From Oscillospiraceae bacterium (GTDB lineage Bacteria > Bacillota > Clostridia > Oscillospirales > Oscillospiraceae): 64,000 nucleotides of DNA. Positions 1 to 64,000 of the stretch are shown in pieces. The notes beneath the pieces are model-generated. The model saw only the letters and a list, made by a program, of their open reading frames with translations. It had not been told where the DNA came from and searched no databases. How positions within the stretch are numbered: position 1 is the stretch's first letter; every line of letters begins with the position of its first letter. The DNA is taken from NCBI GenBank assembly GCA_015067665.1, contig SVLZ01000003.1:1-64000 (forward strand). The letters run 5' to 3'. The position numbers and the translations under genes are program-made.

Positions 1-2
1 AG

Positions 3-650
3 CTGTTAGAGAGTGATCTTAGTATGTATTCTTCTGTTATGTACGATGCGTCCAGTCTGCCAATGGAGGAAAATATTGCAAAAACAAAGGCGTATGTCCA
101 GCGTAAGGGCAACGAAATACTAATCGAGGGTGCTTGCGACGAAATTGTGGATGCCACAGGCGAAGCGCGATGCGAAATTACCGATGCGGATAAATGCGAG
201 CGCTATATGAAGGAAACCGGTGTAGACATTGTTGTCGCCAACTTGGGTACGGAACACCGGGCATCCGGACAAGATCTGCATTATTATTATGATGCCGCAC
301 GAGCCATTCGGGATCGCATTGGCCCTCGCATTTGTCTGCACGGCACATCTTCTGTATCCAACGATCAGATCGGCAAGCTTTTTGACGACGGTATCTGCAA
401 GGTCAATATTTGGACGGCCCTTGAGCGGGACGCGTCTCCTGCGCTGACCGAGTGGACCGTAAAAAATGTAGCGAAGTGCGGCGGCCCCAAGACGGAGCAA
501 AAGCTGATCGACGAGGGGTATCTCACGGAAGCATCCAGGGCGGGCGAAAAATCTTCGCTGCAGCACTTTACAACGACAGCCCGTCAGGAAATCATCTTCC
601 GGGAAATGAAGCAGATCACCCGTGGTTATTTAGACCTTTGGTATCGCTGA
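3..650 (+). CDS. Class II fructose/tagatose-bisphosphate aldolase family protein, 5' end outside window
   Basis: Frame is open from position 3 upstream of the listed ATG; contains SSVMYDASSLPMEENIAKTKAYV and GICKVNIWTAL typical of class II aldolases. Confidence 0.8.
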   Translation: MLESDLSMYSSVMYDASSLPMEENIAKTKAYVQRKGNEILIEGACDEIVDATGEARCEITDADKCERYMKETGVDIVVANLGTEHRASGQDLHYYYDAARAIRDRIGPRICLHGTSSVSNDQIGKLFDDGICKVNIWTALERDASPALTEWTVKNVAKCGGPKTEQKLIDEGYLTEASRAGEKSSLQHFTTTARQEIIFREMKQITRGYLDLWYR

Positions 651-703
651 TCCCTGTTTTTCCTGATCTGACCGTCGGGGATTACCGGAAAAGAAGTATA
701 AAA

Positions 704-726
704 ATCGGTACCTGAAAGATACCGAT
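704..726 (+). terminator. Probable rho-independent terminator after the aldolase gene
   Basis: ATCGGTA...TACCGAT stem, T-run (gttttttt) about 12 nt downstream. Confidence 0.5.
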
Positions 727-751
727 CTTATCCGAATTGTTTTTTTGACGA

Positions 752-994
752 CTATTTGATTTCTTGTTCCAAGGTGTTAAATTCCGGGGTATTAAAGAAC
801 TCTGCAAGGGTGATACCTAAACCGTCACATATCATTTTGATAGTGATAAGCTTCGGGTTTTGACTTTTGCCGTACAGTATGTTCTTGATGCTCGACGGTG
901 GCAATGCACAGATCGTAGCAAGCTTGTTGATACTGATATCATGCTTTCCGCAGAGCTCCAGTATTCTGTTTTTTACAGCAGTGACGGTATCCAT
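752..994 (-). CDS. XRE-family HTH transcriptional regulator (80 aa)
   Basis: HTH pattern ISINKLATICALPPSSIKNILYGKSQNPKLITIKMICDGLGITLAEFF. Confidence 0.85.
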   Translation of the reverse strand: MDTVTAVKNRILELCGKHDISINKLATICALPPSSIKNILYGKSQNPKLITIKMICDGLGITLAEFFNTPEFNTLEQEIK

Positions 995-1045
995 TTGTAG
1001 TCTCCTTCCAAATCTTTGCTGTTAGCATATAAGATTTGGTTTGAC

Positions 1046-1085
1046 ATTATAGGCTATGCGTGCTACTATTAGGCTATGCATAGCC
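1046..1085. promoter_or_regulatory. Candidate operator/promoter of the XRE regulator
   Basis: Perfect palindrome GGCTATGCATAGCC (1072-1085) plus half-site GGCTATGC (1052-1059); minus-strand TATAAT at 1046-1051. Confidence 0.6.
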
Positions 1086-1238
1086 GAAAAAGGAAATGTA
1101 TAGGGAGTGCAGGCTTGCGCATTTTGGACATAAGGCGCGACGCAGCATAAATAAAAAAGTTCTTATTAAGGCAATTGTGGCTGTTCTGAAAATGGAAGGT
1201 CGGGATTGCTGTGCTGCGGATAAGTCACCAAATTACGG

Positions 1239-1267
1239 TTGCTTTTTTCGTTTATTTAGTATATAAT
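1239..1267 (+). promoter_or_regulatory. Sigma-A-like promoter of the ABC/glycan operon
   Basis: TTGCTT, 17 nt, TATAAT. Confidence 0.55.
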
Positions 1268-1377
1268 CCTATTGTGCAATCTCCATAAATTTTGGTGGAG
1301 CCCTCGTAAAAATTTTGTTCAATTAAGCGTTACATAGTCTTTCATAAGCTTATTTTCTGGGAGGAGCATTATTTATA

Positions 1378-3090
1378 ATGGCAAATGTAGAAAAAAAGGC
1401 ATTGAAGCTCGAGGAAAAGAATGCAAAAATCAGAGCCAAGGCTTTGGAAGAGCAGAGAACCAGAGTGTATAATCAGATGGTTGCTGCGCAGAAGCGCAGC
1501 AAGAAGCAAAAGAAGATTGCGCCAAAGGAAGCGTATATCTCCCTTCAGAATATCAATAAAATATATCCCAATAAGGTGCAAGCGGTTTTTGACTTTAACT
1601 TGGACATTAAGAAAAACGAGTTTATTGTTTTTGTCGGCCCTTCCGGATGCGGAAAGTCTACCACCCTTAGAATGATTGCTGGTTTGGAGGATATTACCGG
1701 CGGCGATTTGTATATCGACAATGTGTATGCAAATGATTTGCAGCCTAAGGACAGAGATATCGCAATGGTATTTCAGTCCTACGCACTTTATCCCCATATG
1801 TCGGTTGCGGGCAATATGTCCTTCGGTCTGAAGATCAGAAAGGTTCCTACCCTGATGAAGGATAAGGAAGGGAATCCCGTTCTGAAAATCAACAAAAAGC
1901 TGATTGGCGACCACCGCAAGGAGCTCAAGAATCTGAAAGATGTTTTGCAGGAAGCGGAAAATAACGGTGATACTGCAAAAGTAGAAATGTACACAAAGTA
2001 CATTGCGGAGGTAGAGAAGAAGGTAGAATATTTTGAAACCACCCCGGTTCCGGTATATGTCAACCGTCACATTCCGAAGAGCGAAATATCCAAGCGCGTT
2101 GGTGAAGTGGCCTCCATCCTGCAGATTGACGAATATCTCGAAAGAAAGCCCAAGGCATTGTCCGGCGGTCAGTGTCAACGCGTTGCTTTAGGAAGAGCCA
2201 TTGTCCGAAATGCAAAGGTGTTCTTAATGGACGAGCCCCTTTCCAACTTGGATGCGAAGCTCAGAGTTCAGATGCGAAGTGAAATTGTAAGACTTCACAA
2301 CAAGCTCAATGCAACCACCATCTATGTTACCCACGACCAGACAGAGGCTATGACCATGGCGACGAGAATTGTCGTTATGAACAAGGGATATGTGCAGCAG
2401 ATTGGAACACCGGCAGAAATTTACAATCACCCGGCCAACTTGTTTGTGGCAACCTTCATTGGCTCACCAGCTATGAATTTGTTTGAAGTAGTATATAAGG
2501 ACAATGCTATTCGGTTTGAAGACGGAACGGAGTTTGTTCTGCCCAGCGGCTTTGATAAGCTGATTGATGATTTCTATAAAAATGAGCTTGCGTCCTGTGA
2601 AGCGGAATTGGATAAGCTGGATCGAGACTTTGTTGAAAGAAACCAGATATTGGAGAGTATAGCTGAGCTTCCTCACTCTGGCAAGACAACGGAAGAAATC
2701 CGGGTGAAAAAAGAGGAATTGACCCAGAGATTAAAGCAGGTTGAAATCAGCAACCAGAAGCGTGTGGATTTGATTGACAGGATCAACAAATACAAGGCAC
2801 ACGATTCCTCTGCGTCAAGACAGGTGATCTTTGGCATCAGACCCGAGGACATTTATAATGCAAACGAGTCTGTTTTTGAAGAAGATATGACAGAACCTGT
2901 TGAATTTGAGATTCAGTTGGCAGAACTTATGGGTTCGGAATATTTCATACATACAGATTTTGCGGGCAAGGATTTGGTAAGCAAAATCAGCACGAAAAAA
3001 CTGCTTAATAGCAAAGATAAGATTGCTCTAAGTTTTGACTTATCAAGAGCGCATATCTTTGATAAGGTATCTCAAAAATTAATCAAATAA
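1378..3090 (+). CDS. Carbohydrate ABC transporter ATP-binding protein (MsmX/UgpC-like) with extra helical insertions
   Basis: Walker [40 protein letters not shown]-loop VTHDQTEAM; Lys/Glu-rich insertions. Confidence 0.9.
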
Positions 3091-3104
3091 TAAGGGTGAT
3101 TTTT

Positions 3105-4418
3105 GTGATAAAGAAGCGTAGAGAGTTATCAAAATACAGCACATTTATAACAAGCAACGGCACCAGAAGATTTTATGCTGCACTCATCAATGCGCTCCTC
3201 TTAATTGTGGTAATGTTTGGATCCTCTGTCCTGTGCAATGTGATTTTGTCCAATATCGACAGCTACAGCGCCGAGATGGAAATGACAAATCAAAATAGAA
3301 TTGCATGCTATAAAATATCCGAGGAATCCAAATTATACACCTTTAAGGAAAATGGTGATGGGCAATATGATAATTTGGTTGCTATGGATAAGCTGTTTGA
3401 AGAATATGCCTTGTCTCACATTCTGCTTTCTTATGAAAAATATCCCGAGACCTTCGAGATATACAAAATTCAAGTTGAGAACAGCCTGAATGTGGAAGTG
3501 GCAAGTTATACTTCTGACCAGTTGGCGTATTTCTATACAGAATATGCGACCAAATATGATGTTGTAGACTTTGACGGTGATGACCCGAGGCTTTATTACA
3601 TTAAGCGCATCAAAGATACTTCGCCCAAAACAGATTACTGGGTGTTTGACGAGCGTGGACTGGAAATGCCGGTGCTTAAGGGCGAATTTGCCGTTGATTT
3701 GTACAGATATTTGTTTGGTGGGGAGGAAGATTACCAAACCGGCTTGACCAATTACAATTATTTGGCCACCGGATTCAATCAACTTTGGCAGCAGCAAGCC
3801 GGTGAGCTTAGAAATTCCGAAAGGTATCGTGCGGTTTATGATAAATATTTGGAGCACTATGCAAATTGCTCCTATGTGTTAGATATTGCACATATTATCG
3901 GATATATCGTCTCTTTCGCGATTGTAATGCTTTTGCCGGTGCTGATCACCAAGCGCAGGGAGACCATCGGAAATATTTTGATGAAGATTACGACAATAAG
4001 AAGTGACGGCTGCGAAATGCTGACCTCAGATAAGCTTTTGAAATTGTCCATCGAGCTGTTTTTGTTCCTTCCTATTGTGGCAGTTTCCACCTTCTTCTCC
4101 GGAGGCCTGTATAGCGGTCTATATTATCCGATTATCGTCATTGATGAAATAGGCATTTCGTTTATTAACATATGTTTGTTCTTTTTAATCTTTGCTTTCA
4201 TTAACATAGTAATGAGTGGTATAAAAGAAAAAAGAACCATTACGGATTTGCTGTCCCGCACAAGAGTTTGCGACTTGAGATTTGATTCCCATGTGAAAGA
4301 GTCGGATTCCAAAAGTGAGGGCGAGGGCGAACTGGAAAAGCTTAGACATCAATACAACAGTACTGACGGCTCGTTGTATTTTGATTCTACATGCTTTAAT
4401 AACACAGAAAGGAAATAA
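3105..4418 (+). CDS. Membrane protein, RDD-like, with large extracytoplasmic insertion
   Basis: TM segments at both ends; C-terminal TITDLLSRTRVCD and KRRETIGNILMKI resemble RDD motifs; GTG start after AAGGG. Confidence 0.55.
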   Translation: MIKKRRELSKYSTFITSNGTRRFYAALINALLLIVVMFGSSVLCNVILSNIDSYSAEMEMTNQNRIACYKISEESKLYTFKENGDGQYDNLVAMDKLFEEYALSHILLSYEKYPETFEIYKIQVENSLNVEVASYTSDQLAYFYTEYATKYDVVDFDGDDPRLYYIKRIKDTSPKTDYWVFDERGLEMPVLKGEFAVDLYRYLFGGEEDYQTGLTNYNYLATGFNQLWQQQAGELRNSERYRAVYDKYLEHYANCSYVLDIAHIIGYIVSFAIVMLLPVLITKRRETIGNILMKITTIRSDGCEMLTSDKLLKLSIELFLFLPIVAVSTFFSGGLYSGLYYPIIVIDEIGISFINICLFFLIFAFINIVMSGIKEKRTITDLLSRTRVCDLRFDSHVKESDSKSEGEGELEKLRHQYNSTDGSLYFDSTCFNNTERK

Positions 4419-4426
4419 GGAGGAAA

Positions 4427-5401
4427 ATGAATAAAGAAAATACCTTGCAATTATCGCAAGAAGACTTTATTAGCAAGCCGAAAGCACAGTCATTTTTCAG
4501 CAAATACAAAATTACCTTATTTCTGATGACCTTGCCGGCACTGATATATATCGTAATTTTCCACTATGTTCCCATTGGCGGACTGGTAATTGCTTTTAAG
4601 GATTATGATTCTTTCAGTGGAATCTGGGGTTCCCCATGGACAAGTATGGGAGGTTTCCAGCACTTTGTAGACTTCGTTAACTTGCCGAACTTTGGGGTTA
4701 TTCTTAAAAATACACTGACGCTGAGTGTGCTGTCTATCGTATTTAACTCTCTGCTGCCAATTGTATTTGCCTTATTCCTCAACGAAATCAGAGCACATAG
4801 ATATAAGAGATTTATCCAAACGATTATGTATGCGCCGTACTTTATATCCACAGTGGTACTGGTTGGTATGCTGTTTGCTTTCTTTAACGGTGACAACGGT
4901 ATATTTACAAGATTACTGCGGACCTTCGGGTACGACGGTGGAAGCGTAATGGAAAACCCGGATTACTTCGCAGCTATCTATGTAATCAGTGGTGTGTGGC
5001 AAGGACTTGGCTGGTGGTCGATCGTCTATATGGGCACACTGGCAAATGTCGATCCCAACCTTCATGATGCAGCCATTATAGACGGCGCGGGCAGATTAAG
5101 AAGAATTTTTTATGTTAATTTCCCAGCCATTGTTCCTTTGGCGGTTACCATGTTTATCATGTCCATTGGTAATGTGTTAAATGTTGGATTTGAGAAGGTT
5201 TGGCTAATGCAGCTTCAAACCAATCTCTCGTCCAGCGAAATAATATCCACTTATGTATACAGAGTGTCATTCCCTGATTTTGGATTGCCTCAATTTTCCT
5301 ATGCGACGGCCATTGGCTTATTCAATAGTGCAATTAACATAGTAATTTTGATCATAGCAAACAAGATATCCAAAAAGGTCAGTGAAACTTCGTTGTGGTA
5401 G
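4427..5401 (+). CDS. ABC transporter permease, LplB/aldouronate type
   Basis: LPALIYIVIFHYVPIGGLVIAFKDYD; EAA-like loop DAAIIDGAGRLRRIFYVNFP. Confidence 0.9.
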   Translation: MNKENTLQLSQEDFISKPKAQSFFSKYKITLFLMTLPALIYIVIFHYVPIGGLVIAFKDYDSFSGIWGSPWTSMGGFQHFVDFVNLPNFGVILKNTLTLSVLSIVFNSLLPIVFALFLNEIRAHRYKRFIQTIMYAPYFISTVVLVGMLFAFFNGDNGIFTRLLRTFGYDGGSVMENPDYFAAIYVISGVWQGLGWWSIVYMGTLANVDPNLHDAAIIDGAGRLRRIFYVNFPAIVPLAVTMFIMSIGNVLNVGFEKVWLMQLQTNLSSSEIISTYVYRVSFPDFGLPQFSYATAIGLFNSAINIVILIIANKISKKVSETSLW

Positions 5402-5409
5402 GAGGGTTT

Positions 5410-6273
5410 ATGAACAGAAAATCAACAGGCGGGGAATTGGTATTTGATATTGCCCTGATGATTATATTTGGCATTATCGGACTACTGTTCTTCATACCAT
5501 TTTTGCATGTTATAGCCTGCTCGTTCTCCACTCCCACTGAGGTCGTTTCGGGCAATGTGGGCATATTCCCTGTTAAGTTCAGCCTGGAAGGCTATAAAAA
5601 TGTTTTTGCCAAGGAATCCCTTTTAACAGGATTTTTGAATTCCTTATTCTATACCGGGTTGGGAACGGTGATTCAGGTTTCCTTGCAAATGCTTTGTGCA
5701 TATCCTTTAAGCAGAAAAGACTTTAAGGCAAAGGGAATTATCAATGTTATTCTGGTGTTAACGATGTTTATTTCAGGCGGTATGATACCCACATACATCC
5801 TGATTTCGCAACTGCATATGCTCAATACAATATGGGCAATCATCATTCCTGGCTGTGTGAGTGTATTTAATATCATTGTTATCAGAACTTACATAACATC
5901 CTCTATTCCGTACGAGCTTCAAGAGGCGGCGAAGATTGATGGGTGTGGCGATTTCGGCATATTCTTAAGAGTGATCTTGCCGTTATCCAAACCAATTATT
6001 TTGGTAATGATCCTATATGCCATTGTTGGATATTGGAACAATTACTTTAATGCACTCATGTACATTCAGGACAGCGAGCTGTTTCCTCTCCAAAGAGTAC
6101 TTCAGGATTTGCTAATAACAAATTCCGGTGCGTTGGGAGGCACAGACATAAATGCAAATGAGCAACTTAAATATGTTATTATTGTGGTATCGTCCATACC
6201 GCTTTTAGTAGTATATCCATTCTTCCAAAAGTACTTCGAAAAGGGAGTTACGATTGGCGGAGTAAAAGGTTAA
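5410..6273 (+). CDS. Carbohydrate ABC transporter permease, YtcP/LplC type
   Basis: EAA loop ELQEAAKIDGCGDFGIFLRVILPLSKP; ends GVTIGGVKG. Confidence 0.9.
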   Translation: MNRKSTGGELVFDIALMIIFGIIGLLFFIPFLHVIACSFSTPTEVVSGNVGIFPVKFSLEGYKNVFAKESLLTGFLNSLFYTGLGTVIQVSLQMLCAYPLSRKDFKAKGIINVILVLTMFISGGMIPTYILISQLHMLNTIWAIIIPGCVSVFNIIVIRTYITSSIPYELQEAAKIDGCGDFGIFLRVILPLSKPIILVMILYAIVGYWNNYFNALMYIQDSELFPLQRVLQDLLITNSGALGGTDINANEQLKYVIIVVSSIPLLVVYPFFQKYFEKGVTIGGVKG

Positions 6274-6284
6274 GGAGGTAAAAT

Positions 6285-8012
6285 ATGAAAAGAAAGATTT
6301 TGGCTATTCTGATGATCCTTTGCACCCTTATGTCCCTTGCGGCCTGCGGTGGCGGCGACAAGAAAACCTACGATCCGGACAATTTCTTGCCCAACGGCAC
6401 ACCGGAGAACCCCTATCAGATCGTCAAAGAACCTGTCACAATTGAAATCTTCGCACCTCATAGCGCAGGAAATCCTGACTATGATGAGCTTGTGATGTTC
6501 AAGCATCTGGAAAAATTGACAAATCTGAGATTTTCCTTTACAACAGCAGATACTTCTGCATATTCAAACAGAAGAAGTGCTATTTGGAACGATCCCAACT
6601 ATAGACCTGACCTCTTCCTGTTTAACAATGCTATAGCGGAACAGGTTCAGTTTATGGAGAAGAACTACAATGCCTTTGTTCCGTTTAATGACGCATCCTA
6701 TACAGTGAAGGCGAATTCCACACTTGTTAAGTATGGCGAGAACCTTTCTGTCGGCAATCTGATTGATCAGTATATGCCTAATTACAAGGCGGGGCTGGAA
6801 GCAAACTTTGGCATTGACAAAAATGTTTCCGATGCAACAGAAACCGTTACCTTGTCCAACGGCAAGATGTATGCCACGCTGTCTGTCAATGACGTTTCCA
6901 GAGATTTGACATATAAGATGTTTATCAACCAGCAGTGGATTGATAACCTGAATGATCTGTATTCTTTGAAGTTGCCCAATGCCAACGAAATCAATACGAT
7001 TGAGGAGTATCTCGATGTCCTCAGAGCATTTAAGAAGTACGATGCAAACGATAACGGCGACCCCAACGATGAAGTTCCTGTAACCAGCAAGTCCCTGGAA
7101 TATTTGAGAAACTTTATCATTCAGTCCTATGGATATGTAAGCAACACAATGGAAATTGAGGCGGATGGTTCTAAGTATGTTTATGTTCCTTCCACAGAAG
7201 CATATAGAAAATACCTCCAGACCATTAACACCATGTGGAAGGAAGGCCTGATTGACAATACGACCTTCTCGATCACCACAGATGCCCAAATGGCGCAAAA
7301 GGGACAAAAGAATCAGCTTGGTAGCTTCGTAAGTGCTGCGGCATACATTACCGTTGGTATGGAATATGAAGACCAGTATGTAACCCTCGCCCCCGTTACT
7401 TCCTCTTATTATAAAGGAAACCCCGTTCAGCTTGGTTTTGACTACTTCAAGCCTGACGGAGCATGCATCCCCCAGACCAGTATTTATGTACGGGAAGTAG
7501 CAAGATTGCTTGACATTATGTACAGTGACATTGGTAAGCAATTGATCAGCTACGGTGTTGAGGGCGAAAACTTCACCTGGGACAATGAAGAAAAGACAAG
7601 CTGGACATTCAATGTACCGGAATCCTTTACAGGTACGCAGGAAGACTACAGAGCTACGATTACTCCCAATGTAGGCAGTGCTTCTGCGCTCTATTGGTCC
7701 AAGGACTTTGTAGAAAAGATGAATGACGAAATCATCACCGAGCTCAACAAGATGAGTGCTTCCTATATGCAGTACATCAAGATTCCTGAGCCGGACAAAT
7801 ACGAGTTTACAAGCAGTGAGTATGAGAAAATTTCCAAAATAAAGGCCACACTTGACCCGCAGATTTTGTACATGGAATCCTGCTTCGTTAAGGGCGATCA
7901 GAACTATGATCCCTTCAATGATGCTGACTGGGCAGGCTACCTTACGAGCCTTGAAAGATACGGATACAAGGATTTGGTTGATATTTATAATTCCATGCTG
8001 GATAGAAAATGA
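6285..8012 (+). CDS. Extracellular solute-binding lipoprotein of the ABC transporter
   Basis: Lipobox LMSLAACGGG; position directly after both permeases. Confidence 0.88.
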   Translation: MKRKILAILMILCTLMSLAACGGGDKKTYDPDNFLPNGTPENPYQIVKEPVTIEIFAPHSAGNPDYDELVMFKHLEKLTNLRFSFTTADTSAYSNRRSAIWNDPNYRPDLFLFNNAIAEQVQFMEKNYNAFVPFNDASYTVKANSTLVKYGENLSVGNLIDQYMPNYKAGLEANFGIDKNVSDATETVTLSNGKMYATLSVNDVSRDLTYKMFINQQWIDNLNDLYSLKLPNANEINTIEEYLDVLRAFKKYDANDNGDPNDEVPVTSKSLEYLRNFIIQSYGYVSNTMEIEADGSKYVYVPSTEAYRKYLQTINTMWKEGLIDNTTFSITTDAQMAQKGQKNQLGSFVSAAAYITVGMEYEDQYVTLAPVTSSYYKGNPVQLGFDYFKPDGACIPQTSIYVREVARLLDIMYSDIGKQLISYGVEGENFTWDNEEKTSWTFNVPESFTGTQEDYRATITPNVGSASALYWSKDFVEKMNDEIITELNKMSASYMQYIKIPEPDKYEFTSSEYEKISKIKATLDPQILYMESCFVKGDQNYDPFNDADWAGYLTSLERYGYKDLVDIYNSMLDRK

Positions 8013-8032
8013 TTGGTAGATTGGAGATTAAT

Positions 8033-10264
8033 ATGAAAGGAAAGGCGTTTATATTATTACTTATTGCACTGTTGTTATTTACAGCGTGCAGTAGGGGAGA
8101 TGACCCCGGTAATCCCAGCCAACCCACGATCCCGGACAGTACAGAACAGCCTAGTACCCCGGACGGCACAAAACCTGAGAATGTGCTTACGGATATATTA
8201 GTTTCCTTGTCAAAAACTGAATTTTATGTTGGCGAAGAGGTATTGATGACGATTCAACTCCAGCCTTCGTCTGCAAGTGATAACTACATTATTTCTGTCG
8301 CGGACGAGAGCATTGCGTCTCGTTCCGGAAATAAACTCGTGGGATTAAAGCCGGGCACAACCAAATTAACAGTAAGCAGCGAAGATACAAAAATTGTTAA
8401 GGAAGTAGAGATTACAGTTTTGGAAAGATTGACGAATGTGTCTCAAAATGCATTTCTGAACTCTATTCGTGAGGATGTTTATACGAGACCGATCGTAACG
8501 GATTCTTTTGGTAGCTTTAGCGCCTCAAATAACGGAATTATTAAGGATGACTTCTTATACGAGGTAAAATATCCGGTTCCGGAAGATGGAATTGTGTACA
8601 ATGCTTCCGACTATAATATTACTTCAAATAACAAAACAAACGCGGAAAACCTACGGAATCTCCTTACAAGCCTGGAGGATGTAGAGGGGACAAAAATTAT
8701 TAAGTTCTCCGAGCCGGTTTACTATTTTTCACAGTCCATTGTAGGCTCCAATCTTGAAGATGTCTACTTTGTGGGTGAAAACAATACGAAGTTTATCTAT
8801 ACAGGCTGGTTGACCTATTTCAAGATAACTTCATCGAAAAATATACATATAAATAACATAACCTTTGATATGGATCCGTCTCCTACCATATCGGGAAATG
8901 TGCATAGCGTAGTTTATGAGGATAGCACAAAGGCCACGATCGCCATTGATGTAGATGATAACTTCGATATGACAAATCCTGCTTATGCAAACTGGAAATC
9001 AACAATGTCCGGATCCTACGCAGAATATATATATGATTCTAAGTATAAAACCTATGTTCCGGATAACAATGCCAATCTGTTTTATTCAAACGGTGTAGCT
9101 TCCGGAACAAGCGGAATATTGGATATTGTATATTCACAAAGTGACAAATTGCTTCATATTACTTTATCTAAAAAGTTTGGTGCATGCGCCTACAAAACAC
9201 CTGAAATTGGCAAGCGGGTTGCAATCGGATTTAAGGTATATGAGAGCGCAGGATTTTTGTTCACCGAATGCGAAGATACCTATATGGAATCCGTAACAAC
9301 CTATGTTGCGGCAGGTATGGGATTGCGCACGAATCTCGGAAAGAATTTGTATCTCAATCGAGTGCATTTTGTAAGAGATAATGCAACCAACAGACTTCTT
9401 ACCTGTACTGCCGATATTCTCCACACAGCAGCGCTCAAGGGTGAGTTGATTATTTCCAACTCCTATTTAGAGGGAAGCCACGATGACGCAATCAATGTGA
9501 AAACCTTCTATACAAAAATCGACAGCGTACGGTCAGAGGTTATTGAGGTTGTTCAAACACAATCTGAGGTGATCATTGGTTTTGAGGTTGGAGATGAAAT
9601 AGACATCATCAACCCCACAGGCTTTGCACCGGTGGCGAGAAGAAAGATTGTTGCAATCACAAAGATCGGAACAGTTTATCAATTGACACTGGATGAAAAA
9701 GTTTCCATTCGATACAAAGGCTTCTTGGTAGGCAACCATACCCAGGCAACAAGAATGACGCTGGAAAATACCTTGATCGCTAACAAGCGTAACAGAGGCA
9801 TTTTGTTACAGGGCAGAGAGAGCGTTATTAAAAACTGCACTTTCCAAAATGTTACAATGGGTGCGATCCAGGTGCTTGCTGTTGCTGACTCCTTCAACGA
9901 AGCGATTGCTCCGCAGAATATTGTAATTGAAAACACAAAATTCTTGCAGTGCAATTCTCCCTTAAGAGTATTCTCCTATGATGGATCCCAGCAGTCAACC
10001 ATTGGCGCGATTCGTGATGTTGAATTGCTGAATAACTATTTCTACAGCTGTTACGGAAATGAAATTTACCTCTTGGGTGTAGAGAATGCGACGATCAAAA
10101 ATAATTTGTTCGATTGCTTCTCTAACAAGACGGTTATCAGCGTTAATACATCCGGTAATGTAGCGGTAGAGAATAATTGTACGGTTTCTGCATCGGGCAT
10201 ATCCACAAAATTCCTCTATGTAGATGAAAATTCTATCAATGTAACCGAAAAAAACAATAAATGA
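8033..10264 (+). CDS. Surface lipoprotein with BIG2-like domain and right-handed parallel beta-helix
   Basis: Lipobox LLFTACSRG; VSLSKTEFYVGEEVLMTIQ Ig-like; repeated N-rich beta-helix rungs (VIKNCTFQNV, NATIKNNLFDC). Confidence 0.8.
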   Translation: MKGKAFILLLIALLLFTACSRGDDPGNPSQPTIPDSTEQPSTPDGTKPENVLTDILVSLSKTEFYVGEEVLMTIQLQPSSASDNYIISVADESIASRSGNKLVGLKPGTTKLTVSSEDTKIVKEVEITVLERLTNVSQNAFLNSIREDVYTRPIVTDSFGSFSASNNGIIKDDFLYEVKYPVPEDGIVYNASDYNITSNNKTNAENLRNLLTSLEDVEGTKIIKFSEPVYYFSQSIVGSNLEDVYFVGENNTKFIYTGWLTYFKITSSKNIHINNITFDMDPSPTISGNVHSVVYEDSTKATIAIDVDDNFDMTNPAYANWKSTMSGSYAEYIYDSKYKTYVPDNNANLFYSNGVASGTSGILDIVYSQSDKLLHITLSKKFGACAYKTPEIGKRVAIGFKVYESAGFLFTECEDTYMESVTTYVAAGMGLRTNLGKNLYLNRVHFVRDNATNRLLTCTADILHTAALKGELIISNSYLEGSHDDAINVKTFYTKIDSVRSEVIEVVQTQSEVIIGFEVGDEIDIINPTGFAPVARRKIVAITKIGTVYQLTLDEKVSIRYKGFLVGNHTQATRMTLENTLIANKRNRGILLQGRESVIKNCTFQNVTMGAIQVLAVADSFNEAIAPQNIVIENTKFLQCNSPLRVFSYDGSQQSTIGAIRDVELLNNYFYSCYGNEIYLLGVENATIKNNLFDCFSNKTVISVNTSGNVAVENNCTVSASGISTKFLYVDENSINVTEKNNK

Positions 10265-10280
10265 AAGGAGAGGGAATGAA

Positions 10281-13244
10281 TTGAAAAAGGTAGTAAGCAT
10301 AATACTCTTGTTTGCGCTTTTGGTGCTTCCGCTGTCAGCATGCAAGCCAAATCAAAATGCTGTAGATTTTTCTGTTAGCATCAGTAAGTCTCCCATTTCC
10401 GTTAACGAAACGGCACAAATTGTTGTAACAGGCTTAGATGACACTTCTGCTCTGATGTACAGTTCTCAGAACCCGAGTGTTGCTTCGGTTAGCGATACAG
10501 GTTTGATAACAGGCTTAGCGCCTGGTGTGGCAGTATTTGAGGTGCGCCTGAATGATACTGTCAAAACGGTTCAGGTAGAGGTTAAGGACCTTACAGAGGG
10601 TGACGGCGATGAAGACAGCAAAGTATCCGCCGACGATATCGCAAACCTTCTTCTCTCCAGTCCGTTTACGCAAGAAATCAAGGATGAGGGCGCATTTGGT
10701 CTGGCGAACGCTTCCAATGTAGGCGTAATTAAGGATGAAATTGTCGAAAAATACAAGATTCCCAGTGATGCTGAATTTGATGGCGAAATCATTGTTGTAA
10801 ACAATTTGACCCTGCAGGATGTTCAGAGCGTTATGCCAAACGAAACGGAACTGACTGACTATAATAAAATCCAGTCCGCTATTTATTTGGCAAAGGAAAA
10901 GTCTCAGACGAAATCTGTAAAGGTCAAATTCGAGGGTGAATACAATGTAAACGTACAGGGCATTACAACAGCTCAGGTATTCCAGCTTGACGGCGTCAGA
11001 AATACTTATTTTGAGGGCAATGGCGCTACTATCAAGCTGAATATCACCGATTTAAAATGGTACGGCTATTTTAACGCTTCCAATTTGGAAAATGTTTACT
11101 TTCATAGCCTGAAGCTGGAATTGAGCTTAGCACCCTTCCTCACCGGTACTGTAGAGTCCTCTGATGAGGCAAACAAGAAAATCACGCTGACCGTCGATCC
11201 TGAATTCAACGTTCTGTGTGAAAAGCTTCTTGGAAACAAGAAAAGCATCCGTTCCTATGTGGAATATGACGCAAAGACGAAGGCGCCCAGAGACGGCGGT
11301 AACTTTGTTGTTGACGGATTTACGGGCTATGAGCTTAAAAAGGCCGATGACAAATATGTAATGGAGATTCAGTTTAAGAATGGAATTTCCGTGCCGAGAA
11401 AGGGAACCTATGCCTCTGTTCAGTTCACGCAGTACGACAATTATGGTTTTTCAGTTTCCAACTCTAAGGATGTGTATATTGAAAACCTTACAATGCACCA
11501 TGCTGCCGGTATGGGCCTTGTGGGCAACAGTATCGAAAACCTTTATATCAACAGATACAACTTGGTATTAAAGGAAAATAGTAATGCACTTATGACTGCA
11601 ACTGCAGATGCTTCTCACTTCTCTATGATTAGCGGCAAGTTCTACTATACCAATTCCCTGATCGAAAATTCTCATGATGATGCTTTGAATCTGAAGCACG
11701 GCTATTGGTATAAGCTTGACAGTGTCAGCGCTAAGGATAAGACATTTACCTTGACAAAATTGACATCTGCAATGCCTATGCCTAAGGTAGGTGACAAGAT
11801 TTCAATTTATAATGAGTCCACATTCGAGAGCTACAACCCGAACAGCGGCTATTATACAATTGAATCTGTGACAGCCGTAACAGGCGGCTTCCAGGTCGTT
11901 GTTAAGGAAAGACCTTCCGGCAGTGCCGGCTGGGGCAACGCAAGAGCTACCTTTATTTCCAACACACCGGAGTTCGTATTCAGAAACAACATTATTAGAA
12001 ATAAGCGCAACAGAGGCATCCTCGTTCAAGTGCCGTATGCGGTCATTGAAAATAATCTGTTTGAAAATGTCGGACACGGTTCCATTCAGGCAGCAACTGC
12101 CATGGATATTTACAATGAGGCTACACTGCCCCAGGCAACCATTATAAGAAATAATAAGTTCATCAATAACTGCTATATTAAGCCGGAGCCGCTCTACGGA
12201 GATGTTTCTGTATTTGCAAACGCAAACAACGGCAGTGTCGGTCCTGCAGGTACATTAAAGGGGATTGTTATTGAAAATAACCTCTTCGCAAAGAATGGTA
12301 ACAGCAGTATTACATTGCGTGCGACCGCCGATGCAGCAGTTAAGAATAATCTGTTCTATGAATGCAGTAGAACTTGGCCCAGCGGTAATATTTTCAACTG
12401 TCTGATCGATTTGTATAACAGCAACGGTATTCTTGTGGAGAAAAATTACAACCAAAATACCTTAGACCTTGGCTTGGTCGGCATATCCCTTCAGGGTCTG
12501 ACTACAGAAGAGTGTGTTACTTTGACAGATAATACCAATATCACTCTGCCGGGTAACGAGGACGCAGGTCCTGTAGTCAATGTCTCCAAGCTGACCTCTA
12601 CCATAACGGTCGACGGCGATCTGTCCGAATGGGACAGTGCCAATGCTGTGGATGTAGAGTTCATTGGCGCCAGCACAGCAGAAGGCGAGGAGGTTTCCCT
12701 CTCCGATATCGCAAGCTACTTTAAGATCAATAAGTTTAAGCTCGCATACAATGACGAGGGTATCTACTTTGCCTTTGACATCTACGATGACAAGCTGGAG
12801 GTCAAGACGATCAACGATTTCTGGCTCGGTGACTGTGTAGAGATCCTGATGTCCTCTGTAACAAATATGCCCAATGCAGATATGCAGGTATATAAGGAGC
12901 AGGGCGGTGTCGTGCAATTGGCTTTGGCACCGACTTGGACGAGCAGTGGCTATAAGACCCTTTCTAATGTAAGAACCAACTCCGCATATCTGGAAAACGA
13001 AAACCTGATCCAGGCAAACCTTGTCAGAACGGAAAACGGCTACAAGGGAGAGGTTTTCATTCCCTTTGCCTTTGCTCCTGACTTTAAGACAGCGATCGAT
13101 GCAGATCAGCCCATCGATATTGCCTTTATTGTTGGTGACGCAGAGAGAAGCGACATTAAGCGTGTACAGGTAGGCAATGTTCCTCACTTTGTGGAAAGCT
13201 ACAAGACAAAGACCGCAAAAATGCCCCAGTACATCTTTAATTAG
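10281..13244 (+). CDS. Surface lipoprotein: BIG2-like domain, beta-helix, C-terminal CBM9-like domain; TTG start
   Basis: Lipobox VLPLSACKP; beta-helix rungs; C-terminal STITVDGDLSEWDSANAVDVEF is CBM9/DOMON-like; TTG follows AGGAGAGGG. Confidence 0.8.
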   Translation: MKKVVSIILLFALLVLPLSACKPNQNAVDFSVSISKSPISVNETAQIVVTGLDDTSALMYSSQNPSVASVSDTGLITGLAPGVAVFEVRLNDTVKTVQVEVKDLTEGDGDEDSKVSADDIANLLLSSPFTQEIKDEGAFGLANASNVGVIKDEIVEKYKIPSDAEFDGEIIVVNNLTLQDVQSVMPNETELTDYNKIQSAIYLAKEKSQTKSVKVKFEGEYNVNVQGITTAQVFQLDGVRNTYFEGNGATIKLNITDLKWYGYFNASNLENVYFHSLKLELSLAPFLTGTVESSDEANKKITLTVDPEFNVLCEKLLGNKKSIRSYVEYDAKTKAPRDGGNFVVDGFTGYELKKADDKYVMEIQFKNGISVPRKGTYASVQFTQYDNYGFSVSNSKDVYIENLTMHHAAGMGLVGNSIENLYINRYNLVLKENSNALMTATADASHFSMISGKFYYTNSLIENSHDDALNLKHGYWYKLDSVSAKDKTFTLTKLTSAMPMPKVGDKISIYNESTFESYNPNSGYYTIESVTAVTGGFQVVVKERPSGSAGWGNARATFISNTPEFVFRNNIIRNKRNRGILVQVPYAVIENNLFENVGHGSIQAATAMDIYNEATLPQATIIRNNKFINNCYIKPEPLYGDVSVFANANNGSVGPAGTLKGIVIENNLFAKNGNSSITLRATADAAVKNNLFYECSRTWPSGNIFNCLIDLYNSNGILVEKNYNQNTLDLGLVGISLQGLTTEECVTLTDNTNITLPGNEDAGPVVNVSKLTSTITVDGDLSEWDSANAVDVEFIGASTAEGEEVSLSDIASYFKINKFKLAYNDEGIYFAFDIYDDKLEVKTINDFWLGDCVEILMSSVTNMPNADMQVYKEQGGVVQLALAPTWTSSGYKTLSNVRTNSAYLENENLIQANLVRTENGYKGEVFIPFAFAPDFKTAIDADQPIDIAFIVGDAERSDIKRVQVGNVPHFVESYKTKTAKMPQYIFN

Positions 13245-13280
13245 TGCCAAAAAAATTTATATAAGAAAGGAAAAACGAAC

Positions 13281-16151
13281 ATGAAAAAGATCTTAGCAGT
13301 TCTCTTGACAATCGCGATCCTCAGCACATTGGCAGGCTGTATTGGCACACAACCTGTCGAGCCAACAGATCCTTCTACTCCGCAGGATATTGCGGTAGAA
13401 AGCATCGTATTGGCAGCCCAGTCAACCGCACTTGTTGTTGGTGAAACAACACAGTTGACTGTAACCGTAACCCCTGAAAATGCTACTGACAAGACAGTTA
13501 TCTACACTTCCGGTGATGTTGCAGTAGCTACCGTATCTGAGACTGGCCTGGTCACAGCAGTTTCTGCCGGTACCGCAACCATTACCGCAACCGTCGGCGA
13601 TAAGACCGACACCGTAGAAATCACCGTTGCAGAGCCCGCTTCCTCTGACGTTAGTGTTGAGAGCGTTGAGGTTTCTGCACAGGTCAGCAAGCTCAACCCC
13701 GAGCAGACCACGCAGCTTACAGTAAATGTATTGCCTGCAAATGCCACCAACAAGGCTGTTTCTTTCACTTCTGACAATGTTGCAGTAGCGACTGTATCCG
13801 AGACCGGTCTGGTTACAGCAGTCGGCGCAGGTACCGCAACCATTACCGTTACAACTCAGGATGGCGCAAAGACCGATACCGTTGTGATCACGGTAGAGCC
13901 TCCTGTTGCTGACCCCCTGATTAGCCTTGCGGGCGAACTCAGCTACACAGTCAATGCGGGCGAAGACCTCGTGCTTCCCACCGTTACCGCTACGGACTAT
14001 AACGGCACGGATCTGACCGCTGCCATTGAGATGGAAGATTATGATGATGCGAAGTCCATCAATCTTCAGACCAACAAGTTTAATTCCAAGATCGCCGGTC
14101 AGCACACCATCGTGTACTTTGTTTACAGCGAAGCAACGGGAAGAGAAGCAGATCTTGAGATCACTGTCGACGTTGTTCCTGCTGCTGCAGAGAGCTTTGA
14201 TGTTTCCGGTTACACCGATATCAACGCCCTGAGCAATTATGGCACCTTCAAAGAAAACTTTGAAAAGGGCGCAAGTGCCATTTTGGCTAAGCGGACCGAC
14301 TCTAACAACGCTTCCCACATTTCCGGCACCTCCGATGCGATTTCCGGCAACTCCCTGATTATTAACTTCAACAAGACTGCCGGTCATGCAGCAAATCAGG
14401 TGTTTATGAATGCCTTCGGCGATGTTTTCAAGCGCGGCGTTAAGACCACTTACACAGTCGAATTCGACTATAAGGTTATTTCCGCGAACGGCAACACCGG
14501 TGATGTATATCTCCAGCTCGGTTGGGATGGCTTTGACGGCTACAACCTGCCCTTCGTTGCTGACAGCACCGTCGGTAAGGTCAACCACTTCACAGCGAAA
14601 TTCCCCGAAACTACCGTTGCTGCCACCGGTAATGCTTGGTTCTCCTTCTTCAAGCTTTCCGGCTCCAATGATGAGTGCATCATCGCGATCGATAACATCG
14701 TGGTAAAGGCTACGGAAACCGCAGTTACTACAACCGTTATTCCCACCTCCGATCAGCTCCAGGCAGGCTTCACATACGATTGGAAGGACACCTGGTGCGG
14801 CATCGGTAACGGTGAGACCAACATCGTTAACAACATCGAAAATGAAACCGTTAAGAACGCGATCCTGGCTGACACAGAGCATTTCGGTGAAAACGTAATG
14901 CATCTCATTAATGCCGACGGACATATCGTAGCAGGTATCAATGATACCAATATGCTTCCCGGCTATGTTCTGGATGTAGAGTTCTATTTCTACTCTGTAA
15001 ATCACGGCGGTCTCCATGCCATTATGATGGTTGGCGGCGTTGGCGCGACCCAGACCCTCAATGTTGAGCATTTGGGCAACAACATCTATAAGGGTACCTT
15101 CACTTACATCGTAGGCTCCGGTGCAAACGGAATCAACATCTACGCAGCAGGTAACTCTTCCTTCGATATCTATCTGGGCAAGCTCTCTGCTAAGCTCACC
15201 GAAAAGGAAGAAGAAAAGGGTAAGACTCCTAACGGTTACCAGGCTGGTGATAGCTGGGAATTCAATTCCAGACAGTGGGGCAACGAGGATAAGGGTGGCG
15301 TAGGCACCTTTGCTTTCGACGGTAATAACGATGCGATCGCTAACGCCAATATGGGTACTGCTCCCACCAAGTTTGTCTTTACTAAGGGCAATAGCAATAT
15401 GGAATGGGCTCAGATGGGCAACAAGTTTGAGGTCGGCTATACCTACAAGATCACAGCTTACTACTACGTTTCTGAAGTAGTTAATGCAGGCAGACTTTGC
15501 TACAATTTAGATAACAGTGTATTCCTTGACATCAATGCTACTACTGCAGGTTATCATACATATGAAATTGAGTGGACCGCAACAAAGACTGTTGACTTCT
15601 TCTCCATTTACACTCCGGGCGATGGCTTCCTCGGCACGCTTTACCTCGCTGGCATCAAGATTGAGTTGATGCCCTTTGAAACCGAAAAGGCAACAGCCAA
15701 TGGTTACAAGGAAGGCGATAGCTGGGAATTCACTTCCAGACAGTGGGGCAACCAGGATAAGGGCGGCGTAGGCACATTTGCTTTCGATGACAATGCTGAC
15801 GCAATTGCCAATGCCAACATGGGCACTGCTCCTACCAAGTTTGTGTTCTCTCAGACAAATCAGAACATGGAATGGACTCAGATGGGTGGCAAGATGGAAA
15901 CTGGCCACACATATAAGATCACAATGCATTACTATGTTTCTGAAGTTACACAGGGCGGCAGACTTTGCTATAATTTCGATAATGCCGAATTTATTGGTAA
16001 CGCAGATGTAACTGTAGGTTATCATGCATACGAGCTTGAGTGGACAGCAACAAAGAATGTTGACTTCTTCTCTTTGTATGTTCCCGACGGTGGCTTCCTC
16101 GGCACCTTCTATTTGGGAAGCATTGTTGTTGAATTGGTATCTGTGAACTAA
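13281..16151 (+). CDS. Surface lipoprotein with two BIG2-like domains and tandemly duplicated C-terminal module
   Basis: Lipobox STLAGCIG; two BIG2-like repeats ending VATVSETGLVTAVSAGTATITATV / VATVSETGLVTAVGAGTATITVTT; two ~156-aa copies at C-terminus. Confidence 0.85.
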   Translation: MKKILAVLLTIAILSTLAGCIGTQPVEPTDPSTPQDIAVESIVLAAQSTALVVGETTQLTVTVTPENATDKTVIYTSGDVAVATVSETGLVTAVSAGTATITATVGDKTDTVEITVAEPASSDVSVESVEVSAQVSKLNPEQTTQLTVNVLPANATNKAVSFTSDNVAVATVSETGLVTAVGAGTATITVTTQDGAKTDTVVITVEPPVADPLISLAGELSYTVNAGEDLVLPTVTATDYNGTDLTAAIEMEDYDDAKSINLQTNKFNSKIAGQHTIVYFVYSEATGREADLEITVDVVPAAAESFDVSGYTDINALSNYGTFKENFEKGASAILAKRTDSNNASHISGTSDAISGNSLIINFNKTAGHAANQVFMNAFGDVFKRGVKTTYTVEFDYKVISANGNTGDVYLQLGWDGFDGYNLPFVADSTVGKVNHFTAKFPETTVAATGNAWFSFFKLSGSNDECIIAIDNIVVKATETAVTTTVIPTSDQLQAGFTYDWKDTWCGIGNGETNIVNNIENETVKNAILADTEHFGENVMHLINADGHIVAGINDTNMLPGYVLDVEFYFYSVNHGGLHAIMMVGGVGATQTLNVEHLGNNIYKGTFTYIVGSGANGINIYAAGNSSFDIYLGKLSAKLTEKEEEKGKTPNGYQAGDSWEFNSRQWGNEDKGGVGTFAFDGNNDAIANANMGTAPTKFVFTKGNSNMEWAQMGNKFEVGYTYKITAYYYVSEVVNAGRLCYNLDNSVFLDINATTAGYHTYEIEWTATKTVDFFSIYTPGDGFLGTLYLAGIKIELMPFETEKATANGYKEGDSWEFTSRQWGNQDKGGVGTFAFDDNADAIANANMGTAPTKFVFSQTNQNMEWTQMGGKMETGHTYKITMHYYVSEVTQGGRLCYNFDNAEFIGNADVTVGYHAYELEWTATKNVDFFSLYVPDGGFLGTFYLGSIVVELVSVN
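15231..16148 (+). repeat. Tandem duplication of a ~156-aa coding module (15231-15698, 15699-16148)
   Basis: NGYQAGDSWEFNSRQWGNEDKGGVGTFAFDG... versus NGYKEGDSWEFTSRQWGNQDKGGVGTFAFDD... Confidence 0.9.
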
Positions 16152-16161
16152 ATCTTTATGG

Positions 16162-16194
16162 GGTAACTGCTAGGGATTTTCCCTAGCAGTTACC
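16162..16194 (+). terminator. Intra-operonic hairpin, terminator or mRNA stabiliser
   Basis: GGTAACTGCTAGGG-ATTTT-CCCTAGCAGTTACC, 14-bp perfect stem followed by TTT. Confidence 0.6.
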
Positions 16195-16211
16195 TTTAGA
16201 AGGAAGTAATT

Positions 16212-17714
16212 ATGATTAAGCTTAACGGAGAATTATTAGAAAGAATCCAAGCAAATAGGAAAAGAATTGCGGATAAGCAATATTGTGTTCCTGAGGTCTT
16301 TGCCAACGGTGGCGATTGGCCCGGCGATTGGCAGGGAAGAACGATTCTGTCTCTTGCATCCCTATACAATGCTTTAGAGGGCTTTGATAATGAGAGAAAG
16401 GGCGTTCTAAAGCAGCTTACGGATATCCTTGATGCGTTAGATAAAGAAACGAATCCGTACGGCTATTTTGGCGCGTTGCTCGATCCTGAAAAGGTGGATG
16501 AGCAGCAGATCAGCGGAAACTCCTGGTTTTTACGGGGACTTTGTGAGTCTTACCAGATTACCAAGGACGAAAAGATATTCGATAGAATTCATAGTATCAT
16601 AAATAATTATTTACTAAAGCTGTCCGATGCTTATGATAGGTATGAAATCAAAAAGCGTCATTCGGGCGAAGTGAGCGGCTGCTTAAGCGATGAAGTTGAC
16701 AATTGCTGGAAATATTCCAGCGATGTAGGCTGTGCATTTATTATGCTCGACGGTATGTCACATTGCTATGCCCTTACAAAAAATGAAGAACTGAAAAAAC
16801 TGATAGATAAGCTTGTAGATAGATTTGTAGCCACAGATTATGTGGGCCTGTCATTCCAAACGCATGCAACCTGTTCCTGCACAAGAGGAATAATCAGAAT
16901 GTATGAAAATACAGGGGATGATGCGTATCTGTCTAAGGCAATCGCAATTTTTGATAATTACTTAAACTTCGGTATGACCAAGGATTATTGCAATATAAAC
17001 TGGTTTAATAAGCCGAATTCCTGGACAGAGCCTTGTTGCATAGTGGATTCCTATATTATCGCAGCAAAGCTATATAAAATAACAAATGACCATAAGTACT
17101 TAACGATTTTGAATCGGATCTACTTAAATGCCTTGCCTGCTTCGCAAAGAAGCAACGGCGGTGCAGGGTGCAATACTTGCCTGAACGATGAAAATAATGT
17201 ATTAAAGTGTTTCCTTTACGAAGCATTTTTCTGTTGCTCTATGAGATTGTCAGAGGGCCTTAAGTGCATTGTAGAAACTATCCATACCGATAATAGATTT
17301 TTGTTCTTCTTTGAAGGACGGATAGAGACCGAGGCTTATAGTGCCGAAATTACGGGCGATGTATACAAGGATAATGAGATCGTTTTTGAAAGAAAGGACG
17401 ATAGGGATGGTTTGATTAGTTTGGCCTTCTATTTGCATAAGGACTACGATCTGCTATCAGAAAATGTGCAAAGAAACGGCAACTTTGTGACAATTTCCCT
17501 GAAGCCTTTTGAGAAAATAACCGTTGGTATTCGGAGAAGCCATCATTTGGAGGGAGATGTTTATTATCTTGGAGATAATATTCTGTTTAAGAACACCGGC
17601 GATGTTGCCAATAGTTCTCCTAAGGTCACAATTGATGGCACGCAATGCGAGTACATTATGAATTATTTGCATGTCAAAGAAGAGGATGCTGAAAAGGTGG
17701 AGCAGCGTTTATGA
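16212..17714 (+). CDS. Putative GH127-like (DUF1680-like) glycoside hydrolase
   Basis: Alpha-helical barrel-like protein with TEPCC and FFCC motifs resembling the GH127 Glu-x-Cys...Cys-Cys site. Confidence 0.55.
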   Translation: MIKLNGELLERIQANRKRIADKQYCVPEVFANGGDWPGDWQGRTILSLASLYNALEGFDNERKGVLKQLTDILDALDKETNPYGYFGALLDPEKVDEQQISGNSWFLRGLCESYQITKDEKIFDRIHSIINNYLLKLSDAYDRYEIKKRHSGEVSGCLSDEVDNCWKYSSDVGCAFIMLDGMSHCYALTKNEELKKLIDKLVDRFVATDYVGLSFQTHATCSCTRGIIRMYENTGDDAYLSKAIAIFDNYLNFGMTKDYCNINWFNKPNSWTEPCCIVDSYIIAAKLYKITNDHKYLTILNRIYLNALPASQRSNGGAGCNTCLNDENNVLKCFLYEAFFCCSMRLSEGLKCIVETIHTDNRFLFFFEGRIETEAYSAEITGDVYKDNEIVFERKDDRDGLISLAFYLHKDYDLLSENVQRNGNFVTISLKPFEKITVGIRRSHHLEGDVYYLGDNILFKNTGDVANSSPKVTIDGTQCEYIMNYLHVKEEDAEKVEQRL

Positions 17715-19978
17715 ATAATTACTTTTCATTGGCTAAGCCGATTTGGTCAAAGGGACATCTGAATGAGATGAATATAAGTTTGTATTTTTCTTTGGATTTC
17801 AAAAAAGAAGAGTGCAAAAAGATGGTAATTACCGCAAATAATTTCTATAGAATTTATTTGAACGGCAAGTTCATTGCATATGGTCCTGCAAGAGCAGCGC
17901 ACGGTTATCAACGGGTGGACTATTATGACCTTTCTGATTTGGAGGATGAAAATAGGCTGGTTGTTGAGGTAAGTGGATCAAACTGTGTTACTTTTTATGC
18001 ATTAAATACCACACCGTTTCTGCAAGCAGAGCTTTTAGACGAGGACGGTCAAGTTAGATATTATACGGGTAGAGATTTTAGTTGCTACCTAAATGCGTCG
18101 AGACTTCAAAAAGTTGTTAGATTTTCTTATCAGAGAGCCTTTTCAGAATCCTACCGCCTGAATCAGATGCGGTTTGACTTCCTGAAACGGAATAACGGCG
18201 CTTACCAGGAAATCGAAACGGTTTCCGTGGCAGAAAGCAAGCATTTGGACAGAGTCGTGCCGTATTGTAGCTTTCCGGAGGTTCGGTTTGATCTGTTTGA
18301 ATCGGGAACTGTCAGCATCAACGAAAGTAACAAGGTATACGAAGATAGATATATGTTCCTTGAGGGCTTGAAGGTTTTTCCGCAAGATCAGTGGGTTGTG
18401 GATCCCAATAGGGATGTGTCCCTTATGGATTTTTGCAGAGGATGCGAAACCAAGCGCGAACTCAGCAACTACGAATTTTCGACCTATGTCTATCAGGAGA
18501 GCTCTTCGGGTTTTATAACGCTGAATGTGGATGTGCTGGAAAAGGCGAGAGTGTATGTCATCTTTGATGAAATTAACACATCCAAGGAAAAGGATTGCTG
18601 TGAAATTAGCTTTTATAGAAACACGACCCATAACATCATTGACTATGATTTGGATCCCGGAAAGTATGCGTTAATTTCCTTTGAGCCATATACAGCAAAA
18701 TACATTCGTGTGATCGTGGCGACCGGCAAGGTTGTTGTGAAAAATGTAGGGATGGTTTTGTATGAAAATCCTGATAAGTTAAATTTTGAATATCGCTTTG
18801 CTAATAAAAAGATTTCGGACATTGTCCATTCTGCGGTAAATACCTTTGCGCAAAACGCAGTGGATTTGCTGAGCGACTGTCCCAGCAGAGAAAGAGCAGG
18901 CTGGTTGTGTGACTCCTACTTTACATCAAAGGCTGAACAATATATCACGGGAGAGAATAAGGTAGAAAGGGCATTTTTGGAAAATTATGTCCTTTGTAAA
19001 AAGGATGATATTCCCGCTGGAATGATTCCAATGTGCTATCCTGCGGACTTCTTTGACGGTAATTTTATCCCCAACTGGACGCTTTGGTATGTTTTGGAGC
19101 TTGCAGATTATTATTTGAGAACGGGAGATAACGATCTTGTCCAACAGAGTAAGCGCAATGTTTTGGGTATTATGGATTATTTCTCGAAGTTTGAAAATGA
19201 GGACGGCTTGTTGGAAGATTTAGAGGGATGGGTGTTCGTTGAGTGGTCAAAGGCGAATGATGCAGATCATATTTGTGGTGTAAATTATCCTTCCAATATG
19301 CTCTATTCCAAAGCGCTTAAAGTTGCTGGCGAGTTGTACGGAATGGGAGATTATATCGAAAAGTCCGAGGTAATTAAAAAAGTGATCCTGACGCAGGGAT
19401 TCAATGGCGAGTTCTTTGTGGATAACTCCGTTAGAAAAGATAAGAAATTGGTTTTGACCAACAACCTTACCGAAACGGCACAATATTATGCGTTCTATTT
19501 CAATATTGCTACAAAGGAAAGCCACCCGAAGCTGTTTGATACTTTGGTCAATCATTTTGGCCCATATCGGGATTACAAGACTATATATCCGGAAATTGAA
19601 AAAAGCAATGTGATGGTCGGTGATGTTTTCAGATTAAGTATCCTGAACGATAATGAAAAAAATCATATCGCATTAAAGGAGACTATTGCTTATTTCCATA
19701 ATATGACCGTGTTAACAGGCACATTATGGGAGCACGATTCTTTCCATGCTTCGCTCAATCACGGATTTACCAGCTTTATTATTAACTTAATTATTTCTTC
19801 CATATTTGGTATGAAACATATTGATAACACCAATAAAACGGTGGTGTTTGACAGTCATTATTTGGACGAGGATGCCTTTGTTAGTATACCGGTACTCGGT
19901 GGGAAATTGGAACTGTGCATCTCTAATAATGAGCGGAAAATATCCTTACCCGAGGGTTACAAAATGATTCTTAAGTAA
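17711..19978 (+). CDS. GH78-like alpha-L-rhamnosidase family protein
   Basis: NFYRIYLNGKFIAYGPARAAHGYQRVDYYDLS and DCPSRERAGWLCDSYFTSKAEQ. Confidence 0.8.
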   Translation: MNNYFSLAKPIWSKGHLNEMNISLYFSLDFKKEECKKMVITANNFYRIYLNGKFIAYGPARAAHGYQRVDYYDLSDLEDENRLVVEVSGSNCVTFYALNTTPFLQAELLDEDGQVRYYTGRDFSCYLNASRLQKVVRFSYQRAFSESYRLNQMRFDFLKRNNGAYQEIETVSVAESKHLDRVVPYCSFPEVRFDLFESGTVSINESNKVYEDRYMFLEGLKVFPQDQWVVDPNRDVSLMDFCRGCETKRELSNYEFSTYVYQESSSGFITLNVDVLEKARVYVIFDEINTSKEKDCCEISFYRNTTHNIIDYDLDPGKYALISFEPYTAKYIRVIVATGKVVVKNVGMVLYENPDKLNFEYRFANKKISDIVHSAVNTFAQNAVDLLSDCPSRERAGWLCDSYFTSKAEQYITGENKVERAFLENYVLCKKDDIPAGMIPMCYPADFFDGNFIPNWTLWYVLELADYYLRTGDNDLVQQSKRNVLGIMDYFSKFENEDGLLEDLEGWVFVEWSKANDADHICGVNYPSNMLYSKALKVAGELYGMGDYIEKSEVIKKVILTQGFNGEFFVDNSVRKDKKLVLTNNLTETAQYYAFYFNIATKESHPKLFDTLVNHFGPYRDYKTIYPEIEKSNVMVGDVFRLSILNDNEKNHIALKETIAYFHNMTVLTGTLWEHDSFHASLNHGFTSFIINLIISSIFGMKHIDNTNKTVVFDSHYLDEDAFVSIPVLGGKLELCISNNERKISLPEGYKMILK

Positions 19979-20159
19979 TAACCGGATTTAATTGCATGCT
20001 CGCACATAAAAACACCTTGACTAGTGAATTTGAGCAGGACTCTATAGATTTAGCGGTTCCGTCACTTAACTCGGTTTGCAGTACGGAGCGCATCTAATGA
20101 AGGAAATTAGCTGACAAAAGATACGCCTTCACATCTATGGATGCGGGGGCGTGTTGCTA

Positions 20160-20625
20160 TCAGAAATGCTTTCCTTCTCCGGGACGATCTTCTCCTTCGC
20201 CTATGAGATCTTCAACCGGATGGTCAACGATCTCTGCAGGTTTCGCAGTTTCGAAGGGATTTGGTTGTCCGCTGGGTTGCGATTTATATTCCGATAGGCT
20301 CTGATTGCCCATGTCTACGCACTGAACTGTTTCTTCGGATTCTGCGACGTTCGAGTTTTCTGCTTCCTCAGTACACTCTTTCACTGGCGTTTTCTGCACC
20401 GCGGGCTCTGCTTTTGTTGCTACTTCGCTTTTGGTTGGAATCGGCTCGCCGGTAGCTTCTGCGATTTGCTCAACCTGTTCTGTGTGTTTCTGGAAATTCT
20501 TCTCTCTGCTCCATTGCCGCATTCGGCGGTGTTCCTTCGGTTACTCTCGATGATTGCCCTGTGCGCTGTTTTAGTGTGACGAATAACATAATTGTAATTG
20601 CGAGGAAGATGACTAATTTCTTCAT
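20160..20625 (-). pseudogene. Frameshifted small membrane/secreted protein gene
   Basis: MKKLVIFLAITIMLFVTLKQRTG...EFPETHRTG* in one frame, continued by EQVEQIAEATGEPIPTK...GEGKHF in another. Confidence 0.55.
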
Positions 20626-20918
20626 ATCTATGTTCCTTTCCAAGCCTGCCTTTCGCAGCACACCACAAGAATAAACAGAAATTTCAATTAGTCCAGAGAG
20701 AATCGGCACAAAAATGAAATAAATTGCGTATATTTGTTCTATTCGTTTTATTAGTCACCATCGGGCGGTATCGAGAGATGCCGTCTGGCGGTGATGTTTT
20801 TTGAGGGAAGAAAAGACTTGTAATTTATAAAATGTATGGTACAATCACGAAACCCTGGAGAGGGACGAGCCGTCTTCTCTTGAAGAAGAGAAAATTGCCT
20901 GACCCATATTTTTGACCC

Positions 20919-21338
20919 ATGTTGGATTTGGGCGGGAAGGTTCTGTGCGAAATGGGTCATAGTGACCGTATTTGCATTGGAGATGGCAACTTTCCCGGTG
21001 CTGCTATGGCAAAAGCCAAAGGCGCGATCTTCCTCCGGGCTGACGGCCACGGCGTCCCCGAACTGCTGGATGCTATTTTGCAAGTCATCCCCACCGATAC
21101 ATATGTAGAAAAACCGGTCATCCTGATGGAAAAGATGGAATGCGACAAGGATATCGATATCCCCATATGGGAAGCCTACAAGGAGATCGTTGCCAAGTAC
21201 GACGACCGTGGCGCAGATGCCGTAGGCAACATCGACCGCTTCCAATTCTACGACGAAGCTAAGGATTGCTACTGCGTTATCCAGACCGGTGAAACCGCCA
21301 TTTATGCCAATGTCATCGTCCAAAAGGGTGTTATATAG
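20919..21338 (+). CDS. RbsD/FucU family protein (L-fucose mutarotase-like), N-terminus apparently truncated
   Basis: VLCEMGHSDRICIGDGNFPG, DGHGVPELLDAILQVIPTDTYVEKPVILM; in-frame stop just upstream. Confidence 0.75.
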   Translation: MLDLGGKVLCEMGHSDRICIGDGNFPGAAMAKAKGAIFLRADGHGVPELLDAILQVIPTDTYVEKPVILMEKMECDKDIDIPIWEAYKEIVAKYDDRGADAVGNIDRFQFYDEAKDCYCVIQTGETAIYANVIVQKGVI

Positions 21339-21401
21339 GTTTTTCTTTGCTTTTGCATCGCGCTAAGAAACAAAGGTCCCATTCTAATAATGCGAATAGT
21401 T

Positions 21402-21435
21402 AAGCCGTGAACGACGTGTTGGTCGTTCACGGCTT
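21402..21435. terminator. Perfect hairpin between convergent fucU-like and transketolase units
   Basis: AAGCCGTGAACGAC-gtgttg-GTCGTTCACGGCTT; weak T-tract on both sides. Confidence 0.5.
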
Positions 21436-21444
21436 CTTATAGTG

Positions 21445-21528
21445 TTACAGCATCGGGATCGCCATTGCGATCAGACCCAGCAGCAGAACAGCTGCCATAA
21501 TCAGTGCAAGAATCTGCTTGAAATTCAT
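21445..21528 (-). CDS. 27-aa single-TM small protein downstream of transketolase
   Basis: ATG with GGAGAA upstream: MNFKQILALIMAAVLLLGLIAMAIPML*. Confidence 0.6.
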   Translation of the reverse strand: MNFKQILALIMAAVLLLGLIAMAIPML

Positions 21529-21540
21529 TTTTGTTTCTCC

Positions 21541-22482
21541 TTACTTGCCACACAGCTCTTTGGCTACGGCAACAATATTTTCACAGGACAGGCCAAACTG
21601 CTTCAAAAGATCCACAGCAGGACCGGAGTGACCGAACTCGTCATTGACACCGATTCGGCGCACCAAGGTGGGGCACTTCTCAGCCAGCAGAGAGCAAACA
21701 GCTTCGCCCAAACCGCCGATGATAGAGTGCTCTTCGCAAGTGATGATCTTGCCACATTCCTGAGCGGCCTTCAAAACCAGCGCCTCGTCCAAAGGCTTAA
21801 TGGTAGCCATATTGATCACGCGGGCGTGGATACCCTGCTTCTCCAGCTCTTCACCGGCAAGAATTGCTTCATAAGTCAGCAGACCGTTAGCGATGATGGC
21901 AACATCGTTGCCTTCCTTCAGCACTTCGCCCTTGCCGATCTCGAACTTGTAGTCCTCGCTATGGAATACCGGCACAGCCAGTCTGCCGAAACGCAGATAT
22001 ACGGGGCCGTTCATCAGGTAAGCGGCCTTAACGGCAGCCTTTGCCTCGACGTCATCAGCGGGGCAGATGACGGTCATACCGGGAATAGAGCGCATCAGCG
22101 CAAAATCCTCGCAGCACTGGTGAGAAGCACCGTCCTCACCGACGGAAATACCGCCATGGGTTGCGCCGATCTTTACATTCAGGTGGGGGTAGCCGATGGA
22201 GTTACGGACCTGCTCGAAGGCGCGTCCTGCAGCAAACATCGCAAAGCTGGATGCAAAAGGCACCAAACCGGCGGTAGACATACCGGCTGCCATACAGATC
22301 ATATTCGCTTCTGCGATACCGCAGTCAAAGAAACGGTCAGGGAAAGCTTTCTTAAAAGTGCCGGTCTTGGTTGCGCCTGCGAGGTCAGCATCCAAAACGA
22401 CTAAGTTTTCGTGCTCAGCGCCCAGCTCTTTGAGCGCATTGCCGTAGCTGTCGCGGGTAGCAACTTTTTTCATATCAGCCAT
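21541..22482 (-). CDS. Transketolase, C-terminal subunit
   Basis: GSSFAMFAAGRAFEQVRNSIGYPHLNVKIGATHGGISVGEDGASHQ-type region; adjacent N-terminal subunit. Confidence 0.92.
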   Translation of the reverse strand: MADMKKVATRDSYGNALKELGAEHENLVVLDADLAGATKTGTFKKAFPDRFFDCGIAEANMICMAAGMSTAGLVPFASSFAMFAAGRAFEQVRNSIGYPHLNVKIGATHGGISVGEDGASHQCCEDFALMRSIPGMTVICPADDVEAKAAVKAAYLMNGPVYLRFGRLAVPVFHSEDYKFEIGKGEVLKEGNDVAIIANGLLTYEAILAGEELEKQGIHARVINMATIKPLDEALVLKAAQECGKIITCEEHSIIGGLGEAVCSLLAEKCPTLVRRIGVNDEFGHSGPAVDLLKQFGLSCENIVAVAKELCGK

Positions 22483-22484
22483 AA

Positions 22485-23327
22485 TTATGCCTCCAATTCT
22501 GCCAGCTTGGCATTGAGTTCAGCCATTGCCTGCTCGTATTCCGCATCGTTCGGTGCCTTGCCGTGCCAGCCGGCATCGTTTTCCATAAAGGAAACGTCCT
22601 TGCCCTTAATAGAGGTGATCACGATGGCGGTGGGCATGCCTTTGGTTGCCTTTGCGGTGTTGAATGCATCCTCGATGGCATCAAAGTCGTGACCGTCGAT
22701 TGCCAAAGTGTGAAAGCCGAAGGCCTCCAGCTTGCCAACGATGGGGTAGGGACTCATAACGTCCTTAATGTTGCCGTCGATCTGCAGACCGTTGTTGTCC
22801 ACAACGATGCAGAGGTTATCTAATTTATAGTGGGCAGCAGCCATACATGCCTCCCAAACCTGACCTTCCTGAATCTCGCCGTCACCCAGCAGAGAATAGA
22901 CGCGGTTGCTCTTGCCGGTCTGCTTGGCGGCCAGCGCCATACCGACGGCAACAGAGATGCCCTGACCCAGAGAACCGGTGGACATATCTACGCCGGGGAC
23001 CATATTCATATTGGGGTGGCCCTGCAGATAGCTGTCGATCTTGCGGAGTGTCTTCAGATCCTCCACGGGGAAATAGCCGCGATGCGCCAAAGTGGCGTAG
23101 AGGCCGGGGGCGGTGTGGCCCTTGCTCAGAACGAAGCGGTCCCGATCCTCCCACTTGGGATTCTTGGGATCGATGTGCATTTCCTTAAAATACAGATAAG
23201 TAAAGATCTCTGTTGCGGACAGAGAGCCGCCGGGGTGGCCTGCCTTAGCGGAATGGGTGGATTCGATGATGCCCATACGCACCTTGCAGGCTGTGATCTG
23301 CAATTGCTTCTTTTCGCTGGAAGTCAT
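22485..23327 (-). CDS. Transketolase, N-terminal subunit (thiamine diphosphate-binding)
   Basis: STHSAKAGHPGGSLSATEI, GSLGQGISVAVGMALAAK, GDGEIQEGQVWEACMAAAHYKLDNL. Confidence 0.93.
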   Translation of the reverse strand: MTSSEKKQLQITACKVRMGIIESTHSAKAGHPGGSLSATEIFTYLYFKEMHIDPKNPKWEDRDRFVLSKGHTAPGLYATLAHRGYFPVEDLKTLRKIDSYLQGHPNMNMVPGVDMSTGSLGQGISVAVGMALAAKQTGKSNRVYSLLGDGEIQEGQVWEACMAAAHYKLDNLCIVVDNNGLQIDGNIKDVMSPYPIVGKLEAFGFHTLAIDGHDFDAIEDAFNTAKATKGMPTAIVITSIKGKDVSFMENDAGWHGKAPNDAEYEQAMAELNAKLAELEA

Positions 23328-23433
23328 AATGCTCCTCCTTTATTGTTTTGCCATACTTGGCATTTGTTCTCATAGAACGTCACTGTATATTCTACCATCG
23401 ATTTTATTTCCTTGCAATACCTTTTCACTAAAA

Positions 23434-23468
23434 AAAGCCAAATCCCACCTGAAAACGTCAGGTGGGAT
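23434..23468 (-). terminator. Rho-independent terminator
   Basis: ATCCCACCTGA-AAACG-TCAGGTGGGAT with T-run on minus strand. Confidence 0.75.
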
Positions 23469-23474
23469 AGGATT

Positions 23475-23747
23475 TTATTCTTTTTTTGTGTGGATAAGGC
23501 GGTAAATACCAATGCCGATCTGTACCGCAGATAGCACCACCGCGAAGAAGATTGGAATCCAGCCAAGGGTGTTGCCGTTATCTGTCAGCAGTACAATGCC
23601 CCACAGAAACAGCGCAATTACACCAATAAAGTTCAAAACAGCAACGAGGGCGATCGCGCCCTTCTTCTTCGTCCATTTGCTCTCAGGGACGATCAGCATC
23701 ATCAGCTCCCCGTAAATCTCCAAAAATATCTCAAAAATAATGTCCAT
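23475..23747 (-). CDS. Small membrane protein (90 aa)
   Basis: Two hydrophobic segments; abuts the BlaR1-type gene. Confidence 0.6.
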   Translation of the reverse strand: MDIIFEIFLEIYGELMMLIVPESKWTKKKGAIALVAVLNFIGVIALFLWGIVLLTDNGNTLGWIPIFFAVVLSAVQIGIGIYRLIHTKKE

Positions 23748-25394
23748 TTACCGTATATCCTCAATAGAAACACCGTTCTCTGTCAGATAAATCTTTTCGT
23801 CTATAACAGAGATATTCAGCAAATGGGTCACACCCTGCCGCGTGGTGCCCTCTACTCGCGTAATGCCATCGTCATCCGTTTGGAAGCGAGGATCATATAG
23901 CTGTGAATAAAAGAGGGTTTGGTACTTGACCGTTGTTTTTCCCTGCTCTGTTACCACAAAGTCGATGGTGAAAACATCTGCTGCAGGTCCCATACGCAGT
24001 GTGCAGCTTTCCTCTGTGCCGTCGCCGTCAATATCAAAGAGCGCTGTGTGGTAAACTACTTCATAGCCGTCAAAGAGCATACGGCGAACGTTTTCAATAT
24101 ATTCCTGTCTATGCCGTTCATTATCCTGCCCGTTCAACTCCCAAAAATAGGTAGGGATATAGCTTGAATGCATAGGCTGCCAAGGAATAATATATACATC
24201 CTCCTCCCCAATATCGTAGGTACTGAGAACCGTACGCATTTCGTAGCCGTAGCAACCACCTCTTTTAAGAAGTTCCAGCGAATCAAGCGGTTCCTCTGTG
24301 TGAGGCGTTACGAGGAAGGAATAGTTTCCCGGTGCAAATTGAGATACATAAACATCCAATCCGTTTGTGGCATCCAGTCCGAAAAACTGGGGATATTTTT
24401 CCATCATCCTGATTTGGGCATCGGCAAGCTTTGTTGGATCGTTCTCTCCGTACACTTCCGTTTTGGGATCGGTCAAAGAACACGCAGCAAAGAAAACACA
24501 CAACGCCACCGCTGCAACCGTCACCCAAAGGGCAGGTTTCTTATACTTTAACACGGTTTTCACCCTTTCTTTTACACCAACCTCGCCAAAGGCAAGGGGG
24601 CAGGCCGCAATGCTGCGGCGGTTTGCACTACAAGTGAGCAATGCTTGGGAATAGTCTGCTTTTCCCTCTGTATCCAGCTGTTTAATGACCTTTTCGTCGC
24701 AGGCAAGCTCAATATCACGGCAAAGGAGAATATATCCCAGCCACATAAGGGGATTAAACCAATGGAGCGTAAGCAGCAGGAAACCAAGGGGCTTCCACAG
24801 ATGATCCTTGCGGCTAATGTGGGCTTCTTCGTGGGCAACTACGTGGGACAGATCCTCTGCGCTTATTGAAAACGGCAAATAGATCTTCGGTTTTACAACA
24901 CCCAATACAAAGGGCGATACTACATTTTCGCTTTGGTAGATATTACCCCGCAGCAAAACTGCCGTTCCGATCTTTTTTTGCAGCCGCAAATAGCTAATGC
25001 ATATATAGCCCAAAAGAATCAGAATTCCGGCAATCCAGGCTGCCGCCAAGATGGGGATCCACACCTGCAAAGGATTCGCACTTGCACCGGGTGCAGGAGA
25101 GAAGTTTTTTTCGATAATCGGATTTATCGCGCTGTTGATCGCAGAGATTCCTGAATGGATCGCAGGCACTTCGTCGGTCATTATACTGGGACTTACGGTT
25201 TCTGCACTGGGTATCATACTTAGTACGCTCTCGATGGAGAACGGACAAAGCAAACGAATTGCCACGATACCCCAAAGAGCAACCGTAATCCATTTCGGCG
25301 CTTTCTTAAGAAGCAACCGAAAAAGCACTATGGCAACCACGATCCAGCCGGCAGATATGCTCATATTAACGGTTTTCAGAAAAAGGTCTGCCAT
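23748..25394 (-). CDS. BlaR1/MecR1-type M56 family metallopeptidase
   Basis: HVVAHEEAHISRKDHLWKPLG with downstream E in CRDIELACDEKVI. Confidence 0.9.
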   Translation of the reverse strand: MADLFLKTVNMSISAGWIVVAIVLFRLLLKKAPKWITVALWGIVAIRLLCPFSIESVLSMIPSAETVSPSIMTDEVPAIHSGISAINSAINPIIEKNFSPAPGASANPLQVWIPILAAAWIAGILILLGYICISYLRLQKKIGTAVLLRGNIYQSENVVSPFVLGVVKPKIYLPFSISAEDLSHVVAHEEAHISRKDHLWKPLGFLLLTLHWFNPLMWLGYILLCRDIELACDEKVIKQLDTEGKADYSQALLTCSANRRSIAACPLAFGEVGVKERVKTVLKYKKPALWVTVAAVALCVFFAACSLTDPKTEVYGENDPTKLADAQIRMMEKYPQFFGLDATNGLDVYVSQFAPGNYSFLVTPHTEEPLDSLELLKRGGCYGYEMRTVLSTYDIGEEDVYIIPWQPMHSSYIPTYFWELNGQDNERHRQEYIENVRRMLFDGYEVVYHTALFDIDGDGTEESCTLRMGPAADVFTIDFVVTEQGKTTVKYQTLFYSQLYDPRFQTDDDGITRVEGTTRQGVTHLLNISVIDEKIYLTENGVSIEDIR

Positions 25395-25762
25395 TACGCT
25401 TCCCCCTTTCGGTAACGGTCGATCAGCCGCTGGATCTCGTCAATCTCCTTGTCCGACATTTTTTGATGTTTTGTAAATGCGGCAACGAAGGCGGGCAGTG
25501 ACCCGTCGAAGGTCTTCTTCACCATTTCGTCGATCTCTGCTGCCTGCACCGCATCCTTGCTCACAAGGGAAGATACCACCGTATTTTCGTTCTTCAGCGC
25601 GCCACGTTCGGACAGGCGCTTGATAACTGTGTAGGTGGTCGTAGGCTTCCAGCCCAGCTGCTCCTGGCAGAGCTTCACCAGCTCGCTGCTTTTGATCGGC
25701 TCGTGCTCCCACAAAATGCAGCAAAACCGGTATTCGCTTTCAAATATTTTCGGTGTTTCCAT
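25394..25762 (-). CDS. BlaI/MecI/CopY family transcriptional regulator
   Basis: IFESEYRFCCILWEHEPIKSSELVKLCQEQLGWKPTTTYTVIKRLSERGAL; TAATG overlap with the M56 gene. Confidence 0.92.
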   Translation of the reverse strand: METPKIFESEYRFCCILWEHEPIKSSELVKLCQEQLGWKPTTTYTVIKRLSERGALKNENTVVSSLVSKDAVQAAEIDEMVKKTFDGSLPAFVAAFTKHQKMSDKEIDEIQRLIDRYRKGEA

Positions 25763-25773
25763 ATCATGCCCTC

Positions 25774-25812
25774 CTCTAATCTGTTAGAGTAATTATAGTC
25801 TAACACATTAGA
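25774..25812. promoter_or_regulatory. Two BlaI-type operator dyads over the blaI promoter
   Basis: CTCTAA-TCTG-TTAGAG (25774-25789) and TCTAA-CACA-TTAGA (25799-25812), centres 24 bp apart; minus-strand TTGACA just upstream. Confidence 0.7.
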
Positions 25813-25829
25813 GTTCACTTGTCAAGAAC

Positions 25830-25862
25830 AAAAAACAGACCGCAATCGGCGGTCTGTTTTTT
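25830..25862. terminator. Bidirectional rho-independent terminator
   Basis: AAAAAACAGACCGC-AATCG-GCGGTCTGTTTTTT. Confidence 0.8.
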
Positions 25863-25895
25863 GTTAAAGGGGGTACAATGCCTCCCGGTGGGAGG

Positions 25896-26345
25896 TCATT
25901 TTAGGAATTTATGGAAAATGAAACCGAGCAGCATACCGGAGAAATTGAGGATGATGTCATCCACATCCAGCCGTCCGCGGAGGGAGAAAAGCTGCAGACA
26001 TTCAATCAGAAGAAGCAGAGAAATTGCCCATAGGAAAAAACGCCAAAACGGGCGGAAAAAGCGCCATAAACGGGGGAAAAAGTACCCGAGCGGAATAAAG
26101 AGCAAGACGTTTCCGAGGAGATTTACAGCGCAGTGGCGGATAAGTGCCGTGTTAGAGCTGTTTTGCAAGACCCAAAGGTAATTACGGATGGTATATAGGG
26201 GCTTTATGCTGTAATTTTCTGCAATTTGTGCCCAATAATCCCCCAAACTTGGTTGACGTGTGCCGAAAAATAAAAGAAAAATCATCCAGATGCAGTAAAG
26301 GAAAAAGAGGACATACAGCCCGCGTGCTTTGTTTGGCTTTTCCAC
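25896..26345 (-). CDS. VanZ family protein
   Basis: NLLGNVLLFIPLGYFFP and IECLQLFSLRGRLDVDDIILNFSGMLLG. Confidence 0.88.
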   Translation of the reverse strand: MEKPNKARGLYVLFFLYCIWMIFLLFFGTRQPSLGDYWAQIAENYSIKPLYTIRNYLWVLQNSSNTALIRHCAVNLLGNVLLFIPLGYFFPRLWRFFRPFWRFFLWAISLLLLIECLQLFSLRGRLDVDDIILNFSGMLLGFIFHKFLK

Positions 26346-26386
26346 GTTACCACCTCGCTTTACCAGTATAGAAGATTTGATGCCTT

Positions 26387-28276
26387 TTATTTCCGCCGTG
26401 TTTGTTTTTGCGCAGGCTTCGCCGGCTTTTTCGGAGCAGGCTTACTGACCTTCGCCGGAGGACGGGAGACGGGCTTTCCCTGACGGGGCGGCACGGCGCG
26501 GATCAGGCATTTAGGCCCGGAACCGATCAGGTCTTCCCGATGGGCCTTAACCAGCGCTTCCCGGACAAGATAGTAGTTTTTGGGGTTGCGGTACTGGATC
26601 AGTGCCCGCTGCATTGCTTTTTCGTGGGGGTCGGTGGGTACATAGACGCGATCCATCGTCCGAGGGTCAAGACCGGTGTAGTACATTACGGAAGAAAGAG
26701 TAGAGGGTGTGGGATAGAAATCTTGCACCTGCTCCGGGTTGTAGCCCATATCCCGGATGTATTCCGCCAGCTCCACTGCCTCCTTCATCGTTGAGCCGGG
26801 ATGGCTGGACATCAGGTAGGGAACGAGGAACTGCTTTAAGCCGTATTGCTTATTTAAGGCGTAATATTTGTCCACAAAACGGTTATAAACTGCATTTTTC
26901 GGTTTGCCCATCCGGGAGAGGACGGCATCGGAAACGTGTTCCGGGGCGACCTTCAGCTGACCGGAGATGTGGTACTGCACCAATTCCTTAAAGAAGGTAT
27001 CCTTTTTGTCAGCAAGGAGATAGTCAAAACGAATGCCACTGCGGACAAAGACTTTTTTGACACCGGGAATTTTCCGCAGCTTTCGCAGCAGGGCAATGTA
27101 GTCGCTGTGGTCTGCCACCATATTTTTGCAGGGGGTGGGGTAGAGACATTGACGACCGCCGCAAGCGCCTTTCGTAAGCTGCTTTTGGCAGGCAGGCTGA
27201 CGGAAATTGGCAGTTGGGCCGCCTACGTCGTGGATATAGCCCTTGAAATCCGGGTCGCGGGTCATCATTTCCGCTTCCTGCAGGATGCTTTCGTGGCTGC
27301 GGGTCTGGATAATACGACCCTGATGGAAGGTGAGGGCGCAGAAGGAGCAGGCACCAAAGCAGCCCCGGTTGCTGACTAAGCTAAATTTGACCTCTTCAAT
27401 GGCAGGGACGCCACCTAATTTTTCATAGCTGGGGTGATAGGTGCGGCAGTATGGGAGCGCATAAACCGCATCCATTTCCTCGGTAGTAAGAGGCTTTTGG
27501 GGCGGGTTTTGCACCACAAATTCATTTCCGTAGGGCTCACAAAGCCGCTTGGCGGTAAAGGGGTCGCAATTTCCGTATTGGATACGGAAGCTCTCCGCGT
27601 AGGCACGTTTGCTTTTCTGCAGCTCGGAAAAGTCGGGCAGCATAACGGTGGGCAGGCTGTCATCTACCTCCCGGGTCTTAAAGACGGTACCGTCAATGTA
27701 AGTGATGTCCCGGACATTCAGGCCGGAGTTCAGCGCGTCGGCGATCTCCACAACGCTTTTTTCGCCCATACCGTACATTAAAAGATCAGCCTGACTGTCC
27801 AGCAGAATGGACCGTTTCATACTCTCGGACCAGTAATCGTAGTGTGCGAGGCGGCGAAGGCTGGCTTCAATGCCGCCAATGAGGATGGGAATATCCCTAT
27901 AGAGCCTGCGGATCAGGTTACAGTAGACCACGGTTGCGTAATCCGGGCGCTTGCCCATCACGCCGCCGGGTGTAAATGCATCACTTTTGCGGCGGTGCTT
28001 ACTGACGGAATAGTGGTTGACCATAGAGTCCATATTGCCGCCGGAGACCAAAAAGCCCAATCGGGGTCTGCCGAAAATATTGATGGATTGGGGATTTTTC
28101 CAGTCCGGCTGGGAGATGATGCCGACTGTATAGCCCGCATTTTCCAGCACACGGCTGATAATAGCGTGACCGAAGGAGGGATGATCCACATAGGCATCAC
28201 CGATGACATAGACGAAATCGCACTGTGTCCAGCTCCGATCCAGCATTTCTTGTTTCGTAATAGGAAGAAATTCCAT
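26387..28276 (-). CDS. YgiQ family radical SAM protein
   Basis: [20 protein letters not shown] radical SAM CxxxCxxC; N-terminal [16 protein letters not shown]. Confidence 0.92.
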
Positions 28277-28369
28277 AGGGAACCTCCGAAAAGTATTTTT
28301 ATATAGTATAGCACGAAAGATACAAAAAGGGAAGAAGTGAAAAAATAACGGAAAAATAAGAAAAAAGTG

Positions 28370-28398
28370 TTGACAAACAAATGAGGGCGTGCTATTAT
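28370..28398 (+). promoter_or_regulatory. Sigma-A-like promoter of tRNA-Leu
   Basis: TTGACA, 17 nt, TATTAT. Confidence 0.7.
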
Positions 28399-28427
28399 AC
28401 TTTAGCGCTTAAGGCGCAACTAAATAT

Positions 28428-28515
28428 GCGCGAGTGGTGGAATTGGTAGACTCGCTAGATTCAGGTTCTAGTGTTCACTGCGGACGTGCGGGTTCAAGTC
28501 CCGCCTCGCGCACCA
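28428..28515 (+). tRNA. tRNA-Leu (anticodon CAG), CCA encoded
   Basis: GCGCGAG/CTCGCGC acceptor stem, CTAGA-TTCAGGT-TCTAG anticodon arm, GCGGG-TTCAAGT-CCCGC T-arm, long variable arm, ACCA. Confidence 0.95.
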
Positions 28516-28517
28516 CG

Positions 28518-28557
28518 AAAAAAGTCACTTTTGTCTAACGACAAAGGTGACTTTTTT
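28518..28557 (+). terminator. Terminator of tRNA-Leu
   Basis: AAAAAAGTCACTTTTGTC-taac-GACAAAGGTGACTTTTTT. Confidence 0.9.
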
Positions 28558-28560
28558 CAA

Positions 28561-28728
28561 TGATATCCGTTCCTGTCGGAACGGGTGATATATCTTCGAT
28601 ATGATATCGCACTGTCGTGCGATGATATATGCCTTCGGCATATGAGGAACGGATATTATATCATGCTTGCGAAGCAAGTATATCATACGGCAGCGCCGTA
28701 TATCATATCGCATCAGCGATATATCATT
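28561..28728 (+). repeat. Array of seven short hairpins with mirrored linkers (4x TGATAT then 4x ATATCA)
   Basis: Hairpins traced base by base, e.g. CCGTTCC-tgtc-GGAACGG, ATCGCAC-tgtc-GTGCGAT, ATACGGC-agc-GCCGTAT, ATATCGC-atca-GCGATAT. Confidence 0.9.
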
Positions 28729-28755
28729 GAAAAGTACAACAACTCATGTTATAAT
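28727..28755 (+). promoter_or_regulatory. Sigma-A-like promoter of the four-helix-bundle gene
   Basis: TTGAAA, 17 nt, TATAAT, starting at the array edge. Confidence 0.75.
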
Positions 28756-28777
28756 CATCTTGAAAGAGGGTGCATTT

Positions 28778-29131
28778 ATGTCCGAAAACAGATTACTTGA
28801 CTTATCTTTTGAATTTGCAGTTGCAATTGTTAATCTTGTTGATGGCGTAACTGCACCCAAAAGTTCTTATATGACCGATCAGCTTGCAAGAGCGGGTACC
28901 TCTGTTGGCGCAAATATCCACGAGGCTCAGTATGCGCAGAGTAAGAAGGATTTTGTATCAAAATTGGAAATTGCACTGAAAGAATCCAACGAAACAAGTT
29001 ATTGGCTAAAGCTGTTGTATGAAACAAAGAGAATAGATATGACCACATATCAATATACGGAAAAACTTTGCGGAAACATCCGAAGACTTTTAATTGCTTC
29101 CTGCAAAACCACAAAGGAGAATGCGAAATGA
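28778..29131 (+). CDS. Four helix bundle protein (S23/IVP/Avd-like family)
   Basis: LSFEFAVAIVNLVDG...QLARAGTSVGANIHEAQYAQSKKDFVSKLEIALKESNETSYWLKLL. Confidence 0.88.
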   Translation: MSENRLLDLSFEFAVAIVNLVDGVTAPKSSYMTDQLARAGTSVGANIHEAQYAQSKKDFVSKLEIALKESNETSYWLKLLYETKRIDMTTYQYTEKLCGNIRRLLIASCKTTKENAK

Positions 29132-29404
29132 ATTTTCCTGAAATTCTGAACAACGCTTGCGTATTATACTACACACCGCAAGATTATTATGGAACAGTGC
29201 ACTACACCACTGGAGAAATCGCAGATTACATTCGCTATTTGCAAATACAAAAATGACACACAATACTATCTCTTTGGTTGCAATGCAGATTATGAAGTGG
29301 TGAGCGATTCACCATGGGAAAGCGTTGAACAATGCATGTTGGCAGCTAAAAACTCCTATGATTGTGTTATTTCGTGGATAGCAATGAACGAATACTACTT
29401 TTAG
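29128..29404 (+). pseudogene. Small protein gene coupled to the four-helix-bundle gene, interrupted by a frameshift
   Basis: MNFPEILNNACVLYYTPQDYYGTVHYTTGEIADYIRYLQIQK* then ICKYKNDTQYYLFGCNADYEVVSDSPWESVEQCMLAAK in the next frame. Confidence 0.6.
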
Positions 29405-29589
29405 TCTTTCTTACCTCATTTCTGCTCCATTTGGTTGTTCATAGACAAAAGAACCCGACGGGGATGCTTTTCTTTTGCTTTCGGAAAGCGCGCATCCGGT
29501 TCCGAAAGGGACCCCGCCTCGCGCGCGGAAATTCTTAAAAAACAAATCACCGCGCCGATTTTGGCGCGGTGATCTTAATTGGGAGGGTT

Positions 29590-29820
29590 GTACCGAGAGA
29601 TTGCCACGGATGCAAAGCGTTCCCGCAATGACGGTGAGGGGCGGGACGGGGAACCCGTCCCCTACGGGGGGAGAACGGATCCTTCGGCTTCGCTCAGGAT
29701 GACGTCGTTTTTTCGGTAGGCGGTGGGCGATTTGTGAATCGCCCCTACGGTGAAAAACAAAAGGCGCTACCGGGAGATTGCCACACCAGCGTGCGCGCTG
29801 GTTCGCAATGACAACGGGGG
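29590..29820. repeat. Cluster of several dispersed-type palindromic repeats
   Basis: GAGATTGCCAC..CGCAATGAC (two copies), GGATCCTTCGGCTTCGCTCAGGATGAC, GGGCGATTTGTGAATCGCCCCT. Confidence 0.7.
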
Positions 29821-29833
29821 ATTATTCTGACGG

Positions 29834-30781
29834 TCAGATGCCGCCGACGATATCCAAGCTGATTTCTACATCACAGTTCGGGACGATGAAGGCATAGCAC
29901 CAATAGTCGCCAACTTCTTGCGATTGGATGTTTGTGCCGTTGACGGTGACAACAATATCCGCGTCCATAATTATGTTTGTGTAGAGCTTCATCAGCATAC
30001 CGGAGGGGTACTTTTCAGGAAGCTCGCCGGCGGGGTGAGTCTCCGGGAGACAAACAATAAGCTCGCTGCCCTCGGTAACGGTGATTTGATAGCTGTGTCC
30101 ATCTCCTGTGAAGGGGTCGTAGTCCTCGTGGCTACAGTTTACGCAGCTGCGGATGGTAACGGTCTGCTCTGTGCCGGGAACAGGGTAGGTAGTGCCCTCA
30201 TCGTAGCTATGCGCAAAGAAGCAGGGGTCGATGTGTTCTTCATCATAGTAATAGAAGCCGGTTGCGGGGGCTTCACCGCCTTTGCGCAGCGTAAGCTGGG
30301 TGTTATACTTGTAGTTCTTACCATCGTAAGAGTGGCTTGCGCCGGGTGAACGGTAGATGCCTAAGAACCAAAAGACAAGACTGCCGCCCTCGTCAGTGGT
30401 ACCGTCGGAGTAGACAAAGTAGTAATCCCCGTTTTGGCAATGCTGCGCCAAGGTTTCTGCGGGCTGGAAATAGTAGCTCATAAAAGCGATACTAAGGGAG
30501 CTTTTATAATGACCCCGGGTGCCGAGATACTGGAAATTCTGCGCCTTTAAGTAATCGTAAACGGACTGCACATAGGCATCAAATTCCTCGTTTGTCAGGA
30601 AATCATATACCTTCCAGTCGCTTTGGTTGAGCAGGGTAGGGCCGGTTTGGGGCAGGTCGGGCACAAGACATTCGGTAAGCGTTTCTTCGGAATACCAAAC
30701 GTCCTCCTGATAGCTTTCGCCACAGCCGGCGAGGGCGAAAAGCAGGCAGAGGATAAGAAATAGAGAGAGTTTTCTTGCCAT
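29834..30781 (-). CDS. Uncharacterised lipoprotein (315 aa)
   Basis: MARKLSLFLILCLLFALAGCGES lipobox. Confidence 0.65.
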   Translation of the reverse strand: MARKLSLFLILCLLFALAGCGESYQEDVWYSEETLTECLVPDLPQTGPTLLNQSDWKVYDFLTNEEFDAYVQSVYDYLKAQNFQYLGTRGHYKSSLSIAFMSYYFQPAETLAQHCQNGDYYFVYSDGTTDEGGSLVFWFLGIYRSPGASHSYDGKNYKYNTQLTLRKGGEAPATGFYYYDEEHIDPCFFAHSYDEGTTYPVPGTEQTVTIRSCVNCSHEDYDPFTGDGHSYQITVTEGSELIVCLPETHPAGELPEKYPSGMLMKLYTNIIMDADIVVTVNGTNIQSQEVGDYWCYAFIVPNCDVEISLDIVGGI

Positions 30782-30907
30782 AAACGGTCACTCCTTTTTG
30801 CGGTATGTTCATCATTAAGTTAACACAAAATTATGATGGTGTAAAGGATGCGTTTTCCAATTTCTGAGGGAAATGCTGCCAAAAGGCAGGGTATGGGGAA
30901 CAAAAGG

Positions 30908-30936
30908 TTGACATTAGGCCATATTTCGAGTATAAT
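30908..30936 (+). promoter_or_regulatory. Sigma-A-like promoter of the pilus operon
   Basis: TTGACA, 17 nt, TATAAT. Confidence 0.65.
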
Positions 30937-31056
30937 TTCCAAGTATAAACGGAAACTGTGCCCAATAGAATTTGAAGCGAAAGCGGAGCGGTTTTGGGCG
31001 ATTGATCGACAGAATTTTCGCTTTTTCCGGCGAATTCGGGGAAGGAGGGCCATCAA

Positions 31057-31584
31057 ATGAAGAAGAAGCAAAGAAAAGGTATGACGCTGGCGGAGATATG
31101 TATCGTTATGGCGGTGGTGGCCATCGTGTCCCTGTCGGTGACCTCTTTTGCCACCATGGCCAGCGGCCGCGGCACAGCTGCCGCCACCAAGCTGGACGCC
31201 ATGGGCGATTTGGAAATCGTGGAAGCTGTCGTGGAAAGCTGGATTTTGGAGGCTGCCAAAGACCCGGAAAATGAGTTTTTGATTGCTGAGGATAAATCCA
31301 ATATAACTGCGACAGATAAGAATGGAATAGTACTGGGAAGTATTATGCGTTCAGGACATACACTAAATGTAATCTTTCCGGGGAATACTGGTGCGGTATT
31401 CTATCAGTTAAAGACTATGAAGAACTTAGAGTTTGCGGCGGTGAAGAATGAAGATGAAACTGCAGCCATCTACTACTGCACCGTGACTTATGAGTACCGC
31501 AATGGTATTGTTACAAAAGAACAGACCTATACATTCTGCGTTTATCCCCGGGTGGGCGAGATCGTGTCTGCATCTGCGCAGTAA
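31057..31584 (+). CDS. Type IV pilin-like protein
   Basis: KKKQRKG/MTLAEICIVMAVVAIVSLSV prepilin peptidase site with Glu5. Confidence 0.8.
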   Translation: MKKKQRKGMTLAEICIVMAVVAIVSLSVTSFATMASGRGTAAATKLDAMGDLEIVEAVVESWILEAAKDPENEFLIAEDKSNITATDKNGIVLGSIMRSGHTLNVIFPGNTGAVFYQLKTMKNLEFAAVKNEDETAAIYYCTVTYEYRNGIVTKEQTYTFCVYPRVGEIVSASAQ

Positions 31585-31609
31585 GAAATTATGAAAGGAG
31601 GGCGATCCT

Positions 31610-32062
31610 ATGAAAGAGAATATGAAATCCCGTAGGGGTGTTGCACTTGCAGAAGCTGTGATTGCCCTCGTAGTCATCGGTATTATCAGTGTTGCGACGC
31701 TTACAATAATTTTTAGCTCCGTACAGGTGGAGAATAAGACGATTGTGGCAATGGATGTCCGCAATCAGGCGGAAAATGCCATTGAGTGCTTCCGTTTTGC
31801 TAAGGGCAATGAGGAAACTTTTATTGCGTGTTTGAAGAGAACAACGGCAGATAGCGAGTCGGATTTTATTGAGACTGGTGTGGATACGCATATTTATGCT
31901 CTCGACAAGGGCGGCTATGAAATCGTCATTACTGTGATGGTTGACGATGCGGGCGAAATGACCGGATTTGAATTTGTTGCTGCCTATGAAAATAAGATTG
32001 AAGACCCAATTTATGATTTTGATTTTCCTAAACCCTCCAACGAAGGAGGTAGTGAACAATGA
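31610..32062 (+). CDS. Type IV pilin-like protein
   Basis: KSRRG/VALAEAVIALVVIGIISVATL. Confidence 0.8.
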   Translation: MKENMKSRRGVALAEAVIALVVIGIISVATLTIIFSSVQVENKTIVAMDVRNQAENAIECFRFAKGNEETFIACLKRTTADSESDFIETGVDTHIYALDKGGYEIVITVMVDDAGEMTGFEFVAAYENKIEDPIYDFDFPKPSNEGGSEQ

Positions 32063-33234
32063 AAAAGAAATTACTTGACCGCCGGGGCGCGGCCATTGAG
32101 CTTGCCATTATGATGATGGTATTCAGCATCTTTATTACTACCATCGTGCTGACCACAGCATTGCTGCAGAATTCCCATAAAGCTAAGGCAGAGCTGGGCA
32201 TCAAGCAGGACATTTTCCTTGAGCAGCTGGGTGAAGATTTCGTGGATGCTGTTTTGAGTGGTGGAATGAATACGGGTTGGAAACCTGAGGGATACAAGGA
32301 CATTACATTTGTTGACACGACTGAGAGACATAACTTTGGCGATAAAGAGACTATAAAAGCTACCTGTACGGAAGATGGGAGAATTATACAAACCTGTCTA
32401 AGCTGCGGTTATCAAAAGCTCATAGAAACGCTTCCTGCGCTCGGACATAATACAACGGGTATCGATTGCCACGAGGCAAACGGAGCGTGCAAAGATTGTG
32501 GTGCGTTAGTGCCGGTAGAACATAGTTGGGTGTCGGATACGGCAGCAAGTTGTACGGAAGAAATAATTGCAGACTGCAAATGTACGGTTTGTGGAGAAGA
32601 GGAAAGGAGAGTTCTTTCCGCTTTAGGGCACAGCTTTGGCGATGAGGTGATTACGAAAGAGCCTAATTGCACAGAAAAAGGCGAAAAAACATTCACTTGT
32701 ACTATATGCGGACATAACGAAGAACAAGAAATTGAAGCAATGGGACACGCCTGGGACGATGGCGTGGCTAAAGATGGGAAAACCTGTGCAGATCAGGATG
32801 GGATTATGTTGTTCTCCTGCACAAACAAGGATTGCAATGCAACAGAAGAGCGCCCTATTCCTCATAAAGAGTGGGATGAAGGTGTTGTTACCAAAGAACC
32901 TTCTCACACAGAAGAGGGTGTAATGACATATACTTGCGTATGTGGCGCTACGGAACTGAAGCCAATTGAAAAGACTAAGGAACACAGCTTTAATGAAAAC
33001 GATATATGTGTATGTGGCGCAAGAAGAAATCATTATATTCTGACAGTCATAACTGCCGGAAAGGATGCGTACAAGCTGCATATACAAGGAATTGATGCAG
33101 TGGAAAATCCCCAAGGCATCCCGGAGGGAAGCTCTGATGTGATAGATGCTTGCGGCTCGGTTGTGCTGAAGATTTCTATTGAGTGGAGCGAAACAGATAA
33201 TGCTTACAAGATTACGGAATGGAGTAAGAAATGA
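32059..33234 (+). CDS. Pilin-like N-terminus fused to Cys-rich repeats
   Basis: DRRG/AAIELAIMMMVFSIFITTIVL; repeated CTE.G...TC..CG modules. Confidence 0.75.
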   Translation: MKKKLLDRRGAAIELAIMMMVFSIFITTIVLTTALLQNSHKAKAELGIKQDIFLEQLGEDFVDAVLSGGMNTGWKPEGYKDITFVDTTERHNFGDKETIKATCTEDGRIIQTCLSCGYQKLIETLPALGHNTTGIDCHEANGACKDCGALVPVEHSWVSDTAASCTEEIIADCKCTVCGEEERRVLSALGHSFGDEVITKEPNCTEKGEKTFTCTICGHNEEQEIEAMGHAWDDGVAKDGKTCADQDGIMLFSCTNKDCNATEERPIPHKEWDEGVVTKEPSHTEEGVMTYTCVCGATELKPIEKTKEHSFNENDICVCGARRNHYILTVITAGKDAYKLHIQGIDAVENPQGIPEGSSDVIDACGSVVLKISIEWSETDNAYKITEWSKK

Positions 33235-34436
33235 GAGGAGTTTTGGCAAGTATGTTTGAAAGTCCTATAAATGCCGTCATCGGCATTGATACAGATGCGG
33301 AAACTTTCAGCTTTTATGTGGATTTGGGCGACAAACGGGAGGCACAGCAGGTGGTTTCTTACCGCTGCCGTCCCTTCTGCGAGGAGTTCTACCAAAAGCT
33401 GGACAAGGCCATTAAGAATTATCAGCAGAGAAACCCCTCTGTTTCTATGGCAAAGGTTGCGATCGTGCTGTCGGACGATGCGTTTTTGATGGACACCATC
33501 AATGTGCCTACCATCAACCGCCGGGCAATGGAAAACTCCTTGGAGGTTGCCATCGGCGCGACCTATAAGAATAAAAAAGAGCTGCGTTACCGCACCTACC
33601 CCCTGAACCAAAATAAGCAGTTCTCTACCTTCGGCCTTGTAGGTGTCCGCAAGGATATTTTAGAAAAGCTGCAGGAGGTTTGCACGGCCAATCAGGTGGG
33701 CATCCACTGCGTTACCTCTGCTGCAAATGCTATGGCCAGCGGCGCGATGGCCCTCAACGGCAGACTGAGAAACGGTACATATCTCCTTCTTGATGTGAAG
33801 GAAAGCTGCTGCCGGTTTGCCTTTGTGAATAAAGGGCGTGTCATCGGCGCGTACCGCCTGCCCTTTGGTGAGGCAATGCTCTATAAGTCCCGCATGGTTT
33901 CTGAGGATCTGCTGTTTGACCACAGCAGCGGCGAGCTTTTGGTTCTCAATGCCAACGAAAAGGCAAAGGCCAAGCACATCACGATGATGGGCGAGGAGGT
34001 TTTGGCAGATCCGGACGCGATGCCGGCGCAGATGGAGGAAGAAGAGGAAGAAGACGAGGCTATGTTTGTTGCGGCTGCCGGTAACGGCAAGCGCACCGGC
34101 AGAAAGCTGCCGAAATTTATGCAGCGTGAGCTGCCGACTGACCGGGAAGGCTTTGTTTATGAGAATTTCCGCATCATCCTCAAATGGACATTAGACCTCT
34201 TAAACGGCAATCCTACCATTACGGCCCAAGGCCCGATCGATATGGTCTATGTCAATATGGCGAAGGAATACGATTTCCTGTTCCCCCGACTCAATTCCGA
34301 GGAGGAAGGCCACCGCGTGAAATTTGTACCGCTGCTGCCCGGTAACGGCTACAGCGATTTGGCTGCCGATGCACACGATTTGGAGCTTTACGGCGGTTTC
34401 CAGCTCCGCCAGTTCGGCAAGCTTAATAGCTTTTGA
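33231..34436 (+). CDS. PilM-like type IV pilus assembly protein
   Basis: Actin-like fold features and position before pilD/pilC/pilB-like genes. Confidence 0.65.
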   Translation: MRGVLASMFESPINAVIGIDTDAETFSFYVDLGDKREAQQVVSYRCRPFCEEFYQKLDKAIKNYQQRNPSVSMAKVAIVLSDDAFLMDTINVPTINRRAMENSLEVAIGATYKNKKELRYRTYPLNQNKQFSTFGLVGVRKDILEKLQEVCTANQVGIHCVTSAANAMASGAMALNGRLRNGTYLLLDVKESCCRFAFVNKGRVIGAYRLPFGEAMLYKSRMVSEDLLFDHSSGELLVLNANEKAKAKHITMMGEEVLADPDAMPAQMEEEEEEDEAMFVAAAGNGKRTGRKLPKFMQRELPTDREGFVYENFRIILKWTLDLLNGNPTITAQGPIDMVYVNMAKEYDFLFPRLNSEEEGHRVKFVPLLPGNGYSDLAADAHDLELYGGFQLRQFGKLNSF

Positions 34437-34457
34437 TAAAAAATAAGGAGAGATCAT

Positions 34458-35255
34458 ATGGACCCGCAGGAATTTACAATGCTTTGCGTATATATACTTT
34501 CCGGCATATTGGGCCTATGCGTGGGCAGCTTTCTCAATGTGGTGATCTACCGCCTGCCCAATGAAATGAACCTCTCTAAACCCGGCTCTCACTGCACAAA
34601 GTGCAGCTACAGCCTCAAATGGTACGACAATATCCCCGTACTTTCTTATTTGCTCCTTGGCGGCAAGTGCCGTAAGTGTAAGAGCCCTATATCGCCCCGG
34701 TATATGATCGTTGAGATCATAAATGCGGCCCTTTGGCTATTGTCAGCAGCCCTATACTGGGAGGTTAGTCCTGTCTATGCCGGTGCGGTGGCGGTGGCTT
34801 GCTCGGCACTTATTTGCATTTTCTTTATCGACTTGGAGCATATGCTCATTTATAACCGCTTTACCATCCTTGTAGCCATTGCCGGTGTGATCGCCGCGGT
34901 CACGCAGGCAGAGGGCGCGTGGTACGATCACATAATCGGCGGATTAGTTGGCGCAGCGGCATTTCTCGGCATCTACTACGGTGCGATCGCGGTACTGAAA
35001 CAAGAGGGACTGGGCTTTGGCGACGTGAAATATGCCGCTGCAGCGGGACTGCTCTTGGGCTGGCAGAGATTTTTGCTTTCGATCCTTATTGCATCCGTAG
35101 CAGGCGCTTTGGTTATGGTCATTTCTAACCGGATCACCAATGCGGACAAGCGGAAAGAATACCCCTTCGGACCCTTCCTTGTGGTGGGGACGCTGGTGGC
35201 GCTGTTCTTTGGCAATGGGGTGATCTCTTGGTATATCGGACTTTTACTGCAATAG
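34458..35255 (+). CDS. Prepilin peptidase (A24 family)
   Basis: GSFLNVVIYRLP, CxxC pairs, FFIDLEHMLIYNRF and GFGDVKYAAAAGL aspartates. Confidence 0.92.
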   Translation: MDPQEFTMLCVYILSGILGLCVGSFLNVVIYRLPNEMNLSKPGSHCTKCSYSLKWYDNIPVLSYLLLGGKCRKCKSPISPRYMIVEIINAALWLLSAALYWEVSPVYAGAVAVACSALICIFFIDLEHMLIYNRFTILVAIAGVIAAVTQAEGAWYDHIIGGLVGAAAFLGIYYGAIAVLKQEGLGFGDVKYAAAAGLLLGWQRFLLSILIASVAGALVMVISNRITNADKRKEYPFGPFLVVGTLVALFFGNGVISWYIGLLLQ

Positions 35256-35274
35256 GAAGGGAGAATGATCCTCT

Positions 35275-36486
35275 ATGCAAAAATATAAATATACAGCAGT
35301 TGACCTGCAAAAACACAAAATTAAGGGTGTCTTTATCGCAAAGGACGAGGCGGACTTGGCAGAACAGCTGGCGAAGCAAAGCCTGTTTCTGATTTCCGCC
35401 AAGCCATACACCGGCGGCACCTCCGGCTCGTTTTTCAGCTTTGAGCAGACGGTTACCATTAAGGAGCTGACCGGCTTCTGCCGGCAGTATGCCATTATGC
35501 TCAATACCCACATTCCCATTTTGGACTGTTTGGATATTCTGAAAAATCAGCCCTACACCAACTACTTTAAGAATGTGATCTCCGTTATTTACGAGGATGT
35601 AGAAAGTGGTATCCTGCTGTCGGAGGCGCTGGAAAAGCACAAGAACGTATTCCCGGATTTCTTCCGCAGTATGATCAAGGTCGGTGAAATTTCCGGTCAT
35701 TTGGATGCGGTGCTGAACTCTTTAGCGGAATACTACGAAACTGAGTCCGAAAACCGTCGGAAGATCAAGAGCGCGCTTTCTTATCCTATGATGCTGATGG
35801 GTATGACGGTTGGCATCGTTGTGCTGATGCTGGCGGTGGTTGTGCCTACATTCCGGGATACCCTCAGCAAGCTGAATGTGGAGCCGGAGGGCTTGACAGC
35901 TGCTATTTATGCAATCTCTGATTTTCTGCTAAATTACTGGCAGATACTCCTGCTGGTGATTTTGGGCGTGGTGCTTGCGATCATGCTGGTTAACCGTACG
36001 GAAAAGGGCAAGTATTTCTTTGATGTCTGCAAGTTGACCATTCCGGTCATTAAGACCATTCAGATCAATACCATCACCTCCCGCTTTGCAAGAGCCTTCG
36101 CACTGCTGCTGAGCAGCGGTCTTGACCTTAACGAAGCCCTTAACGCGACAGAAATTGTTATTGGCAACCGGTACTTATCAAAACGCTTCCACGAGGCGGC
36201 AGAGGCGGTGCGCGGCGGTATGTCCCTGACCAACGCCTTTGAGAGCTATCGACTGTTCCCACCTATGATGGTACAGATGATCACCATCGGTGAAAAGACC
36301 AATGCGCTGGACGATGTACTTACCCGTTCCTGCAAGTTCTTTGACGATCAGGTGGAAATCTCCGTCAACTCCCTCACAAACAAACTGCAGCCGTTGATGC
36401 TGCTGATTATGGGCGCCGTCATTATTACGCTGTTCTTGGCGGTTTACTCTCCCATCCTCTCCATTATGACAGGACTGAACGTATAA
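35275..36486 (+). CDS. Type II secretion/pilus assembly PilC/GspF family protein
   Basis: FCRQYAIMLNTHIPILDCLDIL; MIKVGEISGHLDAVL. Confidence 0.9.
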   Translation: MQKYKYTAVDLQKHKIKGVFIAKDEADLAEQLAKQSLFLISAKPYTGGTSGSFFSFEQTVTIKELTGFCRQYAIMLNTHIPILDCLDILKNQPYTNYFKNVISVIYEDVESGILLSEALEKHKNVFPDFFRSMIKVGEISGHLDAVLNSLAEYYETESENRRKIKSALSYPMMLMGMTVGIVVLMLAVVVPTFRDTLSKLNVEPEGLTAAIYAISDFLLNYWQILLLVILGVVLAIMLVNRTEKGKYFFDVCKLTIPVIKTIQINTITSRFARAFALLLSSGLDLNEALNATEIVIGNRYLSKRFHEAAEAVRGGMSLTNAFESYRLFPPMMVQMITIGEKTNALDDVLTRSCKFFDDQVEISVNSLTNKLQPLMLLIMGAVIITLFLAVYSPILSIMTGLNV

Positions 36487-36499
36487 GAGGTAACACACT

Positions 36500-38188
36500 A
36501 TGAATACAAATTTCGAGCTGCTTCAATTTTATATTTATAAAAAGCTCGTCAAGCGTAAGGATGCCCAAACTTTTTTGGAAGAAGCTACCCGCTTGAATAT
36601 CAGCATCCGTGACTATTTGCTGACCAAGGAAATCATCACGGATAATAGCGATTTGGAGGCGCTGGCAGAGTACTACTGCATGCCCAGCGTGGAAATCGAT
36701 ATGCTGGAGATCAATGAGGAGCTGTTTGATCTCTTTACCTTCGATTTTATGAAGAAGCACAAGGTCGTACCGATCAGCTACGACAAAAACGGTGTACTTC
36801 TGGTGGCCTGCGCAAAGCCGCTGAGCTGTCACGCAATGTCCTCCATTTCTTCGCAGCTTGCCTGTAAGTGCCAGTATATTCTGGTGCCTTCCGTGCAGGT
36901 TGAGCGGTATGTTGACTCTGTTTCTGCTGTGGTCTCTACCTCCGCAGCGCTGAGTGACCTGAATACGGAGAAGGAAGAGCAGCAGGTAAATGCTCTGCAA
37001 AGTACCGGTGTGGCCGGCGCCAGCGAGGGCGATGTTATCAACAACCCTGCCGTTCGTCTTGTTGACTCTGTTATCCGTGAGGCGATCCCTTACCGGGCCA
37101 GCGATATCCACATCGAGCCTTTTGAGAAAGCTGTCCGCGTCCGCTACCGTATCGACGGTGACCTGCAGGACCGTGCAGAATTCCCCATTGAGGCATACTC
37201 TGCAATCTGCGCCAGACTTAAGATTATGGCAGGTTTGAATATTGCAGAGCGCCGTGTGCCCCAGGATGGTCGTATCAATATGAATATCGGCGGCAAGGAA
37301 TACGACTTCCGTGTATCTACGCTGCCTACTGTCTTTGGCGAAAAGTTCGTTATCCGTGTGCTGGATAAGACTTCCTTTAACTTTACCCGGCAGGACCTTG
37401 GTTTTACCGATGAAGAAAATGCAGTTGTTGACAGAATGCTTGCCCGCCCCCACGGCATTATTCTGCTGACCGGCCCTACGGGCTGCGGTAAGTCTACCAC
37501 GCTGTACTCCTTCCTGAAGGAAGTCAACAACTCTACGGTTAATATCGTTACTGTTGAAGACCCTGTGGAATATACTATGGCCGGTGTCAACCAGACCCAA
37601 GTCAATACCAAGGCAAATATGACCTTTGCGGCTGCGCTACGCTCTATCCTCCGTCAAGACCCGGATATTATTATGATCGGTGAGATTCGTGACGAAGAGA
37701 CGGCGGAAATTGCAGTTCGAAGCGCAATTACCGGCCACATCGTGTTTAGTACCCTCCATACCAACGATGCACCAGGCGCTATTTTGAGACTTCAGGATAT
37801 GGGCATCGATAACTATCTCGTTGCCGATGCGTTGGTGGGTGTTATTGCCCAGCGTCTTGTAAAGCGTCTGTGCCCGGCTTGTAAGAAGAAGGGCCGTACC
37901 AATGCCAAGGAGATGGAGATCCTTGGTCTTACGGAACCGATTTCCATTGCGCGGCCGCAGGGCTGCCAATTCTGTAACAATACCGGTTACAAGGGGAGAA
38001 TTGCTGTTCATGAGGTTATGTATATGAACGAGGCAATGAAGAGCGCTGCTATGAACGAGCGCAATTTGGACGTTCTGCGCAAGCTGGCAGCAGAAAACGG
38101 TATGAATACCCTGTGGAATTCCTGCCGCAGCTTGGTGCTTAAGGGTGTCACCAGCATTCAGGAGCTCATGTTCTTGAACGCAGAATAA
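36500..38188 (+). CDS. PilB/GspE family assembly ATPase
   Basis: [40 protein letters not shown]...CQFCNNTGYKGR. Confidence 0.95.
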   Translation: MNTNFELLQFYIYKKLVKRKDAQTFLEEATRLNISIRDYLLTKEIITDNSDLEALAEYYCMPSVEIDMLEINEELFDLFTFDFMKKHKVVPISYDKNGVLLVACAKPLSCHAMSSISSQLACKCQYILVPSVQVERYVDSVSAVVSTSAALSDLNTEKEEQQVNALQSTGVAGASEGDVINNPAVRLVDSVIREAIPYRASDIHIEPFEKAVRVRYRIDGDLQDRAEFPIEAYSAICARLKIMAGLNIAERRVPQDGRINMNIGGKEYDFRVSTLPTVFGEKFVIRVLDKTSFNFTRQDLGFTDEENAVVDRMLARPHGIILLTGPTGCGKSTTLYSFLKEVNNSTVNIVTVEDPVEYTMAGVNQTQVNTKANMTFAAALRSILRQDPDIIMIGEIRDEETAEIAVRSAITGHIVFSTLHTNDAPGAILRLQDMGIDNYLVADALVGVIAQRLVKRLCPACKKKGRTNAKEMEILGLTEPISIARPQGCQFCNNTGYKGRIAVHEVMYMNEAMKSAAMNERNLDVLRKLAAENGMNTLWNSCRSLVLKGVTSIQELMFLNAE

Positions 38189-38206
38189 TCATTTAGGAGG
38201 AGCGAT

Positions 38207-40927
38207 ATGGCAAAGCAGCATTTTTATTCCCGCGTGCCTGCCAAGGGAAGCTTATATAACCGCGCTGACGGCTTTGATACCTTTGCCCATTCTCAGGGTC
38301 TCAGCCGGGATTTTGTGGAGCGGGAGCTTTCTGCCGTTTATGAAAATAAGCTGACAAAGCAGGATGCGGAGGCTGTCCGTACCGGGCAAATGCCGGCGGT
38401 CTACAGCCAAAGCTGCCTGAAATCCGGTGCATTGGTGCAAAGCTGTGTTTCTTACCTGCCAAAGGACTATACCGGTGAGCGCAGTGCCTATCTTTGCCAT
38501 AGCCTGATCCTCTCGGAAGAAGAAAAACAAATGGTTTTCTCCGGTGGGAATGGGCTGCTGAACCCGAAAATGCTTATTTCGGACGCAGGTGCCTTTGATC
38601 TTGCCACCCAAGTGGCAACGGGAGACTATCCGGAAAAGGAATATGTGCCCTGCACTGCGGAGGATCCTAAATTTCTCACAGAGCGCTATGAACCAGCCAC
38701 TGTAAAAGCGTTTTTGTTCGGCATTCTTTCTGCACTGTGCGGCAAGGGTAAAACGGTCTATTTTAAGCTCCCCTGCAAGGACGAACAGGCACCTTTGGAA
38801 GCACTGAAAATGCTGAATATGGCAATTAGTGTGGTGCCGTACCACCTGCGCAAAAGCGTTTCTTTTGTCACTTATGTGACCGATCCTGCGCAGTATGGTC
38901 ACGTGAAGATCAAGTGCGTTTGCGGCGAATGCCCGGAATCCGCACTTAGTAAGGGCATTTTTGTGGATTTTGGCACGGATTTGGTCACCGGTATGCCGGC
39001 GGCGGATGTGATTGCCAAGATTCCTGTAAGTTTCTTCTACTCCCTTTTGGAGGATGCCTCCATCCGCGGCGAGTTTTTACGTTTTGTAAGTAAGGCTGTA
39101 GATGCCGTTCCGGAACTGGAAAAGCTGAATCCCAAGACCCTTTCTGATCTTGTTTTCCTCTTTGGCGGTGCCAGCGGTCTTTACGATCAGGAAAAGATAC
39201 TGCCTACGGACGAGGATGTACTTACTTTCTTATCCAGTTATGAAAAATACCGGGCCGCCTTGGGCGAGGAGTCCCGGCGCAATGCGTATAAGTGTCTGGA
39301 AAGATACCCGCAAAGGCATATAGCGATCCCAAAACCCATCTTTGCAAAGGTATCTAAGCTTTATAATGCGGAAGTGCCCTCCGCCAAGCGGATGGTTATG
39401 AACGTGGCGCTGGAGCTGATCCATACGGATGTGATGCGTGATAAGCTCTTTACCTTCTTGAAAAACAACTACGATGGCGAGAATGCAGATATTCAGGCGG
39501 TAATCACTGCCGACCTGTGCCGGGTCTATTATGGCGGATTTTTGCAGTCCCAAATTCTGGATTTCTTTGCCCAGCATTTTGCCGGCGAGCCGGAGAATAT
39601 CCAGAATGCCATTTTTGAAAAACTGATGCTTACCATTCGCACAGTGGCAATCCAGGATAAGATCCTTTCTGTTGTGGCAGCAAATTACAGTATTCTGACG
39701 GCAAAGCAGAAAGCGCATTTATATGAGACCATTTTCGAGATGATGCCGGAGTGCGATAAGCTGACAGTAGCTTTGGTGACCCGGATCAATGCCCAAATGA
39801 CGGAAGAGGACGAAAAGGTCCGCAGTTATGTAACAGAAAAGCTCACAGAGCTTCTTTCTGCAGACTACAAGAAAAAAGAGCATAAGCTGATGCCGCTCCT
39901 TTGCGCAGAGCCGGGCTTCTGCCGGGATCTTACTGTAAATCTTGCGTTTGGCCCTTGGAGTACACGAAAGATTTATGAGGAATATATCGCCCTGCTTTCT
40001 GTGAAGAAGATCCGTGAGAAGGCGGAAATGCTCCTCTATATCGCAAAAACGGTGCCCGGTGAAAAGACGGACGGTCTGCTGACCTTGGCAGTGGAACCGC
40101 TTTTTGGAGCAGAGAAAGAAAAAGCCACCCTCTATCAATGGATGGATGTAGAGGAGTGCCTGCAAACTGCCTTTGCATCCGGTTGCATTGCAACCTGGGA
40201 ATTGATGCGGGATAAGGTCATCCATCCCGGAATTATGGGCAGGATCAATGATATTTATTCTGTAAAGCTCCATAAAGAGGGCTTGCAGGTGATTTCTCAG
40301 TACGCCAAAAACCATTCCTACCTCCGTGACAGCGCGGCCTATAAGGCCATTGCCACACTCAGGAATCTTGTGGAGGCGGTGGAAAATGCAGATGCGGGCT
40401 GTACATTCCGCACGCTGTGGGCGCTTTTGCAGGAAAAGGGAGATTTTGCCCCTATGGCTGAGTACCTGCTGCACACCCGGCTGAATTGGGAGATCCAGTC
40501 TCCGGAGCAAGGCATTCTCTGGTGCCTGTGCGGGAATGCGCTGAAGGACGGAAAATTCCTTTCTCAGGAGCTGTATCAGCAGGCAAAGGGTCGGTATTCT
40601 CACGCGAAGGCAATTGAGGATCCCAAGCTGACGGGCACAAAGCTGACGGCTGCGGCCAGTGCAGCAGCCGGTGAGCGGATACTCCAGTATTTGATGTGGG
40701 CTTGCGCCGCAGAACCGGCCTTGACGGCGATGGTTTGCGAAGACAGAGAGGGAATTGCATGGCTGCTGCAGGCGCTATGTGAGGATTGCGGACGCAATGC
40801 GGAAAAGTGGGTGCTTGCGACTATGGCAAATGCACCGTCACAGCTTCAGGAGCTGGTGACCGTGTTGCTTACGGAGAATAAGCCAAAGCCCGGCAATATT
40901 TTTGCGAAGCTTTTTGGTAAAAAATAA
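38207..40927 (+). CDS. Large uncharacterised protein (906 aa), possibly GAP1-like
   Basis: Intact ORF with RBS directly after pilB; FYSRVPAKGSLYNRADGFDTFAHSQGL N-terminus; helical repeat-like remainder. Confidence 0.5.
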   Translation: MAKQHFYSRVPAKGSLYNRADGFDTFAHSQGLSRDFVERELSAVYENKLTKQDAEAVRTGQMPAVYSQSCLKSGALVQSCVSYLPKDYTGERSAYLCHSLILSEEEKQMVFSGGNGLLNPKMLISDAGAFDLATQVATGDYPEKEYVPCTAEDPKFLTERYEPATVKAFLFGILSALCGKGKTVYFKLPCKDEQAPLEALKMLNMAISVVPYHLRKSVSFVTYVTDPAQYGHVKIKCVCGECPESALSKGIFVDFGTDLVTGMPAADVIAKIPVSFFYSLLEDASIRGEFLRFVSKAVDAVPELEKLNPKTLSDLVFLFGGASGLYDQEKILPTDEDVLTFLSSYEKYRAALGEESRRNAYKCLERYPQRHIAIPKPIFAKVSKLYNAEVPSAKRMVMNVALELIHTDVMRDKLFTFLKNNYDGENADIQAVITADLCRVYYGGFLQSQILDFFAQHFAGEPENIQNAIFEKLMLTIRTVAIQDKILSVVAANYSILTAKQKAHLYETIFEMMPECDKLTVALVTRINAQMTEEDEKVRSYVTEKLTELLSADYKKKEHKLMPLLCAEPGFCRDLTVNLAFGPWSTRKIYEEYIALLSVKKIREKAEMLLYIAKTVPGEKTDGLLTLAVEPLFGAEKEKATLYQWMDVEECLQTAFASGCIATWELMRDKVIHPGIMGRINDIYSVKLHKEGLQVISQYAKNHSYLRDSAAYKAIATLRNLVEAVENADAGCTFRTLWALLQEKGDFAPMAEYLLHTRLNWEIQSPEQGILWCLCGNALKDGKFLSQELYQQAKGRYSHAKAIEDPKLTGTKLTAAASAAAGERILQYLMWACAAEPALTAMVCEDREGIAWLLQALCEDCGRNAEKWVLATMANAPSQLQELVTVLLTENKPKPGNIFAKLFGKK

Positions 40928-40931
40928 TATA

Positions 40932-40971
40932 AGACCGCTTTGGATGCCTCCAAAGCGGTCTTGCTTTTTTA
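40932..40971 (+). terminator. Rho-independent terminator ending the pilus operon
   Basis: AAGACCGCTTTGGAtgccTCCAAAGCGGTCTTgcTTTTTT. Confidence 0.9.
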
Positions 40972-41042
40972 TTTATGTGTGCTATACTTGAAGTATCTGT
41001 GGTGTGTTGACACCGTAGAGAAGAAGGAAAAGAGAAAGAAAA

Positions 41043-41209
41043 GTGAAAGCGTTTTTTGCTTGGCTATTCAGCGAAAACACCTCCGATCTGCAGATCAGCC
41101 TCTTTAACATTTGGCATTTATTCTATTTGCTGCTTGTGTTTGGCGGGACTGTGTTGCTGTCTGCCTTGTGATCTACGGTACCTATTACGGCCTGCGCCAT
41201 ATGACTTAA
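41043..41209 (+). pseudogene. Probable internally deleted YwaF/TMEM164-like membrane protein gene
   Basis: MKAFFAWLFSENTSDLQISLFNIWHLFYLLLVFGGTVLLSAL* followed in another frame by VIYGTYYGLRHMT*. Confidence 0.4.
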
Positions 41210-41265
41210 AAAAAGAGAAACAGAGAACATAAAACATAAAAATAAATGCAAATGGAGGAGAAAGA

Positions 41266-41748
41266 ATGAAAAAGAAGGTATGTATGCGTGGATTTATAGC
41301 CATCCTGATTGCGGCTGTGGTCTTTTTCGCGGGATGCTCACAAGAGCAGCTTATTGAATTTGCTCTGGAAAATGCACTTCGCGCTGCTGTAGATGCGGCG
41401 GTGGCAGAAAATGAGGATGCTGCCAAGGTTATGGCGCATATGGAGAAAAGAATCGATTTGAAGGTTGTCTCCAGCGAGATTACGCAGTCCGGCGTGACAG
41501 CAGATTGCCGTGTATCCTCCCCGGATCTCACGGGATTTGTAGAAAGCTTTCATGCAAATGATTATGCGACCCGGGCTGAGCTGGTCGATGCGATTTGCAA
41601 AGCTGTCGATACAGCGCCGATCACAACCCATGAAATGACTTTGGGTTTCCGGGTTACGGAAAGTGGCTATGACCTCATTGACATAGAGGATTTCCTGGAG
41701 GCCTACAGCGGTGGCAGCTTTGAAATTCTCCAAGATATGCAGAAATAA
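41266..41748 (+). CDS. Small lipoprotein (160 aa)
   Basis: MKKKVCMRGFIAILIAAVVFFAGCSQEQ. Confidence 0.7.
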   Translation: MKKKVCMRGFIAILIAAVVFFAGCSQEQLIEFALENALRAAVDAAVAENEDAAKVMAHMEKRIDLKVVSSEITQSGVTADCRVSSPDLTGFVESFHANDYATRAELVDAICKAVDTAPITTHEMTLGFRVTESGYDLIDIEDFLEAYSGGSFEILQDMQK

Positions 41749-41757
41749 AAGAAATAG

Positions 41758-41790
41758 CAGCCGGGACACCATAACGTCCCGGCTGTTTTA
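41758..41790 (+). terminator. Rho-independent terminator
   Basis: CAGCCGGGAC-accataac-GTCCCGGCTGTTTTA. Confidence 0.8.
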
Positions 41791-41803
41791 TTGATTAGGG
41801 AAA

Positions 41804-42040
41804 CCACCGGCTATGCCGGTGGAGGTACTCCGTAAAAAAGCTTTAGCTTCAAGCATCGAGCGAAGCGAGCTACTAGCAAAGGCACTTACAAATTAGTACA
41901 ACGAAGCGATAGAAGGGACAGTGCCCGTTTACGGGCGGCGGAGCAATCAATGCAATCGAAAGCGTATTCAGTGCGTCTTTAGATGCCCGCCAGTAAAATG
42001 CCCTTCTAGGGCTTAATCAAGCCTCCGGCTTAGCCGGAGG
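41804..42040. mobile_element. IS200/IS605-like non-autonomous remnant (PATE/MITE-like), no transposase
   Basis: Terminal hairpins CCACCGGC-TAT-GCCGGTGG (41804-41822) and CCTCCGGC-TTA-GCCGGAGG (42022-42040) enclosing structured noncoding DNA. Confidence 0.5.
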
Positions 42041-42328
42041 TCATGACTGTATAAAGAAAACCACCGGCAGTGTGAAGTTCGGTTTTGGTTTCTTAGGGAA
42101 ATAGAGGGGGTGACGGCATGACAATGGTCGGACAGGAAACTGGCACAATCGCTGCGCACAGATCGGATGTTTGCGGAGGACGAAATGAAACAAGAATGTG
42201 ATACAATACGACTGCTTGTTCTTGCACAAAGGTTTGACATAGTGGGTTATTGTGGACATGATACACGCGAATAACAACAAAAAGTTCAGTTGCCAAAAGA
42301 AATATTTGGAAAATGCTTCAAGTTTTTC

Positions 42329-42415
42329 TTGACAAACGGGAACGGAGGGCGTATAATAAACTGCGGTTAGCGGGAGCTAACTAAGTATTTAGAGATTAGG
42401 TTAGTTTTGGCTAAC
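42329..42415 (+). promoter_or_regulatory. feo promoter with two operator dyads
   Basis: TTGACA-17-TATAAT (42329-42357); GTTAGC-GGGA-GCTAAC (42366-42381); GTTAG-N6-CTAAC (42400-42415). Confidence 0.75.
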
Positions 42416-42437
42416 TTCCGGAAAGGAGCTCGCGGAT

Positions 42438-42653
42438 ATGGATCTGTGCAAGGCAGAGCTGGGAAAAGAATATATCGTTACTGCTATCGAGACCGATGAC
42501 GAGGAGCTCAACAGCTTTCTGTTTTCTCTCGGCTGCTATAGCGGCGAGCCGATCACTGTGATCTCTCGGCGGCGAGGCGGATGTACGGTGTCTATTAAAG
42601 ACGGCAGATATAATATTGACAATCAGTTGGCAGCAGCGATTCGGATTTTTTGA
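42438..42653 (+). CDS. feoA: FeoA family ferrous iron transport protein
   Basis: LFSLGCYSGEPITVISRRRGG...AAAIRIF; adjacent feoB. Confidence 0.88.
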   Translation: MDLCKAELGKEYIVTAIETDDEELNSFLFSLGCYSGEPITVISRRRGGCTVSIKDGRYNIDNQLAAAIRIF

Positions 42654-42692
42654 AATAGAACGATTGTGCTGCCAACCCTATTTTTGCATTAC

Positions 42693-42710
42693 AGTTAGCG
42701 GATGCTAACT
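42693..42710. promoter_or_regulatory. Third copy of the feo dyad, between feoA and feoB
   Basis: AGTTAGC-GGAT-GCTAACT. Confidence 0.7.
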
Positions 42711-42734
42711 AATTGATATTCAGGAGGTAAATAG

Positions 42735-44756
42735 ATGAGAATTGCGTTTGCGGGCAATCCCAATAGCGGCAAGACCACGATGTACAATGCCCTCACAGGA
42801 CGAAATGAAAAGGTGGGCAACTGGGCAGGCGTTACAGTGGACAAAAAGGAAGCGCCGATTAAGAAGCTCTATGCAGGCGAAATGGACCTGACAGCGGTGG
42901 ACCTGCCGGGTGCCTACTCTATGTCGCCTTTTACATCAGAAGAGAGCGTTACCAGTACATATGTCAAAAATGAGCATCCGGACGTCATTATCAATATCGT
43001 GGATGCGACAAACCTGAGCCGCAGCCTGTTTTTCACTACCCAGCTGCTGGAGTTGGGGATCCCGGTGGTAGTAGCGCTGAATAAAGCAGACATCAACGAA
43101 AAAAAGAAAACCCAGATCGACGAAAAGCTACTTTCTAAAAAGCTGGGCTGCCCCGTGGTAGAGACGGTTTCTACTTCTTCTGAGGGCCTAAAAGATGTGA
43201 TCGATGCTGCGGTCAAATTGATCGGCAAGGGACAGATCGCGCCCTATCATCAGGGGAACATCGACCTGAGCAGCAAACGGGCGGTGACAGAAGCGGATCG
43301 CAAGCGCTTTGACTTTGTTAACGGCATTGTTAAGGCGGTAGAAAGCCGGACTGTCCGCACCCGGGACATCAATTATCAGGACAAAATCGATGCGGTTCTG
43401 ACGCATCCGCTGGTGGGCTTACCGATTTTCGCAGTCGTGATGTTCTTGGTGTTCCAGATTTCTCAGGCATGGCTGGGTGTATGGATCGCAGAGGGTTATG
43501 AATTTGCCAACGGCACCACCATTCCCGGTCTTGTGACCCTGATCGATGCCTTTAAGGAGTGGGTAGCCGGTCTTTTGGAAGGCGGCAATGACTTCTTGGT
43601 GGCGTTGCTGACAGAGGGCATCATCGGTGGTGTTTCCGCTGTGGTTGGTTTCCTGCCGCTGGTTATGGTTATGTACTTCCTGATCGCGCTGCTGGAGGAT
43701 TGCGGGTATATGGCGCGGGCAACGGTCGTACTGGATCCGATCTTTAAGAAGGTGGGTCTTTCCGGTAAATCTGTGATTCCCTTTGTGATCGGTACCGGCT
43801 GTGCCATCCCCGGCGTTATGGCGGCCCGTACTATCCGCAATGAACGGGAGCGCAATGCTACGGCAATGCTGGCACCCTTTATGCCTTGCGGCGCAAAGCT
43901 GCCGGTGATTGCGCTTTTTGCCGGCGCGTTCTTTGATGAAGCCACTTGGGTCGGCACGCTGATGTATTTTGCAGGTATTGTATTTATTCTGCTGGGCGCG
44001 CTGCTTGTCAACAAGATTGCAGGACATAAAAACCGCAAATCCTTCTTCATTATGGAGCTGCCGGAGTATAAGGTTCCCTCTTTTAAGCGAGCTGTGATTT
44101 CTATGTGCAGCCGTGGCTGGGCATACATCGTTAAGGCCGGTACGATCATTCTGGTCTGTAATGCGGTTGTGTTTATTATGCAGTCTTTTAACTGGCAGCT
44201 GCAGCTGGTAGAGGAGGGGATGGAGCATACCTCTATTCTTGCCACCATTGCCAATCCCATTGCGACTCTTCTGGTGCCTGTGGTCGGTATCACAGCTTGG
44301 CAGCTGGCTGCCGGTGCAGTTACCGGCTTTATTGCGAAGGAAAATGTGGTCGGCACACTGGCTGTTTGCTATGGCTTTGTGGTAAATGACGATTTGGAAA
44401 TGGTGGGCTCCGGCAATGAGGTGGCGGCTACAATGGTAGGACTCACAAAAGTTGCGGCCCTTGCATATCTTATGTTCAATCTGTTTACACCTCCCTGCTT
44501 CGCGGCTATGGGTGCAATGAATTCGGAAATCAAGGACAGAAAGTGGTTCTGGGGTGGTATTGCCCTGCAGCTTGCCACTGGCTATACCGCAGGCTTCCTG
44601 GTATACCAAATCGGCACACTGATCACCACCGGCGCCCTTGGCGCAGGCTTTGTGGGCGGACTGCTCTTTGTGCTCGCTTTTGCTGCAGTTCTGATTTATC
44701 TGTGTGTCAGAGCGGATAAGAAGGTCGGGAAGGAATACGCACTGAATAAGGAATAA
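42735..44756 (+). CDS. feoB: Ferrous iron transporter B
   Basis: GNPNSGKTTMYNALTG G1, VDLPGAYSM G3, membrane domain CGAKLPV. Confidence 0.96.
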   Translation: MRIAFAGNPNSGKTTMYNALTGRNEKVGNWAGVTVDKKEAPIKKLYAGEMDLTAVDLPGAYSMSPFTSEESVTSTYVKNEHPDVIINIVDATNLSRSLFFTTQLLELGIPVVVALNKADINEKKKTQIDEKLLSKKLGCPVVETVSTSSEGLKDVIDAAVKLIGKGQIAPYHQGNIDLSSKRAVTEADRKRFDFVNGIVKAVESRTVRTRDINYQDKIDAVLTHPLVGLPIFAVVMFLVFQISQAWLGVWIAEGYEFANGTTIPGLVTLIDAFKEWVAGLLEGGNDFLVALLTEGIIGGVSAVVGFLPLVMVMYFLIALLEDCGYMARATVVLDPIFKKVGLSGKSVIPFVIGTGCAIPGVMAARTIRNERERNATAMLAPFMPCGAKLPVIALFAGAFFDEATWVGTLMYFAGIVFILLGALLVNKIAGHKNRKSFFIMELPEYKVPSFKRAVISMCSRGWAYIVKAGTIILVCNAVVFIMQSFNWQLQLVEEGMEHTSILATIANPIATLLVPVVGITAWQLAAGAVTGFIAKENVVGTLAVCYGFVVNDDLEMVGSGNEVAATMVGLTKVAALAYLMFNLFTPPCFAAMGAMNSEIKDRKWFWGGIALQLATGYTAGFLVYQIGTLITTGALGAGFVGGLLFVLAFAAVLIYLCVRADKKVGKEYALNKE

Positions 44757-44762
44757 TTGCCT

Positions 44763-44936
44763 ATGAAACCGATCGATTATTTGATTCTTGCGGTTATTGT
44801 ATTGATCCTTGGCGCAGTTATTTGGTATTTACATAAAGCCAAGAAAAAAGGGGTAAAATGCATTGGCTGTCCTGATGGCGCAAAGTGCAGTGGAAACTGC
44901 GCCGGCTGCTCCGGACAATGCGGAAACTGCAAATGA
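44763..44936 (+). CDS. FeoB-associated Cys-rich membrane protein (57 aa)
   Basis: MKPIDYLILAVIVLILGAVIWYLHKAKKKGVKCIGCPDGAKCSGNCAGCSGQCGNCK*. Confidence 0.88.
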   Translation: MKPIDYLILAVIVLILGAVIWYLHKAKKKGVKCIGCPDGAKCSGNCAGCSGQCGNCK

Positions 44937-44941
44937 TAAAG

Positions 44942-44973
44942 AAAATGTCCCGGAGGAAACTCCGGGACATTTT
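44942..44973 (+). terminator. Rho-independent terminator after feo operon
   Basis: AAAATGTCCCGGAG-GAAA-CTCCGGGACATTTT. Confidence 0.85.
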
Positions 44974-45036
44974 GTTGCATTTTCCGGAAAATGTGGTATG
45001 ATAAGGCTATACTGATTGCAATAGGGAGGAATACCT

Positions 45037-46941
45037 ATGCTGGATTTTATTCGCATTGCCTGTGTCGTACCGGAGGTGCGGGTAGGTGACCCGACAAGAA
45101 ATACAGAGGATATATGTGCTTGGCTGGACAAGGCAGAGGCCGAAGGCAGCGATCTGGTGCTGTTCCCGGAGCTGGCTGTGACCGGCTACACCTGCGGAGA
45201 CTTGTTTTTGCAGGATGTGCTCCTTCGCACAGCGGAAGATGGAATTGCGAAAATTGCAGCTTATTCGCAAAAATACCCGGCGCTGACAATTGTGGTGGGC
45301 GTTCCCCTGCGGTTCGGAGGACTGCTGTATAACTGTGCGGCGGTTATCTCCGATGGCGTTATTCGCGGTATTGTGCCGAAAACCTATCTGGCGGGTGAAA
45401 TGGGTGAGAGCCGTTGGTTTGCCACAGTTTCTAAGCTGCTGGTGACAACTGTACGCTGCGCCGGACAGGAAGTGCCGCTGGGTAGTGACCTCTTGTTCTC
45501 TTTGGAGGATGGAACGATATTCGGTGTAGAGATCTGTGAAGATCTGTGGAGGCCTGTATCTCCTTCTGCAAGACTTGTGGCAGCGGGTGCGGAGGTAATT
45601 CTGAATCTTTCTGCCTCCAACGAGCTGGTAGGTAAGCGGGCGCGCCGGCAGGAGCTTGTGCGGAGTCAATCTGCCGCCAACTGCTGCACCTATGTGCTGG
45701 TATCTGCCGGATATACGGAATCTACCCAAGATACGGTCTTTTCCGGCCACAGCATTGTGGCGGAAAAGGGTAAGGTTTTAATGGAAAACAAGCATCTTAT
45801 CGATGCGGGATATATGCTGGTTTGCGACAGCGATTTAGGAAAACTCCGTTACCTGCGGCAAAAGAACGGTCATGCAGGTGTAGCGGCGCAGCCTTGCCGT
45901 GTTGTTTTGTGCGGTGACGCGCCCAGAAGTGATGGTTCCCGGTATGAGCTGACGAAGCTGCCCTTTGTGCCTCAAACCAAGGCGGCCCGTCAGGAGCGCT
46001 GCCGCGAGGTCTTTGAAATTCAGGTTCGTGGCCTTGCCCAAAGACTGCGTGCTGTGGGCGGCAAGGCAGTGATCGGCGTTTCCGGTGGTTTGGACTCCAC
46101 TTTGGCGCTTTTGGTGGCGGTGGAGGCGATGGAGCGGATCGGAAAATCTGCTGCGGATGTCCACGGTATTACAATGCCTTGCTTTGGTACTACGGATCGC
46201 ACCTATCAAAATGCCTGGATGCTTATGGAAAAGCTGGGGGTGACCGCCAAGGAGATTCCTATTCGGGAAGCGGTAAAGCTTCATTTTGCGGATATTGGTC
46301 AGGACCCCAACAAGCTGGATGCCACTTATGAAAACTCCCAAGCACGGGAGCGCACCCAAGTGCTGATGGACTATGCCGGCCTTTGCGGCGGTATGGTGGT
46401 AGGCACCGGTGATCTCAGCGAGCTGGCGCTGGGTTGGTGCACGTATAACGGCGATCATATGAGTATGTACGGTGTCAATGCCTCTGTGCCCAAGACGCTG
46501 ATCCGTTTTGTTATTGAAATGCTGGCGGAAAGTGAGCGGTTTGCCAAAGCCAAGGATGTGCTGTTCGATATTTTGGATACCCCCATCAGCCCGGAGTTGC
46601 TGCCTCCCGATGCCAGCGGCAAGATCGCCCAGCAGACAGAGGATTTGGTTGGCCCTTATGCGCTCCACGATTTCTTCCTCTACTATGTGGTGCGCTACGG
46701 TCTTGCGCCCAAGAAGGTCTATACACTGGCTTGCCGAGCTTTTTCTGACACCTTTGACAGCGCAACGGTGAAAAAATGGCTCATAACCTTCTACCGCCGT
46801 TTCTTTACCCAGCAGTTTAAGCGCTCTTGTATGCCGGACGGCCCCAAGGTCGGCGCAGTATCCTTTAGCCCCCGGACGGATTGGAAAATGCCCAGCGATG
46901 CCTGCAGCGCCCTTTGGCTCAGCGAAGCGGAAAACCTATAA
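45037..46941 (+). CDS. nadE: Glutamine-dependent NAD(+) synthase
   Basis: Nitrilase-like domain with VEICEDLW plus synthase domain GVSGGLDSTLALLV and GTGDLSELALGWCTYNGDHMSMYGVN. Confidence 0.95.
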   Translation: MLDFIRIACVVPEVRVGDPTRNTEDICAWLDKAEAEGSDLVLFPELAVTGYTCGDLFLQDVLLRTAEDGIAKIAAYSQKYPALTIVVGVPLRFGGLLYNCAAVISDGVIRGIVPKTYLAGEMGESRWFATVSKLLVTTVRCAGQEVPLGSDLLFSLEDGTIFGVEICEDLWRPVSPSARLVAAGAEVILNLSASNELVGKRARRQELVRSQSAANCCTYVLVSAGYTESTQDTVFSGHSIVAEKGKVLMENKHLIDAGYMLVCDSDLGKLRYLRQKNGHAGVAAQPCRVVLCGDAPRSDGSRYELTKLPFVPQTKAARQERCREVFEIQVRGLAQRLRAVGGKAVIGVSGGLDSTLALLVAVEAMERIGKSAADVHGITMPCFGTTDRTYQNAWMLMEKLGVTAKEIPIREAVKLHFADIGQDPNKLDATYENSQARERTQVLMDYAGLCGGMVVGTGDLSELALGWCTYNGDHMSMYGVNASVPKTLIRFVIEMLAESERFAKAKDVLFDILDTPISPELLPPDASGKIAQQTEDLVGPYALHDFFLYYVVRYGLAPKKVYTLACRAFSDTFDSATVKKWLITFYRRFFTQQFKRSCMPDGPKVGAVSFSPRTDWKMPSDACSALWLSEAENL

Positions 46942-46945
46942 AATC

Positions 46946-46977
46946 AAGCACCCTCCGCGTTTGGAGGGTGCTTTTTT
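46946..46977 (+). terminator. Rho-independent terminator
   Basis: AAGCACCCTCC-gcgttt-GGAGGGTGCTTTTTT. Confidence 0.9.
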
Positions 46978-46985
46978 GCGGGGGA

Positions 46986-47180
46986 TTACTGCATGTTCTG
47001 CTCGTAAGCCTCGATCATCTTCTTGACCATCTGGCCGCCGACGGAGCCGGCTTCACGGGAAGTCAGGTGGCCGTTGTAGCCGTTGGTCAGGTTAACGCCA
47101 ACTTCAGAAGCTGCCTGCATCTTGAAACGGTCCATTGCCTCACGAGCCTGAGGAACATTGATCTGATTGTTGTTTTTCAT
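46986..47180 (-). CDS. Alpha/beta-type small acid-soluble spore protein
   Basis: AREAMDRFKMQAASEVGVNLTNGYNGHLTSREAGSVGGQMVKKMI. Confidence 0.95.
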   Translation of the reverse strand: MKNNNQINVPQAREAMDRFKMQAASEVGVNLTNGYNGHLTSREAGSVGGQMVKKMIEAYEQNMQ

Positions 47181-47431
47181 AGTCTTTCTCTCCTTTTCGC
47201 TTTCTTTGGAAAGATGAAACACTTTCCTAAGAAAGCATTTTTCTTTCCGCAATGGTATTTTTGCCGAATGATGAAAAAATATAGATGTTTCTTTTCGGAA
47301 AAAGATGCAAATTTTGGGGATGACAATGCGATTATTGCAACAAAAATGCAAATAAAAAACGTGATCAATGGCAAAAGGCTTTTGGTGTCGTTTTTTCTGC
47401 ATACTGATCTGATAAAAAGTATATGTCGTGC

Positions 47432-47461
47432 TTGACAGGAGGGGTGAGAAAGCGGTATAAT
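47432..47461 (+). promoter_or_regulatory. Sigma-A-like promoter of sipW-type locus
   Basis: TTGACA, 18 nt, TATAAT. Confidence 0.6.
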
Positions 47462-47516
47462 TACGGTGTATCTCTATGACATTGTCACTGTAGTGCGTCT
47501 GAGGAGGGCGATAAAA

Positions 47517-48077
47517 ATGCAGCAGACGCTTCGGCGTATTTATAGCGGTTTTACTACGGTTTTGGTAACGGTGGTAGTGATCTTGGCGATTTTACTTGTG
47601 GGTGTGCGGGTGGCAGGCATCGTGCCCTATACGGTACTTTCCGGCTCTATGGAACCTACGTACCACGTTGGCTCTCTCATCTATGTGAAAAGTGTAGATC
47701 CGATGACCTTAAAGGTGGGAGATCCTCTTACATATCGTATGCCTGACGGCACAGTGGTGACCCACCGTATTATTGAGGTGCTGGAGGACTCCGCATCTGA
47801 AAGACGTTTCCGCACCCAAGGCGATGCCAATGAAATTCCCGACGGTTCACCGGTAAATGCCAAAAATATCATCGGAAAACCTCTCTTTACCATTCCCTAT
47901 ATGGGCTATGTGAGCTGGTTTGTGCAAAATCCCCCCGGGACCTATGTGGTACTGGCCGGCGCATTTGCATTACTGATCCTCACAATGCTGACAGATGTTC
48001 TGTTCCCGCCCAAGACAGCAGAGGAAGAACAAAAGGAAGAAGAAAAGACTTCTGCAGAGAATGCGGGCGATTCGTAA
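47517..48077 (+). CDS. sipW: Signal peptidase I, SipW/ER type
   Basis: VLSGSMEPTYHVGSLIYV, DPLTYRMPDGTVVTHRIIEV. Confidence 0.9.
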   Translation: MQQTLRRIYSGFTTVLVTVVVILAILLVGVRVAGIVPYTVLSGSMEPTYHVGSLIYVKSVDPMTLKVGDPLTYRMPDGTVVTHRIIEVLEDSASERRFRTQGDANEIPDGSPVNAKNIIGKPLFTIPYMGYVSWFVQNPPGTYVVLAGAFALLILTMLTDVLFPPKTAEEEQKEEEKTSAENAGDS

Positions 48078-48086
48078 ATCGTCCCT
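48065..48086. repeat. Palindromic repeat copy overlapping the sipW stop codon
   Basis: GGGCGATTCGTAAATCGTCCCT; related copy at 29725-29746. Confidence 0.65.
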
Positions 48087-48188
48087 GCAAGGGGAACGAA
48101 AAGCCTTCTTATTAGAGGGCGCTGAAACTGTATAAAGTGCTTCGGCATTTTAATATGTAAATTTATTTTTTCTAAGGAGGAAAAAATT

Positions 48189-48995
48189 ATGAAAAACGCA
48201 AAAGTTCTGAAACCCCTGCTGCTCTCCGCAGCGGCCGTGATGCTGGTGGTTGCCACTATGTTTGCAACGATGGCATACCTGACCTCTTCCGCAGCTGTTT
48301 CCAACGTATTTACCGTTGGTAATGTTAAGCTGCATATGTTTGAGAGCAAGGTCACTCCCGATGGCGAAATTGATTCCAGTGTTGAACAGATTAAGGATGG
48401 AATGAAGGTTGCAGATACCAACAGTTATCACCTGCAGCCCGGTGCATCCTACACCAAGGACCCCACTGTTTATGTAGACGCAAACAGTGACGAATCTTAC
48501 CTGTTCATCCGCCTGCGTAACGACCTGAAGAGCATTGAGAAGCAAGGCGATGTCAACCACCCCACTATTGTAGAGCAGCTGAGAAAGAACGGCTGGCTGG
48601 AGATTGAGCGGGCTGACAGCAATGTGGACGCTGTGTTCGTATATGTGGGTGTAGATAAGGCATCAGAGCTGGAAACAGTATTCCAGAGCATTGGCACTGT
48701 AGGCTCTGAATATAGCACACAAGCAGAACGTACCGAGGCTATCCACGCTGCAACAGCTGAGATTAAAGCACACATTGTTGGCGGTAAGGATTCCCGTGAG
48801 GCCTTTGATGTGTTTGAAGAGTTTACTTTGGCGGAAAAGGTTGATAACCTCCAGATATTCGGTGGCGCTCGTGTGGCAATCGTTGCCTACGCAATTCAGG
48901 CACGCGGTGTAACCGAGGATGTGGATATTGGCACGCAGGCAGCTTATCTAAAAGCTTGGGATTATGTAAAGACCGAGCTGCCTTTCGTTGACTAA
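48189..48995 (+). CDS. TasA/CalY-like SipW-dependent secreted protein
   Basis: MLVVATMFATMAYLTSSAAVSNVFTVGNVKLHMFE. Confidence 0.82.
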   Translation: MKNAKVLKPLLLSAAAVMLVVATMFATMAYLTSSAAVSNVFTVGNVKLHMFESKVTPDGEIDSSVEQIKDGMKVADTNSYHLQPGASYTKDPTVYVDANSDESYLFIRLRNDLKSIEKQGDVNHPTIVEQLRKNGWLEIERADSNVDAVFVYVGVDKASELETVFQSIGTVGSEYSTQAERTEAIHAATAEIKAHIVGGKDSREAFDVFEEFTLAEKVDNLQIFGGARVAIVAYAIQARGVTEDVDIGTQAAYLKAWDYVKTELPFVD

Positions 48996-49034
48996 TAAAA
49001 CTTTTTGCAGCTATTAAACATAATTAAAATTTGA

Positions 49035-49060
49035 CCTCAGCCCACGCACGTGGGCTGAGG
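49035..49060 (+). terminator. Intra-operonic hairpin downstream of TasA-like gene
   Basis: CCTCAGCCCAC-GCAC-GTGGGCTGAGG, no U-tract. Confidence 0.45.
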
Positions 49061-49081
49061 AATCGGGAAGGAGGGAGCAAA

Positions 49082-49636
49082 GTGAATAAAAAGGCCCGTT
49101 TTGCTGTGGCATTTTCTACAATTCTTGCGGTAATGTTTGGCATTGGTGTGACGATAGCATTTCTCGTTGCTTCCTCCAGACCGGTCATTAACACCTTTAC
49201 CATTGGCGATATTCAGCTGACCCTTACGGAAACCACCGGCGAAAGCTATAACCTTGTTCCCGGCACTACGGTGGACAAGGATCCTCAGCTTATTGTAAAG
49301 GCGGGGAGTGATGCTTGCTGGCTGTTTTTTGTGATCGATGCTTCCAGTGATTTAGGAAACTATGTTACCTACGCACCGGCAGCCGGCTGGAAACCGGTAC
49401 CCGGAATAAAGAATGCCTATTACCGGCAGGTAGAGAAATCCAATGAAGATGTGGCATTTTCCTTGTTGCAAGGAGATGTGATCCATGTAAAGGATACGGT
49501 AACAGAAGAGCAATTGTCTGCCATAAAGACAGCGCCTGCGCTGGCCTTTACCGGCTACGCAGTGCAAAAGGTAGAGCTTGCTACAGTGGAAGAAGCTTGG
49601 CAGGCATTATTTAGCGGGGAGGCGATTGACAGATGA
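49082..49636 (+). CDS. SipW-dependent-type secreted protein; GTG start
   Basis: MFGIGVTIAFLVASSRPVINTFTIGDIQLTLTET; GGAGGGAG RBS. Confidence 0.75.
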   Translation: MNKKARFAVAFSTILAVMFGIGVTIAFLVASSRPVINTFTIGDIQLTLTETTGESYNLVPGTTVDKDPQLIVKAGSDACWLFFVIDASSDLGNYVTYAPAAGWKPVPGIKNAYYRQVEKSNEDVAFSLLQGDVIHVKDTVTEEQLSAIKTAPALAFTGYAVQKVELATVEEAWQALFSGEAIDR

Positions 49637-50373
49637 ATAAAGCAAAGCTGCAAGTTATCTCTGCCGGCGTGTTCTTCGCTCTTTCGCTGCTGATGTTGCT
49701 GGGCACCACCGTTGCGTATTTTTCCGACACCAAGCAAGCTACAAGCACCATTACGGTGGGCAATGTTGCCATTGAACTGACGGAAGCGGCTGTCAAGCGC
49801 GACGGTGTGGGAAATTTGGTGGAAGACACCTCTGTACCTCGTATTAAGGGCGGCAAGGATACCACCCTCCGGGATTACGGTGTGATCTATCCCGGTATTT
49901 CCATTTACAAAGACCCCACCATAAAGAATGTGGGCAGCAGCGAGGCTTGGATCGCAGCCAAGATCACCGTTACCGACGGCGACGGTCAGATCGACCGGAT
50001 CATAGGCTATGACGGCGAGGCGGGCATTGATATCGGAATGCTGCTGAGCGGTGCGCTGCTTAGTGAGCGTTGCCATTTCGGTACTTGGAATGGCATCCCG
50101 GATGTGCGATACAATGATAAGTATGCGATCGTACAGAAATCGGATGCGCTGGTGGGTGAGTATACCTTCTATGTTTTCTTTAGCAATACTTTTGCGCCGG
50201 GGGCGCAGGAGACACTCTTTGATCATTTCAGCATTCCGGATGATTGGTCCAATGAGATGATGCAGGAATTTAGAGAGCTGACCATTCATATTCAGGCCTT
50301 TGGTGTGCAGGTATTCGACCTGGACAGCTGCTACGAAGCTATGACCAAGGCATTTGCAACACATTTTTCTTAA
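49633..50373 (+). CDS. SipW-dependent-type secreted protein
   Basis: LMLLGTTVAYFSDTKQATSTITVGNVAIELTE. Confidence 0.8.
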   Translation: MNKAKLQVISAGVFFALSLLMLLGTTVAYFSDTKQATSTITVGNVAIELTEAAVKRDGVGNLVEDTSVPRIKGGKDTTLRDYGVIYPGISIYKDPTIKNVGSSEAWIAAKITVTDGDGQIDRIIGYDGEAGIDIGMLLSGALLSERCHFGTWNGIPDVRYNDKYAIVQKSDALVGEYTFYVFFSNTFAPGAQETLFDHFSIPDDWSNEMMQEFRELTIHIQAFGVQVFDLDSCYEAMTKAFATHFS

Positions 50374-50428
50374 TTTGAATTTTCTGTGACGATCCGTCAC
50401 TTATTTTGGCAGAAAGGAGGATACCGTA

Positions 50429-53400
50429 ATGTCTGATTTCTTCTGGCGTTTTCGCCGCACCATCGCTATGTTTTGCGCTGTGGTTCTTTTCTTAACTGCG
50501 ACCAATTGGGCAACGGTATTCGAAACTTTTGCCTCGGAGCCCAAGGCCTATGTTATTCACAATGAAGCGCGTGTCTCGGCAGTTACGCTGGAGCAGGACG
50601 GCAAGATCCGCCTGCTGGCAGACGGTGAGATCACGGATCAGACAGCTTATTTCTGGCAGATCCGCGATCCTGCCAACGAGGAGCTTTGGGTAAATATCAG
50701 CGGAGCCAACAGTGATACCTTGTGGGTTACCTACGCACTGGTGGGCAGTATGCTGCAGGATAACGGCCAGGCATTGCTGCGCTGCTGCTTAAAGGATGGC
50801 GACAGAGCAGTCTATTCTGATCCTGTTGAAGTTACGGTTTCTTTCCACGCGGAGCTTACTCCCGAAGAGCCGGAAACGGTGGAGGCCAATGCGGCACCGA
50901 TGCTGTTTTCAACACGGGCAGGCGGGGAAGAAACCTTTACGACCCATTCCGTTATCATCAATTATCTCTTTGATAACAATGCGCTGGCTTTTGAGCCTTA
51001 CGGTGCAACTGTTGCCCATGGCAGCGATTTTAAGGATACGATCACCAGCCCCACAGTCGTAGGCTATAAGCCCTTCCGTCGGGTAGGCACAGAGTATATC
51101 GATGCTACTACGGTGGAATTAAACCTGACCAATATTCAGGAAGATGTCATTATTAACGTTGTCTATGAGCCCACGTTGGTAGAGTTTTCCGTGCATCACC
51201 ATCTGCAGAATCTGTATGATGATGAGTACTCCCTCAGCTATGACTATATTACCAAATCTCAAGCCATTACCGGCACGATGGTAGGCGACGGATTAGCGCT
51301 AACAGAGGAGGCACTCCCTGGTTTCCGCCCCCTTGCCTACGAAAAACTGACAGTTGCGGCCGACGGCAGTACGGTAATTGAGATCCGTTATGACCGTAAC
51401 TACTACTTAATTGACTTTGATATGAACGGCGGCTATGGCACAGAGCCCGTATACACCCGCTATGGCTCTGCAGTCGGTGCTAACGACCCGATCCGGCACG
51501 GTTATGTATTTGATGGCTGGGAGCTGGTATCCTATGACGGGCGCACACCTACTGCGGAAGAAGCCTCTAAATATGCCATCTCTTCTGCAAATACGATCAC
51601 GGTGCCTGCAGCAAACCTGCGTTACCGCGCCCGCTGGGTCAACCAGCAGACCACCTATACGATGGTTTTCTGGAAAGAAAACGCCAACGATAACGGTTAC
51701 AGCTACTGGGGCTATTTGGACGATGTGGGCGCATTATCCGGCAGTATCGTAGATGCGCAAGACTGGGCAGATCGCCTGCCTGATGTGGAGGATGATCAGT
51801 ACTTTACGTTCAATAGCCAAATGAGTGATAAGGGCGTACTGGTAGAAGGTGATGGCTCCACCGTTGTCAATGTCTACTACACAAGAAATTACTATACACT
51901 TACATTTAAGGCCAATGCCAAATGTACCATCCCGCAGAATCACACCCACACCGATGCGTGCTATGATATGATCTGCGATGGCGGCAGCCATACCCATACC
52001 GATGCATGCGGTTCTATGCTTTTGTGCCAGATTCCGGAGCATACCGCCCATACCGATGCGTGTATAAAATGCGGTTTAGCGGAGCATATTCACGGCAGCG
52101 CAGATTGCGCCTGCAAGCTCACAGAGCACACGCATACTGTAGCCTGTTGGGGCAGCCGTGTCGGTGACCGTGCAAATCCCAGCAATGCGCCTCGGAATCC
52201 CCAATTGGGTCAGATTTACCGTACCAGCGGCTGGTTTAACCGCACCACGTATATTTATCTGCTGGGAAGCTGGTATATCTACTCCGGCAGCGGCGTGTCT
52301 ACCGGGGATATTGTGGACCCCTCCTGTGGAGAGGCAGAGCATATCCACGGCACCAACTGTAGCTGTGATGCCACTGCGCATACCCATACGGATTCCTGCT
52401 ATCGGGATACGCTCCACACCCATACGGCCACGTGCTATACCTACTCCTGCGGTGAGGAAGCACATGTGCACACCGATGTTTGCAAGCGGCTGAAGTGCGG
52501 AATTCCGGTAGGACATACCCACAATAATAACTGCAACAGCGCCAGCAAATCCAATACGATTAAGATCGCCTACTGTAAGTATCAGCAATCTATCAGCGAT
52601 TTGTGGCCTGTAACGGATGATACAGGCAAGGTCTACAACAATGGTGAACGCTGGGAGCCTTCCGGTTCCTCTTACTATAGTGCAGTGCTTGTCTACATGT
52701 CCAAAATGCCACCGGAGAGTATGACCTTGACCCTGAATACTGCCAATTATGATAACTATAAGATGGAGTATTATCTGGAGGTATTGCCCAGTCAGTCCTA
52801 TGACGTTTTTGTCAATAATAAGTATTACAAGCTGAGCCATACGGTGAATGCGAAGTATAATTATATCACCTACGGTGAGGACTTTTATGAGATCGCCGGT
52901 TTCGTCCGCAGCTCGAGCGATCCTTCCTTTACAAATAACCAGATTGACATAAATGGCGGCGGTACAGTCAAATTCTACTATGACCGCGGCAAAGATAATC
53001 CACTGACCTTTAATAACAATGGTATCATCTTAGATGATAAGACGGTTGCGGAGAACCTTTTCGAGGCTCCCCTGAAGGACAAGTTTTTCAAACCGGATTA
53101 TCCTTCCAATTTGGAACCCGGTGCATTTACCTTCGCCGGCTGGTATACTTCTCCCGGTTGTTTTGAAGGCACAGAGGTCGACTGGGACACCATCATTATG
53201 CCGGAGGGCGGTTTGCAGCTCTATGCAAAATGGACTCCCATAACGCACCAAATCCGTGTCTTTAAGGATGCCTCTATGCAGGAGCAGATTGGCAGTACGC
53301 AGACGGTTGCGCACAAGGCTTTTGCCAACGCACCTGAGGGAAATGTCACCAACGGCAACTATGTCTTCCAGGGCTGGTTCTACAAGGATATCGTAGATGG

Positions 53401-55021
53401 CAAGGAAGTGGAAAAAGCCTTTGTATTTACCGGCATTCCCGTTACAGAAGACCTGGATATTTATGCCAAGTGGAGCTCTCACATCAATGTAGAATATCGA
53501 ATCGAGTATAGGCTGAAAAACACCGGTGAAACAATTGCAGATCCCACTGTAGGTGTGGCAATTGCAGGCAATAATAAGACCTTCTCTGCTAAGGCGGGAG
53601 ATCAGCTGTATGCAGGCTATCAAACCGGTTATTACCCTCTCGTCAGTAGCCACACCATCACAATGAGCGCAGATGGCACCCACACGTTCACCTTTGAGTA
53701 CGTTTATGTAGAGTCTGTGCCTTACAAGGTACAGTACGTTGATGCGCTGACCGGAGCGGTACTCCTCGAAAAGGAAGTAAGGGATAATACGCTTTCTGTG
53801 GTCACTGAGACCTTTGTGCGTATGGATGGCCAAATGCCCGATGCTTACCAAAAGCGCCTTGTGTTGGTTGCCGGCGGTACAGATGCAGACGGGGATGGTA
53901 TACTGGATGAAAATACCATTATTTTCAAATATAGCGCCGACAGTGAGCACGCTTATTATCGCGTTGTGCACTACATCCAGAATATGAGCGGTGACGACTA
54001 CCGCGAGTATCACTCCAAGGAAACCGTTGGCAACATCGGAGAAACCTATACCTTTGATGCGCTGACCCTCGCAGGCTTTGTTTTTGACGGAAATTTGACG
54101 AAGATCAATGGTGTCCTGCAACCCACGACCGGCAATCAGGTTTCTGCAGAGCTGGGCAGTAACGGTATGCTGGTTGAGCTGTATTACCAGAGAGATAAAG
54201 TTGATTATCTGGTGCAGTATGTCGATAGCATTACTCTGGAGGAGATTTATACCGCCAAGACCGGCAGCGGTGTATTTGGCGAGCAGATTGCAGAGTATGC
54301 TGTAGATCTGAAAGCGCTTGGTTATGAGCTGGTCGGTGAAGAAGCACGAACGCTGACACTCTCTGCCAACGAGGAGTACAACGTGCTGGTGTTCAAATAC
54401 CAGGAACGGACAATTTCGCTGAAATATCAGGTAGTTGGACCCGATGGTTGCGGCACACTAAGCCAGACATCGCAAAACGTACTGGCCATCAGCGGTCAGG
54501 CGGGTGGCTCTGTGCCGACAGCAAACAAGGGATTTTTGTTTGAAGGCTGGTATTTGGACTCTGTTTGTACGGTTCCTGCGCCTGAGAGCTGGGTAAATCC
54601 TGCAGATCAGAAGCTGATCCCGGTGAAAACCGGAGATGTGTGGCAGGATGCCACGTACTATGCAAAGTTTATCGCGCTGGAGACAGATCTTACTATTGCG
54701 GTACAGGGTGCTGACGACCGTGATGCGCAGCAGACCTTCTTGTTCCAAATCGTGGGCAAGGCAGGCACAGATACCGCAGGCGTGAACCTGACAGTGGCGG
54801 TAACCGGCAATAACGCTGTTACCATTACCAAGCTGCCTACCGGTCAGTACACGGTTACAGAGTTGGAATCTTGGGCTTGGCGATATGACAGTATCGAGGA
54901 AAGCCGCGAGATGGAGCTTCAGTACAGCGAAACCGGTACAACAGTAGTTTTTGAACACAGCCGTACGCAAGACAAGTGGCTGGACGGCAATGCAGGCAAT
55001 ACGAATTTGTTTGTAAATTAA
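50429..55021 (+). CDS. Giant secreted repeat protein (1530 aa): InlB/MucBP-like repeats and Cys/His-rich region
   Basis: Repeated Y.V.Y.....G and F.GWY modules; HTHTDACYDMICDGGSHTHTDACG; Cna-B/DUF7601-like C-terminus; no LPXTG. Confidence 0.82.
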   Translation: MSDFFWRFRRTIAMFCAVVLFLTATNWATVFETFASEPKAYVIHNEARVSAVTLEQDGKIRLLADGEITDQTAYFWQIRDPANEELWVNISGANSDTLWVTYALVGSMLQDNGQALLRCCLKDGDRAVYSDPVEVTVSFHAELTPEEPETVEANAAPMLFSTRAGGEETFTTHSVIINYLFDNNALAFEPYGATVAHGSDFKDTITSPTVVGYKPFRRVGTEYIDATTVELNLTNIQEDVIINVVYEPTLVEFSVHHHLQNLYDDEYSLSYDYITKSQAITGTMVGDGLALTEEALPGFRPLAYEKLTVAADGSTVIEIRYDRNYYLIDFDMNGGYGTEPVYTRYGSAVGANDPIRHGYVFDGWELVSYDGRTPTAEEASKYAISSANTITVPAANLRYRARWVNQQTTYTMVFWKENANDNGYSYWGYLDDVGALSGSIVDAQDWADRLPDVEDDQYFTFNSQMSDKGVLVEGDGSTVVNVYYTRNYYTLTFKANAKCTIPQNHTHTDACYDMICDGGSHTHTDACGSMLLCQIPEHTAHTDACIKCGLAEHIHGSADCACKLTEHTHTVACWGSRVGDRANPSNAPRNPQLGQIYRTSGWFNRTTYIYLLGSWYIYSGSGVSTGDIVDPSCGEAEHIHGTNCSCDATAHTHTDSCYRDTLHTHTATCYTYSCGEEAHVHTDVCKRLKCGIPVGHTHNNNCNSASKSNTIKIAYCKYQQSISDLWPVTDDTGKVYNNGERWEPSGSSYYSAVLVYMSKMPPESMTLTLNTANYDNYKMEYYLEVLPSQSYDVFVNNKYYKLSHTVNAKYNYITYGEDFYEIAGFVRSSSDPSFTNNQIDINGGGTVKFYYDRGKDNPLTFNNNGIILDDKTVAENLFEAPLKDKFFKPDYPSNLEPGAFTFAGWYTSPGCFEGTEVDWDTIIMPEGGLQLYAKWTPITHQIRVFKDASMQEQIGSTQTVAHKAFANAPEGNVTNGNYVFQGWFYKDIVDGKEVEKAFVFTGIPVTEDLDIYAKWSSHINVEYRIEYRLKNTGETIADPTVGVAIAGNNKTFSAKAGDQLYAGYQTGYYPLVSSHTITMSADGTHTFTFEYVYVESVPYKVQYVDALTGAVLLEKEVRDNTLSVVTETFVRMDGQMPDAYQKRLVLVAGGTDADGDGILDENTIIFKYSADSEHAYYRVVHYIQNMSGDDYREYHSKETVGNIGETYTFDALTLAGFVFDGNLTKINGVLQPTTGNQVSAELGSNGMLVELYYQRDKVDYLVQYVDSITLEEIYTAKTGSGVFGEQIAEYAVDLKALGYELVGEEARTLTLSANEEYNVLVFKYQERTISLKYQVVGPDGCGTLSQTSQNVLAISGQAGGSVPTANKGFLFEGWYLDSVCTVPAPESWVNPADQKLIPVKTGDVWQDATYYAKFIALETDLTIAVQGADDRDAQQTFLFQIVGKAGTDTAGVNLTVAVTGNNAVTITKLPTGQYTVTELESWAWRYDSIEESREMELQYSETGTTVVFEHSRTQDKWLDGNAGNTNLFVN

Positions 55022-55045
55022 GGATCAAAAGAAAGGAGGCACCTT

Positions 55046-55600
55046 ATGAATGAAAATGTGAAGCAAAATAGTATGAAAACATGGGTGCTCCTCCTTTTTC
55101 TGCTGGCAATGGTGCTCAGTACCATTGGCGGTGCGTATGCTTACATTACTGCCAAAACCCAAGAGATCTCTAACCGATTTGAACCGGTTGAGGTGACTTG
55201 TCAGGTCGAGGAAACCTTCGATGGGGCAGTGAAGCAGGATGTATGCATCCGTAATACCGGCGATATTAACGGTTTTATCCGCGCAATGCTGGTGTTTACT
55301 TGGGTGGACGGTGATGGCAAAGTCCTCTCCGATGCACCTGCGGAAGGTACGGACTATACCATCGAGTGGGGCAGCGATCAGTGGAAAAAAGGCAGTGACG
55401 GCTTTTGGTATTATTCTGCATCAGTCGCGCCGAATGCTACCACTGAGCTGCTGATCAAGTCTGTAACACCGACGGAAGCACCGGAAGGCCACGAGCTGCA
55501 GGTGCAGATCTTTGCAACTGCAATTCAGGCAGATCCTCCCACGGTGGTGGCAGGTGCTTGGGGAGTCACGGTGACGGATCATATGATCACACCTTCCTGA
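55046..55600 (+). CDS. SipW-dependent-type secreted protein
   Basis: LAMVLSTIGGAYAYITAKTQEISNRFEP. Confidence 0.75.
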   Translation: MNENVKQNSMKTWVLLLFLLAMVLSTIGGAYAYITAKTQEISNRFEPVEVTCQVEETFDGAVKQDVCIRNTGDINGFIRAMLVFTWVDGDGKVLSDAPAEGTDYTIEWGSDQWKKGSDGFWYYSASVAPNATTELLIKSVTPTEAPEGHELQVQIFATAIQADPPTVVAGAWGVTVTDHMITPS

Positions 55601-55614
55601 GTGGAAAGAGAATA

Positions 55615-55647
55615 TAAAAAAGCAGGGAATTTATCCCTGCTTTTTTG
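55615..55647 (+). terminator. Rho-independent terminator
   Basis: AAAAAAGCAGGGAtttaTCCCTGCTTTTTT. Confidence 0.9.
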
Positions 55648-55661
55648 CTGTTTATCCCCGT

Positions 55662-56153
55662 TTATTGTAGCTTTTTTATCATATATTTTCCGTGACCTTC
55701 TTGCCGCAAAACGTGATAACCGCATTTGTCGTATAATGCGCGTGCCGCGGTATTTTTATCTGAAACGAACAGCACACTCTCCTGACAGCCTGCTTCTACG
55801 GCATTCTTTTCTGCGAGGCAGAGCGCTTCCTGCCCGTATCCTTTGCGGCGCGCGGGCTCCCAAATGGCAAAATCGCATAGAAAGCTTTGTTTTCTGCCGT
55901 CTGTTTCCTCTTGAAGGGTCCAGATAAAGCCGACGGTTTCTGTGGTTTCTGTATCTATAATTGACGATAAACAGTGGTCTTTCGTATGAAGTCCATCCGG
56001 GAGCATCTCTCCCACTTCTGCGATGGCTTTGTTTATTGCTTCATCCCGGGAAGTGTGCAATTCATCCATCAGTTCTACTGCGTGGTGCGCGATGCTCCAC
56101 TGATAGAATGCCTTAAACGCATTCTGTGTCATTTTGCGGAGAATAACGGCCAT
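55662..56153 (-). CDS. GNAT family N-acetyltransferase
   Basis: IWEPARRKGYGQEALCLAEKNAVEAG...NTAARALYDKCGYHV. Confidence 0.88.
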   Translation of the reverse strand: MAVILRKMTQNAFKAFYQWSIAHHAVELMDELHTSRDEAINKAIAEVGEMLPDGLHTKDHCLSSIIDTETTETVGFIWTLQEETDGRKQSFLCDFAIWEPARRKGYGQEALCLAEKNAVEAGCQESVLFVSDKNTAARALYDKCGYHVLRQEGHGKYMIKKLQ

Positions 56154-56217
56154 AAAATGCGCCTCCCAAGCTTGTGTTTGCCCCAAATATCAACGAAAGG
56201 AGAAGGGGAGCAATTGG

Positions 56218-56547
56218 TTATTTGAAGGAAATGATGCGCTCACCGCGGTAGGTGAGTTTGCCCTCTTCGCGCAGCCTGTAACCGCCGTAGGAAAACTCGG
56301 AAACAGTAAAGGCTTTTTTCTTGCCCTTTATGGAGAAAACAATGATGTATTCCACGCTTTTTCCGTTTCCGTTGTATTTTGAAAAGCGCTCGATCGTATG
56401 CTTATCCACAACGACTGCGTTGACAGTATGTAAGGGACCGTACTTGCTCCTTATGCGCTTGGAGAGAAAACGGAACGCTGCCAGCAGCCAAAGACCGATC
56501 AACAATGCGGCAAAGATATAGCTTAGAATATCACCCAGCATATGCAT
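56218..56547 (-). CDS. DUF2500-like membrane protein
   Basis: One TM then VNAVVVDKHT...KKKAFTVSEFSYGGYRLREEGKLTYRGERIISF. Confidence 0.6.
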   Translation of the reverse strand: MHMLGDILSYIFAALLIGLWLLAAFRFLSKRIRSKYGPLHTVNAVVVDKHTIERFSKYNGNGKSVEYIIVFSIKGKKKAFTVSEFSYGGYRLREEGKLTYRGERIISFK

Positions 56548-56649
56548 ACCTCCCTCTTAAAGATACTGTATCATATATGGGCTTGACTTTCAATAATCTG
56601 CACGATGATATATTATAGTTTTTTGCGTATACTATGTGCGGTGATATAA

Positions 56650-57960
56650 ATGGATACTATATGGCAAAAGGACGCATCTGTGCCCGCATTTCCAAAACTT
56701 ACGGGAGCTTCACGCACGGATGTACTGGTTGTAGGCGGCGGTATGGCGGGGCTAATGTGTGCCTATTGGCTTGCGCAGAAGGGGATCGACTGTGCGCTGA
56801 TCGAAGAAACTCGGATCATGCAGGGCGTCAGCGGCAGAACAACGGCAAAACTGACCTCTCAGCACGGACTTATTTACGGAAAGCTGTTACAGACCTTAGG
56901 CGCGGAAAAAGCAAAAGGATACTATGTGGCAAATGAAGAAGCATTATCTGCTTTTCGTATGCTGGCAGAGGGGGCAGATTGCGATTTTCAACGCCAAAGC
57001 AACTATATTTACGAAACAAACAGCACGGAAAAGTTAGAAAAAGAAATGGCGGCTTATGAAAAGCTGCACATTCCTTATTCTTGGGAGAGAGATCTGCCAC
57101 TGCCATTTTCGGTGTCCGGGGCGCTGAAATTTGGGGATCAGGGACAATTTCATCCGCTGAAATTGGCGGCGCACATTGCCAAAAGCCTCAAAATATACGA
57201 AAATACGAAAGCCCTCGCTTTCGGAGACAATTGGGTGGAGACACCAGAAGGGAAGATCACGGCCGAGAAGATCATTATTGCCACCCATTTTCCGCTTATC
57301 AATAAGCACGGCGCCTACTTTCTAAAGCTGTACCAGCAGCGCTCTTATGAGATCGCACTGGAAAATGCGGAAATCTTAGACGGAATGTATTTGGACTGCG
57401 CAGAAAATGGACTGTCGCTACGCAGTGCAGGAGAATGGCTTCTGCTGGGCGGCGGTGGACACCGCACCGGGAAAACGGGGGTGGGCTGGGCGCTATCGGA
57501 GATGGCAGCGAAAAAATACTATCCGGGTGCCCGAATTGTGACCCGCTGGGCAACGCAGGACTGTATGACCTTGGATGGTATGCCCTATATTGGGCAGTAC
57601 AGCAAGGGAACACCGAATCTGTATGTGGCAACAGGTTTTCAAAAATGGGGAATGACCGCCTCGATGCTGGCGGCTAAGCTGCTGACGGATCTCGTACAGG
57701 GGAGGGAAAACCCCTATGCAGGTCTGTTTTCACCTACCCGGAGCATACTGCATAAACAGCTCTTCCTAAATGGCATAGAGTCTACTGTCAATTTGTTGCG
57801 TCCCACAAAACCCCGGTGTCCCCACCTGGGTTGTGCCCTAAACTGGAATGCGGCGGAGCACTCTTGGGACTGCCCCTGTCACGGCTCTCGTTTCGACGTG
57901 AAGGGTAGGGTGCTCAATAACCCGGCAACGGATGATCTTAAACATCCGCCGGAGCTGTAA
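56650..57960 (+). CDS. FAD-dependent oxidoreductase with C-terminal Rieske [2Fe-2S] domain
   Basis: VVGGGMAGLMCAYWLAQKG; CPHLGCALNWN...SWDCPCHGSRFD. Confidence 0.93.
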   Translation: MDTIWQKDASVPAFPKLTGASRTDVLVVGGGMAGLMCAYWLAQKGIDCALIEETRIMQGVSGRTTAKLTSQHGLIYGKLLQTLGAEKAKGYYVANEEALSAFRMLAEGADCDFQRQSNYIYETNSTEKLEKEMAAYEKLHIPYSWERDLPLPFSVSGALKFGDQGQFHPLKLAAHIAKSLKIYENTKALAFGDNWVETPEGKITAEKIIIATHFPLINKHGAYFLKLYQQRSYEIALENAEILDGMYLDCAENGLSLRSAGEWLLLGGGGHRTGKTGVGWALSEMAAKKYYPGARIVTRWATQDCMTLDGMPYIGQYSKGTPNLYVATGFQKWGMTASMLAAKLLTDLVQGRENPYAGLFSPTRSILHKQLFLNGIESTVNLLRPTKPRCPHLGCALNWNAAEHSWDCPCHGSRFDVKGRVLNNPATDDLKHPPEL

Positions 57961-58004
57961 AATTGCAAAGCCGGCGGCTGCAACCGGGATTTTGTCATTT
58001 TTAG

Positions 58005-58033
58005 TTGAATTACCTGCAAATTTATGATAGACT
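58005..58033 (+). promoter_or_regulatory. Promoter of structured RNA copy A
   Basis: TTGAAT, 17 nt, TAGACT; same layout in copy B. Confidence 0.65.
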
Positions 58034-58039
58034 AAGTAT

Positions 58040-58260
58040 GCCAAACCAACTTAATAATGCGGAGAAGCGCCATTTTATCCATAGGGATACTATACCTTGG
58101 GGGTGCTATACCCTTTACGCGCCGACAGAAAAGAATTTGGTAAAAAATGCAAATTCCGTTTCTGTTGGAGCGAAGACTTGTCTTTTCTGCAGAGTTGGTT
58201 TGGCGACTATCGGAGTTTGCTTTTTTGTGCGGCTGCTTCGGTAGCCGCACTTTTTATTTT
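58040..58260 (+). ncRNA. Structured RNA, copy A, ending in UUCG terminator
   Basis: 12-bp closing stem GCCAAACCAACT/AGTTGGTTTGGC; internal hairpins; GTGCGGCTGC-TTCG-GTAGCCGCAC plus T-tract; homologous to copy B. Confidence 0.8.
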
Positions 58261-58307
58261 TAAGCAGATAGCTTACAAAAAAGGCGGGAGAATCAGAACG
58301 AATGTAG

Positions 58308-58979
58308 GTGATAGGCTTGAAAAAGTACGACAGCTTAATAGGGAAACGCTTCGATCGGTTAGAAGTAATTGCGCAGGCGGAATCCACCCTCCGGGGACAG
58401 CGGCAATGGCTTTGTAAATGCGATTGCGGCAACACCTGCATTGTAACAACAGCTAATCTCAACAGAGGTCATACCACCAGCTGTGGTTGCAAGAAGTCCC
58501 CAGATTTAACGGGGAGAAAATTTGGCAAATTAGAGGTTCTTGGACGCGCTGACAAGAGAGGACCCAGAGGAAGACGAACAACACCTATGTGGGAGTGCAG
58601 ATGTGAATGCGGAGAAATTACCTATAAGGCTACGGACACCCTCAAAAATCCGGATAAAAGTATGTGCGTGAAGTGCGCGGGTAAATATGCGGCTGAGCGA
58701 GCGAGAATATTTGCAGGCTTTGTGGAGGGAACGCAGATCACGAAAATAAAGAATATGAAACCAACAGCAGCCAATACAAGCGGTGTGCGAGGAGTTTCGC
58801 TTGAAAAGCGCAGCGGCAAATGGCGGGCGCGCCTGAAATTCAAGGGTGAAACGATAAACCTCGGTATATATGACTCGTTTGTGGAAGCGGTTTCTGCAAG
58901 AAAACAAGCAGAGATGCTTTATTACGGCGATTTTCTGAAAGAACAAGGCGTGGAGATTGAAGCGCAAGCGAAGGCATAA
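58308..58979 (+). CDS. AP2-domain-like DNA-binding protein with Cys-rich N-terminal repeats
   Basis: TSGVRGVSLEKRSGKWRARLKFKGETINLGIYDSFVEAVSARKQAE; paired CxCxCG motifs. Confidence 0.75.
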   Translation: MIGLKKYDSLIGKRFDRLEVIAQAESTLRGQRQWLCKCDCGNTCIVTTANLNRGHTTSCGCKKSPDLTGRKFGKLEVLGRADKRGPRGRRTTPMWECRCECGEITYKATDTLKNPDKSMCVKCAGKYAAERARIFAGFVEGTQITKIKNMKPTAANTSGVRGVSLEKRSGKWRARLKFKGETINLGIYDSFVEAVSARKQAEMLYYGDFLKEQGVEIEAQAKA

Positions 58980-59310
58980 AAGGCTGCCTCACCGGCAAGG
59001 TGAGGCAGCCTTTAGCGCGTCAAAAAAGCCGCCAACCGTCAAAACGCAAGGAAAAGAATGGATTATAGCTTGCGCCTTCTCCCTCGGGAGAAGGTGACAA
59101 AATCTTTGATTTTTGACGGATGCGGGGTGAAGAAGCTTGCTGCGCAAGGCATTTTGACTTACATCGCAATCCGCACTCTACCGTACCACCTGTACGCTGA
59201 CGAGTGCGGATTGCTTGTCTTGACGGCTCCTTTGACCTCTGCCAGTCTGTCAAAAAACAAGTTCTTTGACAGACTGAAGGCTGCCTCACCGGCAAGGTGA
59301 GGCAGCCTTT
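58979..59310. repeat. Palindrome cluster bounded by two identical 34-nt hairpins
   Basis: AAGGCTGCCTCACCGGCAAGGTGAGGCAGCCTTT at 58980-59013 and 59277-59310; three further palindromes between. Confidence 0.85.
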
Positions 59311-59331
59311 TCTATAGGATCATTCTGCAGA

Positions 59332-59775
59332 TCAGTCAACGCAGACAATGCCGTCTTCCTTGACGGTGATGGTCATACCGTCCTTGACATAGTCTAAAAA
59401 TTCGTCGCCTAAGCTGTCCACAACAGGCATCGATACACCGTCCAGCCATACAGAGGCTAAGATCGAGCCGGCAGCAGCCAAGGAGTCGATAGGCTTGCTA
59501 AAGAGCATACAGGCAGGCTGACGCTCCATAGCGCAGGCACAGTAGAGCACCAAGCCGCCGGTGGTCGAGCCGATGGTCTGGGGAAGACAGAGTGCTTTTC
59601 CCAGCATTTCCTTGTTATAAAGATCGGGGTTATTCTGGTCACCGCAGGTGGCCTTCTTGTCACCGAATTGCAGCGCCTTTTGGAAGGACGCCAAGGTGTT
59701 AAGTCCTCCGTGGGAGACCAGCGCAGGAGCGGTAACAGTTCCGGGGGCGACAACGCGACCTTTGAATTCTTTCAT
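59332..59775 (-). CDS. Aconitase X swivel-domain (DUF126) protein
   Basis: Small-subunit pattern with GSTTGGLVLYCACAMERQPACMLF; adjacent AcnX large subunit. Confidence 0.8.
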   Translation of the reverse strand: MKEFKGRVVAPGTVTAPALVSHGGLNTLASFQKALQFGDKKATCGDQNNPDLYNKEMLGKALCLPQTIGSTTGGLVLYCACAMERQPACMLFSKPIDSLAAAGSILASVWLDGVSMPVVDSLGDEFLDYVKDGMTITVKEDGIVCVD

Positions 59776-59777
59776 AC

Positions 59778-61052
59778 TTAGTTACCTCCCTTTGTGATCT
59801 TTACGAGGATCTCGTCCTCGGTGTAGAAGCGCGCGGTGGTGTAGGTCCGCAGCTTATTGGAGCAGGTGATAACGGGCATCTTGCCGGCCAAGGGGTTATT
59901 CATATACATCAGCGGGCAGATATAGGAGAGGATCACACCGGTCTTTTCCAGCCGCTTTGCATATTCGGTTTTTTCAAATTCCTTCTTAACGGCAGGTGCA
60001 GTGGTAAACACGGTGGGGATCAGCACTTTCTTATTGCCGGAAGCTGCCAAACCTTCCTCTACGCGGACCGTCCAGTCAATGAGCTGTTGCATAGACATAT
60101 GGGGGCAGCCGATGAAGCACAGCTTGGGCGTGGCATCGGCATTTTTCCACATAACGGGGTAATTGTTTTTCACTCTTTCCAGCTCGGCATCGTCGATCAC
60201 ATAAACTTTTGCGCCCTCTGCGATCAGAGCGGCACCCAGCTCCTTTGCCTCGGGGGTAAGATTTTCGATGTGGTAAAGACCGACAGCACCGTTAGATGCA
60301 GTGGCTGCGCCAAAGTCCTTCAAATATGCACAGTTCTCGTCGTTGAGCTCCGTGCCCAGCCAAGTGTTCATACCGGTAACGTAGGGAACATCCTCCATCA
60401 CCTTCATACCGATGGCGGAGCCGAGAAGCTGGGCTTCCGGCTTCTTGGTGCATTGAACCTTTACGATCCAAGTGGCCTTACGACCTTCATCGGTCAGCAG
60501 TCCAAAGTGGGGGACGCAGCCGGCAATAGAGCCCATAATGTCCATAATGCCGGAGTTCCGGTTGCAGCGCGCGCCCAAAACGGAGTTGGCATAAACAACG
60601 GCAGAGGATTCTGCCCAGCTCAGCACATCACCCTTTTGGGGCTTGTTGCCCATCTGATCTAAGTAGCAGGCGCAGGTAAAAGCATCCTCGTTCATAAGAC
60701 CCAGCTGCTGCAGCTGCTTTTCATAGTCCGCCTGCTTCGAGTACATAAAATTATTGAAGATGAAGTTCATCAGGAAGTTAGCGGGCACATTTTTGTCCAG
60801 CGGCCGGGGGTCTACGGAGAACTTCTGTCCGGAAACCGTACCGGCATCGATAAGCTGCTGCATCAGGTCAAAGACGGGCTTCATCATCTTAAGACCGAAG
60901 GATGTAACGAGGTGGTTATATTCGGATGTAACAGGCACCATCTTGTCAGCACCGAAGGTCTCGCCGTACATTACCAAGGTCTTCATAACCTTGGCCATGG
61001 TCTCGCCCTTGGAGCCGCTTAGAATGGCTTGTTGTTCGTCGGTTAAATACAT
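59778..61052 (-). CDS. Aconitase X catalytic-domain (DUF521) protein
   Basis: NSVLGARCNRNSGIMDIMGSIAGCVPHFGLLTDEGRKAT; LCFIGCPHMSMQQL. Confidence 0.85.
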   Translation of the reverse strand: MYLTDEQQAILSGSKGETMAKVMKTLVMYGETFGADKMVPVTSEYNHLVTSFGLKMMKPVFDLMQQLIDAGTVSGQKFSVDPRPLDKNVPANFLMNFIFNNFMYSKQADYEKQLQQLGLMNEDAFTCACYLDQMGNKPQKGDVLSWAESSAVVYANSVLGARCNRNSGIMDIMGSIAGCVPHFGLLTDEGRKATWIVKVQCTKKPEAQLLGSAIGMKVMEDVPYVTGMNTWLGTELNDENCAYLKDFGAATASNGAVGLYHIENLTPEAKELGAALIAEGAKVYVIDDAELERVKNNYPVMWKNADATPKLCFIGCPHMSMQQLIDWTVRVEEGLAASGNKKVLIPTVFTTAPAVKKEFEKTEYAKRLEKTGVILSYICPLMYMNNPLAGKMPVITCSNKLRTYTTARFYTEDEILVKITKGGN

Positions 61053-61063
61053 GATAAACCTCC

Positions 61064-63124
61064 TTAGATTTTCATACAGACATCCCAAGCCTGCCAAATG
61101 ACGCTGCGCAGGTTGCCAACCTTAAAGGCATCGCCAATGATGTGAACGTTCTTGCTCTTTTGGGCAATGGGGGCGCTGCGGTAGCCGGTGGAGAGGATCA
61201 CGCTGTCAGCAGCGATCTTGAAGGGCTTGCCGCTCTTGCCGGTGACGGTAACACCTTCGTCGGTGATCTCGGAAAGGCGGGTCTCCAAGTGGACGGTGAC
61301 CTTATTTGCCTCAAAGAAGTCGCGGAGGAAGCTGGTGTTTGCAAGACAAATGCCGGGTGTGACTACCAAATCGTCCATCATTTCTACGATGGTGGGTGTC
61401 TTGCCCTGCAGGAACAGCTCGTAGGCGATCTCACAGCCGGTCAGACCGCCACCGATGATGGTGACATTCTGTCCTACCTCCTGTTTGCCAAGCAGGAAGT
61501 CAATGGCTTGAATACCCTTTTCAATGCCGGGCACGGGGATGCGGTTGGGGGTAGAGCCGGTGGCGATGATGATTTCGTCAGCACCGAGAGAAGCGATGTC
61601 TGTGACTTCGGTGTTCAGCTTTACCTCAATGGGATACTTTGTCAGCTCCCGACGGTACCAAGCGATCAGATCCCGGTCCTTTTCCTTAAAGGAGGGGGCA
61701 GCCGCTGCGATGAATACACCGCCCAGCTCACCGGACTTTTCGTAAAGCGTGACCTTGTGACCGCGCTTTGCCAGCACCAAGGCCGCTTCCATACCGCCAA
61801 TACCGCCGCCAACAATAGCCACGTTCTTAATCTTCTTGGCAGGTGCAATATAGTGCTTTTTGGACTGCATGGTCTCCGCGTTCAGGGCGCAGCGGGCAAG
61901 ACCCATGGTGTCCTTCAGATCCTGGGTGTTGTAATGACCCTTGGAGGAGGAAAAGTTGAAGCAGCCGGAGTGGCAGCAGATGCAGGGGCGAATATCTTCC
62001 AAACGGTCCTCGAGTAGCTTCGTGATCCAAGCAGGATCAGCAAGGAACTGACGGGCAACGCCCATACCGTCGATCTTGCCCTCTGCGATGGCCTTGGCAG
62101 CTACGTCAGGCTCCATACGGCCGGCGCAGACCACGGGAATGTCCACGAACTTTTTAATATGTGCCACATCCTCCAAGTTGCAGTTTTGGGGCATATACAT
62201 AGGCGGATGCGCCCAGTACCAGGAGTCGTATGTACCGTTGTCGGCATTGAGCATATCGTAGCCGGCATCCTGCAGATACTTGGCAGCACGCTCGGACTCT
62301 GCCATATCGCGACCCTTTTCCTTGGCATTTTCACCGGGAACGATGCCCTTTTGGAAGCCCTTGAGCTTGGACTCTACGGAGTAGCGCAGAGAAACGGGGA
62401 AATCCGCACCGCAGCTTTCCTTGATGGCCTTGACCACCTCAGCGGCAAAGCGGTAGCGGTTTTCAAAGCTGCCGCCGTACTCGTCGGTACGCTTGTTGAA
62501 GAATTCGATAGCAAATTGGTCTAAGAGATAGCCTTCGTGAACTGCGTGGACCTCCACACCGTCAACACCGGCATCCTTGCAGAGCTTTGCAGTTTTGGCA
62601 AAAGCCTCGATAATCTCGTGGATCTGCTTCTTGGTCATCTCAGGACAGACAATGTCCGGTGCCCAACGGGCGGGCTGCGCAGAGGGAGATGCCAGCTCGT
62701 GACTGGTGTCCAGCACGGGCTTTATGAGTGCGCGGGTAAATTTATTCTTGTGCAGAGGACCAACCAGTTCGGTGATCGCCCAAGAACGGCCCATACCGGC
62801 AGTGAGCTGCACAAAAAGCTTTGCGCCGGTCTTATGGATCTCATCCATAAATACTTTCAGTTCCTCGAACATCTTGGGGTTTTGCCACAGCCACTTGCCC
62901 CAGAAGGTGTCACGCAGCGGTGCAATGCCGGGGATGATGAGACCAACGTTATTGTTGGCGCGCTCCAAGAAGAGCTTTGCGGCTTCTTTGTCAAAGCCGC
63001 AGCCGGTCAGCTCAAACCAACCGAACAGGGATGTACCACCCATAGGACACATAACAATGCGGTTTTTGATCTCCACATTGCCGATCTTCCAAGGGGTAAA
63101 CAGGGATTCGTATTTGGCATCCAT
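61064..63124 (-). CDS. Old-yellow-enzyme/2,4-dienoyl-CoA reductase-like NADH:flavin oxidoreductase with FAD domain
   Basis: FTPWKIGNVEIKNRIVMCPMGG, HEGYLLDQFAIEFFNKRTDEYGGSFENRYRF, IRPCICCHSGC, VAIVGGGIGGMEAALVLAKRGHKVTLYEK. Confidence 0.93.
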   Translation of the reverse strand: MDAKYESLFTPWKIGNVEIKNRIVMCPMGGTSLFGWFELTGCGFDKEAAKLFLERANNNVGLIIPGIAPLRDTFWGKWLWQNPKMFEELKVFMDEIHKTGAKLFVQLTAGMGRSWAITELVGPLHKNKFTRALIKPVLDTSHELASPSAQPARWAPDIVCPEMTKKQIHEIIEAFAKTAKLCKDAGVDGVEVHAVHEGYLLDQFAIEFFNKRTDEYGGSFENRYRFAAEVVKAIKESCGADFPVSLRYSVESKLKGFQKGIVPGENAKEKGRDMAESERAAKYLQDAGYDMLNADNGTYDSWYWAHPPMYMPQNCNLEDVAHIKKFVDIPVVCAGRMEPDVAAKAIAEGKIDGMGVARQFLADPAWITKLLEDRLEDIRPCICCHSGCFNFSSSKGHYNTQDLKDTMGLARCALNAETMQSKKHYIAPAKKIKNVAIVGGGIGGMEAALVLAKRGHKVTLYEKSGELGGVFIAAAAPSFKEKDRDLIAWYRRELTKYPIEVKLNTEVTDIASLGADEIIIATGSTPNRIPVPGIEKGIQAIDFLLGKQEVGQNVTIIGGGLTGCEIAYELFLQGKTPTIVEMMDDLVVTPGICLANTSFLRDFFEANKVTVHLETRLSEITDEGVTVTGKSGKPFKIAADSVILSTGYRSAPIAQKSKNVHIIGDAFKVGNLRSVIWQAWDVCMKI

Positions 63125-63253
63125 CTAAAATACACTCCTTTTTTATCTGATGCGGAATTTTGCTTTCGCACGATACCAATTATAGTATAAACGGAAATAG
63201 AGCCTGCGTCAATGGAATTATGGAAAACGTGCTCAGTTTTGGTAGTATTTCTA

Positions 63254-63282
63254 TTGATTTTTGTATAAGAATGTGGTAAGCT
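63254..63282 (+). promoter_or_regulatory. Promoter of structured RNA copy B
   Basis: TTGATT, 17 nt, TAAGCT followed by AAGTATGCC as in copy A. Confidence 0.65.
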
Positions 63283-63288
63283 AAGTAT

Positions 63289-63480
63289 GCCAAGCTAATC
63301 AAATAATGAAAAAGCATCGTTAATATAGGGGTAGTGTACCCTTTTGCTCCCACACTGTGAATTTGTAAAAAGTGCAAATTCCGGCGGTGTGGGCATACGA
63401 TGCTTATATTGATTAGTTTGGCGACTATCGGAGTTTGCATTTTTTGTGCGGCTGCTTCGGTAGCCGCATTTTTATTTTTA
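63289..63480 (+). ncRNA. Structured RNA, copy B, ending in UUCG terminator
   Basis: GCCAAGCTAATCAA/TTGATTAGTTTGGC closing stem; CCCACAC/GTGTGGG; TGCGGCTGC-TTCG-GTAGCCGCA terminator. Confidence 0.8.
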
Positions 63481-63492
63481 GGAGGAAAAAAG

Positions 63493-64000
63493 ATGAAGAA
63501 AAGACAGGTTGTATTTCATAAACTGCTGTGTGCAGCGCTGGCACTTCTTGTGGTCACTGCCCTTACGGCAGGCTGCTCGAAGGAGAAGATAGAGAATGTC
63601 ATTGATAAGCTTCCTCTGACGTGCGAGCACCCGGAATTGGTGGGAGTACCTGCCAAGGCAGTTACTTGTACCGAGGACGGTAACCGTGCCTACTGGTTCT
63701 GCCCGGATTGTAGAACTTATTTCTTGGACGCAGCAGGTACAGCGATCACTACCTATCAGGATGTAATGCTTTACTCGAATGGTCATAAAGAGGAGGTAAT
63801 GCCTGCGGTAGGTTCCACTTTTACAAGCACCGGTCTTACCGAGGGCCTGCGCTGCTCGGAGTGTAAGGAAGTACTGCTGGCACAGAAGGAAGTCCCCGTT
63901 GTAGAACCCGGCCACTTCTCCATTACCTACAACAATGTAAAGGGCGTAACAAATTCGGAGCTTGAGGAGCTTATTATATATAACGAACGAGACGGTTTAG
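63493..64000 (+). CDS. Lipoprotein, truncated by window end
   Basis: GGAGG RBS; MKKRQVVFHKLLCAALALLVVTALTAGCSKEK, CTEDGNRAYWFCPDC; frame open to 64000. Confidence 0.8.
   Translation, partial: MKKRQVVFHKLLCAALALLVVTALTAGCSKEKIENVIDKLPLTCEHPELVGVPAKAVTCTEDGNRAYWFCPDCRTYFLDAAGTAITTYQDVMLYSNGHKEEVMPAVGSTFTSTGLTEGLRCSECKEVLLAQKEVPVVEPGHFSITYNNVKGVTNSELEELIIYNERDGL

Follow-up and report, generated by a model that had tools for sequence, protein, structure and literature searches.

A tRNA terminator, a mirrored array of hairpins and a gene for a four-helix-bundle protein stand together behind a tRNA-Leu gene in a 64,000-nt stretch of DNA (the window: positions 1-64,000, forward strand, of contig SVLZ01000003.1 in assembly GCA_015067665.1, Oscillospiraceae bacterium). 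With a probability of about two in three, we regard them as a compact selfish or cargo-bearing element of tRNA 3' ends, in which the array would serve mainly as DNA. The three parts form one unit with a precise left boundary, which occurs behind many tRNAs, is conserved in structure and carries linkers congruent with its protein. As far as can be judged from sequence, this seems to be a very small mobile element of gut Clostridia, of a type not yet described. The unit, its target and its conservation are well supported, and from them we infer a mechanism. In the literature searched, with few subscription papers within reach, no account joins PF05635, Gut-1 and tRNA genes.

The left edge of the unit is the CCA at position 28515, which ends the tRNA-Leu(CAG) gene (28428-28515, plus strand, ARAGORN); this tRNA is the insertion target, and in related loci the junction also lies at CCA. 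The tRNA terminator hairpin that follows on the plus strand (28517-28558) belongs to the mobile unit and has two arms of 19 nt each (28517-28535 and 28540-28558) that are 95% complementary. The array begins 3 nt past the T-run of this terminator, and with its outer stem occupies 28554-28733. An earlier note on this DNA had described seven hairpins separated by mirrored linkers that could pair across the centre. Its TGATAT linkers at 28561, 28586, 28602 and 28623 and its ATATCA linkers at 28658, 28680, 28700 and 28721 are correct to the base, and the seven hairpins are confirmed, with stems of 5-7 bp and short loops. Read on the plus strand, four lie on the left (H1, 28567-28584; H2, 28590-28602; H3, 28607-28622; H4, 28627-28643) and three on the right (H5, 28664-28680; H6, 28686-28700; H7, 28706-28721). 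The pairing of linkers across the centre is borne out as well, by a perfect 13-bp outer stem that joins 28554-28566 with 28721-28733. A second copy of the H1 3' arm, GGAACGGATAT, sits centrally between H4 and H5 (28646-28656, plus strand), and therefore the H1 5' arm has two alternative partners: it pairs locally or, together with the linker, forms 11 bp with the central arm. This central pairing is present in all eight aligned relatives.

The folding of the array is far from that of random sequence. The array strand folds to -77.7 kcal/mol, compared with -51.6 ± 4.2 kcal/mol in dinucleotide shuffles (z = -6.3, with 0 of 200 as good), and the mirrored-linker score of the window, 8, is reached in 0 of 473 control windows. 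Among eight TGATAT arrays, 96% of the stem cells remain paired, and two-sided changes at 10 stem pairs account for 22 cells versus 7.5 after shuffling. Compensatory changes in relatives are found in H3 (three pairs), H4, H5 and H6.

To the right of the hairpins lies a sigma-70-like promoter, TTGAAA-17-TATAAT (28727-28755, plus strand, 11/12 consensus match, -10 box at 28750-28755). Its TTGAAA is exactly where the earlier note had placed it, at 28727, and overlaps both the array end and the outer stem. The four-helix-bundle gene (28778-29131, plus strand, 117 aa) matches the profiles PF05635 (23S_rRNA_IVP) and TIGR02436 with 84.7 bits (cut-off 33.8) and 95 bits (cut-off 24), respectively, and its protein has a solved relative in PDB 2rld (phmmer E = 5.5e-27). 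A small ORF overlaps the stop of the gene through ATGA (29128-29404, plus strand) in a cargo-like position, and is seemingly split by a frameshift into 29128-29256 and 29189-29404. Farther downstream, a 12-nt copy of the tRNA-Leu 3' end, CCCGCCTCGCGC (29513-29524, plus strand), is a possible right-hand repeat that is too weak by itself to be accepted as an attachment site.

RF01706, Gut-1, is an Rfam structured-RNA family of unknown function. According to its covariance model, the array consists of two Gut-1 copies in opposite orientation; the left half (28558-28633, plus strand) scores 59.2 bits, which exceeds the gathering score of 50 bits, and the right half (28653-28729, minus strand) scores 46.2 bits, which falls slightly under it. 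Among 151 genomes of the family, Gut-1 is found in 30, PF05635 in 37 and both in 18, against 7.4 expected (p = 3e-6). Of 56 sampled Gut-1 matches, 8 are adjacent to a tRNA. Gut-1 was described as a non-coding RNA candidate from human gut metagenomes only (PMC2864571). Both array halves in the window resemble that family by their match to its model; it differs here in being half of a mirrored element tied to PF05635 and tRNA 3' ends, in its occurrence in gut MAGs of ruminants and horses, and in that it probably acts as DNA.

The association with tRNA genes holds well beyond the window. In the first sample of 151 genomes, approximately half of the PF05635 genes follow a tRNA of the same strand at a distance of 150-420 nt. 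The second set comprises 80 named loci, mostly from gut MAGs, and was seeded with array-clade proteins; both sets were gathered via PF05635 profiles or proteins and are independent as loci, not in their route of discovery, and the assemblies used are mostly MAGs. A same-strand tRNA is located at most 600 nt upstream of 43 of the 67 testable genes, compared with 9 of 1994 control points. No tRNA lies within 600 nt at 24 of the 67 loci, two of which are behind tmRNA; tmRNA is the target in L204 and L230. A mirrored array was found in 62 of 73 cases versus 13 of 919 control windows. The tRNA targets are of many kinds, the terminator of the unit starts directly after CCA, and a terminator core, TTTTGTCTACCGACAAA, is common to units behind different tRNAs. 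At 39 of 55 loci, the array starts 1-5 nt past the T-run of the terminator. The earlier note had regarded tRNA-Leu as a neighbouring gene; its role is instead that of an insertion target.

That array and gene are one element, as had been proposed, is strongly supported by related copies at different tRNAs that hold terminator, array and gene, and by a linker type that tracks the protein phylogeny. L221 (behind tRNA-Lys) and L223 (behind tRNA-Gln) share 95.9% identity along 978 nt; their homology begins at the CCA, and the DNA upstream of it is unrelated. The window's unit (Leu) and L201 (Arg) are 85% identical over 645 nt, and their match ends exactly at the stop codon at 29131. Other groups of units, behind Leu/Glu/Ser, Ala/Tyr and Pro/Tyr, are 80-86% identical. 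Because such related copies (80-96%) stand behind different tRNAs, terminator, array and gene appear to move together. In the window's genus, the tRNA-Leu beside a radical-SAM gene is followed by the window's unit in one genome, by an ATTCAC-type unit consisting of array plus PF05635 gene in another (L175/L282), and by no such array in six genomes; the filled L282 and the array-free L284 have both flanks in common. From these comparisons we infer that movement is the probable reason why one unit stands behind so many tRNAs. A copy of the tRNA 3' end, at least 13 nt long, is seen downstream at 9 of 72 loci and upstream at 0 of 67; most of these copies sit left of the array and seem to derive from another cassette type. 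A tRNA-integrating genomic island would have such a direct repeat at its far end and would encode its own tyrosine recombinase. At the right end of the unit, the loci compared display no clean target-site duplication, and among the genomes compared no insertion event between strains of one species was caught.

When the 12 linker types are placed on the protein tree, 11 changes are needed, which is the minimum. Since the linker labels had been merged by hand in part, the test was redone with automatic linker profiles for 89 loci, and the congruence persisted (Mantel test restricted to pairs below 75% protein identity, r = 0.58, p < 0.0003). Furthermore, two or three linker types coexist in several genomes (e.g., G000, G001 and G062), and therefore the linker is tied to the protein rather than to the genome. 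Part of this congruence is explained by the shared descent of array and gene as a linked unit, and it could arise from such descent even if the protein does not bind the linker. For the suggestion of the earlier note that the protein may bind the array, the congruence is accordingly indirect support.

A further ORF directly follows about 35 of 85 units, in many cases through an ATGA overlap. By inspection, these cargo ORFs include GNAT acetyltransferases, a Nudix enzyme, a MazG-like protein, a phosphatase, a methyltransferase and a nucleotidyltransferase, and the sequences suggest that cargo may be exchanged between units. One cargo ORF is present behind units at different tRNAs and of different linker types, in L269 and G001:C10, and likewise one in L206 and G000:C43.

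To our knowledge, PF05635 is a widespread protein family without known function. Of 29 homologous genes taken from the phylum's other families, none follows a tRNA and a single one is accompanied by a mirrored array. When five distant homologues were checked, three were inside 23S rRNA and one was inside RNase P RNA. The PF05635 family repeatedly settles in stable-RNA genes, and the array arrangement is the property of one clade. The earlier note had said that its proposal would be refuted if homologous genes consistently lacked arrays, or if the same arrays were dispersed without the gene. The first is the case outside the clade, with its single array, and not within it (62 of 73); as for the second, many gene-less arrays do exist, and the linkage of the unit still stands. 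Dispersed gene-less arrays do not refute it because they are expected of non-autonomous copies. As an additional observation, an RNase P RNA gene hosts a PF05635 gene whose ends carry short inverted repeats (L319, 1229-2003).

The proposed mechanism runs as follows. An element of Oscillospiraceae-like gut Clostridia would insert precisely after the CCA of a tRNA gene, or of tmRNA, and would supply its own terminator, so that the tRNA still ends properly. The protein gene is predicted to be driven by the promoter where the array ends on the right, and this protein probably recognises the conserved linkers. The covarying hairpins, the mirror symmetry and the exchangeable H1 5' arm would permit cruciform or single-strand structures, which may label the element for mobilisation and are able to mask the -35 box. 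Gut-1 arrays that lack a gene would then be non-autonomous or decayed copies.

Neither a recombinase nor a reverse transcriptase proved to be linked to the unit; its approximately 600 nt encode no recombinase, and the unit itself holds no integron integrase. With regard to a phage or plasmid origin, no DNA match was obtained in phage or plasmid collections. Tentatively, and at somewhat less than even odds, the unit may be a minimal cassette of about 0.6 kb at tRNA and tmRNA 3' ends that lacks a known recombinase, carries exchangeable cargo and is moved by a linker-recognising protein of the S23/Avd type, with the 23S rRNA intervening sequence (IVS) as a sister branch. It is rather unlikely that the unit instead owes its mobility to an enzyme acting in trans from another locus, such as a tyrosine recombinase, a Y1/HUH transposase or a phage integrase, with the gene as a linked structural or regulatory partner. 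The 3' ends of tRNAs are classical tyrosine recombinase targets, in L179 an integrase-like gene (recognised by eye) seems to follow the same tRNA-Leu, and genomes with Gut-1 have Y1 genes more often than those without it (22/30 vs 39/121, p = 5e-5). However, the Y1 genes inspected are flanked by GTAGGG-type palindromes or by none, never by linker arrays, and a Y1/HUH transposase was rejected as a direct partner. In addition, G136, which is 99% complete, has arrays and no Y1 match, and the protein gene is retained in the unit and tracks the linker.

At the right edge of the array, promoters matching the consensus at 10 or more of 12 positions number 36 of 89 in the forward direction, 0 in reverse and 1 after shuffling, and the promoter position is conserved among relatives. 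With the terminator on the left and the promoter on the right, the array of the usual copy fills the gap between two transcripts, and therefore a DNA role is favoured over the label of a small RNA. We hold with moderate confidence that the array acts as DNA rather than as an sRNA. It is improbable that the array is a true non-coding RNA, transcribed, folded and bound as RNA by the four-helix-bundle protein, either in regulation or in the form of an RNA intermediate. Such a role would agree with the listing of Gut-1 as a structured RNA in Rfam, with the covariation of stems in the window's array group and with the position of the protein's relatives in transcribed 23S rRNA and RNase P RNA. Covariation, however, also occurs in DNA structures, Gut-1 lies half on each strand, reverse promoters do not rise above the shuffled background, and the array is squeezed into the space from 1-5 nt past the tRNA terminator up to the -35 box of the gene.

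We give little credence to the idea that the array is a stationary, vertically inherited terminator and operator of the gene or the tRNA. The -35 box within the outer stem and the strongly conserved promoter position would fit a regulatory region of this sort, but one unit is found behind different tRNA genes, gene-less copies are scattered, and orthologous tRNA loci are without the unit. Least credible of all is an array copied back as RNA by a reverse transcriptase, in the style of a group II intron or a diversity-generating retroelement and with an Avd-like protein, since, despite the resemblance of PF05635 to Avd (PMC10053308) and the restored base pairing of the hairpin copies, reverse transcriptase matches occur in just 3 of the 18 genomes having both Gut-1 and PF05635. 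Array genomes do not have such matches more often than the others (3/18 vs 43/133), and the partnership was rejected. The tie to Avd and diversity-generating retroelements that the earlier note had drawn is not supported: most array genomes lack a reverse transcriptase match, including the window's own (84.9% complete) as well as G136 (99%) and G061 (98%).

For the preferred reading, a tRNA-3'-end element whose array is mainly DNA, the nearest known systems are the 23S rRNA IVS, Gut-1 and REP/RAYT; integron gene cassettes are likewise comparable. The IVS of 23S rRNA lies inside the rRNA and is excised from the transcript by RNase III. It resembles the present unit as a compact selfish unit at a stable-RNA gene with a protein of the PF05635 family (S23p), and in having short repeats upstream of the ORF, similar direct repeats being present in homologues outside the clade. 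By contrast, the window's unit is not in 23S rRNA; it lies outside the tRNA, behind the CCA of tRNA-Leu, with its own terminator, promoter and mirrored array, and the clade of IVS homologues is separate from the array clade. In Coxiella, the IVS has heptamer repeats upstream of its ORF, and a contribution of this ORF to IVS mobility has been proposed, not demonstrated (PMC4990558). Tandem direct repeats of 6-9 nt, e.g., GGAGTCAGGAGACAGGAG, often precede PF05635 genes outside the family (L291-L320), and they resemble the Coxiella IVS repeats.

REP/BIME sequences and their RAYT (TnpA-REP) proteins combine mirrored, tagged palindromes with congruent repeat and protein trees (PMC2817692). The present arrays are similar in their conserved tags, compensatory stem changes, dispersed gene-less copies and congruent trees, but the unit encodes a four-helix bundle instead of a Y1/HUH transposase and targets the tRNA 3' end; no Y1 gene (PF01797) flanked by these repeats was found in the unit or in the genomes inspected. 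GTAGGG-type palindromes surround RAYT-like Y1 genes in the same genomes (L326, L333, L340 and others). Integron cassettes share a folded recognition site, putative here, and small, varied cargo ORFs, and differ from the multi-hairpin mirror array next to tRNAs, where the cargo overlaps the PF05635 stop in many loci.

The unit links two orphans, the candidate RNA Gut-1 and the protein family PF05635, and yields a testable cognate pair of linker sequence and protein clade. If the proposed element is real, the long-standing but unproven view that the ribosomal IVS protein serves mobility would come back into consideration, and the 3' ends of tRNA and tmRNA would join the targets of very small elements that carry a replacement terminator.

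Gene-less arrays can be numerous, with 24-29 Gut-1 matches each in G061, G072 and G125. In G061, about 27 matches have a linker type to which no gene could be assigned as partner. G125 contains many dispersed, non-mirrored arrays with GTGAAAT linkers behind protein genes (e.g., L123, L131 and L135), whose stems differ yet remain intact in a REP-like manner. A gene-less twin of the window's array lies in the same genome behind tRNA-Ser(CGA) (L009, 2030-2230, G000:C23), with compensatory stem differences and a decayed promoter. Another cassette type was also observed behind tRNA genes (L010, 1990-2140; L287, 566-770; L281; L234; L257). It has its own terminator, an inverted T-arm fragment, GGGACTTGAA, and short hairpins, after which comes either a direct repeat of the tRNA 3' end or the original terminator in a displaced position.
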